Shown here piece after piece: positions 1 through 64,000 of a stretch of DNA of 64,000 nucleotides. This stretch comes from Candidatus Lindowbacteria bacterium RIFCSPLOWO2_12_FULL_62_27. GTDB taxonomy: Bacteria > Lindowbacteria > 2-12-FULL-62-27. The stretch's first letter is position 1, and every line of letters starts with the position of its first letter. The notes beneath the pieces are model-generated. The model worked only from the letters and a program-made list of their open reading frames with translations. It did not search any database and was not told the origin of the DNA. The position numbers and the translations under genes were made by a program. The stretch lies in assembly GCA_001784175.1 (NCBI GenBank), contig MFPR01000037.1, positions 1-64,000 of the forward strand, in the 5' to 3' direction.

Positions 1-1104
1 CGATTTGAGCGCGAGGACCGTCATGTTGAAGTGGGGCGATTGTCCGGGCGATTCCTGTCCGAGGGCCGCGAATTCCGTCCAGCCCAGTCCCAGTTGTTCC
101 TGGAGCCGGCTGAGGTAATGCCGGACGAGGTCGAATTCAAATTTTTCGTTCCCGGCCGGAACGGGCGTATGGGTCGTAAAGACGCTGGAGGCCCATACGA
201 CTTCCCGTGCTTCCGCAAACGACAGCCGCTCCGATTCCATCAGCCGGCGAATCCGTTCCAGCACGAGAAACGCGGAGTGGCCTTCGTTCATGTGATGGAC
301 CGTGGGCCGCAAGCCCAGCGCCTCCAGCGCGCGCACGCCGCCGACCCCGAGCACGATTTCCTGCCGGATGCGCATGTCGCGGTCTCCGCCGTAGAGCCGG
401 CCGGTGACGGCGCGCTGGTGCGGGGGATTTTCGGGAAGGTTGGTGTCGAGCAGGTAGAGGGGGACGCGGCCGACCCGGGCGGACCAGACCTGAACGGCGA
501 CCGTCTCTCCGGCAAGATCGACCGTGATGCGGACAGGCCGGCGATCGGCGCCGGTTTCGATTCGGACCGGCATATTGTACCAGTCGTTGTCGGGGTATCG
601 TTCCTGCTGCCATCCGTCGTGGGTGAGCGCCTGGTGGAAATATCCCTGTTGATAGAGAAGCCCGACGCCCACGAGGGGCAGACCGAGGTCGCTGGCGGAT
701 TTGAGATGGTCGCCGGCGAGCAAGCCAAGCCCCCCGGAATAAATCGGCAGGCTTTCCTCGATGCCGAACTCGCAGGAGAAGTACGCCACGAGCGGCCGCT
801 CCTGCGGGCACTGCCGCTGAAACCAGGAGGGCGCGGCGAGGTACTGTTTCAAGTCCCGGTGCGCCGCGTTCATCTCGGCGAGAAAGGATGGATCGGTTTC
901 GGCCTTGCGGAGTTCTTCGGGGCGAAGCGCCCCGAGCATCCAGACGGGATTCTGGTAGGACTTGATCCAGAGGTCGGCGTTCAATCGCATGAAGAGCGCG
1001 CGGGCCTGAGGGCTCCAACTGAACCAGAGGTTCGTCGCCAACTCTTCCAAGGGGGCCAGCTTCTCCGGCAGATTCGGTCGCACCACAAATGCTCTGGGGT
1101 TCAT
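1..1104 (-). CDS. glgP: alpha-glucan (glycogen/starch) phosphorylase, N-terminal part, truncated by window edge
   Basis: The reverse strand reads without a stop from the ATG at 1104 to base 1, giving 368 codons; the 3' end lies outside the window. The start reads MNPRAFVVRPNLPEKL and is followed by the N-terminal region typical of the short alpha-glucan phosphorylase family (GT35), including FSCEFGIEESLPIYSGGLG, LYQQGYFHQ, MNEGHSAFLVLERIR and TTHTPVPAGNEKFE. The enzyme releases glucose-1-phosphate from alpha-1,4-glucans in the cytoplasm and needs PLP, whose lysine lies in the missing C-terminal part. It starts 7 bases after the stop of the small gene upstream, so the two are probably co-transcribed. 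Family assignment is firm; substrate preference cannot be told. Confidence 0.93.
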   Translation of the reverse strand, partial: MNPRAFVVRPNLPEKLAPLEELATNLWFSWSPQARALFMRLNADLWIKSYQNPVWMLGALRPEELRKAETDPSFLAEMNAAHRDLKQYLAAPSWFQRQCPQERPLVAYFSCEFGIEESLPIYSGGLGLLAGDHLKSASDLGLPLVGVGLLYQQGYFHQALTHDGWQQERYPDNDWYNMPVRIETGADRRPVRITVDLAGETVAVQVWSARVGRVPLYLLDTNLPENPPHQRAVTGRLYGGDRDMRIRQEIVLGVGGVRALEALGLRPTVHHMNEGHSAFLVLERIRRLMESERLSFAEAREVVWASSVFTTHTPVPAGNEKFEFDLVRHYLSRLQEQLGLGWTEFAALGQESPGQSPHFNMTVLALKS

Positions 1105-1111
1105 CCGCAGA

Positions 1112-1336
1112 CTATGCCTGAGCCTCCCCATCCCCTGCAAGTCCGAGCCTGTGCCGGGCTTCGGCGATGCTCATGCCGTGGATCAGAATATGGAGGCATC
1201 GCGGGCAGACCTTCGTTTGATGGTTATCGATGGCGGCCAGAAAGTACACTTCCGATTTTCCGAAATGGCCCTCGCACACGGCGCAAGCCGTCGCCGGCGT
1301 TTCAGGCGCATCGGGGGTTTCGGGACGATTGACCAT
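1112..1336 (-). CDS. small CxxC...CxxC zinc-ribbon-like protein
   Basis: A 74-residue protein. I chose the ATG at 1336 because AAGGAAG lies about 9 bases upstream; the frame stays open further upstream to 1534 but that part looks non-coding. The sequence has two Cys pairs (CAVC near residue 20 and CPRC near residue 47), an arrangement that could hold one zinc ion, and a C-terminal stretch MSIAEARHRLGL that looks helical. I do not recognise the family. It lies directly upstream of glucan phosphorylase in the same direction, but nothing in the sequence shows a functional link. Confidence 0.65.
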   Translation of the reverse strand: MVNRPETPDAPETPATACAVCEGHFGKSEVYFLAAIDNHQTKVCPRCLHILIHGMSIAEARHRLGLAGDGEAQA

Positions 1337-1627
1337 GTGCTCACTTCCTTTCAAACGTGATGGTAAAACGGATGCAAATTCCAATCCACAAAAAGCGCGC
1401 CCGGTCAAAGAAGTCGTAACCAGTCGATCCGGCGTGTCATAGACGTTTAATGGATATCGGCCGGTTGGTCTCTGAGTGTGTGGTGTGTGCGCACAGTGTA
1501 CTGATTCAAAACAACCTGACACCCCATCCCGCAAACGTTCGCGGATCGCTATCTGCTCTGTTTTATCCCGTTAAGGTTTATTTCAGAATCAGACCCCGGC
1601 CGGCATGTGATTCGCATGGACTTGGGC
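1337..1627. other. intergenic region between divergent genes
   Basis: This spacer of about 290 bases separates the leftward small-protein/glgP pair from rightward gltA and must hold both promoters. The clearest structure is a perfect 10-base palindrome TGTGCGCACA at 1486-1495 in a GT/CA-rich stretch. I could not pick convincing -35/-10 pairs. No RNA gene is visible. Confidence 0.4.
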
Positions 1628-2917
1628 ATGACCTCAAATACGGTCAAGCTCTGTTACGACCACGGAGAGCTGGAACTGCCGCTGATTGTCGGATCGGAAG
1701 ACGAGAAGGCGATCGACATTTCGAAGCTCCGGAGCGCGACAGGGCACATCACCATTGACCCGGGCTACGTCAACACGGGATCCTGCCAGAGCGCCGTTAC
1801 GTTTCTGGACGGCGAGGCCGGCGTTTTGCGGTACCGCGGATATCCGATCGAACAATTGGCGGAGCACAGCAGCTTCCTCGAAGTTTCGTATCTCCTGTTG
1901 CACGGCCGTCTGCCCTCCGAAAAGGAGTTCGATCGCTACGTTTACGAGATCAAACATCACACGATGATCCACGAGGACTTGAAGCGTCTCTACCAGGCCC
2001 TGCCGAAGGACTCGCATCCGATGGCTGTCTGTTCGGCGGTGGTCGGGACCTTGGGCGCGTTTTACAAGGAGCTGGTGGACCCGCGGGACGTGGCGCAGGT
2101 GGACGGGGCGGCGCTCAGGCTGGTGGCCAAGATGCCGACGATCGCCGCCTACTCCTATAAATACTCCCTCGGCCAGCCTTTCATGTATCCGGTCGACAGC
2201 CTCGACTATCCCGCCAATTTTCTCCACATGATGTTCGCCACGCCCTGCGAGGAATACGCCGTCGATCCGCTCATGGCGAAGGTCCTGGACCTTTTGCTGA
2301 TCCTTCACGCCGACCACGAACAGAATTGTTCCACGAGCACCGTCCGGATGGTCGGCAGTTCGATGGCGAACCTGTTTGCGAGCGTATCGGCCGGCATCAA
2401 CGCGCTGTGGGGTTCGCTGCACGGCGGCGCGAACCAGGCGGTGGTCGAGATGCTGGATGCGCTCGCGAAGGGCGCAGACACGCCGGAGGAGTTCATGAAC
2501 AAGGTGAAGGACAAGAAGAACAACGTCCGGCTGATGGGCTTCGGGCACCGGGTCTACAAGAATTTCGATCCGCGGTCCCGCGTTCTCAAGAAGGTCTGCG
2601 GCGAAGTGTTGAGCCGGGCCGAAGGAAGTTGCCGGCTGTTCGAGATCGCGCAGGGGCTGGAGGAGGTCGCGCTGAAGGACGAGTATTTCGTTTCGCGGAA
2701 ACTCTATCCGAACGTCGATTTTTATTCCGGCATTCTCTACCGCGCGTTGGGCATCCCGACCAACATGTACACCGCCCTGTTCGCGATGGGCCGCATGCCG
2801 GGCTGGATCGCGCACTGGAAGGAGATGCACGTGGACCCTGCGTTCAAGATCGGCCGGCCCCGGCAGGTTTACGTGGGCGAGAAAAAACGGGACTATGTCT
2901 CGATCAGCCTGCGCTGA
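1628..2917 (+). CDS. gltA: citrate synthase (type II, GltA-like)
   Basis: 429 residues if it starts at the ATG at 1628; upstream in-frame GTG (1607) and ATG (1616) are possible and none has a strong ribosome binding site, so the start was set by similarity to the N-terminus of GltA. The enzyme condenses oxaloacetate and acetyl-CoA to citrate. Catalytic landmarks are present at positions close to those of E. coli GltA: HADHEQN near 227, the His of GSLHGGANQ near 265, the His of GFGHRVYKNFDPR near 306 and the Asp of PNVDFYSG near 363. The N-terminal beta-rich extension of the type II hexameric form (ITIDPGYVNTGSC) is also present. The next gene starts 1 base after the stop. Confidence 0.96.
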   Translation: MTSNTVKLCYDHGELELPLIVGSEDEKAIDISKLRSATGHITIDPGYVNTGSCQSAVTFLDGEAGVLRYRGYPIEQLAEHSSFLEVSYLLLHGRLPSEKEFDRYVYEIKHHTMIHEDLKRLYQALPKDSHPMAVCSAVVGTLGAFYKELVDPRDVAQVDGAALRLVAKMPTIAAYSYKYSLGQPFMYPVDSLDYPANFLHMMFATPCEEYAVDPLMAKVLDLLLILHADHEQNCSTSTVRMVGSSMANLFASVSAGINALWGSLHGGANQAVVEMLDALAKGADTPEEFMNKVKDKKNNVRLMGFGHRVYKNFDPRSRVLKKVCGEVLSRAEGSCRLFEIAQGLEEVALKDEYFVSRKLYPNVDFYSGILYRALGIPTNMYTALFAMGRMPGWIAHWKEMHVDPAFKIGRPRQVYVGEKKRDYVSISLR

Positions 2918-2918
2918 C

Positions 2919-4655
2919 ATGAACGACATCCTGCCCGCCGCCGACCGGCTCCGGTTCGAGGAGGAGGCGCGGCTCTATCAGGAAGGGGCCCGCACCGAGG
3001 AGGAATTCAGGAACGCGCGGGTGCCGATGGGCATTTATGAGCAGCGGGAGCACGGCGTATACATGATGCGCATCCGCATCCCCGGCGGCCGGATGACCGC
3101 CTTTCAGCTCATGGCGGTCGCCAACGCGGCCGACCTCTACGGCAACGGCGCGCTGCACTTCACCACGCGCCAGGACGTTCAACTTCACGGCCTGACCGTC
3201 AAGAGCATCGTTCCCGCCCTGCGGGCGCTGCTCAAAGTTGGGCTTCACACGCGGGGCGGCGGCGGGAACACGGTCCGCAACATCACGGCCTGCACGATGT
3301 GCGATCTGACGGGATACGCCATCCTGAACGTTTATCCGTTCGTCCGCAGTCTGACGCAGAAACTTCTGCTCGAACCCGAATCCTACCGCCTGCCGCGGAA
3401 ACTCAAGATCGCGTTTTCGGCGTGCGCGAGGGACTGCCCGGAGGGGGGGTTTTCGGACATCGGCTTTATGGCGCGCTGGCGGGACCACCGGTTCGGCGAA
3501 ACGCTGGGCTTTCAGGTGCTCGTGGGCGGCGGCTTGGGTGCGCGGTCGGCGGCGGCCGTCGAGCTGGAACCGTTTGTGTCGCCGGACGAAGTGTATCTGG
3601 TCGCGGCGGCGATCCGCAGCGTCTATCAGCAGCGCGGGAATTCCGGCGACAAGAACAATTCGCGCCTGCGGTTCCTTGTGCAGTCGCTGGGCCTGGACTC
3701 ATTCAAGAGAATGTATCTTGCGGAAAAAGAATCCTTGCGGGACTTTCTGGCGTGGCCGATCGTTCCGCTCGAAGGCCGTCCGCAGCCGGTGGGGGATCCA
3801 TCCGACATTCCGGCGATCCGGGACCCGGAGATGAACACGTGGGCGTCGGAGTGCGTGCATGAGCAGACGATCGCGGGGTTTTTCGCCGTCACGTCGCCCG
3901 TATCGATGGGCGACATCACCTCCGCGTCGGCCGGGGCGCTGGCCGAATGGCTGTGGAACTCGGACCTGAACGAGGTGCGGCTCACCCAGCAGCAGAATCT
4001 TCTGATTCCGAATGTTCCCGGCAAACGGATCCCGATCCTGTACGATTTCCAGAAGACGGCCGGCATCGTGCGGCCGGCGCCTCCCGCGTTGTCCGGGATG
4101 TGCGTCTGCGCGGGCGCCGGGACATGCCAGCTTGGCATCTGCCGGTCGAAGGACGTGGCGGCCGAAATTTACAAAATGAAGGACAACGCCTACTGGCGGC
4201 ATCCGGCCCTCCGGTTTCTCTCGATCCGATTCAGCGGCTGTATGAACCAGTGCGCGCGGTCGACCACGGCAGTCCTCGGATTTGTCGGCGCAGCGCGGTC
4301 CTTGGATGGCCGCTCCTATCCCGCCTACCAGGTGTTCTGGGGCGGGCAGAGCCGGGGGGCGCATTCGTCCCTGGCGGCGCCGGTGGGGACCGTTCCCGCG
4401 CGCTGGATCACGCCGCTTCTGGACGGATTTCTGGACCGGCTGGCCGCCGTGCTGCCGCGCGACGCGGACGTCGCCCGGATCATTCGCACGGGCCGGCCCA
4501 TCCTTCACGCGTGCCTCGCTGAATTTCAGCAGGCGCCCGGTTACGATACCGCGCCCCTCTTCTACAGGGACTGGGGCGCGGACGACCAGCCCTTCACAAC
4601 CGAAGATAGAGGAAAGGGGGAGTGTTCAGCCGGCGAAACATCGATTGCTTGCTGA
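2919..4655 (+). CDS. siroheme- and 4Fe-4S-containing nitrite/sulfite reductase
   Basis: 578 residues, starting at the ATG at 2919, one base after gltA. The protein shows the duplicated architecture of siroheme reductases: two ferredoxin-like halves, each followed by a nitrite/sulfite reductase domain. The C-terminal half carries the catalytic siroheme/[4Fe-4S] ligands CAGAGTC (C-x5-C) and SGCMNQC (C-x3-C). The N-terminal half has the substrate-site stretch HTRGGGGNTVRNITAC and, unusually, two further pairs, CTMC and CARDC, where single-chain enzymes generally lack a cluster. It reduces nitrite or sulfite by six electrons in the cytoplasm, probably from ferredoxin. Nitrite and sulfite reductases cannot be separated from these motifs. 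Siroheme is also a precursor in the alternative heme route suggested at 43035. Confidence 0.85.
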   Translation: MNDILPAADRLRFEEEARLYQEGARTEEEFRNARVPMGIYEQREHGVYMMRIRIPGGRMTAFQLMAVANAADLYGNGALHFTTRQDVQLHGLTVKSIVPALRALLKVGLHTRGGGGNTVRNITACTMCDLTGYAILNVYPFVRSLTQKLLLEPESYRLPRKLKIAFSACARDCPEGGFSDIGFMARWRDHRFGETLGFQVLVGGGLGARSAAAVELEPFVSPDEVYLVAAAIRSVYQQRGNSGDKNNSRLRFLVQSLGLDSFKRMYLAEKESLRDFLAWPIVPLEGRPQPVGDPSDIPAIRDPEMNTWASECVHEQTIAGFFAVTSPVSMGDITSASAGALAEWLWNSDLNEVRLTQQQNLLIPNVPGKRIPILYDFQKTAGIVRPAPPALSGMCVCAGAGTCQLGICRSKDVAAEIYKMKDNAYWRHPALRFLSIRFSGCMNQCARSTTAVLGFVGAARSLDGRSYPAYQVFWGGQSRGAHSSLAAPVGTVPARWITPLLDGFLDRLAAVLPRDADVARIIRTGRPILHACLAEFQQAPGYDTAPLFYRDWGADDQPFTTEDRGKGECSAGETSIAC

Positions 4656-4665
4656 ACCGACCGAG

Positions 4666-5292
4666 ATGACCGAAACACTGAACAGCCTCATTGACCGCAT
4701 TCAGAAAGAAGGCGTCGAGAAAGCCGACGTGGCGTCGGCCGAAATCATCGCCAAGGCCAAAGACACCGCGGCGTTGATCGTGAAAGAGGCCGAATCCAAA
4801 GCGGCCGACATCCTCGAAAAAGCGAAAAAAGACACGGAGTCCCTCACGGCCCGCAGCAAAAAGACGCTCGAGCAGGCCGCGCGCGACATCGTGCTCACCG
4901 TGGGCCAGGGGGTGGAGAAAGTATTCCGGGACCTGGCCGACCAGGGCGCGGGCGAAGCGCTGTCGGGGGAGGTGCTGGAGCAGACGCTCGTCAAAATCTG
5001 CGACGCGTTCCTCGCCCGCGGCATGACCGACGGCCGGCTGGAGCTTCTGGTGAACCCGAGCGACGTCGATCGTGTCAACGCGTATTTCAAAACGAGGTTC
5101 CGAAAGGCCCTGGAGGCGGGGGTGCAGATCCGGCCGGACGGCGGCATTGTCGCCGGCTTCAAGGTGAAGCTGGCCGGCAAGTCGCTTTCGCTCGATTTCA
5201 CCAAGGAATCGATCGCCGAATCCGTCCTGCAACTGCTCCGGCCGCAGCTTGCCGAGATTGTCCGCGGGGGCTTGGCGGCCGGCCGCGGATGA
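4666..5292 (+). CDS. atpE: V-type ATP synthase subunit E (peripheral stalk)
   Basis: 208 residues. The long Ala/Lys/Glu-rich helix at residues 10-75 (for example IIAKAKDTAALIVKEAESKA) is the N-terminal stalk helix of subunit E, followed by a globular C-terminal domain with the conserved PDGGIVAGFKVK region. I chose the ATG at 4666; the open frame continues upstream inside the reductase gene but has no family similarity there. Its TGA overlaps the ATG of the next gene. It is the first of seven V-ATPase genes and should form the peripheral stalk linking the A3B3 head to subunit I. Confidence 0.88.
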   Translation: MTETLNSLIDRIQKEGVEKADVASAEIIAKAKDTAALIVKEAESKAADILEKAKKDTESLTARSKKTLEQAARDIVLTVGQGVEKVFRDLADQGAGEALSGEVLEQTLVKICDAFLARGMTDGRLELLVNPSDVDRVNAYFKTRFRKALEAGVQIRPDGGIVAGFKVKLAGKSLSLDFTKESIAESVLQLLRPQLAEIVRGGLAAGRG

Positions 5293-5816
5293 GCGCCAAG
5301 TATTTTTATCTGATGTCGAGCCTTCCGACCCTGTCTCTGGACACGCCGCCGCCGCTGACGACGGACCAGTTCCGCCTCCAGTGCAAGACCTGGCTCACAC
5401 CGCTGGAATGGGCGGCGGTGGAGGAAGTCCTGACCTTCAACGAGTCACGGTCGGCCAACCCTTTTCTACTGCGCTGGCGCGACCGCGAAATCCAGCTTCG
5501 GAACGCCATCGCCCGCCAGCGCGCGGCGCGCCTCGGCGTCGATCCCGAGCCGCATCTTCGCGAGCACGGCGCCTACGACGCGTCGACCGACAAGAGCATC
5601 ATCAACGCCTTCGCGCGCCCCACGCCGATCGAACGTGAGATGGAGCTGGACCGTCTGCGCTGGCGGATCGTGGACGAAACGGCGGGGTTCGATCCCTATC
5701 AACTATCCGGTCTGCTCGCCTACGCCTTGAAAATCCGCCTCTCCCGGCGCTGGGCAAAGATGGACGAAGGGCGCGGCCGGGCCGCGCTCGAAGAACTCAT
5801 ACAAAGGACGGCATGA
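5289..5816 (+). CDS. DUF2764 family protein of bacterial V-ATPase operons (subunit C-like)
   Basis: 175 residues, overlapping subunit E by 4 bases. The start MSAKYFYLMSSLPTLSLD is the hallmark of the DUF2764 family, found in the second position of V-ATPase operons of Chlamydiae, Bacteroidetes and some other bacteria, where subunit C (the socket for the central rotor) would be expected. The rest is charged and helical, with tryptophans and RWRDREIQLRNAIARQRA near 60-77. It probably acts as a divergent, shortened subunit C or connector; this role follows from position and family and has not been shown by the sequence itself. Confidence 0.8.
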   Translation: MSAKYFYLMSSLPTLSLDTPPPLTTDQFRLQCKTWLTPLEWAAVEEVLTFNESRSANPFLLRWRDREIQLRNAIARQRAARLGVDPEPHLREHGAYDASTDKSIINAFARPTPIEREMELDRLRWRIVDETAGFDPYQLSGLLAYALKIRLSRRWAKMDEGRGRAALEELIQRTA

Positions 5817-5820
5817 CCCC

Positions 5821-7548
5821 ATGAGCAACACAGGAACCATTGTCGGCGTGAACGGAAACATGATCACCGTGGAATTCGGCGGCGACGTTCAGCAGAACGA
5901 AGTCGGCTACGCGAAGACGGACAGTCTGGAACTCAAGGCCGAGATCATCCGCATCCGCGGGCGCCGCGCGGACATGCAGGTCTTCGAGGACACCACGGGC
6001 CTCACGGTGGGAAACCCCGTCGAATTCAGCGGGGAACTTCTGACGGTGGAACTCGGTCCCGGGCTCCTCACGCAAATTTTCGACGGCCTCCAGAACCCGC
6101 TGCCCCAGCTCGCCGAAAAATGCGGATTCTTCCTCCAGCGCGGCATGTACCTTCCGGCGCTCCCGCGCGCAAAATCCTGGGACTTCACGCCGGCCGCCAA
6201 ACCCGGCGACACCGTCACCGGCGGCGACACGCTGGGAACGGTGCCCGAGGGAATCTTTCAACATCACATCATGGTCCCGTTTTCGGTCCGGTCCGAGTGC
6301 CGGGTCGAGGAGGTCGCGCCCGCCGGGGCGTACAAGGTCGAGCAGGTCATCGCGCGCCTGAAGGACGACCGCGGTCAGGCCCTCGAAGTGACGCTCATGC
6401 AGCGCTGGCCGGTCAAGATCCCGATCAAGAATTACGTCGAACGCATCAAGCCCGTCGATCCGCTCGTGACGAAGATCCGGATCATCGACACGTTCTTTCC
6501 CGTCGCCCGCGGCGGCACCTTCTGCGTGCCGGGGCCGTTCGGCGCCGGCAAGACGGTGCTGCAGCAGATGACGAGCCGGCAGGCCGAGGTCGACGTCGTG
6601 ATCATCGCCGCCTGCGGAGAGCGCGCGGGGGAGGTGGTGGAGACGCTGCGCGAGTTTCCGGAGGTGATGGACCCGCGCACCGGCCGCAGTCTCATGGAAC
6701 GGACGATCATCATCTGCAACACAAGCTCGATGCCGGTGGCGGCGCGGGAGGCGTCCGTCTACACGGGCGTCACGCTGGCCGAGTACTACCGGCAGATGGG
6801 CCTGCACGCGCTCCTGTTGGCCGATTCGACGAGCCGCTGGGCGCAGGCGCTGCGGGAGATGTCGGGCCGGCTGGAGGAGATTCCGGGCGAGGAGGCGTTC
6901 CCGGCGTATCTCGAGTCGGTGATCGCCGCCTTCTACGAGCGCGCGGGTCTTGTGCGCTTGAAGGACGGCCGGACCGGATCGATCACCGTCGGCGGCACGG
7001 TCAGCCCCGCCGGCGGGAACTTCGAGGAGCCCGTCACGCAGGCGACCCTCAAGGTCGTCGGCGCCTTTCACGGCCTGTCCCGCGAGCGGTCCGACGCCCG
7101 CAAATTCCCCGCGATCCATCCGCTCGACAGTTGGACCAAATACACGAGCGTCGTGTCCGACAAAGATGTGGCGGCCGCCAAGCGCACCCTGCGCGCGGGC
7201 ACGCACGTCGAGCAGATGATGAAGGTCATCGGGGAGGAGGGCACGTCGATCGACGATTTTGTGACGTATCTCAAGGCCAAATATCTGGACGACGTGTATC
7301 TTCAGCAGGACGGCTTCGACGCCGTCGACGGCGCGACGCCGGCCGACCGGCAGAAATATGTGTTCGGGATCATCGTGCGGATCCTCGAAACGGCCCTGAA
7401 TTTCGCCGACAAGGACGCCGCCCGGAAATTTTTCAACCAGCTCACGCAGAAAACCAAGGACTGGAACCGCGCGGCGTCGGGAACGCCGGAGTTTCAGGAA
7501 ATCGAAAAGCAAATTCAGGCGGGACTTGCGGAGGTGACGCGCTCATGA
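5821..7548 (+). CDS. atpA: V-type ATP synthase catalytic subunit A
   Basis: 575 residues, full length for the family. The protein has the N-terminal beta barrel ([15 protein letters not shown]), the non-homologous insertion specific to A subunits (about 115-190), the P-loop PGPFGAGKT near residue 240 and the Walker B region [19 protein letters not shown]. It forms the three catalytic nucleotide sites of the V1 head. It begins 4 bases after the DUF2764 gene, and its TGA overlaps the ATG of subunit B. Confidence 0.97.
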
Positions 7549-8849
7549 AGAAGGTCTATCATCGCATTGAGAAAATCGTCGGAAACGTCCTGACCATCCG
7601 GGCGTCCGACGTCACGTACCGGGAACTGGCTGAGGTCACGTCCCGGCGGGGCGTGTCGCTGGCGCAGGTGATCCGGCTCGACGGCGAGTTCGTGTCGCTG
7701 CAGGTGTTCTCGGGCAGCCGGGGCATCGAGACGGACGCGCAGGTGCGATTCTTGAGCCATCCGATGACGATCCCGTTTTCGGATTCGCTCCTCGGCCGGA
7801 TTTTCACCGGCGGCGGCCAGCCCCGCGACAAGGGTCCCGGCCTCTACGAAAACCCGATCCCGATCGGCGGCCCGTCGGTCAACCCCGCCAAGCGCATCAT
7901 CCCGCGGCGGATGATCCGCACGGGCATTCCGATGATCGACGTGTTCAACACGCTGGTCGAGTCGCAGAAACTCCCGATCTTCTCCGTGGCCGGCGAGCCT
8001 TACAATCCGCTCCTCGCGCGGATCGCGCTTCAGGCCGAGGTCGACGTCATCGTTCTGGGCGGGATCGGCCTCAAGTACGACGACTATCTGTTTTTCCGGG
8101 ATTTCCTGGACGAAAACGGGGCGCTGGGCCGGTCGGTCCTCTTTATCCACACCGCCTCCGACCCCATCGTCGAGTCGCTCCTGGTGCCCGACGTGAGCCT
8201 GGCGGTGGCGGAGCAGTTCGCGATCAAGGGCAAGCGCGTTCTGACGCTCCTGACCGACATGACAAACTTCGCGGACGCGATGAAGGAGATCGCCATCACG
8301 ATGGAACAGATTCCCTCCAACCGCGGATACCCCGGCGACCTCTACAGCCAGCTCGCGTCGCGGTACGAGAAGGCCGTCGACTTCGAGGGCGCCGGATCCA
8401 TCACCATCCTCGCCGTGACCACCATGCCCGGCGACGACGTCACGCACCCGGTGCCGGACAACACCGGATACATCACCGAGGGCCAGTTCTACCTGCGCAC
8501 CGGCCGCATCGAGCCGTTCGGGTCGCTGTCGCGTCTGAAGCAGCTCGTGAACGCCAAGACGCGCGAGGACCACCGCACCATCATGAACTCGATGATCCAG
8601 CTTTACGCCTCCTACCGCGAGACGCTGGAGAAACAGGCGATGGGATTCAGGATGAGCGTCTGGGACACGAAGCTTCTTAAATATGGAGGGCGGTTCGAGC
8701 GCGAGATGATGGACCTGACCGTCAACATCCAGCTCGAAGCGGCGCTGGATCTCGGCTGGAAGATTCTCGCGGACTGTTTCGATCCGGCCGAAACCGGCAT
8801 TCCGTCGAAACTGCTCAAGAAGTTCTGGCCCGAAAAGGCTGCCGTGTAA
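7545..8849 (+). CDS. atpB: V-type ATP synthase non-catalytic subunit B
   Basis: 434 residues from the ATG at 7545, overlapping subunit A by 4 bases. The B-subunit signature is clear: [39 protein letters not shown], where the P-loop of subunit A is replaced by a sequence without the GKT motif. Further on are [21 protein letters not shown] and the [14 protein letters not shown] region. It alternates with A subunits in the A3B3 head and contributes the arginine finger to the catalytic site. Confidence 0.97.
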
Positions 8850-8853
8850 GCGC

Positions 8854-9459
8854 GTGGCGAAGGTCAAGTTCACCAAGAATGAGCTCAAGGCGCAGCGCGA
8901 CGCGTTCGCGCTCTACCGCCGGTTCCTCCCGACGCTCCAGCTCAAGAAGAAGCAGCTTTTGTCGGAGATGAAGCAGGTGGAGGCGAAGATCGATGAGAAG
9001 AAATCGGAGGAGCGGCGGGTCCGTGCGGAGATGGACGCGTGGGTGAAACTGTTTTCGGAACCCGTGCCGCCGGAACATTTTCCGAGAATCAAGGAAATCC
9101 GAAAAGGGGAATCGAACGTCGCCGGCGTCAACATCCCCGTCCTCAAGGAAGTCATTTTCAGCGTCGACCGCCGCGATCTCTTCGCGACGCCCGCGTGGAT
9201 TGACGACGCGGCCAAGGCCCTGGAGGCGCTGGCGCGCATGAGGATCGAGCAGGGCATCCTGGCGGAGCAGGCGCGGCTGATCTCGGAGGAGCTGACCGCG
9301 ACGACCCAGCGGGTGAACCTGTTCGAGAAGGTCAAAATCCCGGAGTGCCGCAAAAACATCCGGCTGATCCAGATTTTCCTGGGCGACCAGCAGACCGCGG
9401 GCGTCGCGCGCGCGAAAATCGCCAAGGGCCGTGTGGTCGAGGAGGTGGCCGTAGCGTGA
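8854..9459 (+). CDS. atpD: V-type ATP synthase central-stalk subunit D
   Basis: 201 residues starting at the GTG at 8854 (gtg gcg aag gtc aag), 4 bases after subunit B. The protein is dominated by two long helices: residues 1-70 (FTKNELKAQRDAFALYRRFLPTLQ and KKKQLL) and about 110-190, with a short middle segment. This is the antiparallel coiled-coil rotor shaft of subunit D. No subunit F gene is visible in the operon, as in chlamydial V-ATPases. The stop overlaps the GTG start of subunit I. Confidence 0.9.
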   Translation: MAKVKFTKNELKAQRDAFALYRRFLPTLQLKKKQLLSEMKQVEAKIDEKKSEERRVRAEMDAWVKLFSEPVPPEHFPRIKEIRKGESNVAGVNIPVLKEVIFSVDRRDLFATPAWIDDAAKALEALARMRIEQGILAEQARLISEELTATTQRVNLFEKVKIPECRKNIRLIQIFLGDQQTAGVARAKIAKGRVVEEVAVA

Positions 9460-11267
9460 TTGTGGGAATGAAAAAGGTTTCCGTCCTGTGCCTGGCCTCG
9501 GCCCGCGAGGGCTCGCTGGAGGCGATGCGGGAGATGGGCGTACTGCACGTCATCAGCGGCAAGGCGCCGGAAAGCGACGAACTGAAACGCGCCGAAGAGA
9601 ACCTGGGGAACGCCCAGCGCGTCCTCGAGGTTCTCGGGCGGCAGAAGCAGTCGAAGAAACAGATGATGGCCGCGTTCGCGAAGATCCTCCAGCCCGGCGT
9701 CGAGATGGTCTCGTCCGTCGATGACCTGCTCGAACGCGTGACGGGGCAGATCAACCGCAACCACGAGCTGGACGTGCGGATCGAGGCGCTGACGCACGAG
9801 ATCGGTCAGATCGAGCCGCTGGGCCGGTTCGATCCGGAGTCCGTCCGGCGCCTCGGGGAGCGCGGCGTCACGATCCAGCTCTACTACGCGGCCGCGAGCG
9901 AGCGCCTCACGGCGCCGGAAACGGCCGTCAAGATCGAGATTCAGAAAACCCGTCGCGGCGAATATTTCGCACTGGCCGCGTTCGGCCCCATCGCGTGGGA
10001 CAAGGCGCCCCTGCCGATGCCCAAACGGTCCATCGATGCGGCCGCGGCGGAGCTGTCCAAGTCCCTCGCCGAGCGCGAGGAGGGCGAGCGCCGGCTCCAG
10101 ATGCTGAGCGTGTATCACGACGTGGTCGTCCGCCACGTCCTGCGCCTCGAGGACAGCGTGCGCTTCATCGAGACGAAATCCGTCATGCCGGTCGCGGGGA
10201 AGGTATCGTATCTGCGGGGATTCTGCCCCGAGGACAGGGTGGAGGCGCTGCGGAAAGAGTCCGTGGCGCGCGGCTGGGGGCTTTTGGTGGAAGACCCGGC
10301 CGAGGGCGAGCCGGTGCCGACCCTCGTCCGAAATCCGAAATGGTGCCGGTCGATCAAGACGGCCTTTGACGTCCTCGGGCTCATGCCGGGCTACAAGGAG
10401 GTCGACATCAGCGCGGTCTTCCTTTTGTTCTTCAGCCTCTTCTTCGCCATGCTGGTTGGCGACGCCTGTTACGGCCTGATCTTCCTCGGGCTTACCCTGG
10501 CCGCCCGGCGCGCGTACGATGATGCGCCGGCTGCGCCGTTCACGCTGCTCAAAATCCTGAGCGTCTGCACGATTGTCTGGGGCGTCGCCACCGGCACCTA
10601 TTTCGGCATGAGCGACCCGCCGGCCTTTTTGCTCGCGTTCAAGATCGACTGGCTGGCGCAGGAGAGCAATCTGATGAATCTCTGTTTTCTCCTCGGCGCC
10701 GTCCAGCTCACCATCGCGCATGTGTGGAACATCACCCGGTACTGGTGGAGCCTCAAGGTCCTCGACGAGGCGGGCCGGATTTTGATCACGTGGACGATGT
10801 TTTTCGCCGCCCGCACGATGATCCTGGGCGCCGTGTTTCCGACCTGGATGTTCTATTTCTTCGGCGCGGGCGTTCTGGCGTTGATTCTGTTCATGACGCC
10901 CGTCAAACAACTCAAAACCGAGTGGTACAACCACGTGATGCTGCCGCTCAACATCATCAGCATGTTCGTCGACGTCGTGTCCTACGTGCGGCTCTTCGCC
11001 GTGGGCTTTGCGGGCTTCGCGATCGCGAACAATTTCAACGAAATGGCGCTCGGCGCCGGCGCGCCCGGCCCCCTGGCGGGTCTGGGGTCGGCGCTGATTT
11101 TGTTTTTGGGGCACTCTCTCAATATAGTTCTTTCGTGCATGGGCGTGCTGGTTCACGGAATCCGGCTGAACGCCCTCGAATTTTCCGGGCACCTCGGCAT
11201 GCAGTGGTCGGGATACGCCTACAATCCATTTGCTCGAATGGATTCACAACCTCGCAAAGGAGATTGA
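9456..11267 (+). CDS. atpI: V-type ATP synthase subunit I (membrane stator, a-subunit homologue)
   Basis: 603 residues. I chose the GTG at 9456 because GAGGAGGT lies 9 bases upstream and it overlaps the stop of subunit D; an ATG at 9468 is the alternative. Residues 1-340 form the cytoplasmic domain with long coiled-coil arms; residues 345-585 hold about seven to eight membrane segments, including the conserved VDVVSYVRLFAVGFAGFAIANNFNEMA, whose Arg faces the rotor ring ion site. It forms the ion half-channels together with the K ring. Spacing to subunit K is 3 bases. Confidence 0.93.
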   Translation: MIVGMKKVSVLCLASAREGSLEAMREMGVLHVISGKAPESDELKRAEENLGNAQRVLEVLGRQKQSKKQMMAAFAKILQPGVEMVSSVDDLLERVTGQINRNHELDVRIEALTHEIGQIEPLGRFDPESVRRLGERGVTIQLYYAAASERLTAPETAVKIEIQKTRRGEYFALAAFGPIAWDKAPLPMPKRSIDAAAAELSKSLAEREEGERRLQMLSVYHDVVVRHVLRLEDSVRFIETKSVMPVAGKVSYLRGFCPEDRVEALRKESVARGWGLLVEDPAEGEPVPTLVRNPKWCRSIKTAFDVLGLMPGYKEVDISAVFLLFFSLFFAMLVGDACYGLIFLGLTLAARRAYDDAPAAPFTLLKILSVCTIVWGVATGTYFGMSDPPAFLLAFKIDWLAQESNLMNLCFLLGAVQLTIAHVWNITRYWWSLKVLDEAGRILITWTMFFAARTMILGAVFPTWMFYFFGAGVLALILFMTPVKQLKTEWYNHVMLPLNIISMFVDVVSYVRLFAVGFAGFAIANNFNEMALGAGAPGPLAGLGSALILFLGHSLNIVLSCMGVLVHGIRLNALEFSGHLGMQWSGYAYNPFARMDSQPRKGD

Positions 11268-11270
11268 TTC

Positions 11271-11723
11271 ATGGATGCCGCAACAATCGTATCGCTCGGC
11301 AAGTTCGGCGGCGCCGCCGCCCTGGGACTGGCCGCGGTCGGATCGTCGATGGGCTCGGGAATCGCGGGCATGGCGGCGGTCGGCGCGTGGAAGAAATGCT
11401 ACGCGCAAAACCGCCTCGCGCCCTTTCTGCTCGTCGCCTTCATCGGCGCTCCGCTGTCCCAGACGATTTACGGGATGATCACGATGAACAACATCGTCAA
11501 GGCCGCCGTGGCCGGCACAAGCTGGCCCGCGCTGATCGGCGCCGGATTTTTCGGAGGCCTCGGCATGGGTGCTTCGGCCTGGGGCCAGGGCATGGCGGGC
11601 GCCGCGGGCGCCGACGCGCTGGCCGAAACCGGCAAGGGCTTCGGCAACTACCTCATCGCGCTGGGCGTCATCGAGACCGTCGCCATCTTCGTGATGATTT
11701 TCATCGGCAAGGTGATCGCCTGA
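11271..11723 (+). CDS. atpK: V-type ATP synthase subunit K (rotor proteolipid), probable Na+ type
   Basis: 150 residues with four membrane helices in two similar hairpins, the duplicated c-type proteolipid. AAAGGAG precedes the ATG. The ion carboxylate is E135 (VIETVAIF) in helix 4; the first hairpin lacks an equivalent acid, as usual for V-type K. Compared from memory with Enterococcus hirae NtpK, the Na+ ligands T64, Q65, Q110 and E139 correspond to S63, Q64, Q106 and E135 here, so hydroxyl and both glutamines are kept. This predicts Na+ coupling. It is the last gene of the operon and faces the convergent gene at 11741 with only 17 bases between. Confidence 0.92.
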   Translation: MDAATIVSLGKFGGAAALGLAAVGSSMGSGIAGMAAVGAWKKCYAQNRLAPFLLVAFIGAPLSQTIYGMITMNNIVKAAVAGTSWPALIGAGFFGGLGMGASAWGQGMAGAAGADALAETGKGFGNYLIALGVIETVAIFVMIFIGKVIA

Positions 11724-11740
11724 CGACCACGCGCCCCGCG

Positions 11741-12484
11741 TTACAGTAGATTTCGAAGCTGGTCCGGGGCGTTGCCTTCCAGCATATAGAAGTGCTCGAT
11801 CGATTCCGTGTCCGGCTGGACCGTGCGGTTGAAGGCGAGGGTGCCGTAGACGAAGACGGGGGCGAGGCCCGCGCCGAGGTCCGACGCGAGCATTTTCTGC
11901 AGGTGCCGGACCAGTTCCGCCGTCTGGACTTCGAGGTTCTTCCTCGTGATCGCCATCATCGGGTCGGGGGACTTCAGGATTTCGGCCTGATGGGGTTTCA
12001 GCCTGAACTTGATCATGCCCAGAAAGTCCAGGTGCCGTTCGCCGTCCTGGGTCTGCGAAATGGAGAGTTCCTCGTCGGGCTTGGTTTGAAAATCCTCCAG
12101 CACATGCGCCAGCGCGCCGCAGGCCGAGCGCTTGCGGCCGTCGCGCCCGATGAGCGATCCGTAGGTCCGGCGGCCGGCCTCTTCCGATTCGCCGATGTGG
12201 ACATTGACCTCAAAGACGTTGCTGCGGTGCCCCCGGCTGATGGCGACACGGATTTGCTGATAGAAAATCTGGCTTCCGATCACCCGCGTCGTAAAAATGC
12301 CGCCGTACCCTCCGAAGACGCCCGTTCGCACGGCATCGGCCGAGCCGGTGACTTCGTCGCTGCACCCGAACAGCGCGAGGTACGGCGTCGTTTCGGGATG
12401 AAGTGCGTGAATCGCGTCGCGCACATTCCGGAACAGATAATCCGCGTCGTATTCGGCTCCTTTCCGAACGGGGGTGCTGCGCAT
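11741..12484 (-). CDS. probable LCIB/C-type beta-carbonic anhydrase-like protein
   Basis: 247 residues. Three features match the limiting-CO2-inducible B/C family of beta-type carbonic anhydrases: GCSDEVTG with C41 and D43, a histidine in EVNVHIGESEE (H96), and RSACGALAHVLEDFQ with C122. C41, H96 and C122 would be the zinc ligands, with glycine-rich GVFGGYGGIFTTRVIG between. The C-terminal part (160-247) has no recognised motif. The assignment rests on motif order and spacing recalled from the family, not on a search; failing that, it is an unknown zinc enzyme. The gene stands alone between two rightward operons, and a perfect palindrome lies 37 bases upstream of its start. Confidence 0.55.
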   Translation of the reverse strand: MRSTPVRKGAEYDADYLFRNVRDAIHALHPETTPYLALFGCSDEVTGSADAVRTGVFGGYGGIFTTRVIGSQIFYQQIRVAISRGHRSNVFEVNVHIGESEEAGRRTYGSLIGRDGRKRSACGALAHVLEDFQTKPDEELSISQTQDGERHLDFLGMIKFRLKPHQAEILKSPDPMMAITRKNLEVQTAELVRHLQKMLASDLGAGLAPVFVYGTLAFNRTVQPDTESIEHFYMLEGNAPDQLRNLL

Positions 12485-12520
12485 GTCTGTCCAATCCTAC
12501 CTGCGCGCCTTCAAAATGCA

Positions 12521-12540
12521 AATACAGCAATTGCTGTATT
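12521..12540. promoter_or_regulatory. perfect 20-bp palindrome, candidate operator
   Basis: AATACAGCAATTGCTGTATT is an exact inverted repeat with no spacer. It lies in the 148-base gap between the divergent carbonic-anhydrase-like gene (start 12484) and the metal-binding lipoprotein (start 12633), in an AT-richer patch than its surroundings. Its size and symmetry fit a dimeric repressor or activator site. No regulator gene adjoins it, so the binding protein is unknown. Confidence 0.45.
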
Positions 12541-12632
12541 GCTTTTCCCCGCGCATTCATATTACATGCTCCCTATTGGAACCCCCTGACATCCGAAGAT
12601 GGAGGGCATTCTGTAAAGATGAGGTGATTGGC

Positions 12633-12884
12633 ATGAAATGTTGGATGGGACTGATTGGCGTTGGTTCATGGATTCTGTTCTCAAGCTGCGGAGGGAAACC
12701 GGCCGAGTCCCCGCAAGCTCAGCCTGCCGGAGAGGAGAGTCACGGGACGCACACCGAGGCCCAACCCGCAGCCGCCTCCGCCACGCATGCGTGCCCCATG
12801 CACCCGGAGGAAACATCGGACAAACCCGCCAAGTGCGCGAAATGCGGGATGGACATGGTCCCGAAGGACGGCGCCGCGCAGTGA
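12633..12884 (+). CDS. small lipoprotein with heavy-metal-binding (CPMHP...CPKCGM-type) domain
   Basis: 83 residues from the ATG at 12633, with GAGGTG 6 bases upstream. The N-terminus is a lipoprotein-like signal (MKCWMGLIGVGSWILFSSC, lipid Cys near 19; the -3 position is Phe, slightly off consensus). A Pro/Ala/Gln-rich linker follows, then HACPMHPEETSDKPAKCAKCGMDMVPK, the short metal-binding domain found in copper/silver efflux proteins and P-type ATPases. It probably binds a soft metal at the outer face of the membrane. It is followed after 67 bases by the yceI gene; a shared transcript is possible. Confidence 0.8.
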   Translation: MKCWMGLIGVGSWILFSSCGGKPAESPQAQPAGEESHGTHTEAQPAAASATHACPMHPEETSDKPAKCAKCGMDMVPKDGAAQ

Positions 12885-12951
12885 TCGTTTGAGACTCCCA
12901 ATTACTGCGCGGCGTCCCGAGGGTCGCCCCGCATCACAGGAGGTATATCAA

Positions 12952-13551
12952 ATGAAGCGCGCTACATTCTTGTTGGTTGGGCTCGCCGCCCTCTTCATGG
13001 TCACCGGCGGCTGGGCCTCGGAATATGAGATTGACGCGTCCCACAGCGCGGTGATGTTCAAGGTCAAGCACCTCGGTATCAGCACGGTGACGGGGCGGTT
13101 TGAGAAATTTTCCGGGTCGTTCGACTTCGATACCGCGGACATCCCGGCCTCGAAGGCCTCGGCGGTCATCGAGGTCGCCGGCATCAACACCGGCGTCGAG
13201 AAGCGCGACGAGCATCTGCGTTCGGCGGATTTCTTCCACGCCGATTCGTACCCGCAGATGGCGTTCGTCAGCAAGGAGGTCACGCGGGCCGAGGGCGAGG
13301 GGTTCCAGATCGCGGGCGATCTGACGCTCCATGGCGTCACGCGGCCGGTCACGCTCGACGTTGAAATCGGCGGCATGGTCACGGACATGTCGGGCAAAGA
13401 CCGCGCGGCCTTCACGGCCACCACGAGCATCCATCGGAAAGACTTCGGGTTGACCTGGAGCAAGATGCTCGAGACCGGCGGGCTGGTCGTGGGGGAGACC
13501 GTCCGGATCATCCTTGAGATCGAGGGCATCCGGAAGAAGGAAACGAAGTAG
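12952..13551 (+). CDS. YceI family periplasmic lipid-binding-like protein
   Basis: 199 residues with a signal peptide (residues 1-22, cleavage likely after GGWA). AGGAGGT lies 7 bases before the ATG at 12952. The mature part begins SEYEIDASHSAVMFKVKHLGISTVTGRFEKFSGSF and ends in GLVVGETVRIILEIEG, the lipocalin-like barrel of YceI proteins, which bind polyisoprenoid or fatty-amide ligands in the periplasm. Characteristic intermediate stretches are KRDEHLRSADFFHADSYP and LTLHGVTRPVTLDV. Exact ligand and role are unknown. Confidence 0.93.
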   Translation: MKRATFLLVGLAALFMVTGGWASEYEIDASHSAVMFKVKHLGISTVTGRFEKFSGSFDFDTADIPASKASAVIEVAGINTGVEKRDEHLRSADFFHADSYPQMAFVSKEVTRAEGEGFQIAGDLTLHGVTRPVTLDVEIGGMVTDMSGKDRAAFTATTSIHRKDFGLTWSKMLETGGLVVGETVRIILEIEGIRKKETK

Positions 13552-13566
13552 CGCCCGATCGCGGAC

Positions 13567-15786
13567 ATGGCCGTTTCGCCTGAAGGCGCCTGGCGGCCCT
13601 TTCCGGAGCTGGACGGCCGCATTCTCTTTGACGAGCCGACGGGCCGGATCCGCTTTTCGCGCAAAGCCCCGCTGGTGTCGCTGTCCGCGACCGTCGTGGC
13701 CGTCCGGCACGGCGAAACCGCCTGGAACGCCGTCGAGAATTCGTGGCAGGGGAGCGTCAACGCAAGAAAGAACCAGTTGACCGACCACGGGATCGAGCAG
13801 GCGGAGCGCGCCGCGCGGCAACTGTTCCGGCAGATCAAGGCGGACGTGCGGTCGAAGAAGGAGATCCGGCGCCGGTTTGACGAACTCGTGATCTTCACGA
13901 GCGAGCTCAACCGCGCCCGCGACACGGCAAGAATTTTCGTCCGGTACGCCGCCGCGGAGCTCAGAAAATCGGGTATTCCGTTTCGTCCCCGCATCCGGGT
14001 CGACGGCCGGCTGAACGAAATCTCGTTCGGATTCTGGGACAACAAGACCCTCGATGAGATCGAGCGGGAAAGCCCCGAAGAGGGGGAGCGGGCCCGGTCC
14101 TACATGCGCCTGAACGCGCTGGCGCGGTCCGGCAAGGGCCGGCGACGCGGGGAGCGGTTCATCGACGTGGTGGGCCGCGGCCTTGATTTTCTGAAGTCGC
14201 TTCAGGCGCCGGCCTACGAAGAGAAGCTCATCCTGATTTTCAGTTCGGCCGTCCTGATCAACGCCCTGCGCGTGAGTTTCGGCGACCGGTCATTGGAAAA
14301 CCGCGACGGCGTGATCGACTGGCGGTCCTACTCGCCGCCCCACGGCCGGCAGTCGCTGCTCACCGAAGGCCGCGGCGGTTCGTGGTTCGGCGATCTCGAC
14401 AGCGCCGTCGACCGGCTCTACAACGAAATGGACCTGACGCTCCGTGAGGACGTCATGTCGAGATTTCTGGACGAGTTCGTGCGCCAGATGAAGGACGGCC
14501 CGGCCGGCAGCGCAGCGTCTTTGGCCATGGAAAAGGGTTTTTTCTCGCGGCCGGTGTCGCTGTCGCCCGGCCATTTCATGGGCGTCGACCTTGGCGGGAC
14601 CTACCTGCGGATATTGCTGGCGGAAGTGACGCCGGACCGGCGGATCGACGAGGCGTCGATGGTCTCCGAGGAATTTGTCATTCCGGACCGCTACAAAACG
14701 GGCGACCGGTACAGGCCCGCCAAGGGTGAGGACCTGTTCCGGTTCATCGCCGGCCTCATCGAACAGATTCTGACTGCGTCGCCCGACCGCGACATCGGCT
14801 GGAAAGCGGGTCTGACGGTGGCGTTTCCGATGCGGCTGACCGGCGCCTCCAGCGGCGCGTTCACGGAGGACATCGGTTGGATCAAGGGCTGGAGCATTCC
14901 GGACCTGATCGGCCGGGACCCGGCGCGGATGCTGCAGGAGGCGCTGGCGGACCGCAAGCTCACGCGTCCGGAAATCCGGGCGCTGGCGGACGACACGGTG
15001 GGGACGCTCTTGGCGGGGGAAGTTTTGGACGGGTCAACGTTTGGCGCGTGCGTCATCGGCACGGGCATGGACGTGGCGGTCTGGGAGGGCGACACGGTCC
15101 TGGACGTGGGCGCGGGGAGGTTCGATTTGGCGTCGTGCGCGGACATGATCACGAGTTTCGACCGGATCGTCGACCGCGCCTCGGGCCGGCCGGGCGCGCG
15201 GCGGCTGGAGAAGATGGTATCGGCCAAATACATGCCGGAACTGATGCGGGCCATCCTCGGCGAATTCATCCACCACGAGTTTCTCTTCGACGGTTTCCGG
15301 TCCTCCGTCCTCGAACGGCCGTACCACGAGCTGGACAATCCGCAGGCCTTCCGCGCCCAGGACCTGTCCACGATGGTGCTCGACGACGAACGGCATGAAA
15401 TCGTCCGGAACGTTCTCGAACGCGTGGGGGTTCGGGAAAGCACCCTGGATGAAAGGATCGTCACGCGCCGGATCGCGCAGATGATCCTGACGCGGTCGGC
15501 TCAACTGTCGGCCCTGGCGATGGCCGCGACCCTCCGGCACGCCAACGGCGCTCCTGACCGGGTCAGCGCCTCCGGCGCCCCAAGTGCCGGCGTCTCCGAC
15601 GCCGGCCGGGACTACACATTCACGCTGGACGGCAACGTGGCCGGCCGCGCCGCCGGATACCAGCAGATCCTGCGGGACACGCTGGAGCTCGCCCTGGGCG
15701 CGCCTCTGGCGGCCCGCGTGCGCCTGCGCTACCGGAAATTCGCAAGCGCCATCGGCGGCTGCATCATGGCATCAAGCGTCGGGTGA
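13567..15786 (+). CDS. fusion protein: histidine-phosphatase-like domain plus hexokinase-type sugar kinase
   Basis: 739 residues. Residues 40-290 are a phosphoglycerate-mutase/FBPase-2-like domain: VAVRHGETAWN (catalytic H48), TSELNRARDTA and LNEISFGFWDNKT with its acid. At the place of the second catalytic His the sequence is IFSSAVLINAL (S226-S227), so the phosphatase may be inactive or altered. Residues 335-735 match eukaryotic-type hexokinase: MGVDLGGTYLRILLAE, AFPMRLTG, IGWIKGW, ADDTVGTLLAG with the catalytic Asp, CVIGTGMDVAVWE and IVDRASGRPGARRLEKMVSAKY. The protein should phosphorylate hexoses from ATP. Residues about 665-681 are encoded by a 52-base dispersed repeat in the loop before the C-terminal strand TFTLDGNVA. 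The gene starts 15 bases after yceI. The domain assignments are firm; the biological logic of the fusion is not known. Confidence 0.85.
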   Translation: MAVSPEGAWRPFPELDGRILFDEPTGRIRFSRKAPLVSLSATVVAVRHGETAWNAVENSWQGSVNARKNQLTDHGIEQAERAARQLFRQIKADVRSKKEIRRRFDELVIFTSELNRARDTARIFVRYAAAELRKSGIPFRPRIRVDGRLNEISFGFWDNKTLDEIERESPEEGERARSYMRLNALARSGKGRRRGERFIDVVGRGLDFLKSLQAPAYEEKLILIFSSAVLINALRVSFGDRSLENRDGVIDWRSYSPPHGRQSLLTEGRGGSWFGDLDSAVDRLYNEMDLTLREDVMSRFLDEFVRQMKDGPAGSAASLAMEKGFFSRPVSLSPGHFMGVDLGGTYLRILLAEVTPDRRIDEASMVSEEFVIPDRYKTGDRYRPAKGEDLFRFIAGLIEQILTASPDRDIGWKAGLTVAFPMRLTGASSGAFTEDIGWIKGWSIPDLIGRDPARMLQEALADRKLTRPEIRALADDTVGTLLAGEVLDGSTFGACVIGTGMDVAVWEGDTVLDVGAGRFDLASCADMITSFDRIVDRASGRPGARRLEKMVSAKYMPELMRAILGEFIHHEFLFDGFRSSVLERPYHELDNPQAFRAQDLSTMVLDDERHEIVRNVLERVGVRESTLDERIVTRRIAQMILTRSAQLSALAMAATLRHANGAPDRVSASGAPSAGVSDAGRDYTFTLDGNVAGRAAGYQQILRDTLELALGAPLAARVRLRYRKFASAIGGCIMASSVG
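15558..15609 (+). repeat. 52-base double-hairpin dispersed repeat, copy 1 (inside hexokinase fusion)
   Basis: Identical over 52 bases to 44484-44535. It holds two hairpins: a short one (GCGCC-tcc-GGCGC) and a 9-bp perfect stem GCCGGCGTC-tcc-GACGCCGGC. It is translated in frame as RVSASGAPSAGVSDAGR within a hexokinase loop. A half copy is at 48072-48095. Confidence 0.85.
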
Positions 15787-15998
15787 TGTTTCCCAAATGT
15801 GACACGGCCCCGCCCGGCAGGGTAACAAAAAATGTTTTATCCACGAAGCTGACACGAAGCTGACACGAAGGAAATCATAGCGAACAGGCTACAAGAATTT
15901 ATTTTAATCTTCGTGTCCCTTCGTGTCAGCTTCGTGGATAAAGAGTTCTTAATTTCTTCGCACGTTCTCTGGATTCCCGCTCATCGAACTACTTCAAA
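15787..15998. other. intergenic region between convergent genes
   Basis: The 212 bases between the hexokinase fusion and the CDF transporter hold a long inverted repeat (15836-15942) and no open frame with coding character. The rest is AT-richer than the flanking genes. Confidence 0.6.
15836..15942. repeat. long imperfect inverted repeat, possible bidirectional terminator
   Basis: The left arm 15836-15870 (TTTATCCACGAAGCTGACAC...) and right arm 15909-15942 (ending GTCAGCTTCGTGGATAAA) pair over 24 exact bases, plus about ten more with a one-base gap. Inside the left arm the unit GCTGACACGAA is repeated in tandem. The loop is about 38 bases and AT-rich. It lies between convergent genes, so a bidirectional terminator role is plausible; the unit also resembles short repeats that occur many times in some bacterial genomes. 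Confidence 0.6.
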
Positions 15999-16886
15999 TC
16001 ATTCGACCTTCTTCCTCTCCTCGTGCGGTTCGATATGGATGAAGACGGCCGACACGCCGGGGATCCGGGCGATGCGGGCCTTCAAGTCCTCCTCGGCGTC
16101 GTGTGCCGCCTCCAGCGTGATCGTTTTATGCGCGAAGACGTTGAGCGACACCTGAATCTCCGGGCCGACGAGGTGGGTGCGCAGGTCGTTCATGCCGAAG
16201 AGGACCGGGCTTTCGTCCACGGCGCGCGCGATGGCCGCGCGGATTTCCGGCGGCGCGGTCCGGCCGGTGAGCTGGTGCACGTGCTCGGCGATGGTTTCTC
16301 CGCCGACCTTGAAGACCCACAACGAGATCACGGCGCCGAAGACCGGATCGAGGATCGGCGCGCCCCATGCGCCGCCGCCGTAGCCGACGAGGGCCGACAT
16401 CGTCGCGTACATGTCCATCTGCTGGTCCTTGCCGACCGCGATGAGCGCCGGCCGGTGGTGGCGCTCGCCGGTGCGCCGGCAGAGGCGGGCCATCCAGAGT
16501 TTGGACGCGAGGAGCGCCGCCAGTCCGGCCAGGATTCCGACATGGAGGACCGGCGGCGCGCTGTCCAGCCAGCGCCGTCGGCATTCGATGAGAATGTATC
16601 CGCCGGTGGCGAGGATGACGATCCCGACGACGAGTCCGATCATCGACTCAAAGCGCCGGTGTCCGTGCGGGTGCGATTCATCGGGGGCTTTTGCGGCGAT
16701 GTAAAATCCGATGCCGAGGAGGACCGAGTAGAGGGCGTCGGCGAAATTGTTCCAGCCGTCCGACCGCACCGCCTCCGACACCGCCATGTGCCCCATCCAT
16801 AACTTAAGCCCGGCCAAGGCAACGCTGTAGCCGGTCAGAAGGCCGATGATCCGCAAAACCGGCCGGACGTGTTCGTCCGCCTTCAT
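15999..16886 (-). CDS. cation diffusion facilitator (CDF) exporter, probable Mn2+ type
   Basis: 295 residues from the ATG at 16886, ten bases after the phosphoketolase stop. It has about six membrane segments, the conserved SHPHGHRRFES loop after helix 2 and a C-terminal cytoplasmic domain (about 205-295). The metal site normally formed by H/D-x3-D in helix 2 and H-x3-D in helix 5 reads N46-x3-D50 (SDGWNNFAD) and D154-x3-D158 (KDQQMDMYA). This N-x3-D plus D-x3-D pattern is the one known for manganese CDFs such as MntE. It should export a divalent metal against H+. Mn specificity is an inference. Confidence 0.85.
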   Translation of the reverse strand: MKADEHVRPVLRIIGLLTGYSVALAGLKLWMGHMAVSEAVRSDGWNNFADALYSVLLGIGFYIAAKAPDESHPHGHRRFESMIGLVVGIVILATGGYILIECRRRWLDSAPPVLHVGILAGLAALLASKLWMARLCRRTGERHHRPALIAVGKDQQMDMYATMSALVGYGGGAWGAPILDPVFGAVISLWVFKVGGETIAEHVHQLTGRTAPPEIRAAIARAVDESPVLFGMNDLRTHLVGPEIQVSLNVFAHKTITLEAAHDAEEDLKARIARIPGVSAVFIHIEPHEERKKVE

Positions 16887-16896
16887 CTTCAGCAAT

Positions 16897-19281
16897 TCAC
16901 CGCCACTTCCAGTTCCGGATGGCCGGCATGTCCTCTCCGTGCTGCTCGATGTACTGTTTGTGCTCGATGAGCCGTTCGCGGATCGACTGTTTGAGGTGGG
17001 CCGCATGTGCGCCCAGCCGGGGCAGGCGGTCGATGACGTCCTCGGCGAGGTGGAATCGGTCCATGTCGTTCAAGACGGTCATGTCGAAGGGCGTCGTCGT
17101 CGTGCCTTCCTCCTTGTAGCCGCGCACGTGAATGTTCTTGTGATTGGCCCGCCGGTAGGTGAGCCGGTGGATGAGCCAGGGGTATCCGTGGAACGCGAAG
17201 ATGACCGGCTTGTTTCTGGTGAAGAGGACGTCAAATTCCTTGTCGTCGAGCCCATGCGGGTGCTCGCGGGCCGGCTGAAGCTTCATGAGGTCGACCACGT
17301 TGATCACGCGAATCTTAAGTTTCGGAATGAACTTCCGCAGAATCCCGACCGCCGCCAGCGTTTCCATCGTCGGCACATCGCCCGCGCAGGCCATCACGAC
17401 GTCGGGCTCGCCGCCGCGGTCCGTGCTCGCCCATTCCCAGATGCCGGCGCCGGCCGTGCAGTGTTTGACGGCGGCGTCCATGTCGAGCCACTGCGGCGCG
17501 GGCTGTTTGCCGGCCACGATGACGTTGACGTAGTTGCGGCTGCGCAGGCAGTGATCGGTGACGGACAGCAGGGTGTTCGCGTCCGGCGGGAGATAGACCC
17601 GGACGACCTCGGCTTTTTTGTTGATCACGTGGTCGAGAAATCCCGGGTCCTGATGGCTGAACCCGTTATGGTCCTGGCGCCACACGTGTGACGTCAGGAG
17701 ATAATTCAGGGACGCGATCGGCCGGCGCCAGGGGATGTGGCGCGTTGTTTTGAGCCATTTGGCGTGCTGGTTGAACATCGAGTCGATGATGTGAATGAAC
17801 GCCTCGTAACAGTTGAAGAACCCGTGCCGGCCGGTCAGGAGATACCCTTCGAGCCAGCCCTGGCACAGGTGCTCGCTCAAGACCTCCATCACGCGGCCGT
17901 CCGGCGAGACGTGGTCGTCGATTTTCAGAATTTCGCCCATGGAACAGCGGTCGGTCACCTCAAACACCGCCGTCCAGCGGTTCGACGCCGTCTCGTCCGG
18001 GCCGAAGATCCGGAAGGTGTCGGGATTGAGCTTGATCACATCGCGCAAAAATTGCCCCTGCACGCGCGCGGCCTCCGCCTCCACCGCGCCGGGCTTCCGG
18101 ACCGCCACGGCGAACTTCCGAAAATCGGGCATCCGAAGATCGCGCAGGAGCGCGCCGCCGTTGGCGTGCGGGTTGGCGCTCATCCGCCGCTCGCCCCGCG
18201 GCGCCAGGTCCGCCAGCGCCGGAATCAGCCGGCCCCCCGGATCGAAGAGTTCCTCCGGCCGGTAGCTCTTCATCCATTTCTCGAGGATACTGATATGTTC
18301 CAGCCGGTCCATGTCGCCCATCGGCACCTGATGCGCGCGGAACGTGTTCTCGACGGGCTTGCCGTCGACCTCCTTCGGCCCCGTCCAGCCCTTGGGCGTT
18401 CGCAGGATAATCACAGGCCAGTGCGGGCGGTGGACCCCCCCAAGGGGGGTGCGCGCGTCCCGCTGAATCTCCCGGATGTCGGACACAACGCGATCCAGCG
18501 TCTCCGCCATGAGCCGGTGCATCTTCGGTGGATCGTCGCCCTCGACGAAATAGGGCCGGTATCCGTATCCGCGAAAGAGCGCCTCCAGCTCCTCGCGCGG
18601 CATGCGGCCCATGATCGTAGGGCCGGCGATTTTGTAGCCGTTCAGGTGAAGAATCGGCAGAACGGCGCCGTCGCGGGCGGGATTCAGGAATTTGTTCGAA
18701 TGCCAGCTCGCGGCGAGCGGCCCGGTTTCGGCCTCGCCATCGCCGATGACGCAGGCCGCAAGGAGTTCCGGATTGTCGAAGACCGCGCCGAAGGCGTGGA
18801 CGAGCGCGTAGCCGAGCTCCCCGCCCTCGTGGATCGACCCCGGCGTTTCCGGCGCGACGTGGCTCGGGATTCCGCCGGGAAAGGAAAACTGCTTGAACAG
18901 CCGCTTCATCCCCGCCTCATCCCGCGAAACGTCCGGGTACACCTCGCTGTAGGTCCCTTCGAGGTACGCGTTGGCCACCAGTCCGGGCCCGCCGTGTCCG
19001 GGCCCGGTGATGTAGATCGTGTTGAGATCGTTCACCCGGATGAGGCGGTTCAGGTGGGCGTAGATGAAATTCAACCCGGGCGTGGTGCCCCAGTGCCCGA
19101 GGAGCCGCGGCTTGATGTGCCGCCGGGTCAGGGGAATCTTCAAGAGAGGATTGTCATAGAGATAAATCTGCCCGACGGACAGGTAATTGGCGGCCCGCCA
19201 GTAGGCGTCGATTTTGCGCAGCCAGTCGGGCGTTGCAGGTTTATTTTTTGAAGGCATTCGGACGATGTTTTCAAGCGTCAT
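16897..19281 (-). CDS. xfp: phosphoketolase (xylulose-5-P/fructose-6-P)
   Basis: 794 residues, full length. I chose the ATG at 19281 because GGGAGGT lies about 9 bases upstream; an ATG at 19239 (MPSKNKP) is the alternative. Family landmarks include [47 protein letters not shown], the thiamine diphosphate site [38 protein letters not shown] and [18 protein letters not shown]. The enzyme splits xylulose-5-phosphate (and often fructose-6-phosphate) with phosphate into acetyl phosphate and an aldose phosphate. Acetyl phosphate could be used by the acetate kinase at 37135. A promoter-like pair lies at 19316-19344. The CDF exporter follows in the same direction. Confidence 0.96.
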
Positions 19282-19315
19282 ACAGGGTACACCTCCCACG
19301 GTTTTTTCAAGATGG

Positions 19316-19344
19316 AGTATAGCAGAGGGAGTGGAAGTACGAAA
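19316..19344 (-). promoter_or_regulatory. sigma-70-type promoter for phosphoketolase
   Basis: On the reverse strand TATACT (19316-19321) is preceded by TTTCGT (19339-19344) with a 17-base spacer. The -10 is one base off the consensus; the -35 is weak. It lies about 35 bases upstream of the phosphoketolase start, in the 68-base gap after the kinase gene. Confidence 0.45.
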
Positions 19345-19349
19345 CCAGT

Positions 19350-20891
19350 TTACCGATCGAGGACCTCCCGGATTTTACGCGCCATGTCTTCCGGCCGGAA
19401 TGGTTTTGGCAGAAGCGGCGCATCGGCCGGCGGCTCCTTTGCGGTCACTCTGAACGGACCGAAGATCGCGTCCACGTCGCCGGACATGAAAAGGATCTTG
19501 ATGGCCGGCCGGATCCGTTTGATGGCGTCGGCCAGCGCCACGCCGTCGGTTTGGGGCATGACCACGTCCGTGATCAGGAGATGGATGTCGCCGGCGTGGT
19601 TCCTTGCGATGCTCATCGCCTCCTCGGGGTTTGGGGCGGTCCGGACGGTGTAGCCGAGGTCGGACAGGGCGCGGGAGAAGACGTTCAAGAGGACGGCATG
19701 GTCATCGACCATGAGCAGCGTTTCCGCGCCGACGAGACTTTGCGGATGAAGGAGGCGTTGCGATCCGGAGTCCCCGGCCCCGGTTGCCCGCGGAAGGCGG
19801 ATCCGGACCGTCGTGCCTTCGCCGGGCGTGGTTTCGATCTCGATTCGGCCCTGATGGCGCTCGACGATGTCCCGGCACGTGGCGAGTCCCAGTCCGCTCC
19901 CCCTGCCTTTTTCCTTGGTCGAGAAAAACGGCTCGAACACGCGCGCCTTCACTTCGTCCGTCATTCCGACGCCCGCGTCGATGATGGACACGGTCACCTC
20001 TCCGGCGCCGGCGGGATCGTTGGATGTGTCGATCCGGATCGTCCCGCCGCCCGGCATCGCGTCGCGGGCATTGATGACAAGATTGGCGAGCACCTGCTCG
20101 ATCTGGGCTGGATCGATCCTGACGGGCGCAAGGTCCGGAGACAGGTTGATCTCCAGCCGCAGGCCCTGGCCGATGAACCGGCGGAGCAACCGCTCGATGT
20201 TCCTGATCGAGTCGTTGAGGTTCAGGCACACAGGCTCGGCGGGCCGGTTGCCGGCAAACGACAGGAGCTGTCTGCTGATGTCCGCCAATTGCCTTGCGCA
20301 TCGCCGCAGTTCCTCCAAGTCGGTCCGGGCCGCGGACTCCGCCGGAAGGGCTCTCAGCGCGACTTCGGCGAATCCCATCATGCCGGTGAGATGATTGTTG
20401 AAATCGTGCGCCACGCCCGCGAGCAGGCGCCCGGCGGCGGTCAATCGCTGCGCATGGTAAAACTGCCGCTCGAGGCGCTGCCGGTCGGTCATGTCCCGAA
20501 TGGCCGCAATGGCGTAGATGCCCTCGTCCGTCTCCAGCGGGCTGAGACTCACGTCCGCCGGAAATTCCTTACCGCCCTTCCGAAGGCCCGTGATATGGAG
20601 GGAGGTGCCCATCGGGCGCGAGTGGGGCGCCGCAAAGTAGGACTGGAGGTGACGTGCATGGTCGTGGCGGGTGGCGGCGGGGATCAGCATGTCGAGGGGA
20701 CTGCCGAGGAGGTGTTCCCGGCGGTGGCCGAAGAGCCCTTCCGCCCGGGCGTTGGCTTCGACGATCCGCCCGGTTCGGCCGACGATCACCACCGCGTCCG
20801 GCATCCATTCGAGCGCGGCCCGAAAGCCCACGTCCTCCAACCGGGGGACCCGGCGCGCCCCGGGCGCGGAGTTTTCTTCAGGAGCGGCCAT
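19350..20891 (-). CDS. hybrid sensor kinase: PAS, HisKA, HATPase, receiver
   Basis: 513 residues without a membrane segment, so a cytoplasmic sensor. Order: PAS domain about 20-140 ([21 protein letters not shown]), HisKA with phospho-acceptor His in [12 protein letters not shown] near 160, HATPase with [16 protein letters not shown] and [10 protein letters not shown], then a C-terminal receiver (about 395-513) with MVDDHA, the phospho-acceptor Asp in [13 protein letters not shown] and the Lys in LLPKPF. It starts 5 bases after the MerR gene and is probably co-transcribed with it. No DNA-binding output is fused; its downstream partner is unknown. Confidence 0.93.
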
Positions 20892-20896
20892 TCACA

Positions 20897-21307
20897 TCAC
20901 GCGCAGCCGCGCGCAAGCATTTTCAAGATCGAGCAGCGTTTCGGCGCGCACGTTCCCCTGCATCCGGCGATCGCCCGTGACAGAATCCGTTTCCTCCGGG
21001 CAACCCTCTTCAACTCTTTTTCCATTTCGGCGATTTTGAGTTTGACGAGCGCCCGGATATTCCCGCAGAGGGGATGCGTCGCATTCCGCCATTTCAGAAT
21101 ATCGGCGATTTCCGAAAGCTTGAATCCGCATTCCTGCGCCTTCCGGATGAACTGCAGCCGCGCGACCGCCTCCTCCGGATAGACCCGATACCCGCGGGGA
21201 CTGTGCCGCGCCGGACAGGGCATCAGCTTGACGCGCTCGTAGTATCGAACGGTTTCGGTGCCGACGCCCGCAAGCCTGGCCAATCGGCCGATCGTCAGCG
21301 CCTTCAT
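20897..21307 (-). CDS. MerR family metal-responsive regulator
   Basis: 136 residues. The N-terminal winged helix MKALTIGRLARLAGVGTETVRYYERVKL is typical of MerR, followed by the long dimer helix (about 83-112). Cysteines C81, C116 and C125, with an extra C120, have the same spacing (35 and 9) as C82, C117 and C126 of Hg(II)-binding MerR, a spacing shared by PbrR-type regulators. Thus a thiophilic metal such as Hg or Pb is the likely effector. No mer or metal-export gene adjoins it; instead a hybrid kinase follows in the same unit. A MerR-type promoter lies upstream. Confidence 0.9.
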   Translation of the reverse strand: MKALTIGRLARLAGVGTETVRYYERVKLMPCPARHSPRGYRVYPEEAVARLQFIRKAQECGFKLSEIADILKWRNATHPLCGNIRALVKLKIAEMEKELKRVARRKRILSRAIAGCRGTCAPKRCSILKMLARGCA

Positions 21308-21355
21308 GGAGATGAAACCTTTGTACCAACCCTTACAACCCTCATCCCGAGGCAG

Positions 21356-21387
21356 AGCGTAACCATAAAGTCCGGTACGGATGTCAA
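21356..21387 (-). promoter_or_regulatory. MerR-type promoter/operator with stretched spacer
   Basis: On the reverse strand TTGACA (21382-21387) and TACGCT (21356-21361) are 20 bases apart. A 19-20 base spacer is the mark of promoters activated by MerR proteins. The spacer begins TCCGTACCGGA, an inverted repeat TCCG-n3-CGGA, and the whole element resembles merOP (TTGACT-CCGTAC...GGTTACGCT). A competing -10 (TATGGT) would give only 14 bases. It lies 49 bases upstream of the merR-like start, implying self-regulation. Confidence 0.55.
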
Positions 21388-21411
21388 GTACGCTTTGGAA
21401 ATTCTCTCACC

Positions 21412-23034
21412 TCACACCAGCGGGATCGCCTTGATCCGGCGGCGGTCCGGATCGTATTTGAAGCGGACCCATGAGATCGGCTCGGACACGAGGTACAGCG
21501 CGTGCCCGATCTGAATTCTCACGCCCGGGTGCACGCGCCCGCGCACGTCGACGGTTCCGGTCGAGCGGTTTTTCATGGACTCCATGAATTTCGTTTCCTC
21601 GATCTCGATCTTGCGCTGCCGGGTTTTGAGTACAAGGATGGTCTTCGCAAGTTTCAGCATCTGCCGGCCGTCGTCCGTCAGCGCCTCCGGCCGGAGGGAT
21701 TCGGAGGACAGGCCGAAATGGGCGAGGGCCAGTTCTGCGTCGTTGAGGGATTTGAGAATCGCCTGCATGCGCTGTTTGAGCCGGGACAGCGCCTTGAGCT
21801 GGTCCGGCGTAATGCCGAGGTGGACGAGCGTGGGCTCGCCGGTGCCCGCGCCGAGGTCCCGGACCTCCACGCGCTCGCCCGCGTAGATCGTCCCGCCGAT
21901 CACCACGCCCCGGCCGTCGGTGACGGTCACTGACTCCCCCGCCGCGAGGGTGCTTCCGACGGCGCTCTCCGTCTGCAGCGCGCCGCCGGCGCAGACGCTT
22001 GCGTGCTCGATGAATTTGACGCGGACGTCGCCCGCGGCCTGGATCATCCCAAAGCCGGATCCTTGGATGCCCCGCGCGACCAGGACGCTTCCCTCCTGCG
22101 ATGTCACCGTCGCGGACTCCACCCCGCCCTCGATCACGATGTCCTGCCGGGCCTGCACCGAAAGGCCGGTCCGGACCCATCCGCGGACCAGGATTTCCCC
22201 GGGGAACAGCACATGGCCGACCGAGATGTCGATGTCGCTCGCGAAGCGCATCATCTTTTCGATGTCGATGCAGCCTTCGTCCAGGATCACCCGGCCGGGT
22301 TCCTTTGCGTAAAAGAACCCGGCGAGCGCGTCGAAGGAAACGTTGGGACCCGGATCGGGAACAAGGGGCCGCCCGGCGCCGGCGGCGATCTCCTTTCCAA
22401 AGATATCCTTCCCCGGGGTTCCCGCGGTCGGGGCCACAAGCCTCGCGATTTTTTGGTCTTTCTCCACTGTTTCAAGATCCGCAATCAAGCCCCCCGCCGC
22501 CTCCGCCGCCGGCCGCGTCATACCGGCGGGAACGGCGCCCCACGTTCGGATGAGTTCGATGCGCCCGTCATGTCCGGGCGACGCGGGGACGCCCTTTGCG
22601 ATCACAACCCCTTTCGCCGGCTCCGTCCGGCCGCGTTCGACCGCCGCGGTGATGGCCGTCTCATCGATCCCAAACACGACGCCCATTTCATCCAGCCGGC
22701 GGCGGACATCGTCCGCCGAGATCGCCGGGCCATCCGACACGGGCGGCGTCACATCCAGTTCCGCGACGGTTTTCTCCCGGTCGACGCGCACAGCAAACCC
22801 GCCGGGGATGGCGGGAAATCCGAGAAGCTTGATGATGTGCGGCCCGAATCGCCGGCTCATCTGCCGGATTTCCTCGTACATCTCGTCCGCCTGCGCCGAT
22901 TCGGCCGCGATCGCGCTTTGAAATTCCGCTTCGACATCGAGATCGCCCTCAACGGCGGACAGATCGACGAGCACGCGTTCCAGGCGGTTTTCCAGGTCGA
23001 GAATCTCCGATTCCGTCAACATGCGTCGGACCAT
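21412..23034 (-). CDS. FapA family protein (DUF342)
   Basis: 540 residues from the ATG at 23034, with GGAGG about 10 bases upstream; a GTG at 23043 overlapping the previous stop is also possible. The core (about 100-400) is DUF342/FapA: a flagellar-assembly-protein-A-like domain with GKDIFGKEI, then a right-handed beta-helix rich in Gly/Val turns such as GEILVRGWVRTGLSVQARQDIVIEGGVESATV. The C-terminal part (about 415-480) is a coiled coil. FapA proteins are thought to act in surface or polar assembly and signalling; the biochemical role is poorly known. It ends a coupled unit with the response regulator and hybrid kinase. Confidence 0.88.
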   Translation of the reverse strand: MVRRMLTESEILDLENRLERVLVDLSAVEGDLDVEAEFQSAIAAESAQADEMYEEIRQMSRRFGPHIIKLLGFPAIPGGFAVRVDREKTVAELDVTPPVSDGPAISADDVRRRLDEMGVVFGIDETAITAAVERGRTEPAKGVVIAKGVPASPGHDGRIELIRTWGAVPAGMTRPAAEAAGGLIADLETVEKDQKIARLVAPTAGTPGKDIFGKEIAAGAGRPLVPDPGPNVSFDALAGFFYAKEPGRVILDEGCIDIEKMMRFASDIDISVGHVLFPGEILVRGWVRTGLSVQARQDIVIEGGVESATVTSQEGSVLVARGIQGSGFGMIQAAGDVRVKFIEHASVCAGGALQTESAVGSTLAAGESVTVTDGRGVVIGGTIYAGERVEVRDLGAGTGEPTLVHLGITPDQLKALSRLKQRMQAILKSLNDAELALAHFGLSSESLRPEALTDDGRQMLKLAKTILVLKTRQRKIEIEETKFMESMKNRSTGTVDVRGRVHPGVRIQIGHALYLVSEPISWVRFKYDPDRRRIKAIPLV

Positions 23035-23039
23035 GCCTG

Positions 23040-23525
23040 TCACTCCTCCGCGGGCTTGTCGCGGAGCGCGCGTGCGGCGAGGGCGGCCAGGCCGGTTTCT
23101 TTTCGGCGCCGGGCGGGATGCGCCTCCGTGGGTGCGGCGTCCGGGTTGCCGTCCGCCGGGACCCGTCCGAGATGTTTCTCGATTTTTCCGACGAGCGCCT
23201 CAGGCTCGAAAGGTTTGGCCAGATAGTCATTCGCGCCGGCGTACACCGCCTGCACAATCGTGTCCTTGTCGGCCACGGCGGTCATCATCACAACTTTGGG
23301 TCCGGCCATGCCGTCGGACTTGATGCGTTTCAACGCTTCGATCCCGTTCAGCCTCGGGAGATTCACGTCGAGGAGAATCAAATCCGGTTTTTGCGTGGAC
23401 GCAAGCAGTACGGCGCGGAGACCGTCCCGGGCGGTATCGGTGTCAAATCCGTGGGCCGAGAGGGTCTTCGAGACCGAGTCGAGGACGCCCGGATCGTCGT
23501 CGACGATCAGAATCCGGCCGGTCAT
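23040..23525 (-). CDS. single-domain response regulator
   Basis: 161 residues. Residues 1-122 are a receiver domain: ILIVDDDPGVLD (acidic pocket), LILLDVNLPRLNGIEAL (phospho-acceptor Asp near 53), MMTA and the Lys in YLAKPFEPEAL. The last 38 residues are Pro/Ala/Arg-rich and look disordered. There is no output domain, as in CheY-type regulators. It overlaps the kinase upstream by 4 bases (ATGA) and is the likely phosphoryl target of that kinase. Confidence 0.92.
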   Translation of the reverse strand: MTGRILIVDDDPGVLDSVSKTLSAHGFDTDTARDGLRAVLLASTQKPDLILLDVNLPRLNGIEALKRIKSDGMAGPKVVMMTAVADKDTIVQAVYAGANDYLAKPFEPEALVGKIEKHLGRVPADGNPDAAPTEAHPARRRKETGLAALAARALRDKPAEE

Positions 23526-25354
23526 GGCGCTCGTGCGCCCTCCGGCGGGACGGCTGTGAGCGTCGCACGAATGCGGCGTAGCAGACCGGCTTCCGTGAAG
23601 GGTTTTTGGATGAACCGCTCCTGCATGGTTTTCTCTCCAAATCGCGCGAGCGCATCGTCCAAGTATCCCGACATGAAAAGGACTTTCATGTCCGGCCGCA
23701 GGGGTGCCAGCCGGTCCGCAAGTTCGACTCCGCTCATGCGCGGCATGACGACGTCCGTCAGCATGAGATCGATCGGCGCGGCATGCTGCTGGCTCACGAC
23801 AAAGGCTTCCCCGCCGCCGGCCGCCTCCAGGACCTTGAATCCGTTGGATTCGAGCATCTGCCGGACCACCGTGCGGACCCGGTCCTCGTCTTCGACCAGC
23901 AGGACCGTTTCGGACCCGCCGGCCGCCCTTCGTGTCGAACGGGCGGGCGCGGCGCGTTCCGGCTCATCGACGAGGGGCAGGTAAATGGAAAACAACGTTC
24001 CCTTGCCGGGCGCGCTTTCCACGGAAATCGCACCGCCGCTCTGCTTGACGATCCCGTATACTGTGGAGAGCCCCAGCCCCGTTCCCGTGCCGGGGTGTTT
24101 CGTGGTGAAGAACGGCTCAAACAGATGCTCGAGAACATGCTCATCCATGCCGGTTCCGGTGTCCTGGACGGTGAGGACGGCGTAGGCCGCCGGCGCCAGG
24201 GTGTCGTCCCGGAGGCACAGGGGCGAGTCGATGCGGCGCGCGCGCGACTGGATCGTCAGTTTCCCTCCGGCCGTCATGGCGTCGCGGGCGTTGACGGCGA
24301 GATTCATGACGACCTGCTCAAACGACACAGGATCGATCCGGATCAGCCCCATGCCCGGTTCCAGATCTAGCCTCAGCGCGATGTCCTCGCCGATCAGCCG
24401 GCCGAGGAGCCTTTCCATGTCGCGGATCAGCCCGTTCAGGTCGAGCACGACCGGCGTGAGGACCTGCCGGCGCGTGAAGGCAAGGAGCTTGCGGATGAGT
24501 TCGGCGCCGTGGAGGGATGCCTTGCGGATTTCATCGATGTCCCGGATCCGCGGGTCGTCCGGCGACATGGTTTTCCGGAGCAGCTCGCAGTAGCTGATGA
24601 TGGCGGTAAGCAGGTTGTTGAAATCATGTGCGACCCCGCCCGCGAGCCGTCCGACCGCCTCCATCTTCTGCGCCTGCAGGAGCTGTTCGCGGACTTTCTG
24701 CAATTCCTCCTCCTTCCGTTTCATGTCCGTGACATCCTGGAAGATGCAATGGAATAACGTCCGCCCGTCCAGCCGGATCGCATTCGCTTTCACGATCACG
24801 TCCCGCATCTCCCCCGTCTTGGTCCGGTGCCGGGTTCGGAACAAGTCCTGGCCCTGCAGGACAATTCTGTCGACATGGCGGACCGTTTCGTCCGGCGTTT
24901 CAGCGGCCTCGAAGTCGGAGATTTTCAGCTGCGAGAATTCCTCCCGCGTGTATCCGAGCTGTTGGCATGCGGCGTCGTTGAAGAGAACGAGCCGGTGCGT
25001 TTCCGCGTCGATCAGGAGGACGCCCGCCTGTGACTGCTCGAACAGCGTCCGGTACTTGAGTTCGGTTTCCTGCATGTCCCTCAGGAGTTCGGCGTTTCGG
25101 CTGATTTCCTTGCGCATCGGACGAAAGACGAACCCGTACAGCACGGGGAACATCGTCACGGTCAGAATCAGGCTGGTCAGGATGCCGTGGGCCTGCGGCG
25201 CCATGCCGGTGACAATGGTGTGGAAAATGTACTGGATGGCGCCCATGAACAGGAACGTGCTCGCGGTGAGGACCACGAGCAGGCAGAGAGGCGAGCGCGG
25301 GAATTCCGACCTGCCCGGCCAGCACATCCGCCACCCGGTGCGCGCCGGCTTCAT
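23522..25354 (-). CDS. membrane-bound hybrid sensor kinase: 2 TM, PAS, HisKA, HATPase, receiver
   Basis: 610 residues from the ATG at 25354, which overlaps the stop of the dehydrogenase gene by 4 bases. Two membrane segments at about 22-45 (LCLLVVLTASTFLFMGAI) and 55-80 bracket a very short outside loop, so it probably senses something in the membrane or cytoplasm. A PAS domain (about 105-225), HisKA with [12 protein letters not shown], HATPase with NARDAMTAGG, DTGTGM and TGTGLGLSTVYG, and a receiver with LVEDEDRV, LMLTDVVMPRMSG and IQKPF follow. The tight coupling downstream to a receiver protein and FapA suggests one signalling module. Confidence 0.93.
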   Translation of the reverse strand: MKPARTGWRMCWPGRSEFPRSPLCLLVVLTASTFLFMGAIQYIFHTIVTGMAPQAHGILTSLILTVTMFPVLYGFVFRPMRKEISRNAELLRDMQETELKYRTLFEQSQAGVLLIDAETHRLVLFNDAACQQLGYTREEFSQLKISDFEAAETPDETVRHVDRIVLQGQDLFRTRHRTKTGEMRDVIVKANAIRLDGRTLFHCIFQDVTDMKRKEEELQKVREQLLQAQKMEAVGRLAGGVAHDFNNLLTAIISYCELLRKTMSPDDPRIRDIDEIRKASLHGAELIRKLLAFTRRQVLTPVVLDLNGLIRDMERLLGRLIGEDIALRLDLEPGMGLIRIDPVSFEQVVMNLAVNARDAMTAGGKLTIQSRARRIDSPLCLRDDTLAPAAYAVLTVQDTGTGMDEHVLEHLFEPFFTTKHPGTGTGLGLSTVYGIVKQSGGAISVESAPGKGTLFSIYLPLVDEPERAAPARSTRRAAGGSETVLLVEDEDRVRTVVRQMLESNGFKVLEAAGGGEAFVVSQQHAAPIDLMLTDVVMPRMSGVELADRLAPLRPDMKVLFMSGYLDDALARFGEKTMQERFIQKPFTEAGLLRRIRATLTAVPPEGARAP

Positions 25355-26832
25355 ACGAACCACCGTTCCGTGATCTTCTTGTCCCGCGTCCAGAATCGGA
25401 CGGCGGCGCTGCCGGTGATGTCGCCGGCGCCGAAGGCCGACCGGTTCCATCCGCCGAAGGCGTAGGGGTCGCGCGGGACCGGGACGCCGACGTTGACGCC
25501 GATCATGCCGGCGCTGGCGCGCCGCGCGAAGGTCCGCGCGGCGGCGCCGCTGGAGGTGAAGATCGACGCGCCGTTGCCGTAGAGGTTTCGGGTCTGGATT
25601 TCAATCGCCTCGTCGAGCGTGCGCGCGCGGATGACGGCAAGGACAGGGCCGAAGATTTCCTGCTGTGCGATGGCCATGTCGGGTCCCACGTCGTCGAACA
25701 TCGTGGCGCCCATGAAGAGTCCGTCCGGATAGTCCGCCGACCGTTTCGGCCTCCCGTCGAGGGCGAGTTTCGCCCGCTCCTGAACGCCGCGCCCGATGAA
25801 AAACAGGACGCGGTCATACAACTCTTGCGACGTGAGCGGGCCCATGTCGTACTTGTCCGGGTAGAGTCCGTGTCCGAGCCGAAGCGCCTCCGCTCGGTCG
25901 TAAACGGCCTTGAAGAAGCGGTCCTGATCGGGCCGGTCGCCCACGAGGATCAGGACGGCGGCGGCCATGCAGCGCTGGCCGGTGCATCCGAAGGCGGAGT
26001 TGATGACGGCGTCGGCGGTCCGGGCGAGGTCGGCGTCCGGCATGACGACCAGGTGGTTCTTGGCGCCGCCCATCGACAGGACCCGTTTCCCGGCGGCGGC
26101 GCACCGCATGTAGATTTGTTCGGCCACGGCGCTCGACCCGACAAAGGAGATCGCCTTGACGCGCGCGTCGCCGATCAGCCCGTCCATGACGCCTTTGGCG
26201 CCGTGCACAAGGTTGACCACGCCGGGCGGCAGGCCCGTTTCATGCAGAAGCTCCACGAGCCGGACGGCCGTCATCGGCGCTTGATCGGAGGGTTTGAGGA
26301 TGAAGGTATTTCCGCAGGCGATCGACACCGGCAGCATCCAGAGCGGGATCATGGCCGGGAAATTGTAGGGTGTCGCGCCGGCCGTCACTCCCAGCGGCTC
26401 GCGGACCATGCGAACGTCGACCGACGTGGCGGCGTCCCAGAGCGCTTCGCCGCGCAGAAGGTCCGTCATGCCGGTCGAAAATTCGACGACTTCCTTGCCG
26501 CGCTGGATGTCGCCTTTGGCGTCGGCCCACATCTTGCCGTGTTCGCGGACGAGGATTTCGGTCAGCTCGTCCATGTGCTCGCCGATGAGGGCGTTGAATT
26601 TGAAAAGATACTGGACCCGGTCCTTGACGCTGGTGCGCGACCATTCCGGGAATGCGTGGCTCGCGGCGTCGACCGCCTTGTGAACCTCCTCCGGCGTCGC
26701 GGCCGGGCATTCGGTCAAAAGATCGCCCGTGGCCGGGTCGACGATTTTTCTCCGGTCAAACGATGCGGACGGTTCCCAGTTTCCGCCGATGAAGTTCCGG
26801 CAGGGTTTGACGGCATGTGCGATTGTTTTCAT
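25351..26832 (-). CDS. mmsA: CoA-acylating methylmalonate-semialdehyde dehydrogenase
   Basis: 493 residues, usual length. The start NFIGGNWEPS, the NAD site region TPYNFPAMIPLWMLPVSIACGN and the catalytic motif FGCTGQRCMA with C288 identify the MmsA/IolA subgroup of aldehyde dehydrogenases, which form propionyl-CoA or acetyl-CoA from (methyl)malonate semialdehyde. It has a strong AAGGAGGAAC site before the ATG. It lies between hypE (13 bases upstream) and a hybrid kinase to which it is translationally coupled. The valine or inositol degradation genes that usually accompany it are not in the window. Confidence 0.93.
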   Translation of the reverse strand: MKTIAHAVKPCRNFIGGNWEPSASFDRRKIVDPATGDLLTECPAATPEEVHKAVDAASHAFPEWSRTSVKDRVQYLFKFNALIGEHMDELTEILVREHGKMWADAKGDIQRGKEVVEFSTGMTDLLRGEALWDAATSVDVRMVREPLGVTAGATPYNFPAMIPLWMLPVSIACGNTFILKPSDQAPMTAVRLVELLHETGLPPGVVNLVHGAKGVMDGLIGDARVKAISFVGSSAVAEQIYMRCAAAGKRVLSMGGAKNHLVVMPDADLARTADAVINSAFGCTGQRCMAAAVLILVGDRPDQDRFFKAVYDRAEALRLGHGLYPDKYDMGPLTSQELYDRVLFFIGRGVQERAKLALDGRPKRSADYPDGLFMGATMFDDVGPDMAIAQQEIFGPVLAVIRARTLDEAIEIQTRNLYGNGASIFTSSGAAARTFARRASAGMIGVNVGVPVPRDPYAFGGWNRSAFGAGDITGSAAVRFWTRDKKITERWFV

Positions 26833-26845
26833 GGACGTTCCTCCT

Positions 26846-27862
26846 TCAACAGATTCTGGGCAGCGGGTCGCCGTCGAGCATGAGCAGACGGCGCGCGCCG
26901 CCGATGGGTGTTCTCATGACCACCCCGGCTTCACCCTTCAATACCGTTCCGATCCGGACGGCCTCCCGGCCGCGCGGGTGGTCCCGCATGGCCCGCAGGA
27001 CGCCGCTTGCGTATGTCTCATCAACCATGGCCACCAGTTTCCCCTCGTTGGCGACGTAGAGCGGGTCGAGTCCGAGCATCTGGCAGCCGGCGAGGACGCT
27101 GTTGCGAACCGGAACGGCGGTTTCCTCGATTTCGATGAGGACGCCGGATGCGCGGCTGATTTCGTTGAGGGCCGTCGCGAGGCCGCCGCGGGTCAGATCG
27201 CGCAGGACACGGACGGAACTGTGGACGCTCAGCATGTTTTCCACGAGGCCGTTCAACGGCGCGGCGTCGCTGCGCAGATCGCCCTCGAATCCCAGTCCTT
27301 CCCGCGCGTTCATCACCGTGATGCCGTGGTCGCCCAGCGTGCCGCTCACCAGCACCGCGTCTCCCACCCGCGCGTTGCGGCCCGACAGGGAAAGACCGTA
27401 GGGAATCATCCCGACGCCGGAGGTGACGATGTAGAGCCCGCTCGCGGCGCCGCGCTCGACGACCTTGGTGTCGCCCGTGACGAGTTCCACGCCGGCCTCT
27501 TTTGCGGCGTCTGCCATCGAATCGACGATGCGGTTCAGGGTTTCCCTTTCAAGCCCCTCCTCCAGGATGAGCGCGACCGAGAGGCCGAGGGGCCGGGCGC
27601 CGAGCATGGCCAGATCGTTGACCGTGCCGCAGACCGCGATGCGGCCGATGTCGCCGCCGGGAAACTCGATGGGCTTGACGACGTAGCCGTCGGTGGTGAA
27701 GGCGATTCTGCAATCGTCGGGCAATTTGAGTTCGGCCGAATCGTCGAGCGCCGCCAGCGGCTTGTTGTCAAACCGGCGGACAAACAGCGATTCGATCAAC
27801 TCGTGGGTGAGCCGCCCGCCCGCGCCGTGCGCGAGGAGGATCCGGCCGTTGGCTTCATTCAT
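26846..27862 (-). CDS. hypE: [NiFe] hydrogenase maturation protein HypE
   Basis: 338 residues from the ATG at 27862, overlapping the hypD stop by 4 bases. It is an AIR-synthase-like ATPase: LLAHGAGGRLTHELI, TTDGYVVKPIEFPGGDIGRIAVCGTVNDLAMLGA and LVTGDTKVV. The C-terminus ends in PRIC, whose last Cys receives the carbamoyl group from HypF and is dehydrated to thiocyanate, the source of the cyanide ligands of the active site. It works with HypF, HypC and HypD encoded just upstream. Confidence 0.97.
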   Translation of the reverse strand: MNEANGRILLAHGAGGRLTHELIESLFVRRFDNKPLAALDDSAELKLPDDCRIAFTTDGYVVKPIEFPGGDIGRIAVCGTVNDLAMLGARPLGLSVALILEEGLERETLNRIVDSMADAAKEAGVELVTGDTKVVERGAASGLYIVTSGVGMIPYGLSLSGRNARVGDAVLVSGTLGDHGITVMNAREGLGFEGDLRSDAAPLNGLVENMLSVHSSVRVLRDLTRGGLATALNEISRASGVLIEIEETAVPVRNSVLAGCQMLGLDPLYVANEGKLVAMVDETYASGVLRAMRDHPRGREAVRIGTVLKGEAGVVMRTPIGGARRLLMLDGDPLPRIC

Positions 27863-29016
27863 GATCGGACCGCCACCTCCTGCCGCCGCCGGGATTTCTT
27901 CCAACGGGACGTTTCGGTCAATCCATATTTGTACGCGGCTGCGCACGCGCCCTCGGACGAAACCATGCACGGGCCCACCGCCGTCTCCGGCGTGCAGGCC
28001 GCGCCGAAGAGGGGGCAGTCGGCCGGAAGGATCCGGCCCATCAGAATCGCGCCGCAGAGACAGCCTTTGGGTTCCGGAGGATCATGTGCGGGCATCCCCG
28101 GAAATTTTCTGACGGCATTGAACGCGTCGTATTCCGGCCGGAAGGCGAGCCCGGAGTCGGGGATCGCGCCCACGGCCCGCCACACGGCCTCGGCCGGGAG
28201 AAAAAATTCCTTGAGGATTCGCAGGGCGGCCGGGTTTCCTCCGGCGGGCACGCCGCGCGTGTATTGAATATCGATGGCCGCCTTTTCTTGACGGCAGAGC
28301 CGGAGGAGCATCGGGAGAGCCTCCAGAAGATCGAACGGCTCGAATCCCGCGATGATCCCGGGGACGCCGAACTCGTCGGCGACGAACCGGTACGGATCAA
28401 GTCCGATGATGGCGCTGACGTGGCCGGGCAGAATGAACCCGTCGATGTGATGGTCCCTGCGGGCCAGAATCGCGCGGAGGGCCGGCGGCACGAGCTTGAA
28501 CAGAGGGAACACGGAAAAATTCCGGATGCCTTCCCGCGCCGCCGCCCGCACGGTCGCCGCCACCAGCGGCGCGGTGGTTTCGAAACCCACGCCGAGAAAA
28601 ATAAATTCTCTTTGCGGATCTCCCCGGGCCAACTCCAGCGCGTCGGCGGGCGAGTAGGCCATCCGCACGTCCGCGCCGAGCGCCCGCGCATCGGAGAGGC
28701 TTCCGGCGCTGCCCGGAACCTTCATCATGTCGCCGAACGTGACGAGCGTTACGCCGGGCTGCCGGGCGAACCATACGGCCCGGTCCACATCCCCGGGCGT
28801 GGTGACGCACACCGGACAGCCGGGGCCGGACAGAAGGCGGACGGTGTCGGGCAGCATCCCGCGCAGGCCGGAGGCCGCGAAGGACATCGTGTGCGTGCCG
28901 CAGACCTCCATGATCTGCACCGCGTCCCGGCCGGTCCGCCGGCAGATTTCAGCCGACCTCCGCACGATCTCGTCGAGCGTCGCGCGGACCGACTCGATCG
29001 CGCCTGCCGGAATCAT
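27859..29016 (-). CDS. hypD: [NiFe] hydrogenase maturation protein HypD
   Basis: 385 residues. Conserved HypD motifs are IMEVCGTHTMSFAASGLR, LSGPGCPVCVTT, VTFGDMMKVPGS, FLGVGFETTAP and FILPGHVSAIIG, plus the C-terminal Cys cluster around PKGCLCG, CPLFG, CTPETAVGPCMVSSEGAC that holds a [4Fe-4S] centre. It builds the Fe(CN)2CO group with HypC. Start and stop overlap hypC and hypE by 4 bases each, showing translational coupling. Confidence 0.97.
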   Translation of the reverse strand: MIPAGAIESVRATLDEIVRRSAEICRRTGRDAVQIMEVCGTHTMSFAASGLRGMLPDTVRLLSGPGCPVCVTTPGDVDRAVWFARQPGVTLVTFGDMMKVPGSAGSLSDARALGADVRMAYSPADALELARGDPQREFIFLGVGFETTAPLVAATVRAAAREGIRNFSVFPLFKLVPPALRAILARRDHHIDGFILPGHVSAIIGLDPYRFVADEFGVPGIIAGFEPFDLLEALPMLLRLCRQEKAAIDIQYTRGVPAGGNPAALRILKEFFLPAEAVWRAVGAIPDSGLAFRPEYDAFNAVRKFPGMPAHDPPEPKGCLCGAILMGRILPADCPLFGAACTPETAVGPCMVSSEGACAAAYKYGLTETSRWKKSRRRQEVAVRS

Positions 29017-29219
29017 CGGGCGATCAGCCTCTCCGCGATTTCAGGCTCCATCGAAAGATCGACGGTCTGGATCGCAAAGCCCGCGTGGATCAGCACGACA
29101 TCGCCGACCTCCGCGTCCGGCAAAAGGTCCAGCGCGACGGCGCGGACCAAGCCCCCAAAATCGGCGCGACCCATCGTTCCGGTCCGCTCAATGATCCGAC
29201 CCGGTATGGCCAGACACAT
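29013..29219 (-). CDS. hypC: [NiFe] hydrogenase maturation chaperone HypC
   Basis: 68 residues beginning MCLAIPGRII; the N-terminal Cys (after Met removal) binds the iron group carried with HypD, and the GDVVLIHAGFAIQ stretch is typical of the HypC/HupF OB fold. It starts 7 bases after hypF and overlaps hypD by 4 bases. Confidence 0.96.
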   Translation of the reverse strand: MCLAIPGRIIERTGTMGRADFGGLVRAVALDLLPDAEVGDVVLIHAGFAIQTVDLSMEPEIAERLIAR

Positions 29220-29225
29220 GCGCGG

Positions 29226-31556
29226 TCACCTCCCGTCAGAAATACGGCGGCGCGCGACCCAGGCCTGGCCGAGCGCGATGCCGCCGTCGTTGGCCGGAAT
29301 TTTTTCCGGCGCGTACAACTCCAGTTGCGCGTCCATCAAGGCGCGGTCGAAAAGTTCCAGAAACCGCATGTTTTGAAATACCCCGCCGCCGGCGACCACC
29401 GGGGCTGAACGCAGATTCCACTCTTGCGCCAGTGTCTCGCACATCCGCGCGGCTCCGGCCGCCAGTCCGCGATGGAAGCGGGTCGAGATCACCACCGGCC
29501 CCAGGTTCCGTTGACGGTCGGCCACCGCCGCGCGGATGGCCGGCCGGGGATCGAGGACGAATCCGGACGGAAGGTGTTTGACTCGAAACTCGTATTCTCC
29601 GAGTACGCTGTCGCTGTACATGTCTTCCAGCTCCATGGCGCCCTGCGCCTCATACGTGACGGACGCTCGAAGTCCGGCGATCGCCGCCACGGCGTCGAAG
29701 AGCCGGCCGGCGCTGGACGTCGTGAAGGTCAGGCCGGGCCGGCGCGCGATGCGGGACATGGAATCGAGCGTCCTCGACGGGACCGCCGGAAAAAGGTTCC
29801 GAGCCGCTGACAGAGCCTCCTCCGGGCCGAGCGATACCATGAGCCACGAAAGCGCCATCCGCCAGATTTCCTCGACCGCCCGGTCTCCTCCCGGCTGTGG
29901 GACAGGCAACAAGTGTCCGAGCCGTTCGAACCGGTCGCCATCGATCCGAAGAAACTCGCCGCCCCACAGCGTCCCGTCCGTTCCGAGTCCCACGCCGTCG
30001 AAGGCGACGCCCAGGACCGGCGGCTCCAGGCCGTGTTCGGCCATCGTCGCGGCGATGTGCGCGTGATGGTGCTGCACGGTAAGAACGGCGCTTTCGGGAA
30101 GACCCCACGCGGCGGCCAGCGCCGTCGCTTTGCGCGAGGACACCATGTCCGGATGGAGATCCCTCGCCACACAGGCGGGTCGCACGTTGAGAAATCCAAT
30201 CAGCCGCTCGACGGCCTCGTCATAAAACGAGCCGTTGGCCGTTCCCGCAAGATCGCCGATATACTGCGTCAGAAACGCCTCGTCCCCGCGCGTCACGCAG
30301 CCGGAGCCCTTCAAATCGGTGCCTGCCGAAAAAATGCACGGGCCGGCCGCAGCCAGGCGTACCGGGTTCGGAACAAATCCCCGCGCGCGCCGGATCACGC
30401 GCGCGGTTCCGCCACTCAGCGCCACCACGCTGTCATCGCAGCGGTTGTGGATGGGGCGGTCGTGGATCAAAAATCCGTCCGCGATCCTGCCGAGCCGCTG
30501 CAGTCCCTCCTCGGGATCACGGCAGATCGGTTCTCCCGGCGGATTGCCCGAGGTCATGACGAGAAGGTCCGGCCCTCCCCGCCGGCCGAGCGCATGAAAC
30601 AGCGCGACATGCAGAGGCGTGTAGGCGAGCATGAGACCGATCTGGTCAAGTCCCGGCGCCAGCCACTCCAAAAAACGGGAGGCCGACGACAGCGTGACGA
30701 CCGGCGCGGCTGTGGATGTCAAAAGTGTCTCCGCCTCCGCAGAGATTTCTGCGGCCTGTCGTGCCGATGCAAGGCCGGCGGTCATCACGGCAAGGGGTTT
30801 GTGCGGCCGTCTCTTACGGAGGCGCAGCGTTTCAACTGTATCTTTTCTGGCGGCGTCGCAGGCCAGGTGAAATCCGCCAAGCGACTGGATCGCCACAATT
30901 TCTCCTCTCACGAGCGCCTCGACTGCCGCGCCAAGCGCCTCTCTTCCGCGGCACGCCGGAGAACCGCGGGCCATCCACGACAGGCGGGGGCCGCAGGCGG
31001 GGCAGGCGTTGGGCTGGGCGTGGAATCGCCGGTCGGCCGGATTCTCGTATTCCGACCGGCACTCGGGGCACATCCGGAATTCGCGCATGGTCGTATTGGG
31101 CCGGTCGTAGGGCAGCGCGGATACGATGGTGAACCGCGGGCCGCAGTTCGTGCAATTCGTGAACGGGTAGAGATACCGCCGGTTGGAGGGCGTCCGCATC
31201 TCGGCCCGGCAGTCCCCGCAGACGGCCGCGTCCTCCGGCACCAGCGCCGCCGCCTCACCCGCCGATTCCGTCCGGCTCGGAAGGATGGCGAACGGGCAGG
31301 GCAGATCGCCGGCCGGCGGCACGGACAGCACATGGAACCGCCGGATGGCGGACAGAACCGGGAGGCGACCCCGCAGGCGGTCAACAAACGCCGCCACCGT
31401 CTCCGTCGGACCCTCCGCCTCGATCGTCGCGCCCTCCGGGCCGTTCGACACCCACCCCTCCAGCCCGATTTCCTGCGCATACCGGCATACGGCAGGCCGA
31501 AGGCCCACGCCTTGGACTTTTCCGGTTATCTCAATCCTTACCCGTCTCCTGCCCAT
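29226..31556 (-). CDS. hypF: carbamoyltransferase HypF
   Basis: 776 residues from the ATG at 31556 (MGRRRVRIEITGKVQGVGLRP). Domain order is complete: acylphosphatase-like domain 1-90 with GKVQGVGLRP; two zinc-finger units with CGDC/CTNCGPRF and CPEC/CPACGPRL (about 105-180); YrdC-like domain about 195-375; Kae1-like domain to the end with VQHHHAHIAATMAEHGL and GVAFDGVGLGTDGTLWGGEF. It makes carbamoyl-AMP and transfers carbamoyl to the HypE C-terminal Cys. It begins 5 bases after the cNMP-binding gene. Confidence 0.96.
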   Translation of the reverse strand: MGRRRVRIEITGKVQGVGLRPAVCRYAQEIGLEGWVSNGPEGATIEAEGPTETVAAFVDRLRGRLPVLSAIRRFHVLSVPPAGDLPCPFAILPSRTESAGEAAALVPEDAAVCGDCRAEMRTPSNRRYLYPFTNCTNCGPRFTIVSALPYDRPNTTMREFRMCPECRSEYENPADRRFHAQPNACPACGPRLSWMARGSPACRGREALGAAVEALVRGEIVAIQSLGGFHLACDAARKDTVETLRLRKRRPHKPLAVMTAGLASARQAAEISAEAETLLTSTAAPVVTLSSASRFLEWLAPGLDQIGLMLAYTPLHVALFHALGRRGGPDLLVMTSGNPPGEPICRDPEEGLQRLGRIADGFLIHDRPIHNRCDDSVVALSGGTARVIRRARGFVPNPVRLAAAGPCIFSAGTDLKGSGCVTRGDEAFLTQYIGDLAGTANGSFYDEAVERLIGFLNVRPACVARDLHPDMVSSRKATALAAAWGLPESAVLTVQHHHAHIAATMAEHGLEPPVLGVAFDGVGLGTDGTLWGGEFLRIDGDRFERLGHLLPVPQPGGDRAVEEIWRMALSWLMVSLGPEEALSAARNLFPAVPSRTLDSMSRIARRPGLTFTTSSAGRLFDAVAAIAGLRASVTYEAQGAMELEDMYSDSVLGEYEFRVKHLPSGFVLDPRPAIRAAVADRQRNLGPVVISTRFHRGLAAGAARMCETLAQEWNLRSAPVVAGGGVFQNMRFLELFDRALMDAQLELYAPEKIPANDGGIALGQAWVARRRISDGR

Positions 31557-31561
31557 TCGGT

Positions 31562-32044
31562 CTATCCTTTCGATTCGGAATTCTCGGGCGTCTGCCAGTC
31601 GTGAATATTCAAAAGCTGAAGGCGCGTGTGGCGAAGGCGTTTCGAAATGAGCTGGGCCACGCGGCACATGAGTTTGTATCCGGACTGCGGCCGGGTCTTG
31701 AACAGCTTCGCCAGTTTCCTGCCTTCGACAATCAGCGCCTCTGACGGCTCGACGGCGACGGCCGATGCGGTGTACCGGCGCGGCGGCACCATGGCCGACC
31801 AGGAAAAGGCTTGGCCGGGCTGGACCGTATAGACCAGCGCGTGCTGGCCCCGGACGCCGTTCATCATGATCACCACGCGGCCCTTCAGAAGCGTGTATAG
31901 ATGCGTGGCCGGCCGCTCCTCCGCAAAGAGCGTTTCTCCTTTCGAGAACTCTCTGATCGAGCAAAGCTCCGCCAGCTCCTCGATTTCTTTGCGGTCAAAG
32001 TCCTCAAACAGCGCCATCTGGCGGACCAATTTCGTGTCAACCAT
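31562..32044 (-). CDS. cyclic-nucleotide-binding domain protein without DNA-binding domain
   Basis: 160 residues from the ATG at 32044 with a strong AAGGAGGTGG site. Residues 5-130 form a Crp/Fnr-type cNMP-binding barrel (LFEDFDRKEIEELAELCSIREFSKGETLFAEE, HLYTLLKGRVV); the usual phosphate-binding cassette is divergent (WSAMVPPRRYTASAVA). The C-terminal helix continues to SKRLRHTRLQL but no helix-turn-helix follows, so it is not a classical transcription factor. It overlaps the protease gene by 8 bases and lies inside the hydrogenase unit, which suggests a post-translational or electron-transfer-related control role. That role is inference. Confidence 0.85.
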   Translation of the reverse strand: MVDTKLVRQMALFEDFDRKEIEELAELCSIREFSKGETLFAEERPATHLYTLLKGRVVIMMNGVRGQHALVYTVQPGQAFSWSAMVPPRRYTASAVAVEPSEALIVEGRKLAKLFKTRPQSGYKLMCRVAQLISKRLRHTRLQLLNIHDWQTPENSESKG

Positions 32045-32573
32045 ATTGTTCCACCTCCTTCTTCCATGTTGACGCCCCCGCCTGAGCGTCCGACATCCCT
32101 GTCGGACGGTGGGCGGGAACGGCTGACTTCCATGTCGCCGCCGCCTCCCGCCGGACCGCCTCCAGGATGTGGGGCCATGCGGCTTTGAGTTCGGCGCTCA
32201 GCTCCGTCCCGGGCCGGACTCGCGCGGGCTGCACGCCCAGAATGCGCACGGCGCCGGCCGCCGGATAAAACTGCATGAATCGAAGAACCTCGACGATTCC
32301 GTGATCGTGCGCCGACCAGGCGCGGCGCGCCGTCAAAAGTTCGGGCCGGATCGGCGCGACCTCGCCGGGCTGCCCGCCGAATCCGGCGGCGTCCACCACC
32401 AGGATCTCGTCGTAGGCGTCGAAATATTCCAGGAGCGCCAGCCCGCCCGTCCCGCCGTCCTCCACCGTCACGCCCAACTCCGCCTCCTCCGGTTTCAGCG
32501 CGCGCGCCACATGCACGCCGACGCCGTCGTCGCCCATGAGGAGGTTCCCGACGCCCAGGAGCAGCCGGCCCAT
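32037..32573 (-). CDS. hydrogenase maturation protease (HycI/HyaD family)
   Basis: 178 residues from the ATG at 32573, two bases after the large-subunit stop. Family marks are LLLGVGNLLMGDDGVGVHVARAL with the metal-binding Asp, VDAAGFGG and the conserved SAHDHGI. It removes the C-terminal tail of the hydrogenase large subunit after nickel insertion. The last about 30 residues (THE part after AAATWKSAV) are variable and may be a non-conserved extension. Confidence 0.9.
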   Translation of the reverse strand: MGRLLLGVGNLLMGDDGVGVHVARALKPEEAELGVTVEDGGTGGLALLEYFDAYDEILVVDAAGFGGQPGEVAPIRPELLTARRAWSAHDHGIVEVLRFMQFYPAAGAVRILGVQPARVRPGTELSAELKAAWPHILEAVRREAAATWKSAVPAHRPTGMSDAQAGASTWKKEVEQYG

Positions 32574-32575
32574 GG

Positions 32576-33889
32576 CTACTTCCTGAACTCCACGTTCAGC
32601 ATATGCGTCGAACACGAAATGCACGGATCGTAGGCGCGCAGCAGCATCTCGCACTGCAGGCGCACCTCCGATTCCGGCCGGTCCAAAATCTGAGGCACCA
32701 TTTCCCGGAGGTCCTGCTCGATCCGGGCAAGGTTCTGGCCCGTGGGGATGACGCAATTGGCGTGGGCGATATGCCCCAGGCCGTCCATTTCGTATTCGTG
32801 ATAGAGCGTGCCGCGCGGGACCTCGACGGCGCCGACGCCGTGGCCGGACGTTTCCGGGACCCGCGCCGGTTTTTCGTCCTTCAACCCAAGCGAGATCACC
32901 GATCGAACCGAGTCAGCGATCTCGTCCAGAAGGTGGACGCATTCGACGACCTGCGCCGCGTTGTTGCCGAAGGGATTGTCCTTCATCTGTTCGAGATCCA
33001 GCGCCGCGGCGGCCCGGCGGGCGCGCGGGGACAGGGTCTCGCGGCCGTTCAGGTTGTACCGGGCGAGCGCGCCGACCGCGAAGGGTTTGTGGTGGAAGTG
33101 CGCGTGTTTGGCCGTTGAATGCCGCACGACCGACTCCTTGATCAGGCTGAGGTACTGGTCCGGGTCGACGGGTCCCAGCTTGCTCGATTCGATCCGCCCG
33201 CCGTAGAAGGAGTAACGGTCGGCCTGCCGAAGCGCCAGATACTCGGTGTCCCGTTTGAAATCCGGAAACCGGATGCCCTCGAACAGCTTCACCGTCTCGT
33301 CGATGTCCGCATCCGCCGCCGGCGCCGCCTTCAAGATCTCGCGGAGTTCCCCCTCGGCCGGAATTCGCGTGAACCCGCCGACCTTCATCGACACCGGGTG
33401 GATGTGCCGCCCGCCGATCACGGCCATGATCCGGTTCGCGAATTTCTTGAGCCTGAGCGCGCGCTGCACCACTTCGCCGTTCTTCTCCGCCAGCGGGATC
33501 ACGCTGGGCGCCGAGAAGGCGTCCGGCGCCACCAGGAAGTACAGATGGAGAATGTGGCTCTGAAGAATCTCCGCGTGCAGCATGATCTGCCGAAGGAGGA
33601 TTGTCTGGGCCGAAGGCTCGATGCCGTAGGCCGTCTCGACCGCCCTGATCGACGCCGTCGTGTGGCCGACCGAGCAGATCCCGCAGATGCGGGAGGTCAA
33701 CTCCGGCGCGGCCGGCGCGTCCTGGCCCACCAGCATCGACTCGAAAAACCGCGGCGACTCGACGATCTCCAGCCGCACCTCCTCCACAACGCCCTCCCGG
33801 ATGTTCACGACGATGTTGCCGTGCCCTTCCACGCGCGCCACGTGCTCGATCGTCATCGTCCGGTCGGCGCCAAGCGGATGGTCATGCAT
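32576..33889 (-). CDS. hydA: [NiFe] hydrogenase large (alpha) subunit, group 3b-like
   Basis: 437 residues. Nickel ligands come from RICGIC (C69, C72) and DPCISCSTH near the C-terminus; the eight residues after that His (MLNVEFRK) are the tail expected to be cut by the adjacent protease. The start RTMTIEHVARVEGHGNIVV and the soluble, signal-less sequence point to a group 3 cytoplasmic enzyme. Gene order hydB-hydG-hydD-hydA is that of the NAD(P)-linked sulfhydrogenase of Thermococcales and of bacterial group 3b enzymes. It overlaps the small-subunit gene by 8 bases. Confidence 0.95.
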   Translation of the reverse strand: MHDHPLGADRTMTIEHVARVEGHGNIVVNIREGVVEEVRLEIVESPRFFESMLVGQDAPAAPELTSRICGICSVGHTTASIRAVETAYGIEPSAQTILLRQIMLHAEILQSHILHLYFLVAPDAFSAPSVIPLAEKNGEVVQRALRLKKFANRIMAVIGGRHIHPVSMKVGGFTRIPAEGELREILKAAPAADADIDETVKLFEGIRFPDFKRDTEYLALRQADRYSFYGGRIESSKLGPVDPDQYLSLIKESVVRHSTAKHAHFHHKPFAVGALARYNLNGRETLSPRARRAAAALDLEQMKDNPFGNNAAQVVECVHLLDEIADSVRSVISLGLKDEKPARVPETSGHGVGAVEVPRGTLYHEYEMDGLGHIAHANCVIPTGQNLARIEQDLREMVPQILDRPESEVRLQCEMLLRAYDPCISCSTHMLNVEFRK

Positions 33890-34661
33890 AGCCGGTCAGC
33901 TCTCGTCGAAGATCCTCGGGAACGGCCGACGCGTTGAAAAGGTCCACGCGCCGGCGGATCGCCTCCGAGTTGAGACCCTTTTCCCTCAACAGGGTTCGCA
34001 TGAGCGCAACGTTCGGGTCCGGCGCAAGGCCCCGGCAGCCGTCGCAACCGGCGCCGTACGCCGGGCAGATGGCCCGGCATCCTCCGCGAACAACCGGTCC
34101 CATGCACGTGCCGCCCTTGTGGAAGAGGCAGATGTTTTCGCGAAGCTTGCACTCGAAGCAGACGGGAGCGGTCGGATCGGCCGGTTTCCGGCCCACGGCG
34201 AGAGCATAGAGGTAACGGACCAGTTCATCCTTGTCGACCGGACAGCCGTGCAGTGTGAAGTCGACCGGGACGACGGCCGAAACGGGCCGGACGTCCGACG
34301 TGTGGATCCAGGACGAGTACGGGCCGTACACGCGCTCCTTCGCCGCCTCGTTGCCCTGCCGGTTCTTGATCGCGTTCACGCCGCCAAGGTCCGCGCACGC
34401 GCCGAACGCCACCACCCGCCGGCTTCGCATCCGGATCGTCCGCACCGCCGACTCGTCGTGCGCGGTGGAAACCGATCCCTCCACGAACGCCACGTCCGCG
34501 TCCGCGTCCAGCTCGCCTCCCTCGTAGGAACTCGCCTCCCGGAACCGGACGATCTCGACCTGCTGGAGGATATCCAGCAGCCGGTCCTCACATTCGAGAA
34601 ACGCGAGCTGGCAGCCCTCACAACTCGTGAGGCTGTAAAACGCGACCCGAAGCTTGTTCAT
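33882..34661 (-). CDS. hydD: [NiFe] hydrogenase small (delta) subunit, group 3b-like
   Basis: 259 residues, no Tat signal, hence cytoplasmic. The proximal cluster ligands lie in SLTSCEGCQLAFLE, GACADLGG and LHGCPVDKDEL; the Cys-rich segment CFECKLRENICLFHKGGTC...GGCRAICPAYGAGCDGC supplies two further Fe-S clusters. It passes electrons from the Ni-Fe site to HydG/HydB. Its start overlaps hydG by 4 bases. Confidence 0.94.
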   Translation of the reverse strand: MNKLRVAFYSLTSCEGCQLAFLECEDRLLDILQQVEIVRFREASSYEGGELDADADVAFVEGSVSTAHDESAVRTIRMRSRRVVAFGACADLGGVNAIKNRQGNEAAKERVYGPYSSWIHTSDVRPVSAVVPVDFTLHGCPVDKDELVRYLYALAVGRKPADPTAPVCFECKLRENICLFHKGGTCMGPVVRGGCRAICPAYGAGCDGCRGLAPDPNVALMRTLLREKGLNSEAIRRRVDLFNASAVPEDLRRELTGYA

Positions 34662-35494
34662 GAAACGGCCTCCGGGAGGGCGGCGAGCCGATCGTACCGG
34701 AAGACGGGGCCGTCGAGACAGACGTACACATCATTGATCTGGCAGTGACCGCATTTGCCCATGCCGCACTTCATGCGGCGCTCCAGCGACAGGTAGATCC
34801 GGTCGTCCGGAATGTGCCGTTGCTGGAGTTTGCGCATCACGAACCGGTACATGATGGGCGGGCCGCAGGCGACGACGACGGTCGAGGTCGGCCAGATCTC
34901 GATCTGGGGGATGAGGTTGGTGATGAGGCCCACACTGCCCGTCCATCCCTTCTTGGCGGTGTCGACCGTCGCCTCGATGTTGATTTTCCCCTCGTTTCGC
35001 CAGGCGTTGTATTCGTCGGCGAACAACAGCGTTTCGGGCGTTCGGGCGCCGATCAGAAGCGTCACCTTTTTGAAGCGGTCCCGGTAGTCGCAGATGTATT
35101 GGACAAGGGACCGGAGGGGCGCCAGCCCCAGTCCGCCCGCGATCATGAGCACGTCCTGGCCCATGCACTTCTCCAGCGGCGCCCCGCAGCCGAACGGCCC
35201 CCGGATGCCGACCCGCCCGCCCGCCTTGACCCGGTGCAGGGCCTCCGACACGTTCCCGGTCCGGCGGATGCACAGGTCGAATCCGCTGGTGCGCGTGAAT
35301 GACGACGAAACGGAAATCGGCGCCTCGCCGATGCCCGGCAGCGACACCTGCACAAACTGGCCGGGCAAATGCCCCAGCGCGCGGTGCGGCAATATGAGAT
35401 GGAACAGCCGTTCGGTGGCCGTCAACGGCCGAACCTCCGTCGCGGTCGCGATTTCCGGCCGGTAGTCTCCCTGGTCAGGCGGCGCGTCCGACAC
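34658..35494 (-). CDS. hydG: FAD/NAD(P)-binding hydrogenase (gamma) subunit
   Basis: 278 residues from a GTG at 35494, with AAGGAGGTGG about 11 bases upstream; this overlaps hydB by 20 bases. It is a ferredoxin-reductase fold: FAD region PISVSSSFTRT, NAD(P) region IAGGLGLAPLRSLVQYI and VVACGPPIMYRFV, and at the C-terminus a [2Fe-2S] motif CGMGKCGHCQINDVYVC as in PyrK-type subunits. It exchanges electrons between NAD(P)H and the hydrogenase clusters. Confidence 0.93.
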   Translation of the reverse strand: MSDAPPDQGDYRPEIATATEVRPLTATERLFHLILPHRALGHLPGQFVQVSLPGIGEAPISVSSSFTRTSGFDLCIRRTGNVSEALHRVKAGGRVGIRGPFGCGAPLEKCMGQDVLMIAGGLGLAPLRSLVQYICDYRDRFKKVTLLIGARTPETLLFADEYNAWRNEGKINIEATVDTAKKGWTGSVGLITNLIPQIEIWPTSTVVVACGPPIMYRFVMRKLQQRHIPDDRIYLSLERRMKCGMGKCGHCQINDVYVCLDGPVFRYDRLAALPEAVS

Positions 35495-36527
35495 CGGATC
35501 CCACCTCCTTCTGACATTGTTCGAAAACGTCGAGCGGGCTGATTTTCCCGAGGCACACGTGCGGGCACCGGCCGCAGCCGACACAGAAAACCGGAAGGCC
35601 AAATCGCCGCGCGAGGTACGACCCCTGGCGCATCATGCGGTGGCGGATCCGCTCGGCCCGCCGGCCACGGAAATTCTCGCCGCCGGCGACCACGGCGAAA
35701 TCCTTCAACAGGCAACTGTCCCAACTCCGGCAACGGTTGGCGGTTCGGCAGCCGTCCGACATCTCGTCCCGCACGTCAAAACAAACGCAGGTCGGGCAGA
35801 CGGCCGTGCAGGCGCCGCAGGAGAAGCAGCGTTCGGCCAGTTTCTCCCACATGCGGTGCGGGTAGATTTTCGGAAGGTCGGCCGCCAGTGTTTTCAGATT
35901 CAGCCGGCGGCCGGCGAAGGTCGTCTCGATCCCCCGCCGGACATGCTCATATTCGGCGCGCTGCCGGTCGGTCGGGACTTCGAACAGTCCCGTGTCATCG
36001 GCAAGCGCGCGGCCAGCGTCGCTCTGGACCGAGGTCCAGAAACCGCCTTCCATCGGAGTAAGATGCAGATCGAAGTGACCGTTCGGCCGAAACGTTTCCG
36101 TGCTGTCGCAAAAGGCTTCGGGCCGGCATTTCTTCAGACACGCAAGGCCCACGATGAACGCGCCGGCGTTCGCCCGATGATACGCCGCGTCCGCCGGCGG
36201 CTCCCGCATGGCCTGATCGAGCCGCGCGAGGCCGTTGAGATCGCAGGGGTGAACGCCGAAGATCGCCGGCGGCGGATCGTCCGGCCGTACAGAGTCCGCT
36301 TCACCGGTTTGCAGGTCGACGCTTGCCAGAATCTCCGCCGTCGGCAGGAAGGCGTGTTTGGGCGGAAGGAGCGTCGTTGAATAGTCCATGCTGATGTCGC
36401 CGGCATCCACGACCTGCGCAAAAACGAACGCGCCCTCCTTTGCGGCCGGCGCCCACAGCCGGTATCTCTGCGACAGATACTCGGCCAGATCCTCAACCCG
36501 TTCCCCGGGCAGAAACTTTTCCTTCAT
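35475..36527 (-). CDS. hydB: 4Fe-4S hydrogenase (beta) subunit
   Basis: 350 residues, preceded by GAGGTGA. The C-terminal third carries two [4Fe-4S] motifs, CFSCGACTAVCPTC and CVGCGRCPHVC, with an additional Cys-rich stretch CRTANRCRSWDSC between. The N-terminal part (IFGVHPCDLNGLARLD, KKCRPEAFCD) is the DUF-type domain typical of HydB/AsrA. It is the first structural gene of the hydrogenase and probably connects ferredoxin or polysulfide to the complex. Confidence 0.92.
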   Translation of the reverse strand: MKEKFLPGERVEDLAEYLSQRYRLWAPAAKEGAFVFAQVVDAGDISMDYSTTLLPPKHAFLPTAEILASVDLQTGEADSVRPDDPPPAIFGVHPCDLNGLARLDQAMREPPADAAYHRANAGAFIVGLACLKKCRPEAFCDSTETFRPNGHFDLHLTPMEGGFWTSVQSDAGRALADDTGLFEVPTDRQRAEYEHVRRGIETTFAGRRLNLKTLAADLPKIYPHRMWEKLAERCFSCGACTAVCPTCVCFDVRDEMSDGCRTANRCRSWDSCLLKDFAVVAGGENFRGRRAERIRHRMMRQGSYLARRFGLPVFCVGCGRCPHVCLGKISPLDVFEQCQKEVGSGVGRAA

Positions 36528-36553
36528 GGCTCACCTCACCCACCCGCCGATCT

Positions 36554-36802
36554 TCAGCGCGGACTGGACACGCGCCCCAGGATCGCCGCAAAATCCCCGG
36601 GGTCGGGCACTGCGTCGATCACTTCGATCCGGCCGTCCACCATCAACGTCGGGGTTTTCCAGACGCCCCGCGCGGCAATCTCGGCCGGATCGTCAATGCG
36701 CACCACCTCGTCCTGCAGACCCATCTGGCGTACCGCCAGCTCGATGTTCTGTGTAAATTGCTCGCACCGTTTGCAGGCTCCGCCCAGCACTTCGATTTTC
36801 AT
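36554..36802 (-). CDS. small thioredoxin-like redox protein (CxxC at N-terminus)
   Basis: 82 residues: MKIEVLGGACKRCEQFTQN carries the CKRC redox motif directly after the first strand, and TPTLMVDGRI with the cis-Pro follows. This is the short thioredoxin-fold family seen in archaea and anaerobes. AGAGGAG lies upstream. It lies 26 bases before hydB in the same direction, so it is probably the first gene of the hydrogenase transcript; a redox link to the hydrogenase is suggestive only. Confidence 0.88.
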   Translation of the reverse strand: MKIEVLGGACKRCEQFTQNIELAVRQMGLQDEVVRIDDPAEIAARGVWKTPTLMVDGRIEVIDAVPDPGDFAAILGRVSSPR

Positions 36803-37134
36803 CCTCGACCACTCCTCTCAGCGTGACGGTTGGATGTCCGACGGGCGTAACTTATTACAGGCGCTGCAAATACCATTCCGTGGTCCAATGATGGTCCGAA
36901 AAAAAACGAAGGGCAACAGGGTCAGGCTATTGAAAGGGGCCCGACGGGGACGAACACAGGCTTCTTGACCCGTCTTAAGACAGGCCGGTGACTTGAATCA
37001 ATACAAATCGGAATCTCGGCCCGTCGCGGGCCTCTGGCCGACATGCTCCTCTAACTTGCGTGACTTCCAACACTAAGCCATCTTTTCAGGTTGCGGCGTC
37101 GCCGCGGCGCAGTTTGTGCATGAAGGAGGAATCT
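36803..37134. other. intergenic region between divergent hydrogenase operon and ackA
   Basis: About 330 bases holding the promoters of both directions. Seen: a perfect 10-base palindrome GTCTTAAGAC at 36972-36981, and a partial sigma-54-like element on the reverse strand at 36864-36881. A strong ribosome binding site (AAGGAGGA) for ackA sits at its right end. No RNA gene or coding frame is convincing. Confidence 0.5.
36864..36881 (-). promoter_or_regulatory. weak sigma-54-like promoter element upstream of hydrogenase operon
   Basis: The reverse strand reads ACGGAATGGTATTTGCAG: GG and GC are 10 bases apart and the -12 half (TTTGCA) fits, but the -24 half lacks the TGGCAC consensus. It lies about 60 bases before the first gene of the unit. 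The match is partial and may be chance. Confidence 0.22.
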
Positions 37135-38238
37135 ATGCGTGTTCTCGTCGTCAATTTCGGAAGTTCCACGCTGAAGTATAAACTCTTTGAAATGCGCACG
37201 GAGAAAGTCCTGCTCGACGGTCACATCGAATTCAGTCGTGGAGGGCCGGTTCCGGCCGCCCGCCGCATGCTCCGGCACATTCGCGGCAAGTTTCCCCTGT
37301 CGACCCTATCCGCGGTCGGACACCGCGTCGTGCACGGCGGGCCGAAGTACGGCACCAGCGCGCTCATTACGGACGAGACCCTGGAGGACATCGCGGACTA
37401 CGCTTCCTTCGCGCCGCTCCACAACCCGCCGGCCGCGCACGGCATCCGGCTCATGCAGCGGCTCCTTCCGAACGCCGACCACGTCGCCGTCTTCGACACC
37501 GGATTCCACCGCGACATGCCGCCCAAGGCCTATCTCTACGGGCTGCCCTACGATCTCGCGCTCAAACACGGCATCCGGCGATACGGGTTTCACGGCGCGT
37601 CTCACCAGTACGTCGCCCAGCGATGCGCCGTCCTGATGGGTCGGCCCCTTCGGAAAATCAAGCTCATCACCTGTCACATCGGGTCCGGCACTTCCATCGC
37701 CGCCGTTTCGGGCGGCCGGTCGGTCGACACCTCGATGGGCATGAGCCCCCTCCAGGGCGTCATCATGGGTACGCGGTCCGGCACGATCGACCCGGCGATC
37801 GTCGAGTTTCTGATGGAAAAGGAGAAACTCGGATACCGGGCGATCATCGAACTTCTGAACAAGCGAAGCGGACTCTTCGGCCTGTCCGGTCTTTCCGGAG
37901 ACATCCGCGTGCTGGAGTCGGCGGCGAAAAGCGGCCATCGCCAGGCCCAAGTGGCCCTGGATGTCCATGCCTATCAAATCAAGAAATTCATCGGGTCCTA
38001 TCTCATGGCGCTGAACGGCGCCGACGCCATCGTCTTCACCGCCGGCGTCGGCGAAAACAGCGCGCGGCTCCGGGCCGATGTCGCGTCCAGCCTGGCCTTC
38101 GCGGGCGTTCGGCTCGATCCGCCGGCCAACGAAAAAGGCACAGGCGAGCGCCGCATCTCCACCGACCGGTCCAAAATCGCGCTCTGGGTGATCCCAACCA
38201 ACGAGGAGCTGATGATCGCACGGGAAACGGTCCGCTGA
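37135..38238 (+). CDS. ackA: acetate kinase
   Basis: 367 residues from the ATG at 37135 with GAAGGAGGA 5 bases before it. Signatures: VLVVNFGSSTLKYKLF, GHRVVHGG, VFDTGFHRDMP with the catalytic Asp, YGFHGASHQYVA, CHIGSGTSIAAVSGGRSVDTSMG, TRSGTIDPAIVEFL and FTAGVGENSARLR. It interconverts acetyl phosphate and acetate with ATP. It is slightly shorter and more divergent than the typical enzyme of about 400 residues, but no key motif is missing. Acetyl phosphate may come from the phosphoketolase at 16897; no phosphotransacetylase is in the window. Confidence 0.93.
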   Translation: MRVLVVNFGSSTLKYKLFEMRTEKVLLDGHIEFSRGGPVPAARRMLRHIRGKFPLSTLSAVGHRVVHGGPKYGTSALITDETLEDIADYASFAPLHNPPAAHGIRLMQRLLPNADHVAVFDTGFHRDMPPKAYLYGLPYDLALKHGIRRYGFHGASHQYVAQRCAVLMGRPLRKIKLITCHIGSGTSIAAVSGGRSVDTSMGMSPLQGVIMGTRSGTIDPAIVEFLMEKEKLGYRAIIELLNKRSGLFGLSGLSGDIRVLESAAKSGHRQAQVALDVHAYQIKKFIGSYLMALNGADAIVFTAGVGENSARLRADVASSLAFAGVRLDPPANEKGTGERRISTDRSKIALWVIPTNEELMIARETVR

Positions 38239-38388
38239 CAGAAACTGTTAAAACATGTCCTGAATCGGAACAAATCGTCCGTGAGCCGATCCTGTCGCGT
38301 GGAGTAATATTCACTTGGCCGTCAGAAAATTACCGCTTTTTCTTTGATTCGCATGAGCGGCGGAACGTATTTCGCACTCCGTGGATGT

Positions 38389-39510
38389 ATGTCGCCCGTG
38401 ATGTCCGGTAAACCCTCGATCGAGTGGCACACCTGTCCCTTCACCGGCTTGCCGGTCGAAATGGCCGAGGTCCGGGCCGGAGGTCCAAAAGGCGTTTCCA
38501 TTCGGTATCAGTGCCTGACGCGCGCCGAATCCTGCCGGCCGGATGTCTGTCCCCTGTATCCGCCCGAGGGCGAGGAAATCGCGCGGGGCGGTCCCTATGA
38601 GCTGCCCTACCGGGCGGAGCGCGGATTTTGCAGCATTCTCATGTCGGCCCTGGGCGGGGACGGCGCCAACACGGCCGCGAAGCTTCTGTTTGAGGTCGCC
38701 CTCACCGAAATGGGACTCGACGGCGGGCTGGACGCCAAGTACGGCTCGGAGAAAACCGGTACGCCCACGGACGTTTCCATCCGGCTGACCGACACCGCCG
38801 CCCCCGTGCGGGCCAGCGGCCCCACGCGACGCCCCCACATCCTCGTCGTTTTTCATCCGCAACTTACCCGCTCTCTCGGCCTCTTGGAGGGCGTCCGGCC
38901 GGACGCGACGGTCATCGTCAACACGACCGGCTCGCCCGAGGAAGCCCGCGAGTTGCTGGAACTGCACAGCGGCACGGTCCGCGTGCTGGACGCGACGGGC
39001 ATCGCGCGCCGCGCGAAGTCCCGGCTGAACATGCCGCTTTTGGCGGATCTTTGCCGCGTCATGGGATTTCCGGACGCGTCTTTGGAAGGCCCGATCTCCC
39101 GGAAATGGCCCCGGCAGGTCGAGGCCAATCTTGCGGCCTTTCGCGGGGCCCGCGAGGAGGTCCGGGCCGTCTATTTCCCCGCCGCCGGCCGGTTTCCGCT
39201 GCGGCCGCCGCGGTCGCTGGCGACCCGCGTCGGATACAACACCATGCTGAACGGCAGCGCCATCCGCGCTTCGGAGTTTCTTTCCGCCCCCAAACCCGGC
39301 AGCCGCCGGTCGCTTCTGGCGGCGCCGGCGTTCAATCGCGAAGCCTGCATCGACTGCGTCCTGTGCCTGACGGTCTGCCCCGACCCCGGCGCGCTTGTGT
39401 GGCGGGACGGGAAAATGGCCGGTGTCGATCCGGGCTACTGCAAGGCCTGCATGCGGTGCGTCACCGTCTGTCCGACGACAAAAAAAGGCAAGGCGCTCAC
39501 AGCGCCATGA
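38389..39510 (+). CDS. pyruvate:ferredoxin oxidoreductase, fused gamma and delta (ferredoxin) subunits
   Basis: 373 residues if it begins at the ATG at 38389; starts at 38353 or 38401 are equally possible as no ribosome binding site is clear. The middle part (about 80-290) is the gamma domain: GGDGANTAAKLLFEVA, DAKYGSEKTGTPTDVSIRL and VGYNTMLNGS. The C-terminal 60 residues are a two-cluster ferredoxin: CIDCVLCLTVCPD and CKACMRCVTVCP. The N-terminal 50 residues hold extra Cys (HTCPFTG, CRPDVCPLYPP) that could bind metal. Its TGA overlaps the ATG of the alpha-beta gene. Confidence 0.88.
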   Translation: MSPVMSGKPSIEWHTCPFTGLPVEMAEVRAGGPKGVSIRYQCLTRAESCRPDVCPLYPPEGEEIARGGPYELPYRAERGFCSILMSALGGDGANTAAKLLFEVALTEMGLDGGLDAKYGSEKTGTPTDVSIRLTDTAAPVRASGPTRRPHILVVFHPQLTRSLGLLEGVRPDATVIVNTTGSPEEARELLELHSGTVRVLDATGIARRAKSRLNMPLLADLCRVMGFPDASLEGPISRKWPRQVEANLAAFRGAREEVRAVYFPAAGRFPLRPPRSLATRVGYNTMLNGSAIRASEFLSAPKPGSRRSLLAAPAFNREACIDCVLCLTVCPDPGALVWRDGKMAGVDPGYCKACMRCVTVCPTTKKGKALTAP

Positions 39511-41753
39511 CCCGCGCAATTACCCCGGTCGGCGAAACGCCCGCGACGCAGTCGCCGTACGTCTGCGACGGAAACCACGCCGCGGCGAAAGCGATCCTCC
39601 ATGCCGGCTACGACGGCGAGGGCTATTATCCCATCACGCCGTCCAGCGACGTGGGCGAGGCGGTGAGCGAGGCGGTGGCGGCGGGCGAGACGGACATTGA
39701 ATTTGTGATCGGCACGAGCGAGCTGGCGGTGGCGGGGATCGTGACCGGCATGAGCATCGCGGGCGGCCGGGCGGTCGACGTGACCAGCGCCAACGGCCTC
39801 TTGTTGAAAGCCGAACAGATGCCCGTCATCAGCGGATTGGGCCTGCCGGTCATCCTCAACCTCTCGACCCGCGCGGTGTCGGGGCCTCTCAATATTAAAA
39901 ACAGCCATGACGACCTCGTGCAGGCCCTGGGCTGGGGCTGGATCATCCTCTGTGCGCCGACCGTCCAGGCCATCTACGACATGAACTTCATCGCGCTCAA
40001 AATCGCCGAACGCGTGAACCTCCCGGCCATCGTCGCATACGACGGGTTCCACACGTCGCACGCCGTCCGAAAAATCAGCGTCTTCGCCGATCCCGCGCCC
40101 CTCCGCAAGTTTCTCGGCGCGCCGGCGCCCCGGCCCACGCTGCTTGATTTCGACGACCCCAAGACGTTCGGCCCCTATATGAACGACGACCTGATCAACA
40201 ACAAGGTCCTGCTGGAGGAAAAAATGACAGAGGCGGCGCGGCGCCTGCCGGAAATCTTCGAGGAGTACCGGGCCCTGTCCGGCCGCGCCTACGGATGGCT
40301 TCAGCGTGAGGGCGACCCGGAGGCGAGGTCGATCCTGGTGGCGCTGAACAGCGCGGGCGAAACCGCGAAGCTGGGTCTTGAGCGGATGCGGTCGGCCCGC
40401 GAACCCGTAGGGCTCGTCATCCCGACGGTGCTGCGCCCCTTTCCGGAGAAGGCCTTTGTCGAAGCGCTCGAGGGCGCCCGCACGATCGTGGTGGCCGAAC
40501 GCGTGTCTCAGTACGGCGCCGGCAATTTCCTCGCCAACGAAATCGGCGCGGCCCTTCAGCGCGCCGGCCACGGCGCCGATATCCTGCAGCGCACGTACGG
40601 TCTCGGCGGCATCACCTTCACGGAGGACGACTCGCTTCACCTCTTCGACCTCGCGCTGAAATTCCCCGACGTGCCGGAGGCGGAACGGCGCATCAAGGCC
40701 TACCACGGCGCGTGGCCCGGCAGAACAGATGGCAATGGGCAGAAGGGCGCGTTCTGTCCTTTGAAAGCGGAGGACCTGCGCATCGGCGCAAACGGCGGGT
40801 CCGACAAGATATCCCTCAAGGACATCGTCCGGATGCCGGACCGGATCGGCCAGCACAGCGCATGCCCCGGGTGCGGAATTTTCTCGAACTTGGGCCTGTT
40901 TTTACGCGCGATCGAAGGACATGTCGTCCTGATTTTCAATACCGGCTGCGGCATGGTCGTGACGACGGGGTTTCCCAACACGAGTTTCAAAGTCCCCTAT
41001 TTCCACAACCTCTTTCACAACGGCGCCTCGACCGCGACCGGCGTCGTCACGATGATCGAGCGGTTCCGCCGGCAGGGGCGGCTGGACGCGGGGGAAGTGA
41101 CGGTCATCGTCGTCACGGGAGACGGCGGAGACGACATCGGCATGGACCAGGTCATCGGCGCGGCCCTCCGGGACGATCCGTTCATCCTCCTCGAATATGA
41201 CAACAAGGGATACATGAACACCGGCGGGCAGCTCTGCTACACCGGCATCAAGGGCCAGATCAGCTCCAACGCCCGCGTCGGGCCGGCCCAGACCGGCAAG
41301 CGGACGCACCACAAGGACATCGTCGAAATTCTGCGCGGGACCCACGCGCACTACCTCTTTCAGGCCTCCGAAATCTTTCCGGTCGATTTTGTCCGCAAGG
41401 CCCGCAAGAGCCAGCGGTTCGTGCGGGAGGGCCATTTTGTGTTCGGAAAAGTGTTTTCGGTCTGCCCGCTCAACTGGGGCATGGAGGCGTCGACGGGCCC
41501 CGACGCGGCGCGGCTTGCGGTCGAGTCGTGTTTCTTTCCGCTTCTGGAAATCGAACACGGCAAAACGAAAATCAACCATGATCCCGACGTGAAGAAAACC
41601 CGGGCGCCGATGAAGGACTTACTCGCCAAACTCGGCGGCGCGTTCCGGCATCTCGCCTCGGACGCGCACTCGGGCCTGTGCGCCGAAATCCAGACCGAGG
41701 TCGACCGCCGATGGGCCCGGCTCAAGGCGATGCACGAGAGCGCGCTCTTGTAA
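39507..41753 (+). CDS. pyruvate:ferredoxin oxidoreductase, fused alpha and beta subunits
   Basis: 748 residues. Residues 15-400 are the alpha part (DGNHAAAKAILHAGYDGEGYYPITPSSDVGE, GTSELAVAGIVTGMSIAGGRA, FPEKAFVEALEGARTIVVAERV); residues 430-748 are the thiamine-diphosphate-binding beta part (HSACPGCGIF, VTGDGGDDIGMDQVIGAALR, LEYDNKGYMNTGGQ), the last being typical of pyruvate-specific PorB. It decarboxylates pyruvate to acetyl-CoA and reduces ferredoxin, using the clusters of the preceding gamma-delta protein. A beta-fused alpha chain split from a gamma-delta chain is an uncommon arrangement. The next gene starts at the stop (TAATG). Confidence 0.9.
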   Translation: MTRAITPVGETPATQSPYVCDGNHAAAKAILHAGYDGEGYYPITPSSDVGEAVSEAVAAGETDIEFVIGTSELAVAGIVTGMSIAGGRAVDVTSANGLLLKAEQMPVISGLGLPVILNLSTRAVSGPLNIKNSHDDLVQALGWGWIILCAPTVQAIYDMNFIALKIAERVNLPAIVAYDGFHTSHAVRKISVFADPAPLRKFLGAPAPRPTLLDFDDPKTFGPYMNDDLINNKVLLEEKMTEAARRLPEIFEEYRALSGRAYGWLQREGDPEARSILVALNSAGETAKLGLERMRSAREPVGLVIPTVLRPFPEKAFVEALEGARTIVVAERVSQYGAGNFLANEIGAALQRAGHGADILQRTYGLGGITFTEDDSLHLFDLALKFPDVPEAERRIKAYHGAWPGRTDGNGQKGAFCPLKAEDLRIGANGGSDKISLKDIVRMPDRIGQHSACPGCGIFSNLGLFLRAIEGHVVLIFNTGCGMVVTTGFPNTSFKVPYFHNLFHNGASTATGVVTMIERFRRQGRLDAGEVTVIVVTGDGGDDIGMDQVIGAALRDDPFILLEYDNKGYMNTGGQLCYTGIKGQISSNARVGPAQTGKRTHHKDIVEILRGTHAHYLFQASEIFPVDFVRKARKSQRFVREGHFVFGKVFSVCPLNWGMEASTGPDAARLAVESCFFPLLEIEHGKTKINHDPDVKKTRAPMKDLLAKLGGAFRHLASDAHSGLCAEIQTEVDRRWARLKAMHESALL

Positions 41754-42880
41754 TGACGCCGGCGGAGGCCGTGACTGCCACACGCCTGCGGGCCGCCCGG
41801 CATCTCTTCTATGAAACGTCCCATGGGCCGGCCCTCGCGGACCTCGTCGGCCCCGATCAGGCCGGGGACATTCTCGATTTCTGCTTCGCCGCCAATCCCT
41901 ACTATCCGACGCCTGATATGCTGGCCGACCTGCAGGCGCAACTGCCGGCGCTCATCAAGTCCTACCCGTCCTGCGATCCGAACATCAGCCGGCGGCCTCT
42001 GGCCGCGTTTCTCGGCGCCGACCCGGATCGTCTCCTGATCGGCAACGGCGCCTCTGAAATCGTCTCGGCCGCCTGCCGGTCCCTCGCCCGGTCCATCGGG
42101 ATCGCCGTGCCGGCCTTCGGCGAGTACCTGCAGAAACTGCGGTCCGCGCGCGCGGCCAAACTCTACAGGCTCCGGGCCGACCAATCCTACCGCCTGAATC
42201 TTGCGGCCTTCCTGGCCTGGATCCGGAGCAACCGTCTCAAGGCGGCGCTGGTGATCAATCCGGCCAATCCTTCCGGGCAGTTTTCTCCGCTCGAGGATAT
42301 GCGGGCCTTTCTGACATCGGCCCAGGACCTCGACCTTGTGATCGTGGACGAATCCTTCATCGATTTCGCGGGCGATCCGGCCCCCAGCCTCCTCACCTGC
42401 GCCGCCGACTTTCCGAACGTTCTCGTCGTGCGAAGCATGAGCAAGCCCTTAGGCGCCGCCGGACTTCGGCTGGGCTGCGGTTACTCATCGAACCGCGAGC
42501 TCCTGGACTCGATCCGGAAGGCCCTTCCGGCGTGGAACATGAGCGCGATCGCCGAGTACTTCCTGTCGCTCCTCCCCGCGACCGCCGGGGACTACGAGCG
42601 GGCGAGAAAGGCGGTGATCGAGGACGCGCAGCGGCTCTTCGAGGGACTGTGCGGCATCCCGGGCCTCACGCCGTATCCGACCGGCGCCAATTTTGTCCTC
42701 GGCCGCATCGACGCCGGCATGGGCGCAACGGAACTTCGGGACCGGCTGCTGCGCGAGCACAACATGTACGTCCTCGATTGCGCCAACAAGGTCGGCATGG
42801 ACGGCCGGCACGTGCGTATCGCATCGCAGGGCCGAGACAAGGACCGGTTATTGACCGACGCCCTCAAACGAATCTGCTGA
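41753..42880 (+). CDS. class I/II PLP aminotransferase, HisC/CobD-like
   Basis: 375 residues, overlapping the POR gene by one base. The fold is that of histidinol-phosphate aminotransferase and threonine-phosphate decarboxylase: DFCFAANPYYPTPDM, GNGASEIVSAACRSL, VINPANPSGQFSP, DESFIDF and the PLP lysine in RSMSKPLGAAGLRLG, then the C-terminal RIASQGRDKDRLL. Enzymes of this group act on histidinol phosphate, aromatic amino acids or threonine phosphate (cobalamin). The neighbours do not decide between these. Confidence 0.85.
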   Translation: MTPAEAVTATRLRAARHLFYETSHGPALADLVGPDQAGDILDFCFAANPYYPTPDMLADLQAQLPALIKSYPSCDPNISRRPLAAFLGADPDRLLIGNGASEIVSAACRSLARSIGIAVPAFGEYLQKLRSARAAKLYRLRADQSYRLNLAAFLAWIRSNRLKAALVINPANPSGQFSPLEDMRAFLTSAQDLDLVIVDESFIDFAGDPAPSLLTCAADFPNVLVVRSMSKPLGAAGLRLGCGYSSNRELLDSIRKALPAWNMSAIAEYFLSLLPATAGDYERARKAVIEDAQRLFEGLCGIPGLTPYPTGANFVLGRIDAGMGATELRDRLLREHNMYVLDCANKVGMDGRHVRIASQGRDKDRLLTDALKRIC

Positions 42881-43034
42881 TCCCCGCCCTGTAACGATTT
42901 AGGACACTTTTTGCCGTTCACCGCCACGCCCCGAATCTCAACCGAATACGGTCAATCATTTCATATTCTAAGAAATGCGAGCCTTTTTACGCGGAGATTT
43001 CACATGGTGCGGTTATTGCATGGTGCATTTCATC

Positions 43035-44240
43035 ATGATCAACATCTCAACGCTTTATGCCGGACAACTGAACGAGTCTGACCTCGTACGATACGCCAAA
43101 CCGGCCGACCCCCGGGACATCCGGCCGATTGTGGTGATGAACCTCACGCGCCGGTGCAATCTCCGGTGCATTCACTGTTACTCCGACTCGGACGGCCGCC
43201 TGGCGCCGGGGGAGCTGACGACGGACGAGGTCCGGGCCGTTCTGGAGGATCTGGCCGCCTATGGCGTGAAGTTCGTGTTGTTCTCCGGCGGCGAGCCGCT
43301 GACGCGGCCGGACATTTTCGATCTTGCGCGCCACGCGATCCGGCTGCATCTTCGCGTGACGCTTTCGACGAACGGCACGCTGATTACGCCGAAGATGGCG
43401 AGGAAGATCGCCGAGGCGGGATTTTCCTACGTCGGCGTGTCTTTTGACGGGCTCGGCGCCGTTAACGACGCCTTTCGCGGCGCGCCGGGCGCGTTTGAGC
43501 AGGCGAAACGCGGCATGCGCCACATCGCCGCGCTGGGTGTCCGCGCCGGCCTCCGGCTGACCCTCACCAAACACACGGTCGACGATCTCGACAGCGTCCT
43601 GCAGTTCATCGAGCAGGAGCCGATCAGCCGCGCCTGTTTTTATCACCTGGCCTATGCCGGCCGCGGCGATCTCATCCGGCCGGACGACCTGCCGGCCTGG
43701 AAGCGCCGGGCGGCGATCGACAAGCTCTGCGAGGTCGCGCGGCGGTTTGCGGACGGCGATGTCCGCAAGGAGATTCTGACGGTGGACAATCATTCCGACG
43801 GGCCGTACCTCTACCTGAAACTGCTCGGCGAAAATCCGGTGCGCGCGGCGCAGGTGAAAGAGCGGCTGGAACGTCACGGCGGCGCGCGGACGAGTTCGGG
43901 CGTGGGTCTTGCCGAGATCGACTGGGCGGGCCATATTCATCCCGACCAATTTTCGATGCACCGCACCATCGGCAGCGTGCGAACCACGCCCTTTTCGCAG
44001 ATCTGGTCCAATCCGGTGGATCCCTATCACCGGCAGCTTCAGGACCGGCTCGCGCATTTGAAAGACCGCTGTGCCGGATGCCGGTTCAAGACGATGTGCG
44101 GCGGGGGTCTCCGGTGCCGCGCCGAGGCCGCGACCGGCGACCCGTGGGCGCCCGATCCGGCGTGTCTCCTGACGGACGATGAAATTTCCCCTGAGAGCCC
44201 GGCCGAACCGGCTGGAGCAATTGCGGAAAGGAGGTCCTGA
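43035..44240 (+). CDS. radical SAM/SPASM protein, AhbC/NirJ-like
   Basis: 401 residues from the ATG at 43035; MINISTLYAGQLNESDLVRY resembles the start of AhbC proteins. The radical SAM motif is CNLRCIHC, followed by LFSGGEPLTRPDIFDLA, LSTNGTLIT, FSYVGVSFDGLGAVNDAFRG and YHLAYAGRGD; the C-terminal SPASM-like cluster has CAGCRFKTMCGGGLRCRAEA and the signature GDPWAPDPACLL shared by AhbC and NirJ. These enzymes remove side chains from siroheme-derived tetrapyrroles (12,18-didecarboxysiroheme deacetylase in the alternative heme route, or heme d1 synthesis). A siroheme reductase is encoded at 2919. No other ahb or nir gene is in the window. Confidence 0.78.
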   Translation: MINISTLYAGQLNESDLVRYAKPADPRDIRPIVVMNLTRRCNLRCIHCYSDSDGRLAPGELTTDEVRAVLEDLAAYGVKFVLFSGGEPLTRPDIFDLARHAIRLHLRVTLSTNGTLITPKMARKIAEAGFSYVGVSFDGLGAVNDAFRGAPGAFEQAKRGMRHIAALGVRAGLRLTLTKHTVDDLDSVLQFIEQEPISRACFYHLAYAGRGDLIRPDDLPAWKRRAAIDKLCEVARRFADGDVRKEILTVDNHSDGPYLYLKLLGENPVRAAQVKERLERHGGARTSSGVGLAEIDWAGHIHPDQFSMHRTIGSVRTTPFSQIWSNPVDPYHRQLQDRLAHLKDRCAGCRFKTMCGGGLRCRAEAATGDPWAPDPACLLTDDEISPESPAEPAGAIAERRS

Positions 44241-44245
44241 ATATT

Positions 44246-44434
44246 ATGGAGTTTGAAAGGATGGCGAAGTGTCCGTATCAGAAAGGCAAGAATACGATCC
44301 TTTGCGAAGCCATGGAACTGATGGTGCCGAGCATCGAAGAGGAAAAACAATACTGCGAGGGCGATTTCAGGAACTGTCCTTACTACCAGAGGGCCTGGTT
44401 GCTCGATATGAAAAAGGAAACGAACTCGGTGTGA
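44246..44434 (+). CDS. small Cys-rich protein between two radical SAM genes
   Basis: 62 residues starting at 44246, with AAAGGAGGT about 11 bases upstream. It has four cysteines (C9 in KCPYQKG, C20 in LCEAM, C37 in YCEGD, C44 in NCPYYQ), a spacing that suits one metal ion, and a slightly acidic middle. Short proteins of this CP...C...YC...CP type occur in many anaerobes and I believe this is one, but I know no function. Its position between two radical SAM/SPASM genes makes a peptide substrate conceivable. The stop overlaps the next start (TGATG). Confidence 0.75.
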   Translation: MEFERMAKCPYQKGKNTILCEAMELMVPSIEEEKQYCEGDFRNCPYYQRAWLLDMKKETNSV

Positions 44435-45708
44435 TGAACCCGGACCCGGCACCCGTTCGGGACACAGGCGGCGCGCCCGCGGGCCGGGTCAGCGCCTCCG
44501 GCGCCCCAAGTGCCGGCGTCTCCGACGCCGGCCGGACACTGGCTTGGAAGGAGCGGCCGGTGCCGTCCGTCGATTTCAACCGCGCGCCCTACACCGTCAT
44601 CTGGGAAGTCACCCGGGCCTGCGACCTTTGCTGTATCCACTGCCGGGCCTCCGCGCAGAAGGCGCGCGATTCCGGGGAACTGACGCTCGCGGAAGGATAC
44701 CGGCTGCTGGACAGCATCGCCGAATTCGGATCGCCCGTCTTCGTGATCACCGGCGGCGATCCCATGAAACGCGCGGACCTCGAAGACATCATCGGCTACG
44801 CCGCGCGGGACAAGGGACTCCGGACGTCGCTCACGCCGTCCGCCACGCCGCTGGTCACGCGGGACCGGCTGGCCTCCATCAAAGCCGCCGGGATCGCACG
44901 GATCGCCCTGTCGCTCGACGGGCCGCGCGCGGCCGTTCACGACGCGTTCCGCGGCGAGCGCGGGTGTTTCGACCGCACCATCGAGATCATCCGGCACATG
45001 CAGGACCTCGAGATTCCCCTGCAGATCAACACGACCGTGGCCAAACCGAACGTCGCGGACCTCGTCGAAATTGCGCGGCGGGTCGAAGGATTCGGCGCCG
45101 TCCAGTGGAGCGTGTTTTTCCTGGTGCCGATGGGCCGCGGCAAGCGGGAGGACATGATTTCGGCGGCCCAGCATGAGCGGATTTTTCACTGGCTTTGCGA
45201 TTTGAAGCACAAGGTGTCCTTTGACATCAAAGTCACCGCCGCGCAGCATTTCCGCCGCGTGGCCATCCAGCGGGAGCGCCGGGCCGGCCGCGCGATGCGG
45301 ACGGACGAGCGGGGCTGCTACCTCGAGGTGAGCGGCGCCGGTTTCCAGTACACCGATGGCATCCAGCGGCCGACGCAGGGCGTGAACGACGGCAAGGGCC
45401 TCGTGTTCATCTCGCATGTCGGCGACGTCTACCCGAGCGGATTTCTGCCGATCCGGGCGGGCAACGTGCGCGGGCAAAGCGTGGTCGATATTTATCGAAA
45501 CAGTTTCATCTTTCACGAGCTGCGCGATCCCAACAAACTCAGGGGCAAGTGCGGCGTCTGCGAGTACCGCGTGGTCTGCGGCGGAAACCGCGCGCGCGCA
45601 TGGGCCATGACCGGAGACGCGCTCGCCGAAGAACCCATGTGCGTCTACGTGCCGCCGCTCCAACGCGCCGGTGCTCCTTCTATTCCAGATGGCGAATTGA
45701 TAAGCTAA
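44434..45708 (+). CDS. radical SAM/SPASM protein (TIGR04053-like)
   Basis: 424 residues from the ATG at 44434. The first 40 residues are low-complexity and include the 17-residue product of the 52-base repeat; family similarity starts at VDFNRAPYTVIWEVTRACDLCCIHCRA with the radical SAM Cys triad. Further marks are ITGGDPMKRADL, LTPSATPLVT, SVFFLVPMGRGKR, FDIKVTAAQHFRRV and the C-terminal SPASM region CGVCEYRVVCGGNRARAWAMTGD. The family is related to AhbD and to peptide maturases; its substrate is unknown to me. An ATG downstream of the repeat is not available, so the repeat is probably translated, though an alternative start cannot be excluded. Confidence 0.85.
   Translation: MNPDPAPVRDTGGAPAGRVSASGAPSAGVSDAGRTLAWKERPVPSVDFNRAPYTVIWEVTRACDLCCIHCRASAQKARDSGELTLAEGYRLLDSIAEFGSPVFVITGGDPMKRADLEDIIGYAARDKGLRTSLTPSATPLVTRDRLASIKAAGIARIALSLDGPRAAVHDAFRGERGCFDRTIEIIRHMQDLEIPLQINTTVAKPNVADLVEIARRVEGFGAVQWSVFFLVPMGRGKREDMISAAQHERIFHWLCDLKHKVSFDIKVTAAQHFRRVAIQRERRAGRAMRTDERGCYLEVSGAGFQYTDGIQRPTQGVNDGKGLVFISHVGDVYPSGFLPIRAGNVRGQSVVDIYRNSFIFHELRDPNKLRGKCGVCEYRVVCGGNRARAWAMTGDALAEEPMCVYVPPLQRAGAPSIPDGELIS
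44484..44535 (+). repeat. 52-base double-hairpin dispersed repeat, copy 2 (radical SAM N-terminus)
   Basis: Exact 52-base copy of 15558-15609, read in the same frame relative to the element (RVSASGAPSAGVSDAGR). It sits between the start codon and the conserved domain, in a stretch that has no family similarity, as though it had entered an intergenic or linker region. Confidence 0.85.
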
Positions 45709-45718
45709 CATTCAGCGT

Positions 45719-47152
45719 ATGGACGGGACCTTGAACGTGTCACCGCCGAAAATCATCCAGGGAGGCATGGGCGCCGGCGTTTCGTGGTGGATGCTGGCCC
45801 AGGCCGTGTCGAAACTCGGCCAGCTCGGCGTCGTGTCCGGCACCGCCATCGACCTCATCCTCGCGAGGCGCCTGCAGGACGGTGACGCGGGCGGCCACAT
45901 TCGCCGCGCGCTCGATCATTTTCCGTTTCCTGACGTGGCGGCCCGCGTGTGGGACAAGTACCACGTCGTGGGCGGCAAGCCGGCCGATCAACCCTACAAG
46001 TCCGTGCCGATGCATTCCCAGAAACCGTCGCGGGAAATCGTGGAGCTTTGCATCGTGGCGAATTTCGTGGAAGTGTTTCTCGCGCGCGAAGGGCACGAGA
46101 ATCCGGTCGGCATCAATTTTCTCGAGAAAATACAACTCCCCCATCTGCCGTCCATCTACGGTGCCATGCTGGCCGGCGTCACCTACATCCTCATGGGCGC
46201 CGGCATCCCGACGCGGATCCCCGGCGTTCTGGACCGCTTCGCCCATCAGGAATCCGCCACCTACAGCATCCATGTGAGCGGCGCGAACAACGGCTGCGAG
46301 ACGTCCATGGTCTTCGATCCGCGCGAGTACTTGAAAGGCAGCCTGCCGGAGCTTCAGCGGCCTTATTTTCTGCCCATCATCGCCTCCAACGCGCTCGCCG
46401 CCCTCATGCTGCAAAAATCCAACGGGCGCGTGGACGGATTCGTGATCGAAGGCCCCACCGCCGGCGGGCACAACGCGCCGCCCCGCGGGAAACTGCACCT
46501 GTCGGAATCGGGCGAGCCGATTTACGGGGAGCGGGACATCGTCGATTACGGCAAGATCCGGGAGTTGGGCCTCCCGTTCTGGATCGCGGGCGGCTACGCG
46601 TCGTCGCAGAAACTGCGCGAGGCCCTGGCGGTCGGCGCGGCCGGAATTCAGGTCGGAACCGCATTCGCCTTTTGCGAGGAATCGGGAATGAAGCGGGAGT
46701 ACAGAGAACATCTCTTGAATGAGTCCCGCGCGGGTCGCGCGCGCGTGTTCACGGACGCCATTGCCTCGCCCACCGGATTTCCGTTCAAAGTCGCGCAAAT
46801 GGAGAACTCGGTGTCGGAGGCCGGGACCTATCAGGGCCGCAACCGCATCTGCGACCTCGGATATTTGCGCGAGACCTACGGCAAACCCGACGGCTCGCTC
46901 GGGTATCGTTGCCCGTCCGAGCCGGTGGATATCTATCTGTCGAAGGGCGGCGCGGTGGAGAGCACGGTGGGGCGGAAATGCCTCTGCAACGCCCTCATGG
47001 CCAACATCGGCATGGCGCAGACTCGCAAGGACGGCTACATGGAACAGCCGCTGATCACCTGCGGCGATGATCTGGCCGGCATCGCCCGGTTTATGCGGCC
47101 TGGCGGAGGCTCCTACTCGGCCGCGGATGTCATCGCGGAGCTCCTGTCATGA
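45719..47152 (+). CDS. nitronate monooxygenase (2-nitropropane dioxygenase)-like flavoprotein
   Basis: 477 residues, longer than the usual about 320-360. The TIM-barrel FMN signature is present: IIQGGMGAGVSWWMLAQAVSKLGQLGVVSGTAID, VEGPTAGGH-like VIEGPTAGGHNAPPRG, WIAGGYASSQKLREALAVGAAGIQVGTAFAFCEESG. The last 130 residues have a Cys-containing extension (GRKCLCNALMANIG). It could oxidise nitronates or act as an enoyl reductase-like flavoenzyme. Its stop overlaps the histidine kinase gene by 4 bases, tying a metabolic gene to a two-component system. Confidence 0.8.
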   Translation: MDGTLNVSPPKIIQGGMGAGVSWWMLAQAVSKLGQLGVVSGTAIDLILARRLQDGDAGGHIRRALDHFPFPDVAARVWDKYHVVGGKPADQPYKSVPMHSQKPSREIVELCIVANFVEVFLAREGHENPVGINFLEKIQLPHLPSIYGAMLAGVTYILMGAGIPTRIPGVLDRFAHQESATYSIHVSGANNGCETSMVFDPREYLKGSLPELQRPYFLPIIASNALAALMLQKSNGRVDGFVIEGPTAGGHNAPPRGKLHLSESGEPIYGERDIVDYGKIRELGLPFWIAGGYASSQKLREALAVGAAGIQVGTAFAFCEESGMKREYREHLLNESRAGRARVFTDAIASPTGFPFKVAQMENSVSEAGTYQGRNRICDLGYLRETYGKPDGSLGYRCPSEPVDIYLSKGGAVESTVGRKCLCNALMANIGMAQTRKDGYMEQPLITCGDDLAGIARFMRPGGGSYSAADVIAELLS

Positions 47153-48123
47153 AACAGACCTCCCGCATGCTGGTCGTCCTCACGGCGCTGACGCTGTCGG
47201 TGCTGGTGTGGGGCGTGTTTCAGTTGGTCGTGTCGAACTATTTTCTGGAGTTCACCATCCAGGAGGTCCACGCGATGTTTGTGTCCCACGGCCTGGTCTG
47301 CGCGGTGCTTCTGTCGGCATGGGCCGCCTTTTTCATCCTGCGCAGCCGCAAAAAATTCGAGGCGGAGATTGCCGAAAAGGAGGCGCAGTTCGACGACCGC
47401 ATGGCCCAGGCCGAAAAAATGGCCGCGATCGGCCAGATCGCCGCCGGCGTCGCCCACCAGTTGAACACGCCCCTCGGATCGATCATGCTCACGGCCGAGA
47501 TGATCGCCGAGGAAGTCAACGGCAACGCGGAACTCAAGGAGGAATCGCGGAAGATCATCCGCAACGCCAATTATTGCAAGGGCGTTGTCCGGAACCTCCT
47601 CCTCTACGCCAAACCGCAGAAGCAGGAATTCAAGGAGGAGAGCGTCTGTTTCATCATCCGCCGGACGGTTTCCCTCTTCGACCATGAAATGAAGAAGCGC
47701 GGCATCCGGATGAATATGTCGGTCGACTGCAAGGAGTGCGCGGTCTTCTGCAACGGCAACCTCATCGAACAGCTCATCTTCAATCTTCTCCAAAACGCCG
47801 TCGACGCCCAGCCGAACGGCGGGGAAATCTCGATCCGCACGATCATTCCGGGCGACGGGAGTCTCAAGATTTCCGTGCGCGACGCCGGGCCGGGCATTTC
47901 CGGAGACGTCCTGCCGCACATTTTCGAGCCGTTTTACACGACCAAGTCGGTGGAAAAGGGAACCGGCCTTGGGCTTGCGATCGCGAAACGCATCGCCGAA
48001 GATCACGGCGGCGTCATCGACGTCGAATCGGCGGGAAAGGGGTCGTCCTTCACGGTGACCCTCCCGGCGCGGCCGGCGTCTCCGACGCCGGCCGGGGCGC
48101 CGCATTTCCATGACCACGCCTAA
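47149..48123 (+). CDS. membrane sensor histidine kinase
   Basis: 324 residues. Two membrane segments (about 8-30 and 46-65) with a short outside loop, then a coiled linker, HisKA with the phospho-acceptor His in GVAHQLNTPLGS near 104, and HATPase with NLLQNAVDAQPNGG, DAGPGISG and KGTGLGLAIAKRI. It has no periplasmic sensor domain of note. The last 15 residues (PARPASPTPAGAPHF...) come from a half copy of the dispersed repeat. It forms a pair with the NtrC-type regulator that overlaps it by 14 bases. Confidence 0.93.
   Translation: MKQTSRMLVVLTALTLSVLVWGVFQLVVSNYFLEFTIQEVHAMFVSHGLVCAVLLSAWAAFFILRSRKKFEAEIAEKEAQFDDRMAQAEKMAAIGQIAAGVAHQLNTPLGSIMLTAEMIAEEVNGNAELKEESRKIIRNANYCKGVVRNLLLYAKPQKQEFKEESVCFIIRRTVSLFDHEMKKRGIRMNMSVDCKECAVFCNGNLIEQLIFNLLQNAVDAQPNGGEISIRTIIPGDGSLKISVRDAGPGISGDVLPHIFEPFYTTKSVEKGTGLGLAIAKRIAEDHGGVIDVESAGKGSSFTVTLPARPASPTPAGAPHFHDHA
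48072..48095 (+). repeat. half copy (24 bases) of the dispersed double-hairpin repeat
   Basis: GCCGGCGTCTCCGACGCCGG plus four bases matches the second hairpin of the elements at 15558 and 44484. Here it is read in a different frame (RPASPTPAG) at the extreme C-terminus of a histidine kinase, where added residues would be tolerated. Confidence 0.75.
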
Positions 48124-49462
48124 TTCCATGCGCATTCTGATCGTCGAAGACGACCCGGACATGCTGTCCAGTTGCGAGCGGCTCCTGAAGCGGGCCGGCT
48201 ACAAGACGCTGGTGGCGCCGAGCGGGGAGGCGGCGGTCAAGGAACTGGAGGAAGGCGCCGATCTCGTCCTCACCGATCTTCGAATGCCGTCCCCGATGGA
48301 TGGCATCGGGCTTCTGAAATGGATGGCCAAAAACAGGCCCGGCCTTCCGGTGATCCTCATGACGGGGTACGGCAGCGTCAAGAATGCCGTCGAAGCGATG
48401 AAACTCGGCGCGGCGGACTACATCACCAAGCCCTTCACCAAGGAGGAACTGCTCGCCACCGTCGGCCGGTTCAGCGAAAAACGGAAACTCGAATCCGAGG
48501 TCCGCAAACTCCGCCAGGAAATCCGCCGCACGGTCAGCCTCGAAGGCATTGTCGGAAAATCCAGCGCGATGCGCGCCGTCTTTGAAAAAATATCCGCCGC
48601 CGCGCGGGTCGACAGCCCCGTCCTCATTCTGGGGGAAAGCGGCACCGGCAAGGAAATGGTGGCGCGCGCCGTCCACGAACAGAGCCCGCGGTCGAAATCC
48701 CCGTTCGTTCCCGTCAACTGCGGCGCCCTGCCGAGGGAACTCATTGAAAGCGAACTCTTCGGCCACAAAAAGGGCGCCTTCACGTCGGCCGTCGCCGACC
48801 ACGACGGCATGTTCTTCGCGGCCGACAAGGGCACGCTCTTTTTGGACGAGATCGGCGAGATGGCGCCGACGGCCCAGGTGAAACTTCTGCGGGCGCTCCA
48901 GGAGAAAACCATCCGGCCCGTGGGCGACAGCCGGGAAAAATCGGTCGACGCGCGGATCCTCGCCGCCACCAATCAAAACATCGAACACGCGATCGAATCC
49001 AAACAGATCCGCGAGGACCTCTATTACCGCCTTTCCGTCATCACCATCCAGATCCCGGCCCTGCGGGACCGCCGGGAGGACATCCCGCTTTTGATTTCGC
49101 ATTTCACCGAACGGTTCAACACGGCGTTCGGCCGGAGCGTTGCGGGCGTGTCGGCGGATGCCGTGGACATCCTTCAGTCCCATCCGTGGCCGGGTAACGT
49201 GCGGCAGCTCGAAAACGTGATCGAAGGATGCTTCGCGATGGGCGTCGCCGAACGGATCGATGCGGCGGACCTGCCGGCCACGATCCGCGTGGCGACCGCT
49301 GCGCATGTGGGCGAGGTGCCGAAACTCACAGAATCGGAGAAAGTCCTGATCGAGCGCGCGCTCAAGGCGTCCAGCGGCAACAAATCGCATGCGGCGCGGA
49401 TTCTCGGGATCTCGCGGACCCGGCTCTACAACAAGATCGAAACCTACAAGATCGAGGAGTGA
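48110..49462 (+). CDS. NtrC-type sigma-54-dependent response regulator
   Basis: 450 residues; an ATG at 48128 just after the kinase stop is an alternative start. Receiver (about 7-125) with IVEDDPDM, VLTDLRMPSPMDG and TKPF; AAA+ domain (about 150-385) with LGESGTGKE, FLDEIGEM and NVRQLENVIEG; Fis-type HTH at the C-terminus (KSHAARILGISRTRLYNKIE). The sigma-54 contact loop reads GAFTSA instead of GAFTGA. It probably controls sigma-54 promoters in response to the partner kinase; targets may include the adjacent thioredoxin genes. Confidence 0.94.
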   Translation: MTTPNSMRILIVEDDPDMLSSCERLLKRAGYKTLVAPSGEAAVKELEEGADLVLTDLRMPSPMDGIGLLKWMAKNRPGLPVILMTGYGSVKNAVEAMKLGAADYITKPFTKEELLATVGRFSEKRKLESEVRKLRQEIRRTVSLEGIVGKSSAMRAVFEKISAAARVDSPVLILGESGTGKEMVARAVHEQSPRSKSPFVPVNCGALPRELIESELFGHKKGAFTSAVADHDGMFFAADKGTLFLDEIGEMAPTAQVKLLRALQEKTIRPVGDSREKSVDARILAATNQNIEHAIESKQIREDLYYRLSVITIQIPALRDRREDIPLLISHFTERFNTAFGRSVAGVSADAVDILQSHPWPGNVRQLENVIEGCFAMGVAERIDAADLPATIRVATAAHVGEVPKLTESEKVLIERALKASSGNKSHAARILGISRTRLYNKIETYKIEE

Positions 49463-49965
49463 GTCCGGCGGAGAGACGTGCCGGACTTCGGCGGATGGCC
49501 ATGGCAATCATCGCCCTGACGGGTGTCGCCTGCGGCGCCGCGCCCGCCCTGACCCCCGTCACGTCCGAAGGTCTGCTCGAGCGCGTGCGGGAGTTCCGTG
49601 GCCGGAAGGCGGTGGTGGTCCATGTATGGGCCACGTGGTGCGCGCCGTGCGTCAAGGAGTTTCCGGAATTCGTCCGGATGGCGCAGGCACGGGCGGACCG
49701 GATCGCGGTTATTTTCGTCTCCGCCGACTTTCCGAAGGACGCGGACAGGGTCCGGGAGTTTCTGGCGGCGCAGGGTGTGACGCGGGAATCGTACATCAAG
49801 TCCGAATCAGATCAGAAATTCATCTCCGCGCTTTCGGATCAATGGACCGGCGCTCTCCCGGCGACCTTCGTGTTCGACACCTCCGGCGCGCTCGTGGCGT
49901 TCGCCGAAGAGGCCTTGCCGGAAGGGGGAGTTTCGCAGTATATTGAAGAGGTGTTGAATCCATAA
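49459..49965 (+). CDS. exported thioredoxin-like protein (TlpA/ResA type)
   Basis: 168 residues from the GTG at 49459, which overlaps the regulator stop and gives an Arg-rich n-region ahead of the hydrophobic stretch MAMAIIALTGVACGAAPAL; ATGs at 49495 and 49501 would leave a signal without positive charge. The mature part has VVVHVWATWCAPCVKEFPEF with the CAPC redox motif and LPATFVFDTSG with the cis-Pro. It should act outside the cytoplasm as a disulfide reductase, for example in cytochrome or protein maturation. Confidence 0.87.
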   Translation: MSPAERRAGLRRMAMAIIALTGVACGAAPALTPVTSEGLLERVREFRGRKAVVVHVWATWCAPCVKEFPEFVRMAQARADRIAVIFVSADFPKDADRVREFLAAQGVTRESYIKSESDQKFISALSDQWTGALPATFVFDTSGALVAFAEEALPEGGVSQYIEEVLNP

Positions 49966-49984
49966 CACAGGGAGGATGATTTCA

Positions 49985-50650
49985 ATGAAACTGACATACC
50001 GCATGGGTGCGACGGTTCTCGCGCTGTCTGCCGCCGCGTTTCTCGCGGCCGGTCCGGCCGGCGCCGAGCGCATGAACAAAAAAGCCAAGGGCGGCGCCAA
50101 GGCGTCGCAACAGGAGGAGCTGGCCATTGGCTCTGCCGCGCCCATGGCCGACCGGAAAATGACCGATGTGTCCGGCAAGAAGCTGTCTCTCAAGTCGATC
50201 GCGGGACCCACCGGTCTCTTGGTCGTTTTCTCCTGCAACACGTGTCCCTTTGTTCTCGCGTGGGAGGACCGCTACGCGCAACTCGCCGCGCAGTCCGCCC
50301 AGGCGGGCGTCGGGATGGTCCTGGTCAACTCGAACGAAGGCAAACGGAACGGAGACGATTCGCTCGACGCGATGAAGGCGCACGCGAAGGACCGGGAATA
50401 CGCGGTCCCCTATCTCGTCGACGCCCGGTCGGAACTGGCCGACGCATTCGGCGCGTCCCGCACGCCGCATGTGTTCTTGTTTGACAGGGACCTCAAACTC
50501 GTCTATCGCGGCGCCATTGACGACAACAGCGAGAACGCAAAAAAGGTCAAGGAGGATTACGTGGCCGACGCGATCGGCTCGCTCGTCGCGGGCGAGGAGG
50601 TTGAAATCAAAACCACCCGGTCGATCGGATGTTCGATCAAGAGGAAGTGA
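49985..50650 (+). CDS. exported redoxin (AhpC/TSA-like thioredoxin fold)
   Basis: 221 residues from the ATG at 49985 with GGAGG 9 bases upstream. A signal peptide (1-27, ending AGPAGA) is followed by a Lys-rich linker and a redoxin domain: LVVFSCNTCPFVLAWEDRY with CNTC, then SRTPHVFLFDRDLKLVYRGAIDD. The C-terminus keeps IKTTRSIGCSIKRK, typical of the family of secreted thioredoxin-like proteins with an F-x-CN-x-CP motif. Co-directional with the preceding TlpA-like gene, 19 bases away. Confidence 0.9.
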   Translation: MKLTYRMGATVLALSAAAFLAAGPAGAERMNKKAKGGAKASQQEELAIGSAAPMADRKMTDVSGKKLSLKSIAGPTGLLVVFSCNTCPFVLAWEDRYAQLAAQSAQAGVGMVLVNSNEGKRNGDDSLDAMKAHAKDREYAVPYLVDARSELADAFGASRTPHVFLFDRDLKLVYRGAIDDNSENAKKVKEDYVADAIGSLVAGEEVEIKTTRSIGCSIKRK

Positions 50651-50665
50651 GTCCGGCGGGCACTC

Positions 50666-50710
50666 AAAAAAAAGAGAGAGCTCGGAATTGAAACGCCGGC
50701 CCAAGCTCTC
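50666..50710 (-). terminator. rho-independent terminator for the leftward flgM-like gene
   Basis: On the reverse strand a stem (50701-50710 pairing with 50676-50685, ten pairs with one mismatch, loop of 15) is followed by TCTCTTTTTTTT (50666-50675). It lies about 90 bases after the flgM stop. Rightward transcripts would meet the same stem but without a U-run. Confidence 0.6.
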
Positions 50711-50800
50711 TGAAACTGAAACGGGATATGATGGTATAGATCAAGTCAGACTGTAATCCGGTGCCGACGCGAATCGGTACGGGATTATGTTCTGTGACGC

Positions 50801-51106
50801 TTATTTCAACAACAGATTTGCGATTTTCTCCGCGATCTCATCCACGACTTTCGGTGAAAGATAATTTCCGCCCAGGATGCGCTCTCTGGCCGCCTCGACC
50901 CTCTCCCTGCGAACCAAATCCGGAACTGCCTTGACGCTATCCACCGCGCGCTGAACGCTGGCCGCCTCACGGGCCGTCTTGCTGATTTCGACGGAATCGC
51001 CCGTTTTGGATGTATCCACCGCATCGGCGCGTTTCTCGACGCCTCGGTTCTTGATATTCTGCGGTTTCTGGACTTCCTGTCCGCCTTGAATCGGCTCCAC
51101 GACCAT
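50801..51106 (-). CDS. flgM: FlgM-like anti-sigma-28 factor
   Basis: 101 residues with AGGAGGT upstream of the ATG at 51106. The second half (about 38-100) matches the FlgM C-terminal domain: DSVEISKTAREAASVQRAVDSVKAVPDLVRRERVEAARERI, then GNYLSPKVVDEIAEKIANLLL. The N-terminal half is polar and disordered, as in FlgM. It binds FliA (sigma-28) until the flagellar hook is complete and is then exported. A sigma-28-like promoter lies directly upstream. No other flagellar gene is in the window. Confidence 0.88.
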   Translation of the reverse strand: MVVEPIQGGQEVQKPQNIKNRGVEKRADAVDTSKTGDSVEISKTAREAASVQRAVDSVKAVPDLVRRERVEAARERILGGNYLSPKVVDEIAEKIANLLLK

Positions 51107-51130
51107 GTGAGTGACCTCCTCTAGTCTTCT

Positions 51131-51158
51131 TTATCGGCAGGGTAGGCCGAAAACTTTA
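51131..51158 (-). promoter_or_regulatory. sigma-28 (FliA)-type promoter of flgM
   Basis: On the reverse strand TAAAGTTT (51151-51158) and GCCGATAA (51131-51138) match both halves of the flagellar class 3 consensus exactly, with 12 bases between instead of the usual 11. It lies 25 bases upstream of the flgM start codon. Confidence 0.75.
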
Positions 51159-51255
51159 GAAGCATGTTAATCTATTGATGGTGAGGAAATTCCGTCAAAA
51201 CTTAACAACTTACGGTCTGGCCCCAGTCTGAGTCTGGTTGATTTTACCGTGTTTT

Positions 51256-52707
51256 TCACGCTTGTCCAATTTTTTTGCGCAATTCCTGCGCCACGAGGCC
51301 CGGGTCGGCTTGGCCGCGCGTTTTTTTCATCACTTGGCCGACCAGAAAGCCGATGGCGGCCTGTTTGCCGGATTTGAAGTCCTCGATTGCTTTCGGGTTT
51401 TCCTTCAGCACCTCGGCGATCGGCGCTGCGAGGGAGGAGGCGTCGGAAATGAGCGACAGGCCGTGCTCCCGGATGACCTCCTTCGGCGGCTTGCCGGTTT
51501 GGAACATGATTGGGAAGACGTCCTTCGAGATTTTCCCGCTGATCTCGCCGCTCGCCACGATCTGGAGCAGGTCCGCGAGGTGCTCGGGCCGGACGGGCGA
51601 GCGGTCGGCGGCGAGACCGGCGGATTTGAGGTCGCGCAGAAGCTCGGTCATGATGAAATTCGAAGCCTTCTTGGCGTCGGCGCCGGTACGAACGACCGCT
51701 TCGAAATAATCGGCGGTGGCTGATTCAGCCGTGAGAACGGCCGCGTCGTAGGCCGGCAGGCCGTAGGACGCCTCGAACCGCGCGCGCCGCACGGCCGGCA
51801 GTTCCGGCAGCGCGGCCCGGGCGCGTTCGATGTCCTGCATCGAGACGGCGAATCCGGGCAGGTCGGGTTCGGGAAAATACCGGTAGTCGTGCGCCTCCTC
51901 CTTGCTGCGCTGCGAATACGTGATGTTTTTGGCGGCGTCATATCCGCGCGTCTCCTGGACGACGCGCCCGCCGCTTTCGAGTACGCCGGCCTGCCGGTCG
52001 ATTTCGACCTCGAGGGCTTTTTCGACGAACTTGAACGAATTGAGATTTTTCAGTTCCGCCTTCACGCCCAGCTTGCCGGACCCGGCGGGCCGGAGGGAGA
52101 CATTGGCGTCGCAGCGGAGAGACCCTTTTTCCATGTCGCAATCCGATACGCCGATATACCGCACGATCTGTTTCAACGCGTCGAGGTAGGCGTGCGCCTC
52201 CGCGGGCCCGGCGATTTCCGGCCGGCTGACGATCTCGATGAGCGGCGCGCCGACCCGGTTGTAGTCGACGAAACTCGTGCCGGGCGGCACGCCGTGCCCG
52301 GGCTCGGCGTGGACGAGTTTGCCGGCGTCCTCCTCCATGTGGACGCGCTCGATGCCGATCCGGCGGGAATGGCCGTTGGTCTGGATTTCGAGAAACCCGT
52401 CGAGCGCGAGCGGCAGGTCGTACTGGGAAATCTGATAGGCCTTGGGAAGGTCCGGATAAAAATAATTTTTCCGGTCGAACTTGAAAAATTCCGAGATCCT
52501 GCAATTGAGCGCGAGCGCCGCCCGCATGGCCAGCTCGACCGCCCGGCCGTTCAGGACGGGCAGGACACCCGGCAGGCCGAGGCACACGGGACACGTGTTG
52601 AGGTTGGGCTCCTGGCCGAACTCGAGGGGGCAGGCGCAGAAGAGTTTCGACGCGGTCTTGAGCTGCACGTGGACTTCGAGTCCAACGACCGGCTCGTAGG
52701 CGCTCAT
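51256..52707 (-). CDS. gatB: Asp/Glu-tRNA(Asn/Gln) amidotransferase subunit B
   Basis: 483 residues. VVGLEVHVQLKTASKLFCACP, NTCPVCLGLPGVLPVLN (zinc ligands with the Cys pairs), FDRKNYFYPDLPKAYQISQYDLPL and ASPIVVSR-like VGAPLIEIVSRPEI identify GatB; the C-terminal YqeY-like tail (about 340-483) is present. It binds misacylated tRNA and activates the carboxylate with ATP. It overlaps gatA by 4 bases. Confidence 0.97.
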   Translation of the reverse strand: MSAYEPVVGLEVHVQLKTASKLFCACPLEFGQEPNLNTCPVCLGLPGVLPVLNGRAVELAMRAALALNCRISEFFKFDRKNYFYPDLPKAYQISQYDLPLALDGFLEIQTNGHSRRIGIERVHMEEDAGKLVHAEPGHGVPPGTSFVDYNRVGAPLIEIVSRPEIAGPAEAHAYLDALKQIVRYIGVSDCDMEKGSLRCDANVSLRPAGSGKLGVKAELKNLNSFKFVEKALEVEIDRQAGVLESGGRVVQETRGYDAAKNITYSQRSKEEAHDYRYFPEPDLPGFAVSMQDIERARAALPELPAVRRARFEASYGLPAYDAAVLTAESATADYFEAVVRTGADAKKASNFIMTELLRDLKSAGLAADRSPVRPEHLADLLQIVASGEISGKISKDVFPIMFQTGKPPKEVIREHGLSLISDASSLAAPIAEVLKENPKAIEDFKSGKQAAIGFLVGQVMKKTRGQADPGLVAQELRKKIGQA

Positions 52708-54191
52708 GCGGCGGTTCCCACGCGGCTCGCATCGCGCCGGGCGAGCCGGGGACGGCGCAGGTGCCAGTCGGAATTTTTCTGGTACTCGTGGACGATCCGC
52801 AGCAGCCGGCCTTCGGAGAGCGCCGGGCCGATGAGCTGGGCGCCGATGGGCAGCGCTCCGTCGAATCCGCAGGGGAAGGAGATCGCCGGCAGGCCCGCGA
52901 GATTGGCCGAGATGGTGAAAATATCCGAGAGATACATCTGCAGCGGGTCCGCGACTTTTTCGCCGAACCGGAAGGCCGGCGTGGGCGTCGTGGGCGTGAG
53001 GAGGACGTCGACGTCCGCGAAGGCTTTCATGAAATCCTCGTAAATGAGCCGGCGGACCTTCAGGGCCTTGAGGTAGTACGCGTCATAGTAGCCGGACGAG
53101 AGGGCGAAGGTCCCGAGCATGATCCTGCGTTTGACTTCGCGGCCGAAGCCTTCGGACCGCGTCTTGAAATATTGCTGGATCAGGTCCTTGGTTTCGACGC
53201 GGAGGCCGTACTGCACGCCGTCATATCGCGCAAGGTTGGAGGACGCCTCGGCCGGCGCGATGAGATAGTACACGGGGATCGCGCAGGAGGTGTGGGGAAG
53301 CGATACGTCCTTGAGTTCGCATCCAAGGTCCTTCAGTTCCGATTTCAGCCGGTCGAGCGCGCTCGTCACCGGGCCGGTCAGGCCCTCTCCGAAATATTCT
53401 TTCGGCAGCCCCACACGTATTTTTTCGAACGGCCGGTCGAGCGCCTGCGCGAAGGCCGGCGGCGGATCGGGCAGGCACGTCGAATCGCGCGGGTCGGGCC
53501 CGGCGATGGCGTCGAGGAGGAGCGCCGCGTCGCGCGCGGTCCGGGCGAACGGCCCGATCTGGTCGAGGGACGACGCGAAGGCGATGAGGCCGTAGCGGGA
53601 CACGCGGCCGTACGTGGGTTTCAGTCCGACGACCCCGCAAAATGCGGCAGGCTGGCGGATGGACCCGCCGGTGTCGGACCCGAGCGCGAGCGGCGCGAAA
53701 TCCGCTGCGACGGCGCAGGCCGATCCGCCGGACGACCCGCCCGGCACGCGGTCAGGGTCGTGGGGGTTGCGGGTGAGGAAGAGCGCCGAGTTTTCGGTGG
53801 AGGATCCCATCGCGAACTCGTCAAGATTGGTTTTCCCCAAAAAAGGCGATCCGCCGGCCCGGAGCCGCTCGACGACGGCGGCGTCGTAGGGCGGGATGAA
53901 GCCTTTCAAGATTTTGGACGAGCATGTTGTTTCGACACCGCGCGTACACAGGTTGTCCTTGAGTGCAATGGGCACGCCCGCGAGCGGCGACAGCGCCACG
54001 CCCGATTTTCGGCGAAGGTCGACTTCCTCGGCCGCTTTCAACGCCTCCGGTTCCATCACCGTCACGAACGCGCGGACCGCGGGATCGTGCTCGCGGATGT
54101 GCGCGAGGCGCGCTTCGCAAATCTCCGCCGCCCGCAGGTCTCCCGATCGCACGCGGTCGGCCATCTCGGCGGCCGTCAGGGTCGGGATCAT
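52704..54191 (-). CDS. gatA: Asp/Glu-tRNA(Asn/Gln) amidotransferase subunit A
   Basis: 495 residues from the ATG at 54191, two bases after gatC. Amidase signature with the Ser-cisSer-Lys triad: PIALKDNLC (Lys near 78), VPGGSSGGSACAVAADFAPLALGSDTGGSIRQPAAFCG and the nucleophile Ser within it. Later TPTTPTPAFRFGEK and GLPAISFPCGF. It hydrolyses glutamine and passes ammonia to GatB. Confidence 0.97.
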   Translation of the reverse strand: MIPTLTAAEMADRVRSGDLRAAEICEARLAHIREHDPAVRAFVTVMEPEALKAAEEVDLRRKSGVALSPLAGVPIALKDNLCTRGVETTCSSKILKGFIPPYDAAVVERLRAGGSPFLGKTNLDEFAMGSSTENSALFLTRNPHDPDRVPGGSSGGSACAVAADFAPLALGSDTGGSIRQPAAFCGVVGLKPTYGRVSRYGLIAFASSLDQIGPFARTARDAALLLDAIAGPDPRDSTCLPDPPPAFAQALDRPFEKIRVGLPKEYFGEGLTGPVTSALDRLKSELKDLGCELKDVSLPHTSCAIPVYYLIAPAEASSNLARYDGVQYGLRVETKDLIQQYFKTRSEGFGREVKRRIMLGTFALSSGYYDAYYLKALKVRRLIYEDFMKAFADVDVLLTPTTPTPAFRFGEKVADPLQMYLSDIFTISANLAGLPAISFPCGFDGALPIGAQLIGPALSEGRLLRIVHEYQKNSDWHLRRPRLARRDASRVGTAA

Positions 54192-54193
54192 GA

Positions 54194-54484
54194 CTACTCT
54201 TCCAGCACGTTCGGCACGGCGAAAAACGGCGGGCGGGACTTGGGCGCGTGCTGGAGGACATCGTCCCGCACGCCGCTTCGGGCGGGCGCGTCGTCTCGCG
54301 TCACATTTTTGATCGGCAGGATGTGATAGAGCGGTTCGACCTGATCGGTGTTCCACCGGGAAAGGTCGGCCACGTGGTCGAGGATGCCGGAGAGTTCCCT
54401 GGCCAGCCGGTCCTTTTCCTCGTCCGACAGACCCAGCCTTGCGAGGGCGGCGACGTGCTCGACCGTCTTCCGGTCAATGGCCAT
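54194..54484 (-). CDS. gatC: Asp/Glu-tRNA(Asn/Gln) amidotransferase subunit C
   Basis: 96 residues. VEHVAALARLGLSDEEKDRLARELSGILDHVADL and the C-terminal DDVLQHAPKSRPPFFAVPNVLEE are diagnostic of GatC, which clamps GatA to GatB. It overlaps the glycosyltransferase upstream by 11 bases, so the gatCAB genes seem to be read from a promoter further upstream. Confidence 0.96.
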   Translation of the reverse strand: MAIDRKTVEHVAALARLGLSDEEKDRLARELSGILDHVADLSRWNTDQVEPLYHILPIKNVTRDDAPARSGVRDDVLQHAPKSRPPFFAVPNVLEE

Positions 54485-55439
54485 CTGGGCAGTTGACCTT
54501 GTCCGCGATGAAGTAAACGGGCTTGCCGCTCGACTCGTGATAGGTGCGCGTCAGGACTTCGGCGAGCAGCCCCACGAGGATGAAGAGGATGCCGAGCTGG
54601 AACAAAAAGATGGCGAGCAGGATGAACGGATTGGAGTGGACGTAGGCGCCGGTCAGGTATTTGACGATGAGGGTCTCGATCCCGCACAGAATGCCGAGTC
54701 CGCAGAGGATAAAGCCGAGCCCGCCGAAGAAATGGATGGGCCTTGTCAGGTAGCTCGTCAGAAGCTTCACGGTGAAGAGATCGAGAAGCACCTTGTAGGT
54801 CCGGCCGAGTCCGTACTTGGCGACGCCGGCGATGCGCGGCCGATGGTTGACTTTGAGTTCGGCGATGCGCGCGCCGTAGAGCCGGGCGTAGACGGGGATG
54901 AACCGGTGCATCTCGCCGTAGAGCCGCACGTTTTTCAGGACATCCCGGCGATAGGCCTTGAGCGTGCACCCGTAATCGTGGAGGTGGACGCCGGTCACGC
55001 GGGAGATGAGGCGGTTGGCGACGATTGATGGGATCAGGCGCGTGATCGTCGCGTCCTGCCGGTTGTGCCGCCATCCGGAGACGACGTCGAAGCCCTCGTT
55101 CATCTTGTCGAGGAGTTTGGGAATGTCGGCCGGATCGTTCTGGCGGTCGGCGTCGAGGAAGATGACGACGTCGCCGGCGGCGTTCTCGGCGCCGCAGGCG
55201 AGCGCGGCCGTCTGGCCGAAATTCCGGCGGAACCGGATGATCCGCGCGTGCGGATCGGCGGCGGCGATTTGTTTCAGGATTTCGAAACTCTTGTCGGCCG
55301 AGCCGTCGTCGACGTAAAAAACCTCGTAGGATTTGCCGAGCGGCCGGACCGCCGCCGTGATCTCGTCGTGGAGTGGCTGGAGGTTTTCCTGCTCGTTGTA
55401 AACAGGGACGACGATCGAGAGGTCCAGGGGCGCGCTCAA
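54474..55439 (-). CDS. family 2 glycosyltransferase, polyprenyl-phosphate type (ArnC/GtrB-like)
   Basis: 321 residues. The GT-A domain has LSIVVPVYNEQENLQPL, FYVDDGSADKSFEIL, the DxD motif in VVIFLDADRQNDP and DYGCTLKAYRRDVL; two membrane segments at about 232-258 and 272-300 close the protein, as in enzymes that transfer sugars to undecaprenyl phosphate on the inner face of the membrane. Donor sugar is unknown. It overlaps coaBC by 4 bases. Confidence 0.92.
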   Translation of the reverse strand: MSAPLDLSIVVPVYNEQENLQPLHDEITAAVRPLGKSYEVFYVDDGSADKSFEILKQIAAADPHARIIRFRRNFGQTAALACGAENAAGDVVIFLDADRQNDPADIPKLLDKMNEGFDVVSGWRHNRQDATITRLIPSIVANRLISRVTGVHLHDYGCTLKAYRRDVLKNVRLYGEMHRFIPVYARLYGARIAELKVNHRPRIAGVAKYGLGRTYKVLLDLFTVKLLTSYLTRPIHFFGGLGFILCGLGILCGIETLIVKYLTGAYVHSNPFILLAIFLFQLGILFILVGLLAEVLTRTYHESSGKPVYFIADKVNCPDGH

Positions 55440-56602
55440 TTCAGCGCCTCGACCCAGGTCCAGAATTCCGCCGCCAGGCGCTCCTTGGGCATCTGCTTGA
55501 AGACGCGCCGCCGGCCGCCGGCGCTGAGGCCGATGCCGGCGTTCAGGTCGGCGCCCATGGCGGAGGCGCGGTTGAGGAAGACGGCGTCGAGATGTTTTTC
55601 CTGCAATTTTCGCCGGGCCGCTTTTTCGTCGAGCGAGGATTCGAGGGCGAACCCGAGAATTTTTTGTCCCTGCTTTTTCGCGCGCGAAATTTCCGCGAGC
55701 AGGTCGGGCGAGGATTTGAATTCGAGCGTCAGGCGGCCGTTCGTACGCTTGATCTTGCCTCGGACGGACTTCGCCGGAATGAAATCACCGACGGCGGCCG
55801 CCGCCACGAAGTAATCGGACTTCGGCGCCAAGCGCGCGTAGGCCCGGCGGAAGGAATCGATCGAATCGGCGTGGACGATGTCCACCGGCGGCAGCGGGCA
55901 CACCGAGGACCGGCCCAGAATGAGCGACACGTCCGCGCCCCGCCGGTAGGCCGCGCGCGCGATCGCCACGCCCATCTTGCCGCTCGACCGGTTCGTCAGC
56001 ACGCGCACGTCGTCCAGAGGCTCGACGGTCGCGCCGGCCGACACGACCACCCGCTTGCCTTCGAGCGGGCGCGGCCCGGCGGCCCGGAAGATCGCCTCGA
56101 GGAGGACGGCCGGGTCGGGCATCCGGCCGGCGCCGTAAGTCTTGCAGGCGAGGTCCCCGACGTCGGGCGGGAGGACAGCGGCGCCGCGGGCGCGGAGGTC
56201 ATTGAGATTTTTTTGCAGCGCCTCCGCGTCGTACATCTGCGTGTTCATGGAGGGCACGATGAGTTTGGGCACGCCGGACGCGAGGAAGGTGGTGGTGAGA
56301 ATATTATCGGCCACGCCGAGCGCGAGTTTCGCGATCGTGTTGGCGGTCGCGGGGGCGATGACGAAGATGTCGGGCCACCGCGCCAGTTCGGTGTGGCCTT
56401 CCTCGAGAAACAGCGGCTCGAAAATTCCGGTGTAGACCGAGTCGCCCGAAAGCGCCGCGATCGCGTCCCGCGTGCAGAAGCGGGTGGACGTTTCGGTCAT
56501 CAGGGTCTTGACGGCGGCGCGTTCCTTGACGAGGAGCCGGACGAGTTCGGGGATCTTGTACGCCGCAATGCCGCCGCTGACCCCCATGAGAACCTTTTTC
56601 AT
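55436..56602 (-). CDS. coaBC: bifunctional CoaBC (phosphopantothenoylcysteine synthetase/decarboxylase)
   Basis: 388 residues. The N-terminal flavin decarboxylase (CoaC) shows VLMGVSGGIAAYKIPELVRLL, GHTELARWPDIFVIAPATANTIAKLA with the catalytic His, PSMNTQMY and LACKTYGAGRM with the active Cys. The C-terminal synthetase (CoaB) starts at KRVVVSAGATVEPLDDVRVLTNRSSGKMGVAIA and has VAAAAVGDFIP. It makes 4'-phosphopantetheine for CoA; coaE lies at 59456 on the other strand. Confidence 0.96.
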   Translation of the reverse strand: MKKVLMGVSGGIAAYKIPELVRLLVKERAAVKTLMTETSTRFCTRDAIAALSGDSVYTGIFEPLFLEEGHTELARWPDIFVIAPATANTIAKLALGVADNILTTTFLASGVPKLIVPSMNTQMYDAEALQKNLNDLRARGAAVLPPDVGDLACKTYGAGRMPDPAVLLEAIFRAAGPRPLEGKRVVVSAGATVEPLDDVRVLTNRSSGKMGVAIARAAYRRGADVSLILGRSSVCPLPPVDIVHADSIDSFRRAYARLAPKSDYFVAAAAVGDFIPAKSVRGKIKRTNGRLTLEFKSSPDLLAEISRAKKQGQKILGFALESSLDEKAARRKLQEKHLDAVFLNRASAMGADLNAGIGLSAGGRRRVFKQMPKERLAAEFWTWVEALN

Positions 56603-56609
56603 GGGCCGG

Positions 56610-58184
56610 TCAGCGGGCGCGCGTGGGCGGCGCCCCGAGGACCTGAATGCGTCCTTCGAGGCGGCCTTGATAGACGCCCTGCGGGCTGCCGGTGAGATGC
56701 CGCAGGTAGTCGCGGATGGCGTCTCTCATGTTTCGCCCGCTGTCCTTGCGGTCCGTTCCATTGGGAAAAACGTCAAAGTGATCGCCGCCTTCGGCCAGAA
56801 AGGAATTCGTGGCGATGCGGTACGAGCGGTTCGACTGGAGGTCGGCGCCGCCGACCTGCGCAAAGACCACGCGCTCGCCGGCCGGCCGCGACACATCGGC
56901 GATCATCCGGACGCCGGACATCTGGAGAAACCCGCGTTCGAGGCTCGCGCTTTGTTCGAGGAGATCGAGAATCTGTTCGCCTGTCAACGTCATGGAAACG
57001 ATTGTATTATCAAAGGGCATCATCGTAAAGAGCGTCCGGAGCGTGATCGGGCCTTTGGCGAGGTCGGCGCGGATGCCGTAACTGTTTTGAAAGGCCGCGT
57101 CGGCGCCCGTGGCCCAGCGCATGGCGTCGGTCATGAGATTTCCGGGCACGCATTCGGTGTCGGACTCCTTCAGATAATCCTCCGCGGACACGGCCACCTG
57201 CTCGTCCAGAAGTTTCCCGACTTTTTGCGCGACCCCCTGCGCCCAGCGCCGGACGGCGGGGTCGGGGGGAAATTCGGACTCGTAGAGCGGGATGAGCCGG
57301 GAATTGGCGCGGACGATCTTGTGGGTTTTCGTGTTGTACAAGAGGTCGAGCACGCCGAGGTCCCGAAGGTGGCTGCCGGCCTGGACCACGATGGCGCCTG
57401 TGGAGTCGCTCTTATAATATGGAGAGAGGGCCGTATGGCTGTGCCCGCCGACGATCACGTGGATGCGGGTATCGGCGTTGGCGATCACCGTGTCCTCGTG
57501 GAGCCCGGCGTGGCTGACAGCGATGATGAGGGCGGTGGTGTCGCGGACGGCGTTGGCGGCGCGGTGGGCGGTTTCGAGTGCGCTGTGGAATGTGAGCCCG
57601 CGGCGGCCTTCGGCGGTCGTGAGGCTGGCCATCTCGTCGGTGATCCAACCGATGACGGCGATGCGGAGGTCGAGTTTTTTGAAGTCCATGAGGATGGTTT
57701 TCGACAGGCCGAGCGCGCCGGCGCCAGTCTCCTCCTCGATGTTGAGCGCGATCATCGGCCAGGCTGCTGCGTCCGCGAGGCGCTTGAAGGTGTCGACGCC
57801 GAAATCAAATTCGTGATTGCCCACCGCCTGGAAATCCAGGCCCAGTTGGTCGAACAGCTCGATCATCGCCGTTCCGCGCGTGAGGGTTCCTTCCGGCGCG
57901 CCCTGGAAAAAATCGCCGGCGTCGAAATAGAACAGCACGTCCGCCGGGCGGCCGAACACGGCCTCGCGCCGGTATCGCTTCATCGCCGTCGCCAGGCTGG
58001 CCGCGCCGCCAAAAAGCGCCGGGGGCGTCACGCCCGATTTGAGGTCCGGTTCCGGCAGGATGTGTCCGTGAATGTCGTTGGTATGAAGGATGCGGATGGC
58101 CACGAACGGCGAAACGGTTCGGCCTTCCGCCAGAACAGGCAGAGAAAGAAAAGCGATCGCGAGGGAGAGCCGCCGTCCGATCAT
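56610..58184 (-). CDS. exported 5'-nucleotidase/UshA-type metallophosphoesterase
   Basis: 524 residues from the ATG at 58184, overlapping the PGPGW gene by 4 bases. The signal peptide is residues 1-19. The catalytic domain has ILHTNDIHGHI, FYFDAGDFFQG, GNHEFDFG and VGGHSHTAL, the dimetal ligands of the UshA family; the C-terminal substrate-specificity domain starts around 320 with NLMTDAMRWATGADAAFQNSYGIRADL and includes NSFLAEGGDHFDVF. It hydrolyses nucleotides or UDP-sugars outside the cytoplasm. Confidence 0.95.
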   Translation of the reverse strand: MIGRRLSLAIAFLSLPVLAEGRTVSPFVAIRILHTNDIHGHILPEPDLKSGVTPPALFGGAASLATAMKRYRREAVFGRPADVLFYFDAGDFFQGAPEGTLTRGTAMIELFDQLGLDFQAVGNHEFDFGVDTFKRLADAAAWPMIALNIEEETGAGALGLSKTILMDFKKLDLRIAVIGWITDEMASLTTAEGRRGLTFHSALETAHRAANAVRDTTALIIAVSHAGLHEDTVIANADTRIHVIVGGHSHTALSPYYKSDSTGAIVVQAGSHLRDLGVLDLLYNTKTHKIVRANSRLIPLYESEFPPDPAVRRWAQGVAQKVGKLLDEQVAVSAEDYLKESDTECVPGNLMTDAMRWATGADAAFQNSYGIRADLAKGPITLRTLFTMMPFDNTIVSMTLTGEQILDLLEQSASLERGFLQMSGVRMIADVSRPAGERVVFAQVGGADLQSNRSYRIATNSFLAEGGDHFDVFPNGTDRKDSGRNMRDAIRDYLRHLTGSPQGVYQGRLEGRIQVLGAPPTRAR

Positions 58185-58435
58185 GTAGGGGGATGCTCCT
58201 TTGCCGCCGCCCCCTCTTTCCTGCGTCTCACCTTGTCCAGGATGCGGTGGTACAGGTCGAGCGCGATTTTGTACAATTTCCGCGCCCATTCGTATTCCGG
58301 CGCAAGAATCGCCAGGCCCGCGATGATCACCGGCAGGCCCCAGCCCGGCACGAGAACCGGCACGCTCATCACAATGCCGCCAATCAGCAACGCAAACCCC
58401 GACACCTTGCGGAACCACCTGCTCACCGCGCCCAT
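58181..58435 (-). CDS. small PGPGW-type membrane protein
   Basis: 84 residues. Two membrane segments with a tight turn (VSGFALLIGGIVMSVPVLVPGWGLPVIIAGLAIL) followed by APEYEWARKLYKIALDLYHRI and a basic tail fit the PGPGW family of putative membrane proteins (PF09656). Function unknown. It is the first gene of the leftward unit that includes the 5'-nucleotidase; 59 bases separate it from the divergent exonuclease gene. Confidence 0.82.
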   Translation of the reverse strand: MGAVSRWFRKVSGFALLIGGIVMSVPVLVPGWGLPVIIAGLAILAPEYEWARKLYKIALDLYHRILDKVRRRKEGAAAKEHPPT

Positions 58436-58494
58436 GCGGAGGGGACTGTATCAAGTCTCTTGACGAATCGCCACCTGCAAGGTGATTTGAAGGG

Positions 58495-59400
58495 ATGGAG
58501 AAGCTCTTCAAGGACGAGCCGGTGGTGTTGGTGGACGCCTACGCCCTGATTTTCCGCGCGTTCTACGCGCTGCCTGATTTTCGGAACCGGGACGGCCAGC
58601 CGACGGCGGCGGTCCACGGATTTTTGTCCGGCCTGCCGAAACTGGCGGCCTGCGCGGAGGATCTGGCGGGGGCGCCGCCGGAATTCGTCATTTTTTTCGA
58701 CCGCGGCGGTCCCCAGGAGCGGCTGGCGGCCTATGCGGACTACAAGGCGAACCGTCCGGAGACGCCGGAGGATTTGAAATCGCAGGTGCCGCTCATCGAG
58801 GAGGCGCTGGCGGCGATGGGCCTGCCGCAGGTCGCGATCCACGGGGTGGAGGCGGACGACTCGATCGCGTCGGTCGCGCGGGCCCTCGAATCGGCCGGCC
58901 GGCGGGTGCTGATCGCGTCGAACGACAAGGATTTTTTCCAGATCCTGTCGGACCGGATCGGCCTTCTGCGCGCGACGAGCAGGAGCGACGAGATGGATTA
59001 TTACGATGTCGGCGCGCTGAAACGTAAGTTCGGCCTTGCGCCGGAGGCGATGGTCGATTTCTACGCGCTGGTGGGCGACAAGGTCGACAACGTTCCCGGC
59101 GTGAAGGGCATCGGGGAGAAGACGGCGGAGAAACTTCTGAAAAAATACGGAACGCTGGACGCCGTCTACGCGAATCTGGAGCGCATGCCCAAGGCCACGG
59201 CGCGGTGCCTGTCGGCCAACCGGGACAACGCCTATCTGAGCCGTGACCTCGTGCGCCTCCGGACGGACCTCGAGGTCGACGTGACGCCGTCGGCGCTGGA
59301 CCCGGCGCGGTTCGACCGCGCGCGCCTGTCGGCCCTGCTGGAGCGCCTGGAGCTGCGGCGCCTGGCGGAGAGACTGCTGGGGTTGGCTGTCGAAAGATGA
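58495..59400 (+). CDS. stand-alone 5'-3' exonuclease (PolA N-terminal/FEN type)
   Basis: 301 residues, AAGGTG about 10 bases upstream. It matches only the N-terminal nuclease domain of DNA polymerase I: VVLVDAYALIFRAFYALP, FVIFFDRGGPQERLAAYADYKANRPETPEDL, VEADDSIASVA, ASNDKDFFQIL and the helix-hairpin-helix GDKVDNVPGVKGIGEKTAEKLLKKYG, with all metal-binding acids visible. The protein ends where the polymerase I proofreading domain would begin. It probably removes RNA primers or flaps. No polymerase domain follows on any frame. Confidence 0.93.
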   Translation: MEKLFKDEPVVLVDAYALIFRAFYALPDFRNRDGQPTAAVHGFLSGLPKLAACAEDLAGAPPEFVIFFDRGGPQERLAAYADYKANRPETPEDLKSQVPLIEEALAAMGLPQVAIHGVEADDSIASVARALESAGRRVLIASNDKDFFQILSDRIGLLRATSRSDEMDYYDVGALKRKFGLAPEAMVDFYALVGDKVDNVPGVKGIGEKTAEKLLKKYGTLDAVYANLERMPKATARCLSANRDNAYLSRDLVRLRTDLEVDVTPSALDPARFDRARLSALLERLELRRLAERLLGLAVER

Positions 59401-59455
59401 AGATTGAAAAACCGGGCTCATTTGCTACGATCAATATTTTCCGGGGCGTCCGGCC

Positions 59456-60046
59456 GTGATCCGCGTGATCGGCGTGACGGGCGGGATTGCGTCGGGCAAG
59501 AGTACGCTCCTGGGTCTGCTCCGGCGCGAGGGCGTGCCTGGGATTGACAGCGACCGGATCGTGCACCGGCTCTTGCGGCGCGGAACGGCCGTCTATTCCG
59601 ACGTGGCGGCGGCGTTCGGCGAGGCGTATCTGGGCGCGCGGGGCGAGATCGACCGCCGCAAGCTTGGCCGGACGGTGTTTGCGAGCCGGGCGGCGCGGCG
59701 GAAGCTGGAGCGGATTGTGCATCCGGCGGTTTTCGCGCAGATTGCGGAAGAGGCCGGGCGGTTGCGCCGGCGCGGGCACCGGCGGATGGCGGTGGATGTG
59801 CCGCTCCTGTTCGAAACGCGCGCGGACGAAGGCGTCGATGTGGTCGCGGTTGCCCATGTGCCCCGCGCCGTACAGGTGCGGCGGCTCCTGGCCCGCGGAC
59901 ACACGCGCGCCGAGGCCACCGCGCGGATCGGGTCGCAGCTCAGTTTGGATTGGAAGCGCCGCAGGGCGGACAAGGTGTTCGACATGACGAAACCCATCAA
60001 TCAGGTGAGACAGGAGGTCAGGGCATGGCTGAAGCAGTTGAGTTAA
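59456..60046 (+). CDS. coaE: dephospho-CoA kinase
   Basis: 196 residues from a GTG at 59456. VIGVTGGIASGKSTLLGLL carries the P-loop, GIDSDRIVHRLL and VDVPLLFET are the conserved CoaE motifs, and the C-terminal helix ends KPINQVRQEVRAWLKQL. It phosphorylates dephospho-CoA in the last step of CoA synthesis. The gene overlaps the HDOD gene by 22 bases. Confidence 0.94.
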   Translation: MIRVIGVTGGIASGKSTLLGLLRREGVPGIDSDRIVHRLLRRGTAVYSDVAAAFGEAYLGARGEIDRRKLGRTVFASRAARRKLERIVHPAVFAQIAEEAGRLRRRGHRRMAVDVPLLFETRADEGVDVVAVAHVPRAVQVRRLLARGHTRAEATARIGSQLSLDWKRRRADKVFDMTKPINQVRQEVRAWLKQLS

Positions 60047-60912
60047 AGGGAGACAACATCAACGAGGCATTCAAGAGAATTCTGGACGGCATCGAAAAGG
60101 TGCCGACCCTGCCGGTTGTGGTGAACAGCATTCTGGAACTCATGGAAAATCCCAAGACCAGCGCCGAGGACGTCAACCGGATCATCCGGATGGACCAGTC
60201 GCTGGCGTCGCGGATCCTGAAGATCGTCAATTCGGCCTTCTACGGATTTCCCCGGCAGATTTCCACCGTCACGCAGGCCGTGGTGATTTTGGGATTCAAC
60301 GCGGTCAAGAGTCTGGCGCTGTCGGCGTCGGTCATCCAGATTTTCGGCACGAAAAGCCAGGAGGGGTTTGACATCCACGCCTTCTGGGAGCATTCGATCT
60401 CGACCGGCGTCATGGCGAACATGACGGCGCGGCGGATCAACTATCCGCTGCCGGAGGAATGCCTGATCGCGGGGATCCTGCACGGGATCGGCAAGCTGAT
60501 TTTCGACCAGTACCTCCATACGCTTTTCGTTCAGGCGGTGAAGCGGGCCAAGAAGGACAAGAAGCTCCTGCATCACGCCGAACGCGAAATTTTCGGCACC
60601 GATCATTGCCGGGTCGGCGCGATGCTGGCCGAGCGCTGGCGCCTGCCGCTGCAGCTGGTGGAGGCGATCAATTATTATCCGAACCCCGGCTTGGCGAATT
60701 TCAACCCGACGCTGGCGTCGATGGTGCACGTGGGCAACTACATCGCGCGAAAGCGCCGGTGCGGCGATCCCGGGGACCTGGTGGTGCCGCGGCTGAGCGA
60801 CGACGCGAAGCGAATCCTGAAAATCACCCAGAACGACATCGACCAGCTCATGCGCGACTCGCAGGGCGAACTGGCCAAGGTGGATGATCTCCTCGACAAG
60901 CTCCAGGAATAG
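60025..60912 (+). CDS. HDOD domain signalling protein
   Basis: 295 residues from the ATG at 60025 with CAGGAGGT 7 bases before it. The HDOD core (about 25-230) is complete: VPTLPVVVNSILELMENPKTSAEDVNRIIRMDQSLASRILKIVNSAFYG, ILGFNAVKSLALS, HSISTGVMA and ILHGIGKLIFDQY; the HD metal residues are degenerate as usual in HDOD. Such proteins take part in c-di-GMP or cell-cycle signalling; the target here is unknown. Confidence 0.93.
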   Translation: MAEAVELKGDNINEAFKRILDGIEKVPTLPVVVNSILELMENPKTSAEDVNRIIRMDQSLASRILKIVNSAFYGFPRQISTVTQAVVILGFNAVKSLALSASVIQIFGTKSQEGFDIHAFWEHSISTGVMANMTARRINYPLPEECLIAGILHGIGKLIFDQYLHTLFVQAVKRAKKDKKLLHHAEREIFGTDHCRVGAMLAERWRLPLQLVEAINYYPNPGLANFNPTLASMVHVGNYIARKRRCGDPGDLVVPRLSDDAKRILKITQNDIDQLMRDSQGELAKVDDLLDKLQE

Positions 60913-61408
60913 GGCGTCGAGCGCCGGATTCGGTCCGGGCCTGGCGATCCTGCTGTTTGCGCTCTCCCTGTCGTTTGCGTTCGGCATCGGATACCGGGTC
61001 GGCCGATATTCGCCGCCCGACGCCGCGCCCTCGCCGGTCCTGTCCAGGGCCTCCGCCGCGCCGACCACCCGTTCGCACGCCGCCCCATCCGCCGCGGCGC
61101 CCTATCGAACGGTTCAGGGCGCCGGCCAGGGCGGTCTGATCTGGTCGTCGCTTCAAAAACACAAATACACGCTCTACATCGCGTCCTTCCAGAATTTGCC
61201 GGAAGCCGAAAAGGAAAAATCGCGGCTGGAGAGCCGCGGCCTCAAGGGCATCGAGATTGTGGAGCGCCGCGTACCGTCGGCCGGCGGGCCGGTATGGTAC
61301 CGGCTGAGTTACGGCCGATTCGACAGTCCCGAATCCGCCGCCGACCACGGCCGGCAGTTGACCGAACGCGGATTGATCCGGGATTTCTGGCCGAAGGAGA
61401 TTTTATGA
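60884..61408 (+). CDS. membrane-anchored SPOR domain protein
   Basis: 174 residues. A single membrane segment at about 16-37 (GPGLAILLFALSLSFAFGIGY), a Pro/Ala/Ser-rich linker (45-80) and a C-terminal SPOR domain (about 93-172; YTLYIASFQNLPEAEKEKSRLESRG, WYRLSYGRFDS). SPOR domains bind glycan strands without stem peptides at the division site. It overlaps the HDOD gene by 29 bases and the PfkB gene by 4. Confidence 0.87.
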   Translation: MISSTSSRNRASSAGFGPGLAILLFALSLSFAFGIGYRVGRYSPPDAAPSPVLSRASAAPTTRSHAAPSAAAPYRTVQGAGQGGLIWSSLQKHKYTLYIASFQNLPEAEKEKSRLESRGLKGIEIVERRVPSAGGPVWYRLSYGRFDSPESAADHGRQLTERGLIRDFWPKEIL

Positions 61409-62319
61409 AACCGGGCGTGGTGGTGGTCGGGTCGGTTGCGCTCGATACGGTGGAGACGGTGCACGGAAAACATGCCGACGCGCTGGGCGGCGCCGCCGTT
61501 TATTTTTCGCTGGCCGCGCGGCATTTCTCGAAGCCGGGCATGATCGGCGTGGTCGGCGGCGATTTTCCGGAACGGCATGTGTCGATGCTTCGGAAGCGCG
61601 GCATCGACACGGAGGGCCTCCAGCGCGTTCGCGGCGAATCGTTCCGGTGGGCCGGCCGGTACAGCCCGGACGGCAACACGGCGCACACGCTGGAGACGCG
61701 GCTCGGCGTGTTCGCGCAATTTTCGCCGCGGGTTCCGGACACGTACCGGTCGGCGGGCGTTTTGTTTCTGGCGAACATCGATCCGGAATTGCAGTATCAC
61801 GTGCTGCGGCAGATGCGGGGCGCGCTGTCGGGCGGCGACACGATGAATTTCTGGATCAAGAGCAAGCGGCCGCAGCTTCTGCGAATGCTGCGCCGGCTCC
61901 ACATCCTTTTCGTGAACGACCAGGAAGCGCGGATGTTGACGGGCGAACACAGCCTCCTCAAGGCGTCCTTGGGATTGTTGCGGCTGGGGCCTCGGGTGGC
62001 CGTGGTCAAGAAGGGCGAGCACGGTTCGATGATCCGCTCGCGGGCCGGCGTTCAGTTTTGCCCGCCCTTCCCCGTCCGCGACGTGCGGGACCCGACGGGC
62101 GCGGGGGACAGCTTTGCCGGCGCGTTCATGAGCGTGCTGGCGAAGTCCGGGCGGCGCAGCCGGAACTTGGACGAAAAGATTCTCGCGCGGGCCTGCGCCT
62201 TCGGCAGCGTCGTCTCCTCGTTCACGGTGGAATCGTTCGGCGTCGCGGGCCTCGTGCGGCTGAAACCGGCGGCGATCCGGGGCCGGTACGAGAAGCTCAA
62301 AACGCTGGTGGCGATCTGA
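61405..62319 (+). CDS. PfkB family carbohydrate kinase
   Basis: 304 residues from the ATG at 61405. VVVVGSVALDTVET, LGGAAVYFSLAARHF, VNDQEARMLTG, VVKKGEHGSMI and the catalytic DPTGAGDSFAGAFMSVL mark the ribokinase/PfkB fold. The substrate could be a sugar, nucleoside or related compound and cannot be read from the sequence; similar proteins are often found beside threonine-pathway genes in bacteria of this kind, as here. Confidence 0.9.
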   Translation: MKPGVVVVGSVALDTVETVHGKHADALGGAAVYFSLAARHFSKPGMIGVVGGDFPERHVSMLRKRGIDTEGLQRVRGESFRWAGRYSPDGNTAHTLETRLGVFAQFSPRVPDTYRSAGVLFLANIDPELQYHVLRQMRGALSGGDTMNFWIKSKRPQLLRMLRRLHILFVNDQEARMLTGEHSLLKASLGLLRLGPRVAVVKKGEHGSMIRSRAGVQFCPPFPVRDVRDPTGAGDSFAGAFMSVLAKSGRRSRNLDEKILARACAFGSVVSSFTVESFGVAGLVRLKPAAIRGRYEKLKTLVAI

Positions 62320-62321
62320 CC

Positions 62322-63602
62322 ATGCGCGTAGGGTTGATCGGACTGGGCACGGTGGGCCGCGAGGTGGCGCGGCTGCTTCTGGAGGAGCGGCGCGCGATTT
62401 TCGAGCGGACGGGCGCCGAGCTGGACCTGCGCGTGATCGTCGACAAGGACCTGTCCCCGCGGGAGGGCCTGGCGCTTCCGGCCGACGTGCGGTTCACGGA
62501 CGATCTGGGCGCGATCATGGAGGACCCTTCGATCGAAGCGGTCGTCGAGCTGATCGGCGGGATCGAGCCGGCGCGAAAGATCCATCTGGAGGCGCTCCGG
62601 CGGAAAAAACATCTGGTGACCGCCAACAAGGCGCTCTTGGCCGAGCGCGGCTCCGAGCTGTTTCAGGAGGCGCGCCGGCAGGGCGTGCAGCTTCGGTTCG
62701 AGGCGAGCGTGGCCGGCGGCATACCGATCATCAAGTCTTTTACGGAGGCGCTCGCGGCCAACCGGATCGAGCGGCTCTACGGCATCATCAACGGCACGGC
62801 CAATTACATCCTCACGCAGATGACGCAGAAGGGCCTGACGTTCGAGGAGGCGCTCCGCGAAGCCAAGCGGCTGGGATTCGCCGAGTCGGACCCGACCTTC
62901 GATGTCGAGGGCACGGACACGGCGCACAAGCTGGCGCTTCTGTGCCGGCTGGCCTTCGGCGTCGACATCCCGTTCTCGCAGCTCAGTTACGAGGGCATTT
63001 CCAAACTGTCCCAACTCGACCTGCAATTCGCCGCGGAACTCGGATTCACGGTGAAGCTCCTCGCGGTCGCGATCCGCCGCGGCGAGGGCATCGAAGTGCG
63101 GGCGCATCCGGCCCTCATTCCGAGCGGGCACCCGCTGGCGGCGGTGTCGAACGAATTCAACGCCGTGACGGTGGTGGGCGACCGCGTGGGCGAGATGATG
63201 TTTTACGGGCGCGGGGCCGGCGGCCGGCCGACGTCGTCGTCGGTGGTGGCGGACCTGATCGACATTGCGCTGGGCCGCGCGTACGGGGGCGTCGTCAATT
63301 TCGATTCGAAACTGCGGATCATCACGAAGGAGGATTCGATCAGCAAGTGGTATCTGCGGTTCACTGTGGAGGACCGGCCGGGCGTGCTGGGCCAGCTTGC
63401 GACCGTGCTGGGCCGGCACCACATCAGCATCGAGGCGTGCCTCCAGAAGGGCGCGCCGATGAACGGCGCCGTGCCCGTCGTCCTGCAGACGTTCGAGTCG
63501 AACGAATCGGCGGTCCGGCAGGCGATCGACGAGGTCGCCCGGATGAGTTTCATGCGCGAGGGCGCGCGGCTCATCCGCGTGGAACCTCTGAGGGCGGACT
63601 GA
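62322..63602 (+). CDS. hom: homoserine dehydrogenase with ACT domain
   Basis: 426 residues from the ATG at 62322. NAD(P) site VGLIGLGTVGREVARLL, VTANKALLAERG, EASVAGGIPIIKS, GIINGTANYILTQM and the catalytic region LGFAESDPTFDVEGTDTAHKLALL; the C-terminal ACT domain (about 340-420) has RFTVEDRPGVLGQLATVLGRHHISIEACLQKG and probably gives threonine feedback control. It lies upstream of threonine synthase by 5 bases. Confidence 0.97.
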   Translation: MRVGLIGLGTVGREVARLLLEERRAIFERTGAELDLRVIVDKDLSPREGLALPADVRFTDDLGAIMEDPSIEAVVELIGGIEPARKIHLEALRRKKHLVTANKALLAERGSELFQEARRQGVQLRFEASVAGGIPIIKSFTEALAANRIERLYGIINGTANYILTQMTQKGLTFEEALREAKRLGFAESDPTFDVEGTDTAHKLALLCRLAFGVDIPFSQLSYEGISKLSQLDLQFAAELGFTVKLLAVAIRRGEGIEVRAHPALIPSGHPLAAVSNEFNAVTVVGDRVGEMMFYGRGAGGRPTSSSVVADLIDIALGRAYGGVVNFDSKLRIITKEDSISKWYLRFTVEDRPGVLGQLATVLGRHHISIEACLQKGAPMNGAVPVVLQTFESNESAVRQAIDEVARMSFMREGARLIRVEPLRAD

Positions 63603-63607
63603 GCCGC

Positions 63608-64000
63608 ATGTCGACCCGCGGCGTCATCGCGCGATACCGGCCGTACCTGCCGGTCACCGAGTCGACGCCGGTCATCACGCTGCAGGAGGGCGATACGCCG
63701 CTTTTGCGGCTGCGCAACGTCGAAAAACATATCGGATGCGAGGCGGAACTCTACGCGAAGTTTGAAGGGCTGAACCCGACGGCGTCGTTCAAGGACCGCG
63801 GCATGACGCTGGCGGTTTCGAAGGCCATCGAGGAAGGCGCCGACGCCGTGCTCTGCGCGTCCACCGGAAACACCTCGGCCTCGGCCGCCGCCTACGCCGC
63901 CCGCGCCCGCATCAAGTGCGCGGTGATTCTCCCCGAGGGCGCCATCGCGCTCGGCAAACTCGCGCAGGCCCTCCTGCACGGCGCGGTGGTCCTGCCGGTC
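63608..64000 (+). CDS. thrC: threonine synthase, N-terminal part, truncated by window edge
   Basis: 131 codons are in the window. STPVITLQEGDTPLLRLRNVEKHIG and AKFEGLNPTASFKDRGMTLAVSKA with the PLP lysine of SFKDRG, then CASTGNTSASAAAYAARA, are the short-type threonine synthase motifs. It converts O-phosphohomoserine to threonine and forms the threonine unit with the preceding homoserine dehydrogenase. Confidence 0.95.
   Translation, partial: MSTRGVIARYRPYLPVTESTPVITLQEGDTPLLRLRNVEKHIGCEAELYAKFEGLNPTASFKDRGMTLAVSKAIEEGADAVLCASTGNTSASAAAYAARARIKCAVILPEGAIALGKLAQALLHGAVVLPV

Follow-up and report, generated by a model that had tools for sequence, protein, structure and literature searches.

Kinase-phosphatase fusions in known systems

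Eukaryotic proteins that fuse a kinase to a histidine phosphatase serve as metabolic switches, with PFKFB acting on glycolysis and PPIP5K on phosphate signaling. In PFKFB (PFK-2/FBPase-2, including yeast PFK26), an N-terminal sugar-metabolite kinase of the P-loop, adenylate-kinase-like type is joined to a branch-1 histidine-phosphatase domain. In the fungal PFK2 subfamily 2, this phosphatase domain has lost the His of its RHG motif. Moreover, yeast PFK26 is a PFKFB-type protein in which one of the two activities has been lost (PMC9721465). PPIP5K (Vip1/Asp1) combines a kinase of the ATP-grasp fold, which uses inositol phosphates as substrates, with a phytase-like phosphatase of branch 2, and it has no His at the position of the second catalytic His. 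For instance, Lys990 occupies this position in the branch-2 phosphatase of ScVip1, and the enzyme is active (PMC11836120).

The bacterial protein described here resembles both groups in joining a kinase to a histidine phosphatase, and it shares with PPIP5K the absence of a His at the second-His position. Nevertheless, it belongs to neither. In contrast to PFKFB, its kinase is C-terminal and of the hexokinase (ASKHA) fold; Pfam output for the protein contains no 6PF2K domain, and the kinase region is instead covered by Hexokinase_1 and Hexokinase_2. FBPase-2 is defined by two catalytic His residues, of which the fusion lacks the second, whereas fungal PFK2 subfamily 2 lacks the first. In contrast to PPIP5K, its domains are arranged in a different order, its phosphatase is of branch 1, and its kinase does not have the ATP-grasp fold. 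A design that combines a kinase with a histidine phosphatase is therefore already known, and it is the pairing with a hexokinase fold, with both sites altered, that is new. A nonexhaustive search of the open-access literature found no description of this domain pair.

The fusion also adds to the sparse eukaryotic-type hexokinases of bacteria: of 386 prokaryote genomes sampled, 5 carry such an enzyme, and all of 14 control genomes lack it. According to a recent review, this type of hexokinase is eukaryotic, and how it relates to the glucokinases of bacteria is unknown (PMC12696579).

Gene and domain architecture

The gene lies on the forward strand at positions 13567 to 15786 (stop codon counted) of the window, which is the entire 64,000-nucleotide stretch of DNA that was analyzed; all features of the gene given below are on this strand. 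The open reading frame begins with an ATG 15 bases past the stop of a YceI-family gene and runs for 739 codons without an internal stop. The protein matches three Pfam families above their curated cut-offs: His_Phos_1 (PF00300) at residues 44 to 245 (E = 3.6e-21; 76.2 bits versus a gathering score of 21.7), Hexokinase_1 (PF00349) at residues 289 to 484 (E = 2.2e-30; 106.4 bits versus a cut-off of about 24), and Hexokinase_2 (PF03727) at residues 509 to 735 (E = 3e-31; 109.1 bits versus a cut-off of about 24). The initial annotation, whose coordinates and motifs were correct, had proposed that a single 739-residue frame joins both domains and had called for a domain search; the uninterrupted frame and the three Pfam families found by that search bear out the proposal.

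Residues 1 to 39 (13567 to 13683) form an N-terminal extension that aligns with free phosphatases from two other genomes, G237 and G386, and that contains strands at residues 9 to 11, 19 to 22, and 27 to 30 in an AlphaFold model. The histidine phosphatase (branch 1) domain follows at residues ~40 to 250 (13684 to 14316), as evidenced by Pfam, the AlphaFold model, and structural alignment with VIA-align. The hexokinase-fold domain occupies residues 289 to 739 (14431 to 15783), as evidenced by the two Pfam hexokinase families and phmmer. A less conserved linker segment (residues 301 to 333; 14467 to 14565; 61% identity) overlaps helix 1 of the kinase domain. Among solved structures, Bacillus PhoE is nearest in sequence to the N-terminal part of the protein, and human hexokinase 2 is nearest to its C-terminal part (phmmer, E of about 1e-57).

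An altered phosphatase site

Alignments with PhoE and other relatives place the nucleophile, His48, in an RHG motif formed by R47, H48, and G49 (13705 to 13713). Arg116 (13912 to 13914) is the equivalent of PhoE Arg59, and Glu151 (14017 to 14019), the proton donor, is the equivalent of PhoE Glu83, such that R47, H48, R116, and E151 of the fusion align with R9, H10, R59, and E83 of PhoE. Apart from the second catalytic His, all site residues that were checked are kept (R47, H48, N54, Q61, R116, and E151).

The second catalytic His had been reported as replaced by Ser, and alignments with PhoE, with the family profile, and with free homologs agree that it is. Ser227 (14245 to 14247) pairs with the catalytic His151 of Bacillus stearothermophilus PhoE, and the ortholog of the fusion (see below) has the same residue. 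The strongest evidence for the exchange comes from free, N-extended members of the same subfamily that keep the His: the fusion reads FSSAVLINALR, versus FAHGTLINALR in G237 and FSHGAFINALR in G386. Indeed, His occupies this position in all other branch-1 phosphatases aligned over the site, from viral contigs and bacteria alike. The G237 and G386 proteins share the alignable N-terminal extension and the INALR motif with the fusion (36% identity over residues 19 to 254 for G237), yet they are unfused, encoded beside or near serA, and without an insertion of 9 to 10 residues that is found only in the fused forms. This insertion (residues 255 to 264, YSPPHGRQSL; 14329 to 14358) carries the conserved residues His259 and Arg261.

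Structural modeling of residues 1 to 310 (pLDDT 78, pTM 0.78) gives a clear histidine-phosphatase fold, although model confidence is low near residue 259 (pLDDT of about 60). Compared to solved structures using VIA-align, the model scores highest with phosphoserine phosphatase (PspA) and glucosyl-3-phosphoglycerate phosphatase (Z = 19.2), followed by PhoE (Z = 18.5) and the FBPase-2 domain (Z = 17.4). The domain had been described as FBPase-2/PGM-like; its assignment to the branch-1 histidine phosphatases stands, whereas a special proximity to FBPase-2 does not, considering that the domain is no closer to FBPase-2 than to the PspA and PhoE types. The fusion has in common with the latter enzymes the fold, the RHG motif, and the Asn, Gln, Arg, and Glu residues of the site, and it differs from them in the exchange of the second His for Ser, the N-terminal extension, and the attached kinase. 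The equivalog profile for phosphoserine phosphatase of the PspA type (NF045917) gave 26.1 bits, far below its cut-off of 350, and a branch-2 histidine-phosphatase model gave E = 0.082, which is likewise under its cut-off. From its sequence, it is plausible that the phosphatase domain acts as a sensor or regulator without hydrolysis.

An altered glucose pocket in the kinase

Residues of the kinase site were mapped by alignment to human hexokinases and three free bacterial hexokinases (from G286, G056, and G237). The fusion shares with eukaryotic-type hexokinases (PF00349/PF03727) a full-length domain, the ATP loops, the catalytic Asp, and the equivalents of glucokinase (GCK) Lys169 and Glu290. 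Specifically, the phosphate-binding motif DLGGT (residues 341 to 345; 14587 to 14601) is kept, as are the GTG of the ATP loop GTGMD (498 to 502; 15058 to 15072), the adenosine motif D688-G689-N690 (DGS in GCK; 15628 to 15636), Lys440, the catalytic base Asp476 (GCK Asp205), and Glu548 (GCK Glu290; 15208 to 15210).

In contrast to these enzymes, the fusion has replacements at four positions that contact glucose, and the phosphatase is attached. Thr168 of GCK is Ile439 in the segment I439-K440-G441 (14881 to 14889), Asn204 is Asp475 in D475-D476-T477 (14989 to 14997), Asn231 is Asp502 at the end of GTGMD, and Glu256 is Gly515 in DVGAG (513 to 517; 15103 to 15117). The loop preceding DVGAG is also ~15 residues shorter than that of the G286 hexokinase. 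A further neighbor of the glucose site, which we take to be Ser151 in GCK numbering, is Ala419 in the fusion. By comparison, the free hexokinases of G286, G056, and G237 all retain N204, N231, and E256.

Glucose contacts in human GCK are made by T168, K169, N204, D205, N231, E256, and E290 (PMC2270336, PMC3567010), and four of these seven are thus replaced, identically in both orthologs of the fusion. In human GCK, the N204A and E256A variants show essentially no activity, even when glucose is raised to 200 mM (PMC3567010). Because of these replacements and the inactivity of the corresponding GCK variants, the kinase domain, as judged from its residues, is not a canonical glucose-binding hexokinase; it could be catalytically dead, or it could act on a sugar via a different geometry. 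The initial annotation had called the hexokinase complete, which holds for its length and for the catalytic Asp, Lys, and ATP motifs, but not for the glucose pocket.

Conservation of the fusion

When 84,980 species genomes were scanned for close relatives, one further full-length copy came up, on the groundwater metagenome-assembled genome (MAG) contig JACQOF010000085.1 (locus L005, the contig of G002:C51). This ortholog, which answers an earlier suggestion to look for the same domain pair in related genomes, is 72% identical to the window protein, continuously through both domains. Identity between the two is 77 to 84% in the phosphatase part and 71% in the kinase part, and the best-conserved block, at 84%, is residues 251 to 300, directly after the phosphatase core. 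By the Nei-Gojobori method, dN/dS is estimated at ~0.12 in the phosphatase and ~0.24 in the kinase, indicating that purifying selection is acting on both domains, with the conservation measured on one pair of orthologs (n = 2) from one small phylum. This phylum is represented by three genomes in the set examined, including G001 and G002, and the third genome, G001, has no hexokinase and no close relative of the phosphatase. Searching 386 diverse genomes by profile yielded no third fusion; likewise, no relatives of the fusion were found in the scanned viral contigs, and a plasmid collection gave no match.

The two copies have different neighbors. In the window, a V/A-type ATPase cluster (identified by sequence inspection) and the YceI gene lie upstream of the fusion, and a cation-efflux gene and a phosphoketolase gene lie downstream on the opposite strand. 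In L005, genes for a class III fructose-bisphosphatase and a deoxyhypusine-synthase homolog lie upstream, and a gene for a CBS-domain protein lies downstream. Gene neighborhood therefore provides no hint of a pathway.

Several of these neighbors are worth recording in their own right. The phosphoketolase of the window is a xylulose-5-phosphate/fructose-6-phosphate phosphoketolase (16897 to 19299, reverse strand; ~1.1 kb downstream of the fusion gene), and the V/A-type ATPase cluster (4600 to 11723) follows citrate synthase and nitrite/sulfite reductase genes identified by Pfam. Adjoining the fusion ortholog is a gene for a 1,009-amino-acid Cas9d-like protein (L005:8805-11834, JACQOF010000085.1), whose score of 222 bits does not reach the Cas9d cut-off of 375 and whose host belongs to a little-known bacterial phylum.

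Possible functions of the fusion

In both sites, key substrate-handling residues were exchanged and the new residues have since been conserved, so the task of the protein is probably not simply to phosphorylate glucose. Our best explanation, which we largely infer and hold with somewhat less than even confidence, is a fusion on the pattern of PFKFB and PPIP5K: its kinase would handle some ligand that is not glucose, and its phosphatase-like domain would bind a phosphorylated ligand, with hydrolytic activity weakened or lost. In this scheme, a kinase of the hexokinase (ASKHA) fold would have been recruited independently into a two-domain design of the PFKFB/PPIP5K kind. The kinase domain would still bind ATP, and what it acts on or senses would be something different from glucose. 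The phosphatase-like domain, in which R47, H48, R116, and E151 are present, would still capture a phosphorylated metabolite; hydrolysis would be slow or absent, and whether this domain is occupied would regulate the attached kinase domain. More tentatively still, the protein may be an independently evolved regulatory fusion, wherein a hexokinase-fold kinase with a reengineered pocket is controlled by a phosphatase domain turned phospho-metabolite sensor. If so, it would be a bacterial hexokinase-fold counterpart of the eukaryotic proteins, and the same switch design would have evolved again.

A missing second His is not in itself proof that hydrolysis is lost, because ScVip1 is active without the equivalent residue. 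For the same reason, a true bifunctional enzyme is a serious rival, if on balance a doubtful one. Here, the phosphatase would work via Ser227, another residue, or His259, and it would oppose or feed the kinase on a shared metabolite. Retention of the nucleophile His48, both Arg residues, and the Glu proton donor is consistent with this idea, as is the position of the insertion with His259 and Arg261 just past the altered site in fused forms only; moreover, the ScVip1 phosphatase has a Lys at the equivalent position (PMC11836120). However, ScVip1 is a branch-2 enzyme with a phosphoanhydride substrate, every other branch-1 protein aligned over the site keeps its His, and the model is of low confidence precisely around residue 259.

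It is less likely that both domains are pseudoenzymes that only bind ligands, making the protein a metabolite sensor or scaffold akin to the noncatalytic hexokinase-like sensors. Both sites are changed at positions that are critical in relatives, and selection has been retained, as such a role would allow. Nevertheless, the protein retains Asp476, Lys440, the ATP loops of the kinase, and the phosphatase nucleophile, as fully dead enzymes seldom do. It also lacks a DNA-binding or partner domain, and its gene has no conserved neighbor.

Another reading is that of an ordinary hexokinase carrying a spare, decaying phosphatase domain. The full length of the kinase and its high-scoring Pfam matches fit such a reading, but it is improbable: the supposedly decaying phosphatase is more conserved than the kinase by both dN/dS and identity, and the glucose site is altered. 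The same genome also encodes a PFK and a polyphosphate glucokinase (314 bits versus a curated cut-off of 250), and so the fusion is not needed for ordinary glucose phosphorylation. Lastly, an assembly or annotation artifact that fused two genes, for which we found no supporting point, has next to no likelihood; misassembly, a frameshift, and two separate genes (the outcome that would have undone the initial annotation) are rejected because an independent MAG contig carries the same unbroken, full-length fusion with the same site residues, and because both domains are under purifying selection.

Free relatives and the origin of the fusion

In the genomes that were sampled, members of the N-extended phosphatase subfamily turned up in G000, G002, G237, and G386 and nowhere else. 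The last two belong to another small phylum, and their phosphatases are unfused. A serA-like phosphoglycerate-dehydrogenase gene lies directly beside the phosphatase gene in G237 and about 1.4 kb from it in G386, which hints at a serine-pathway ancestry of the phosphatase. Since the free relatives adjoin or neighbor serA, one may guess from this gene neighborhood that the substrate of the ancestral phosphatase was a small phosphate bearing a carboxyl group, for example phosphoserine.

The G237 genome encodes the phosphatase and a hexokinase as separate genes, with both sites unaltered. On this small number of genomes, such a gene pair would fit a functional link from which a fusion later arose. 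The fusion is therefore a testable case of two active sites that changed after fusion, because unfused, unaltered relatives of both domains exist within one genome of another phylum.

These searches also revealed proteins that merit attention apart from the fusion. The N-extended histidine phosphatases near serA-like genes (L045:8639-10710 and L044:6769-10937; G237 and G386) may, as their gene neighborhood suggests, represent an unrecognized type of phosphoserine phosphatase. Three free eukaryotic-type bacterial hexokinases are encoded at L014, L015, and L016 (G286, G056, and G237), and the G237 gene adjoins one that, on inspection only, resembles mannose-6-phosphate isomerase. Finally, viral contigs recurrently encode a protein of ~318 to 332 amino acids that combines a histidine phosphatase (PF00300), its His intact, with a cytidylyltransferase-like domain (PF01467); an example is found at L076:2909-3892, and others occur in L078, L083, L085, L090, L099, L101, L103, and further contigs.
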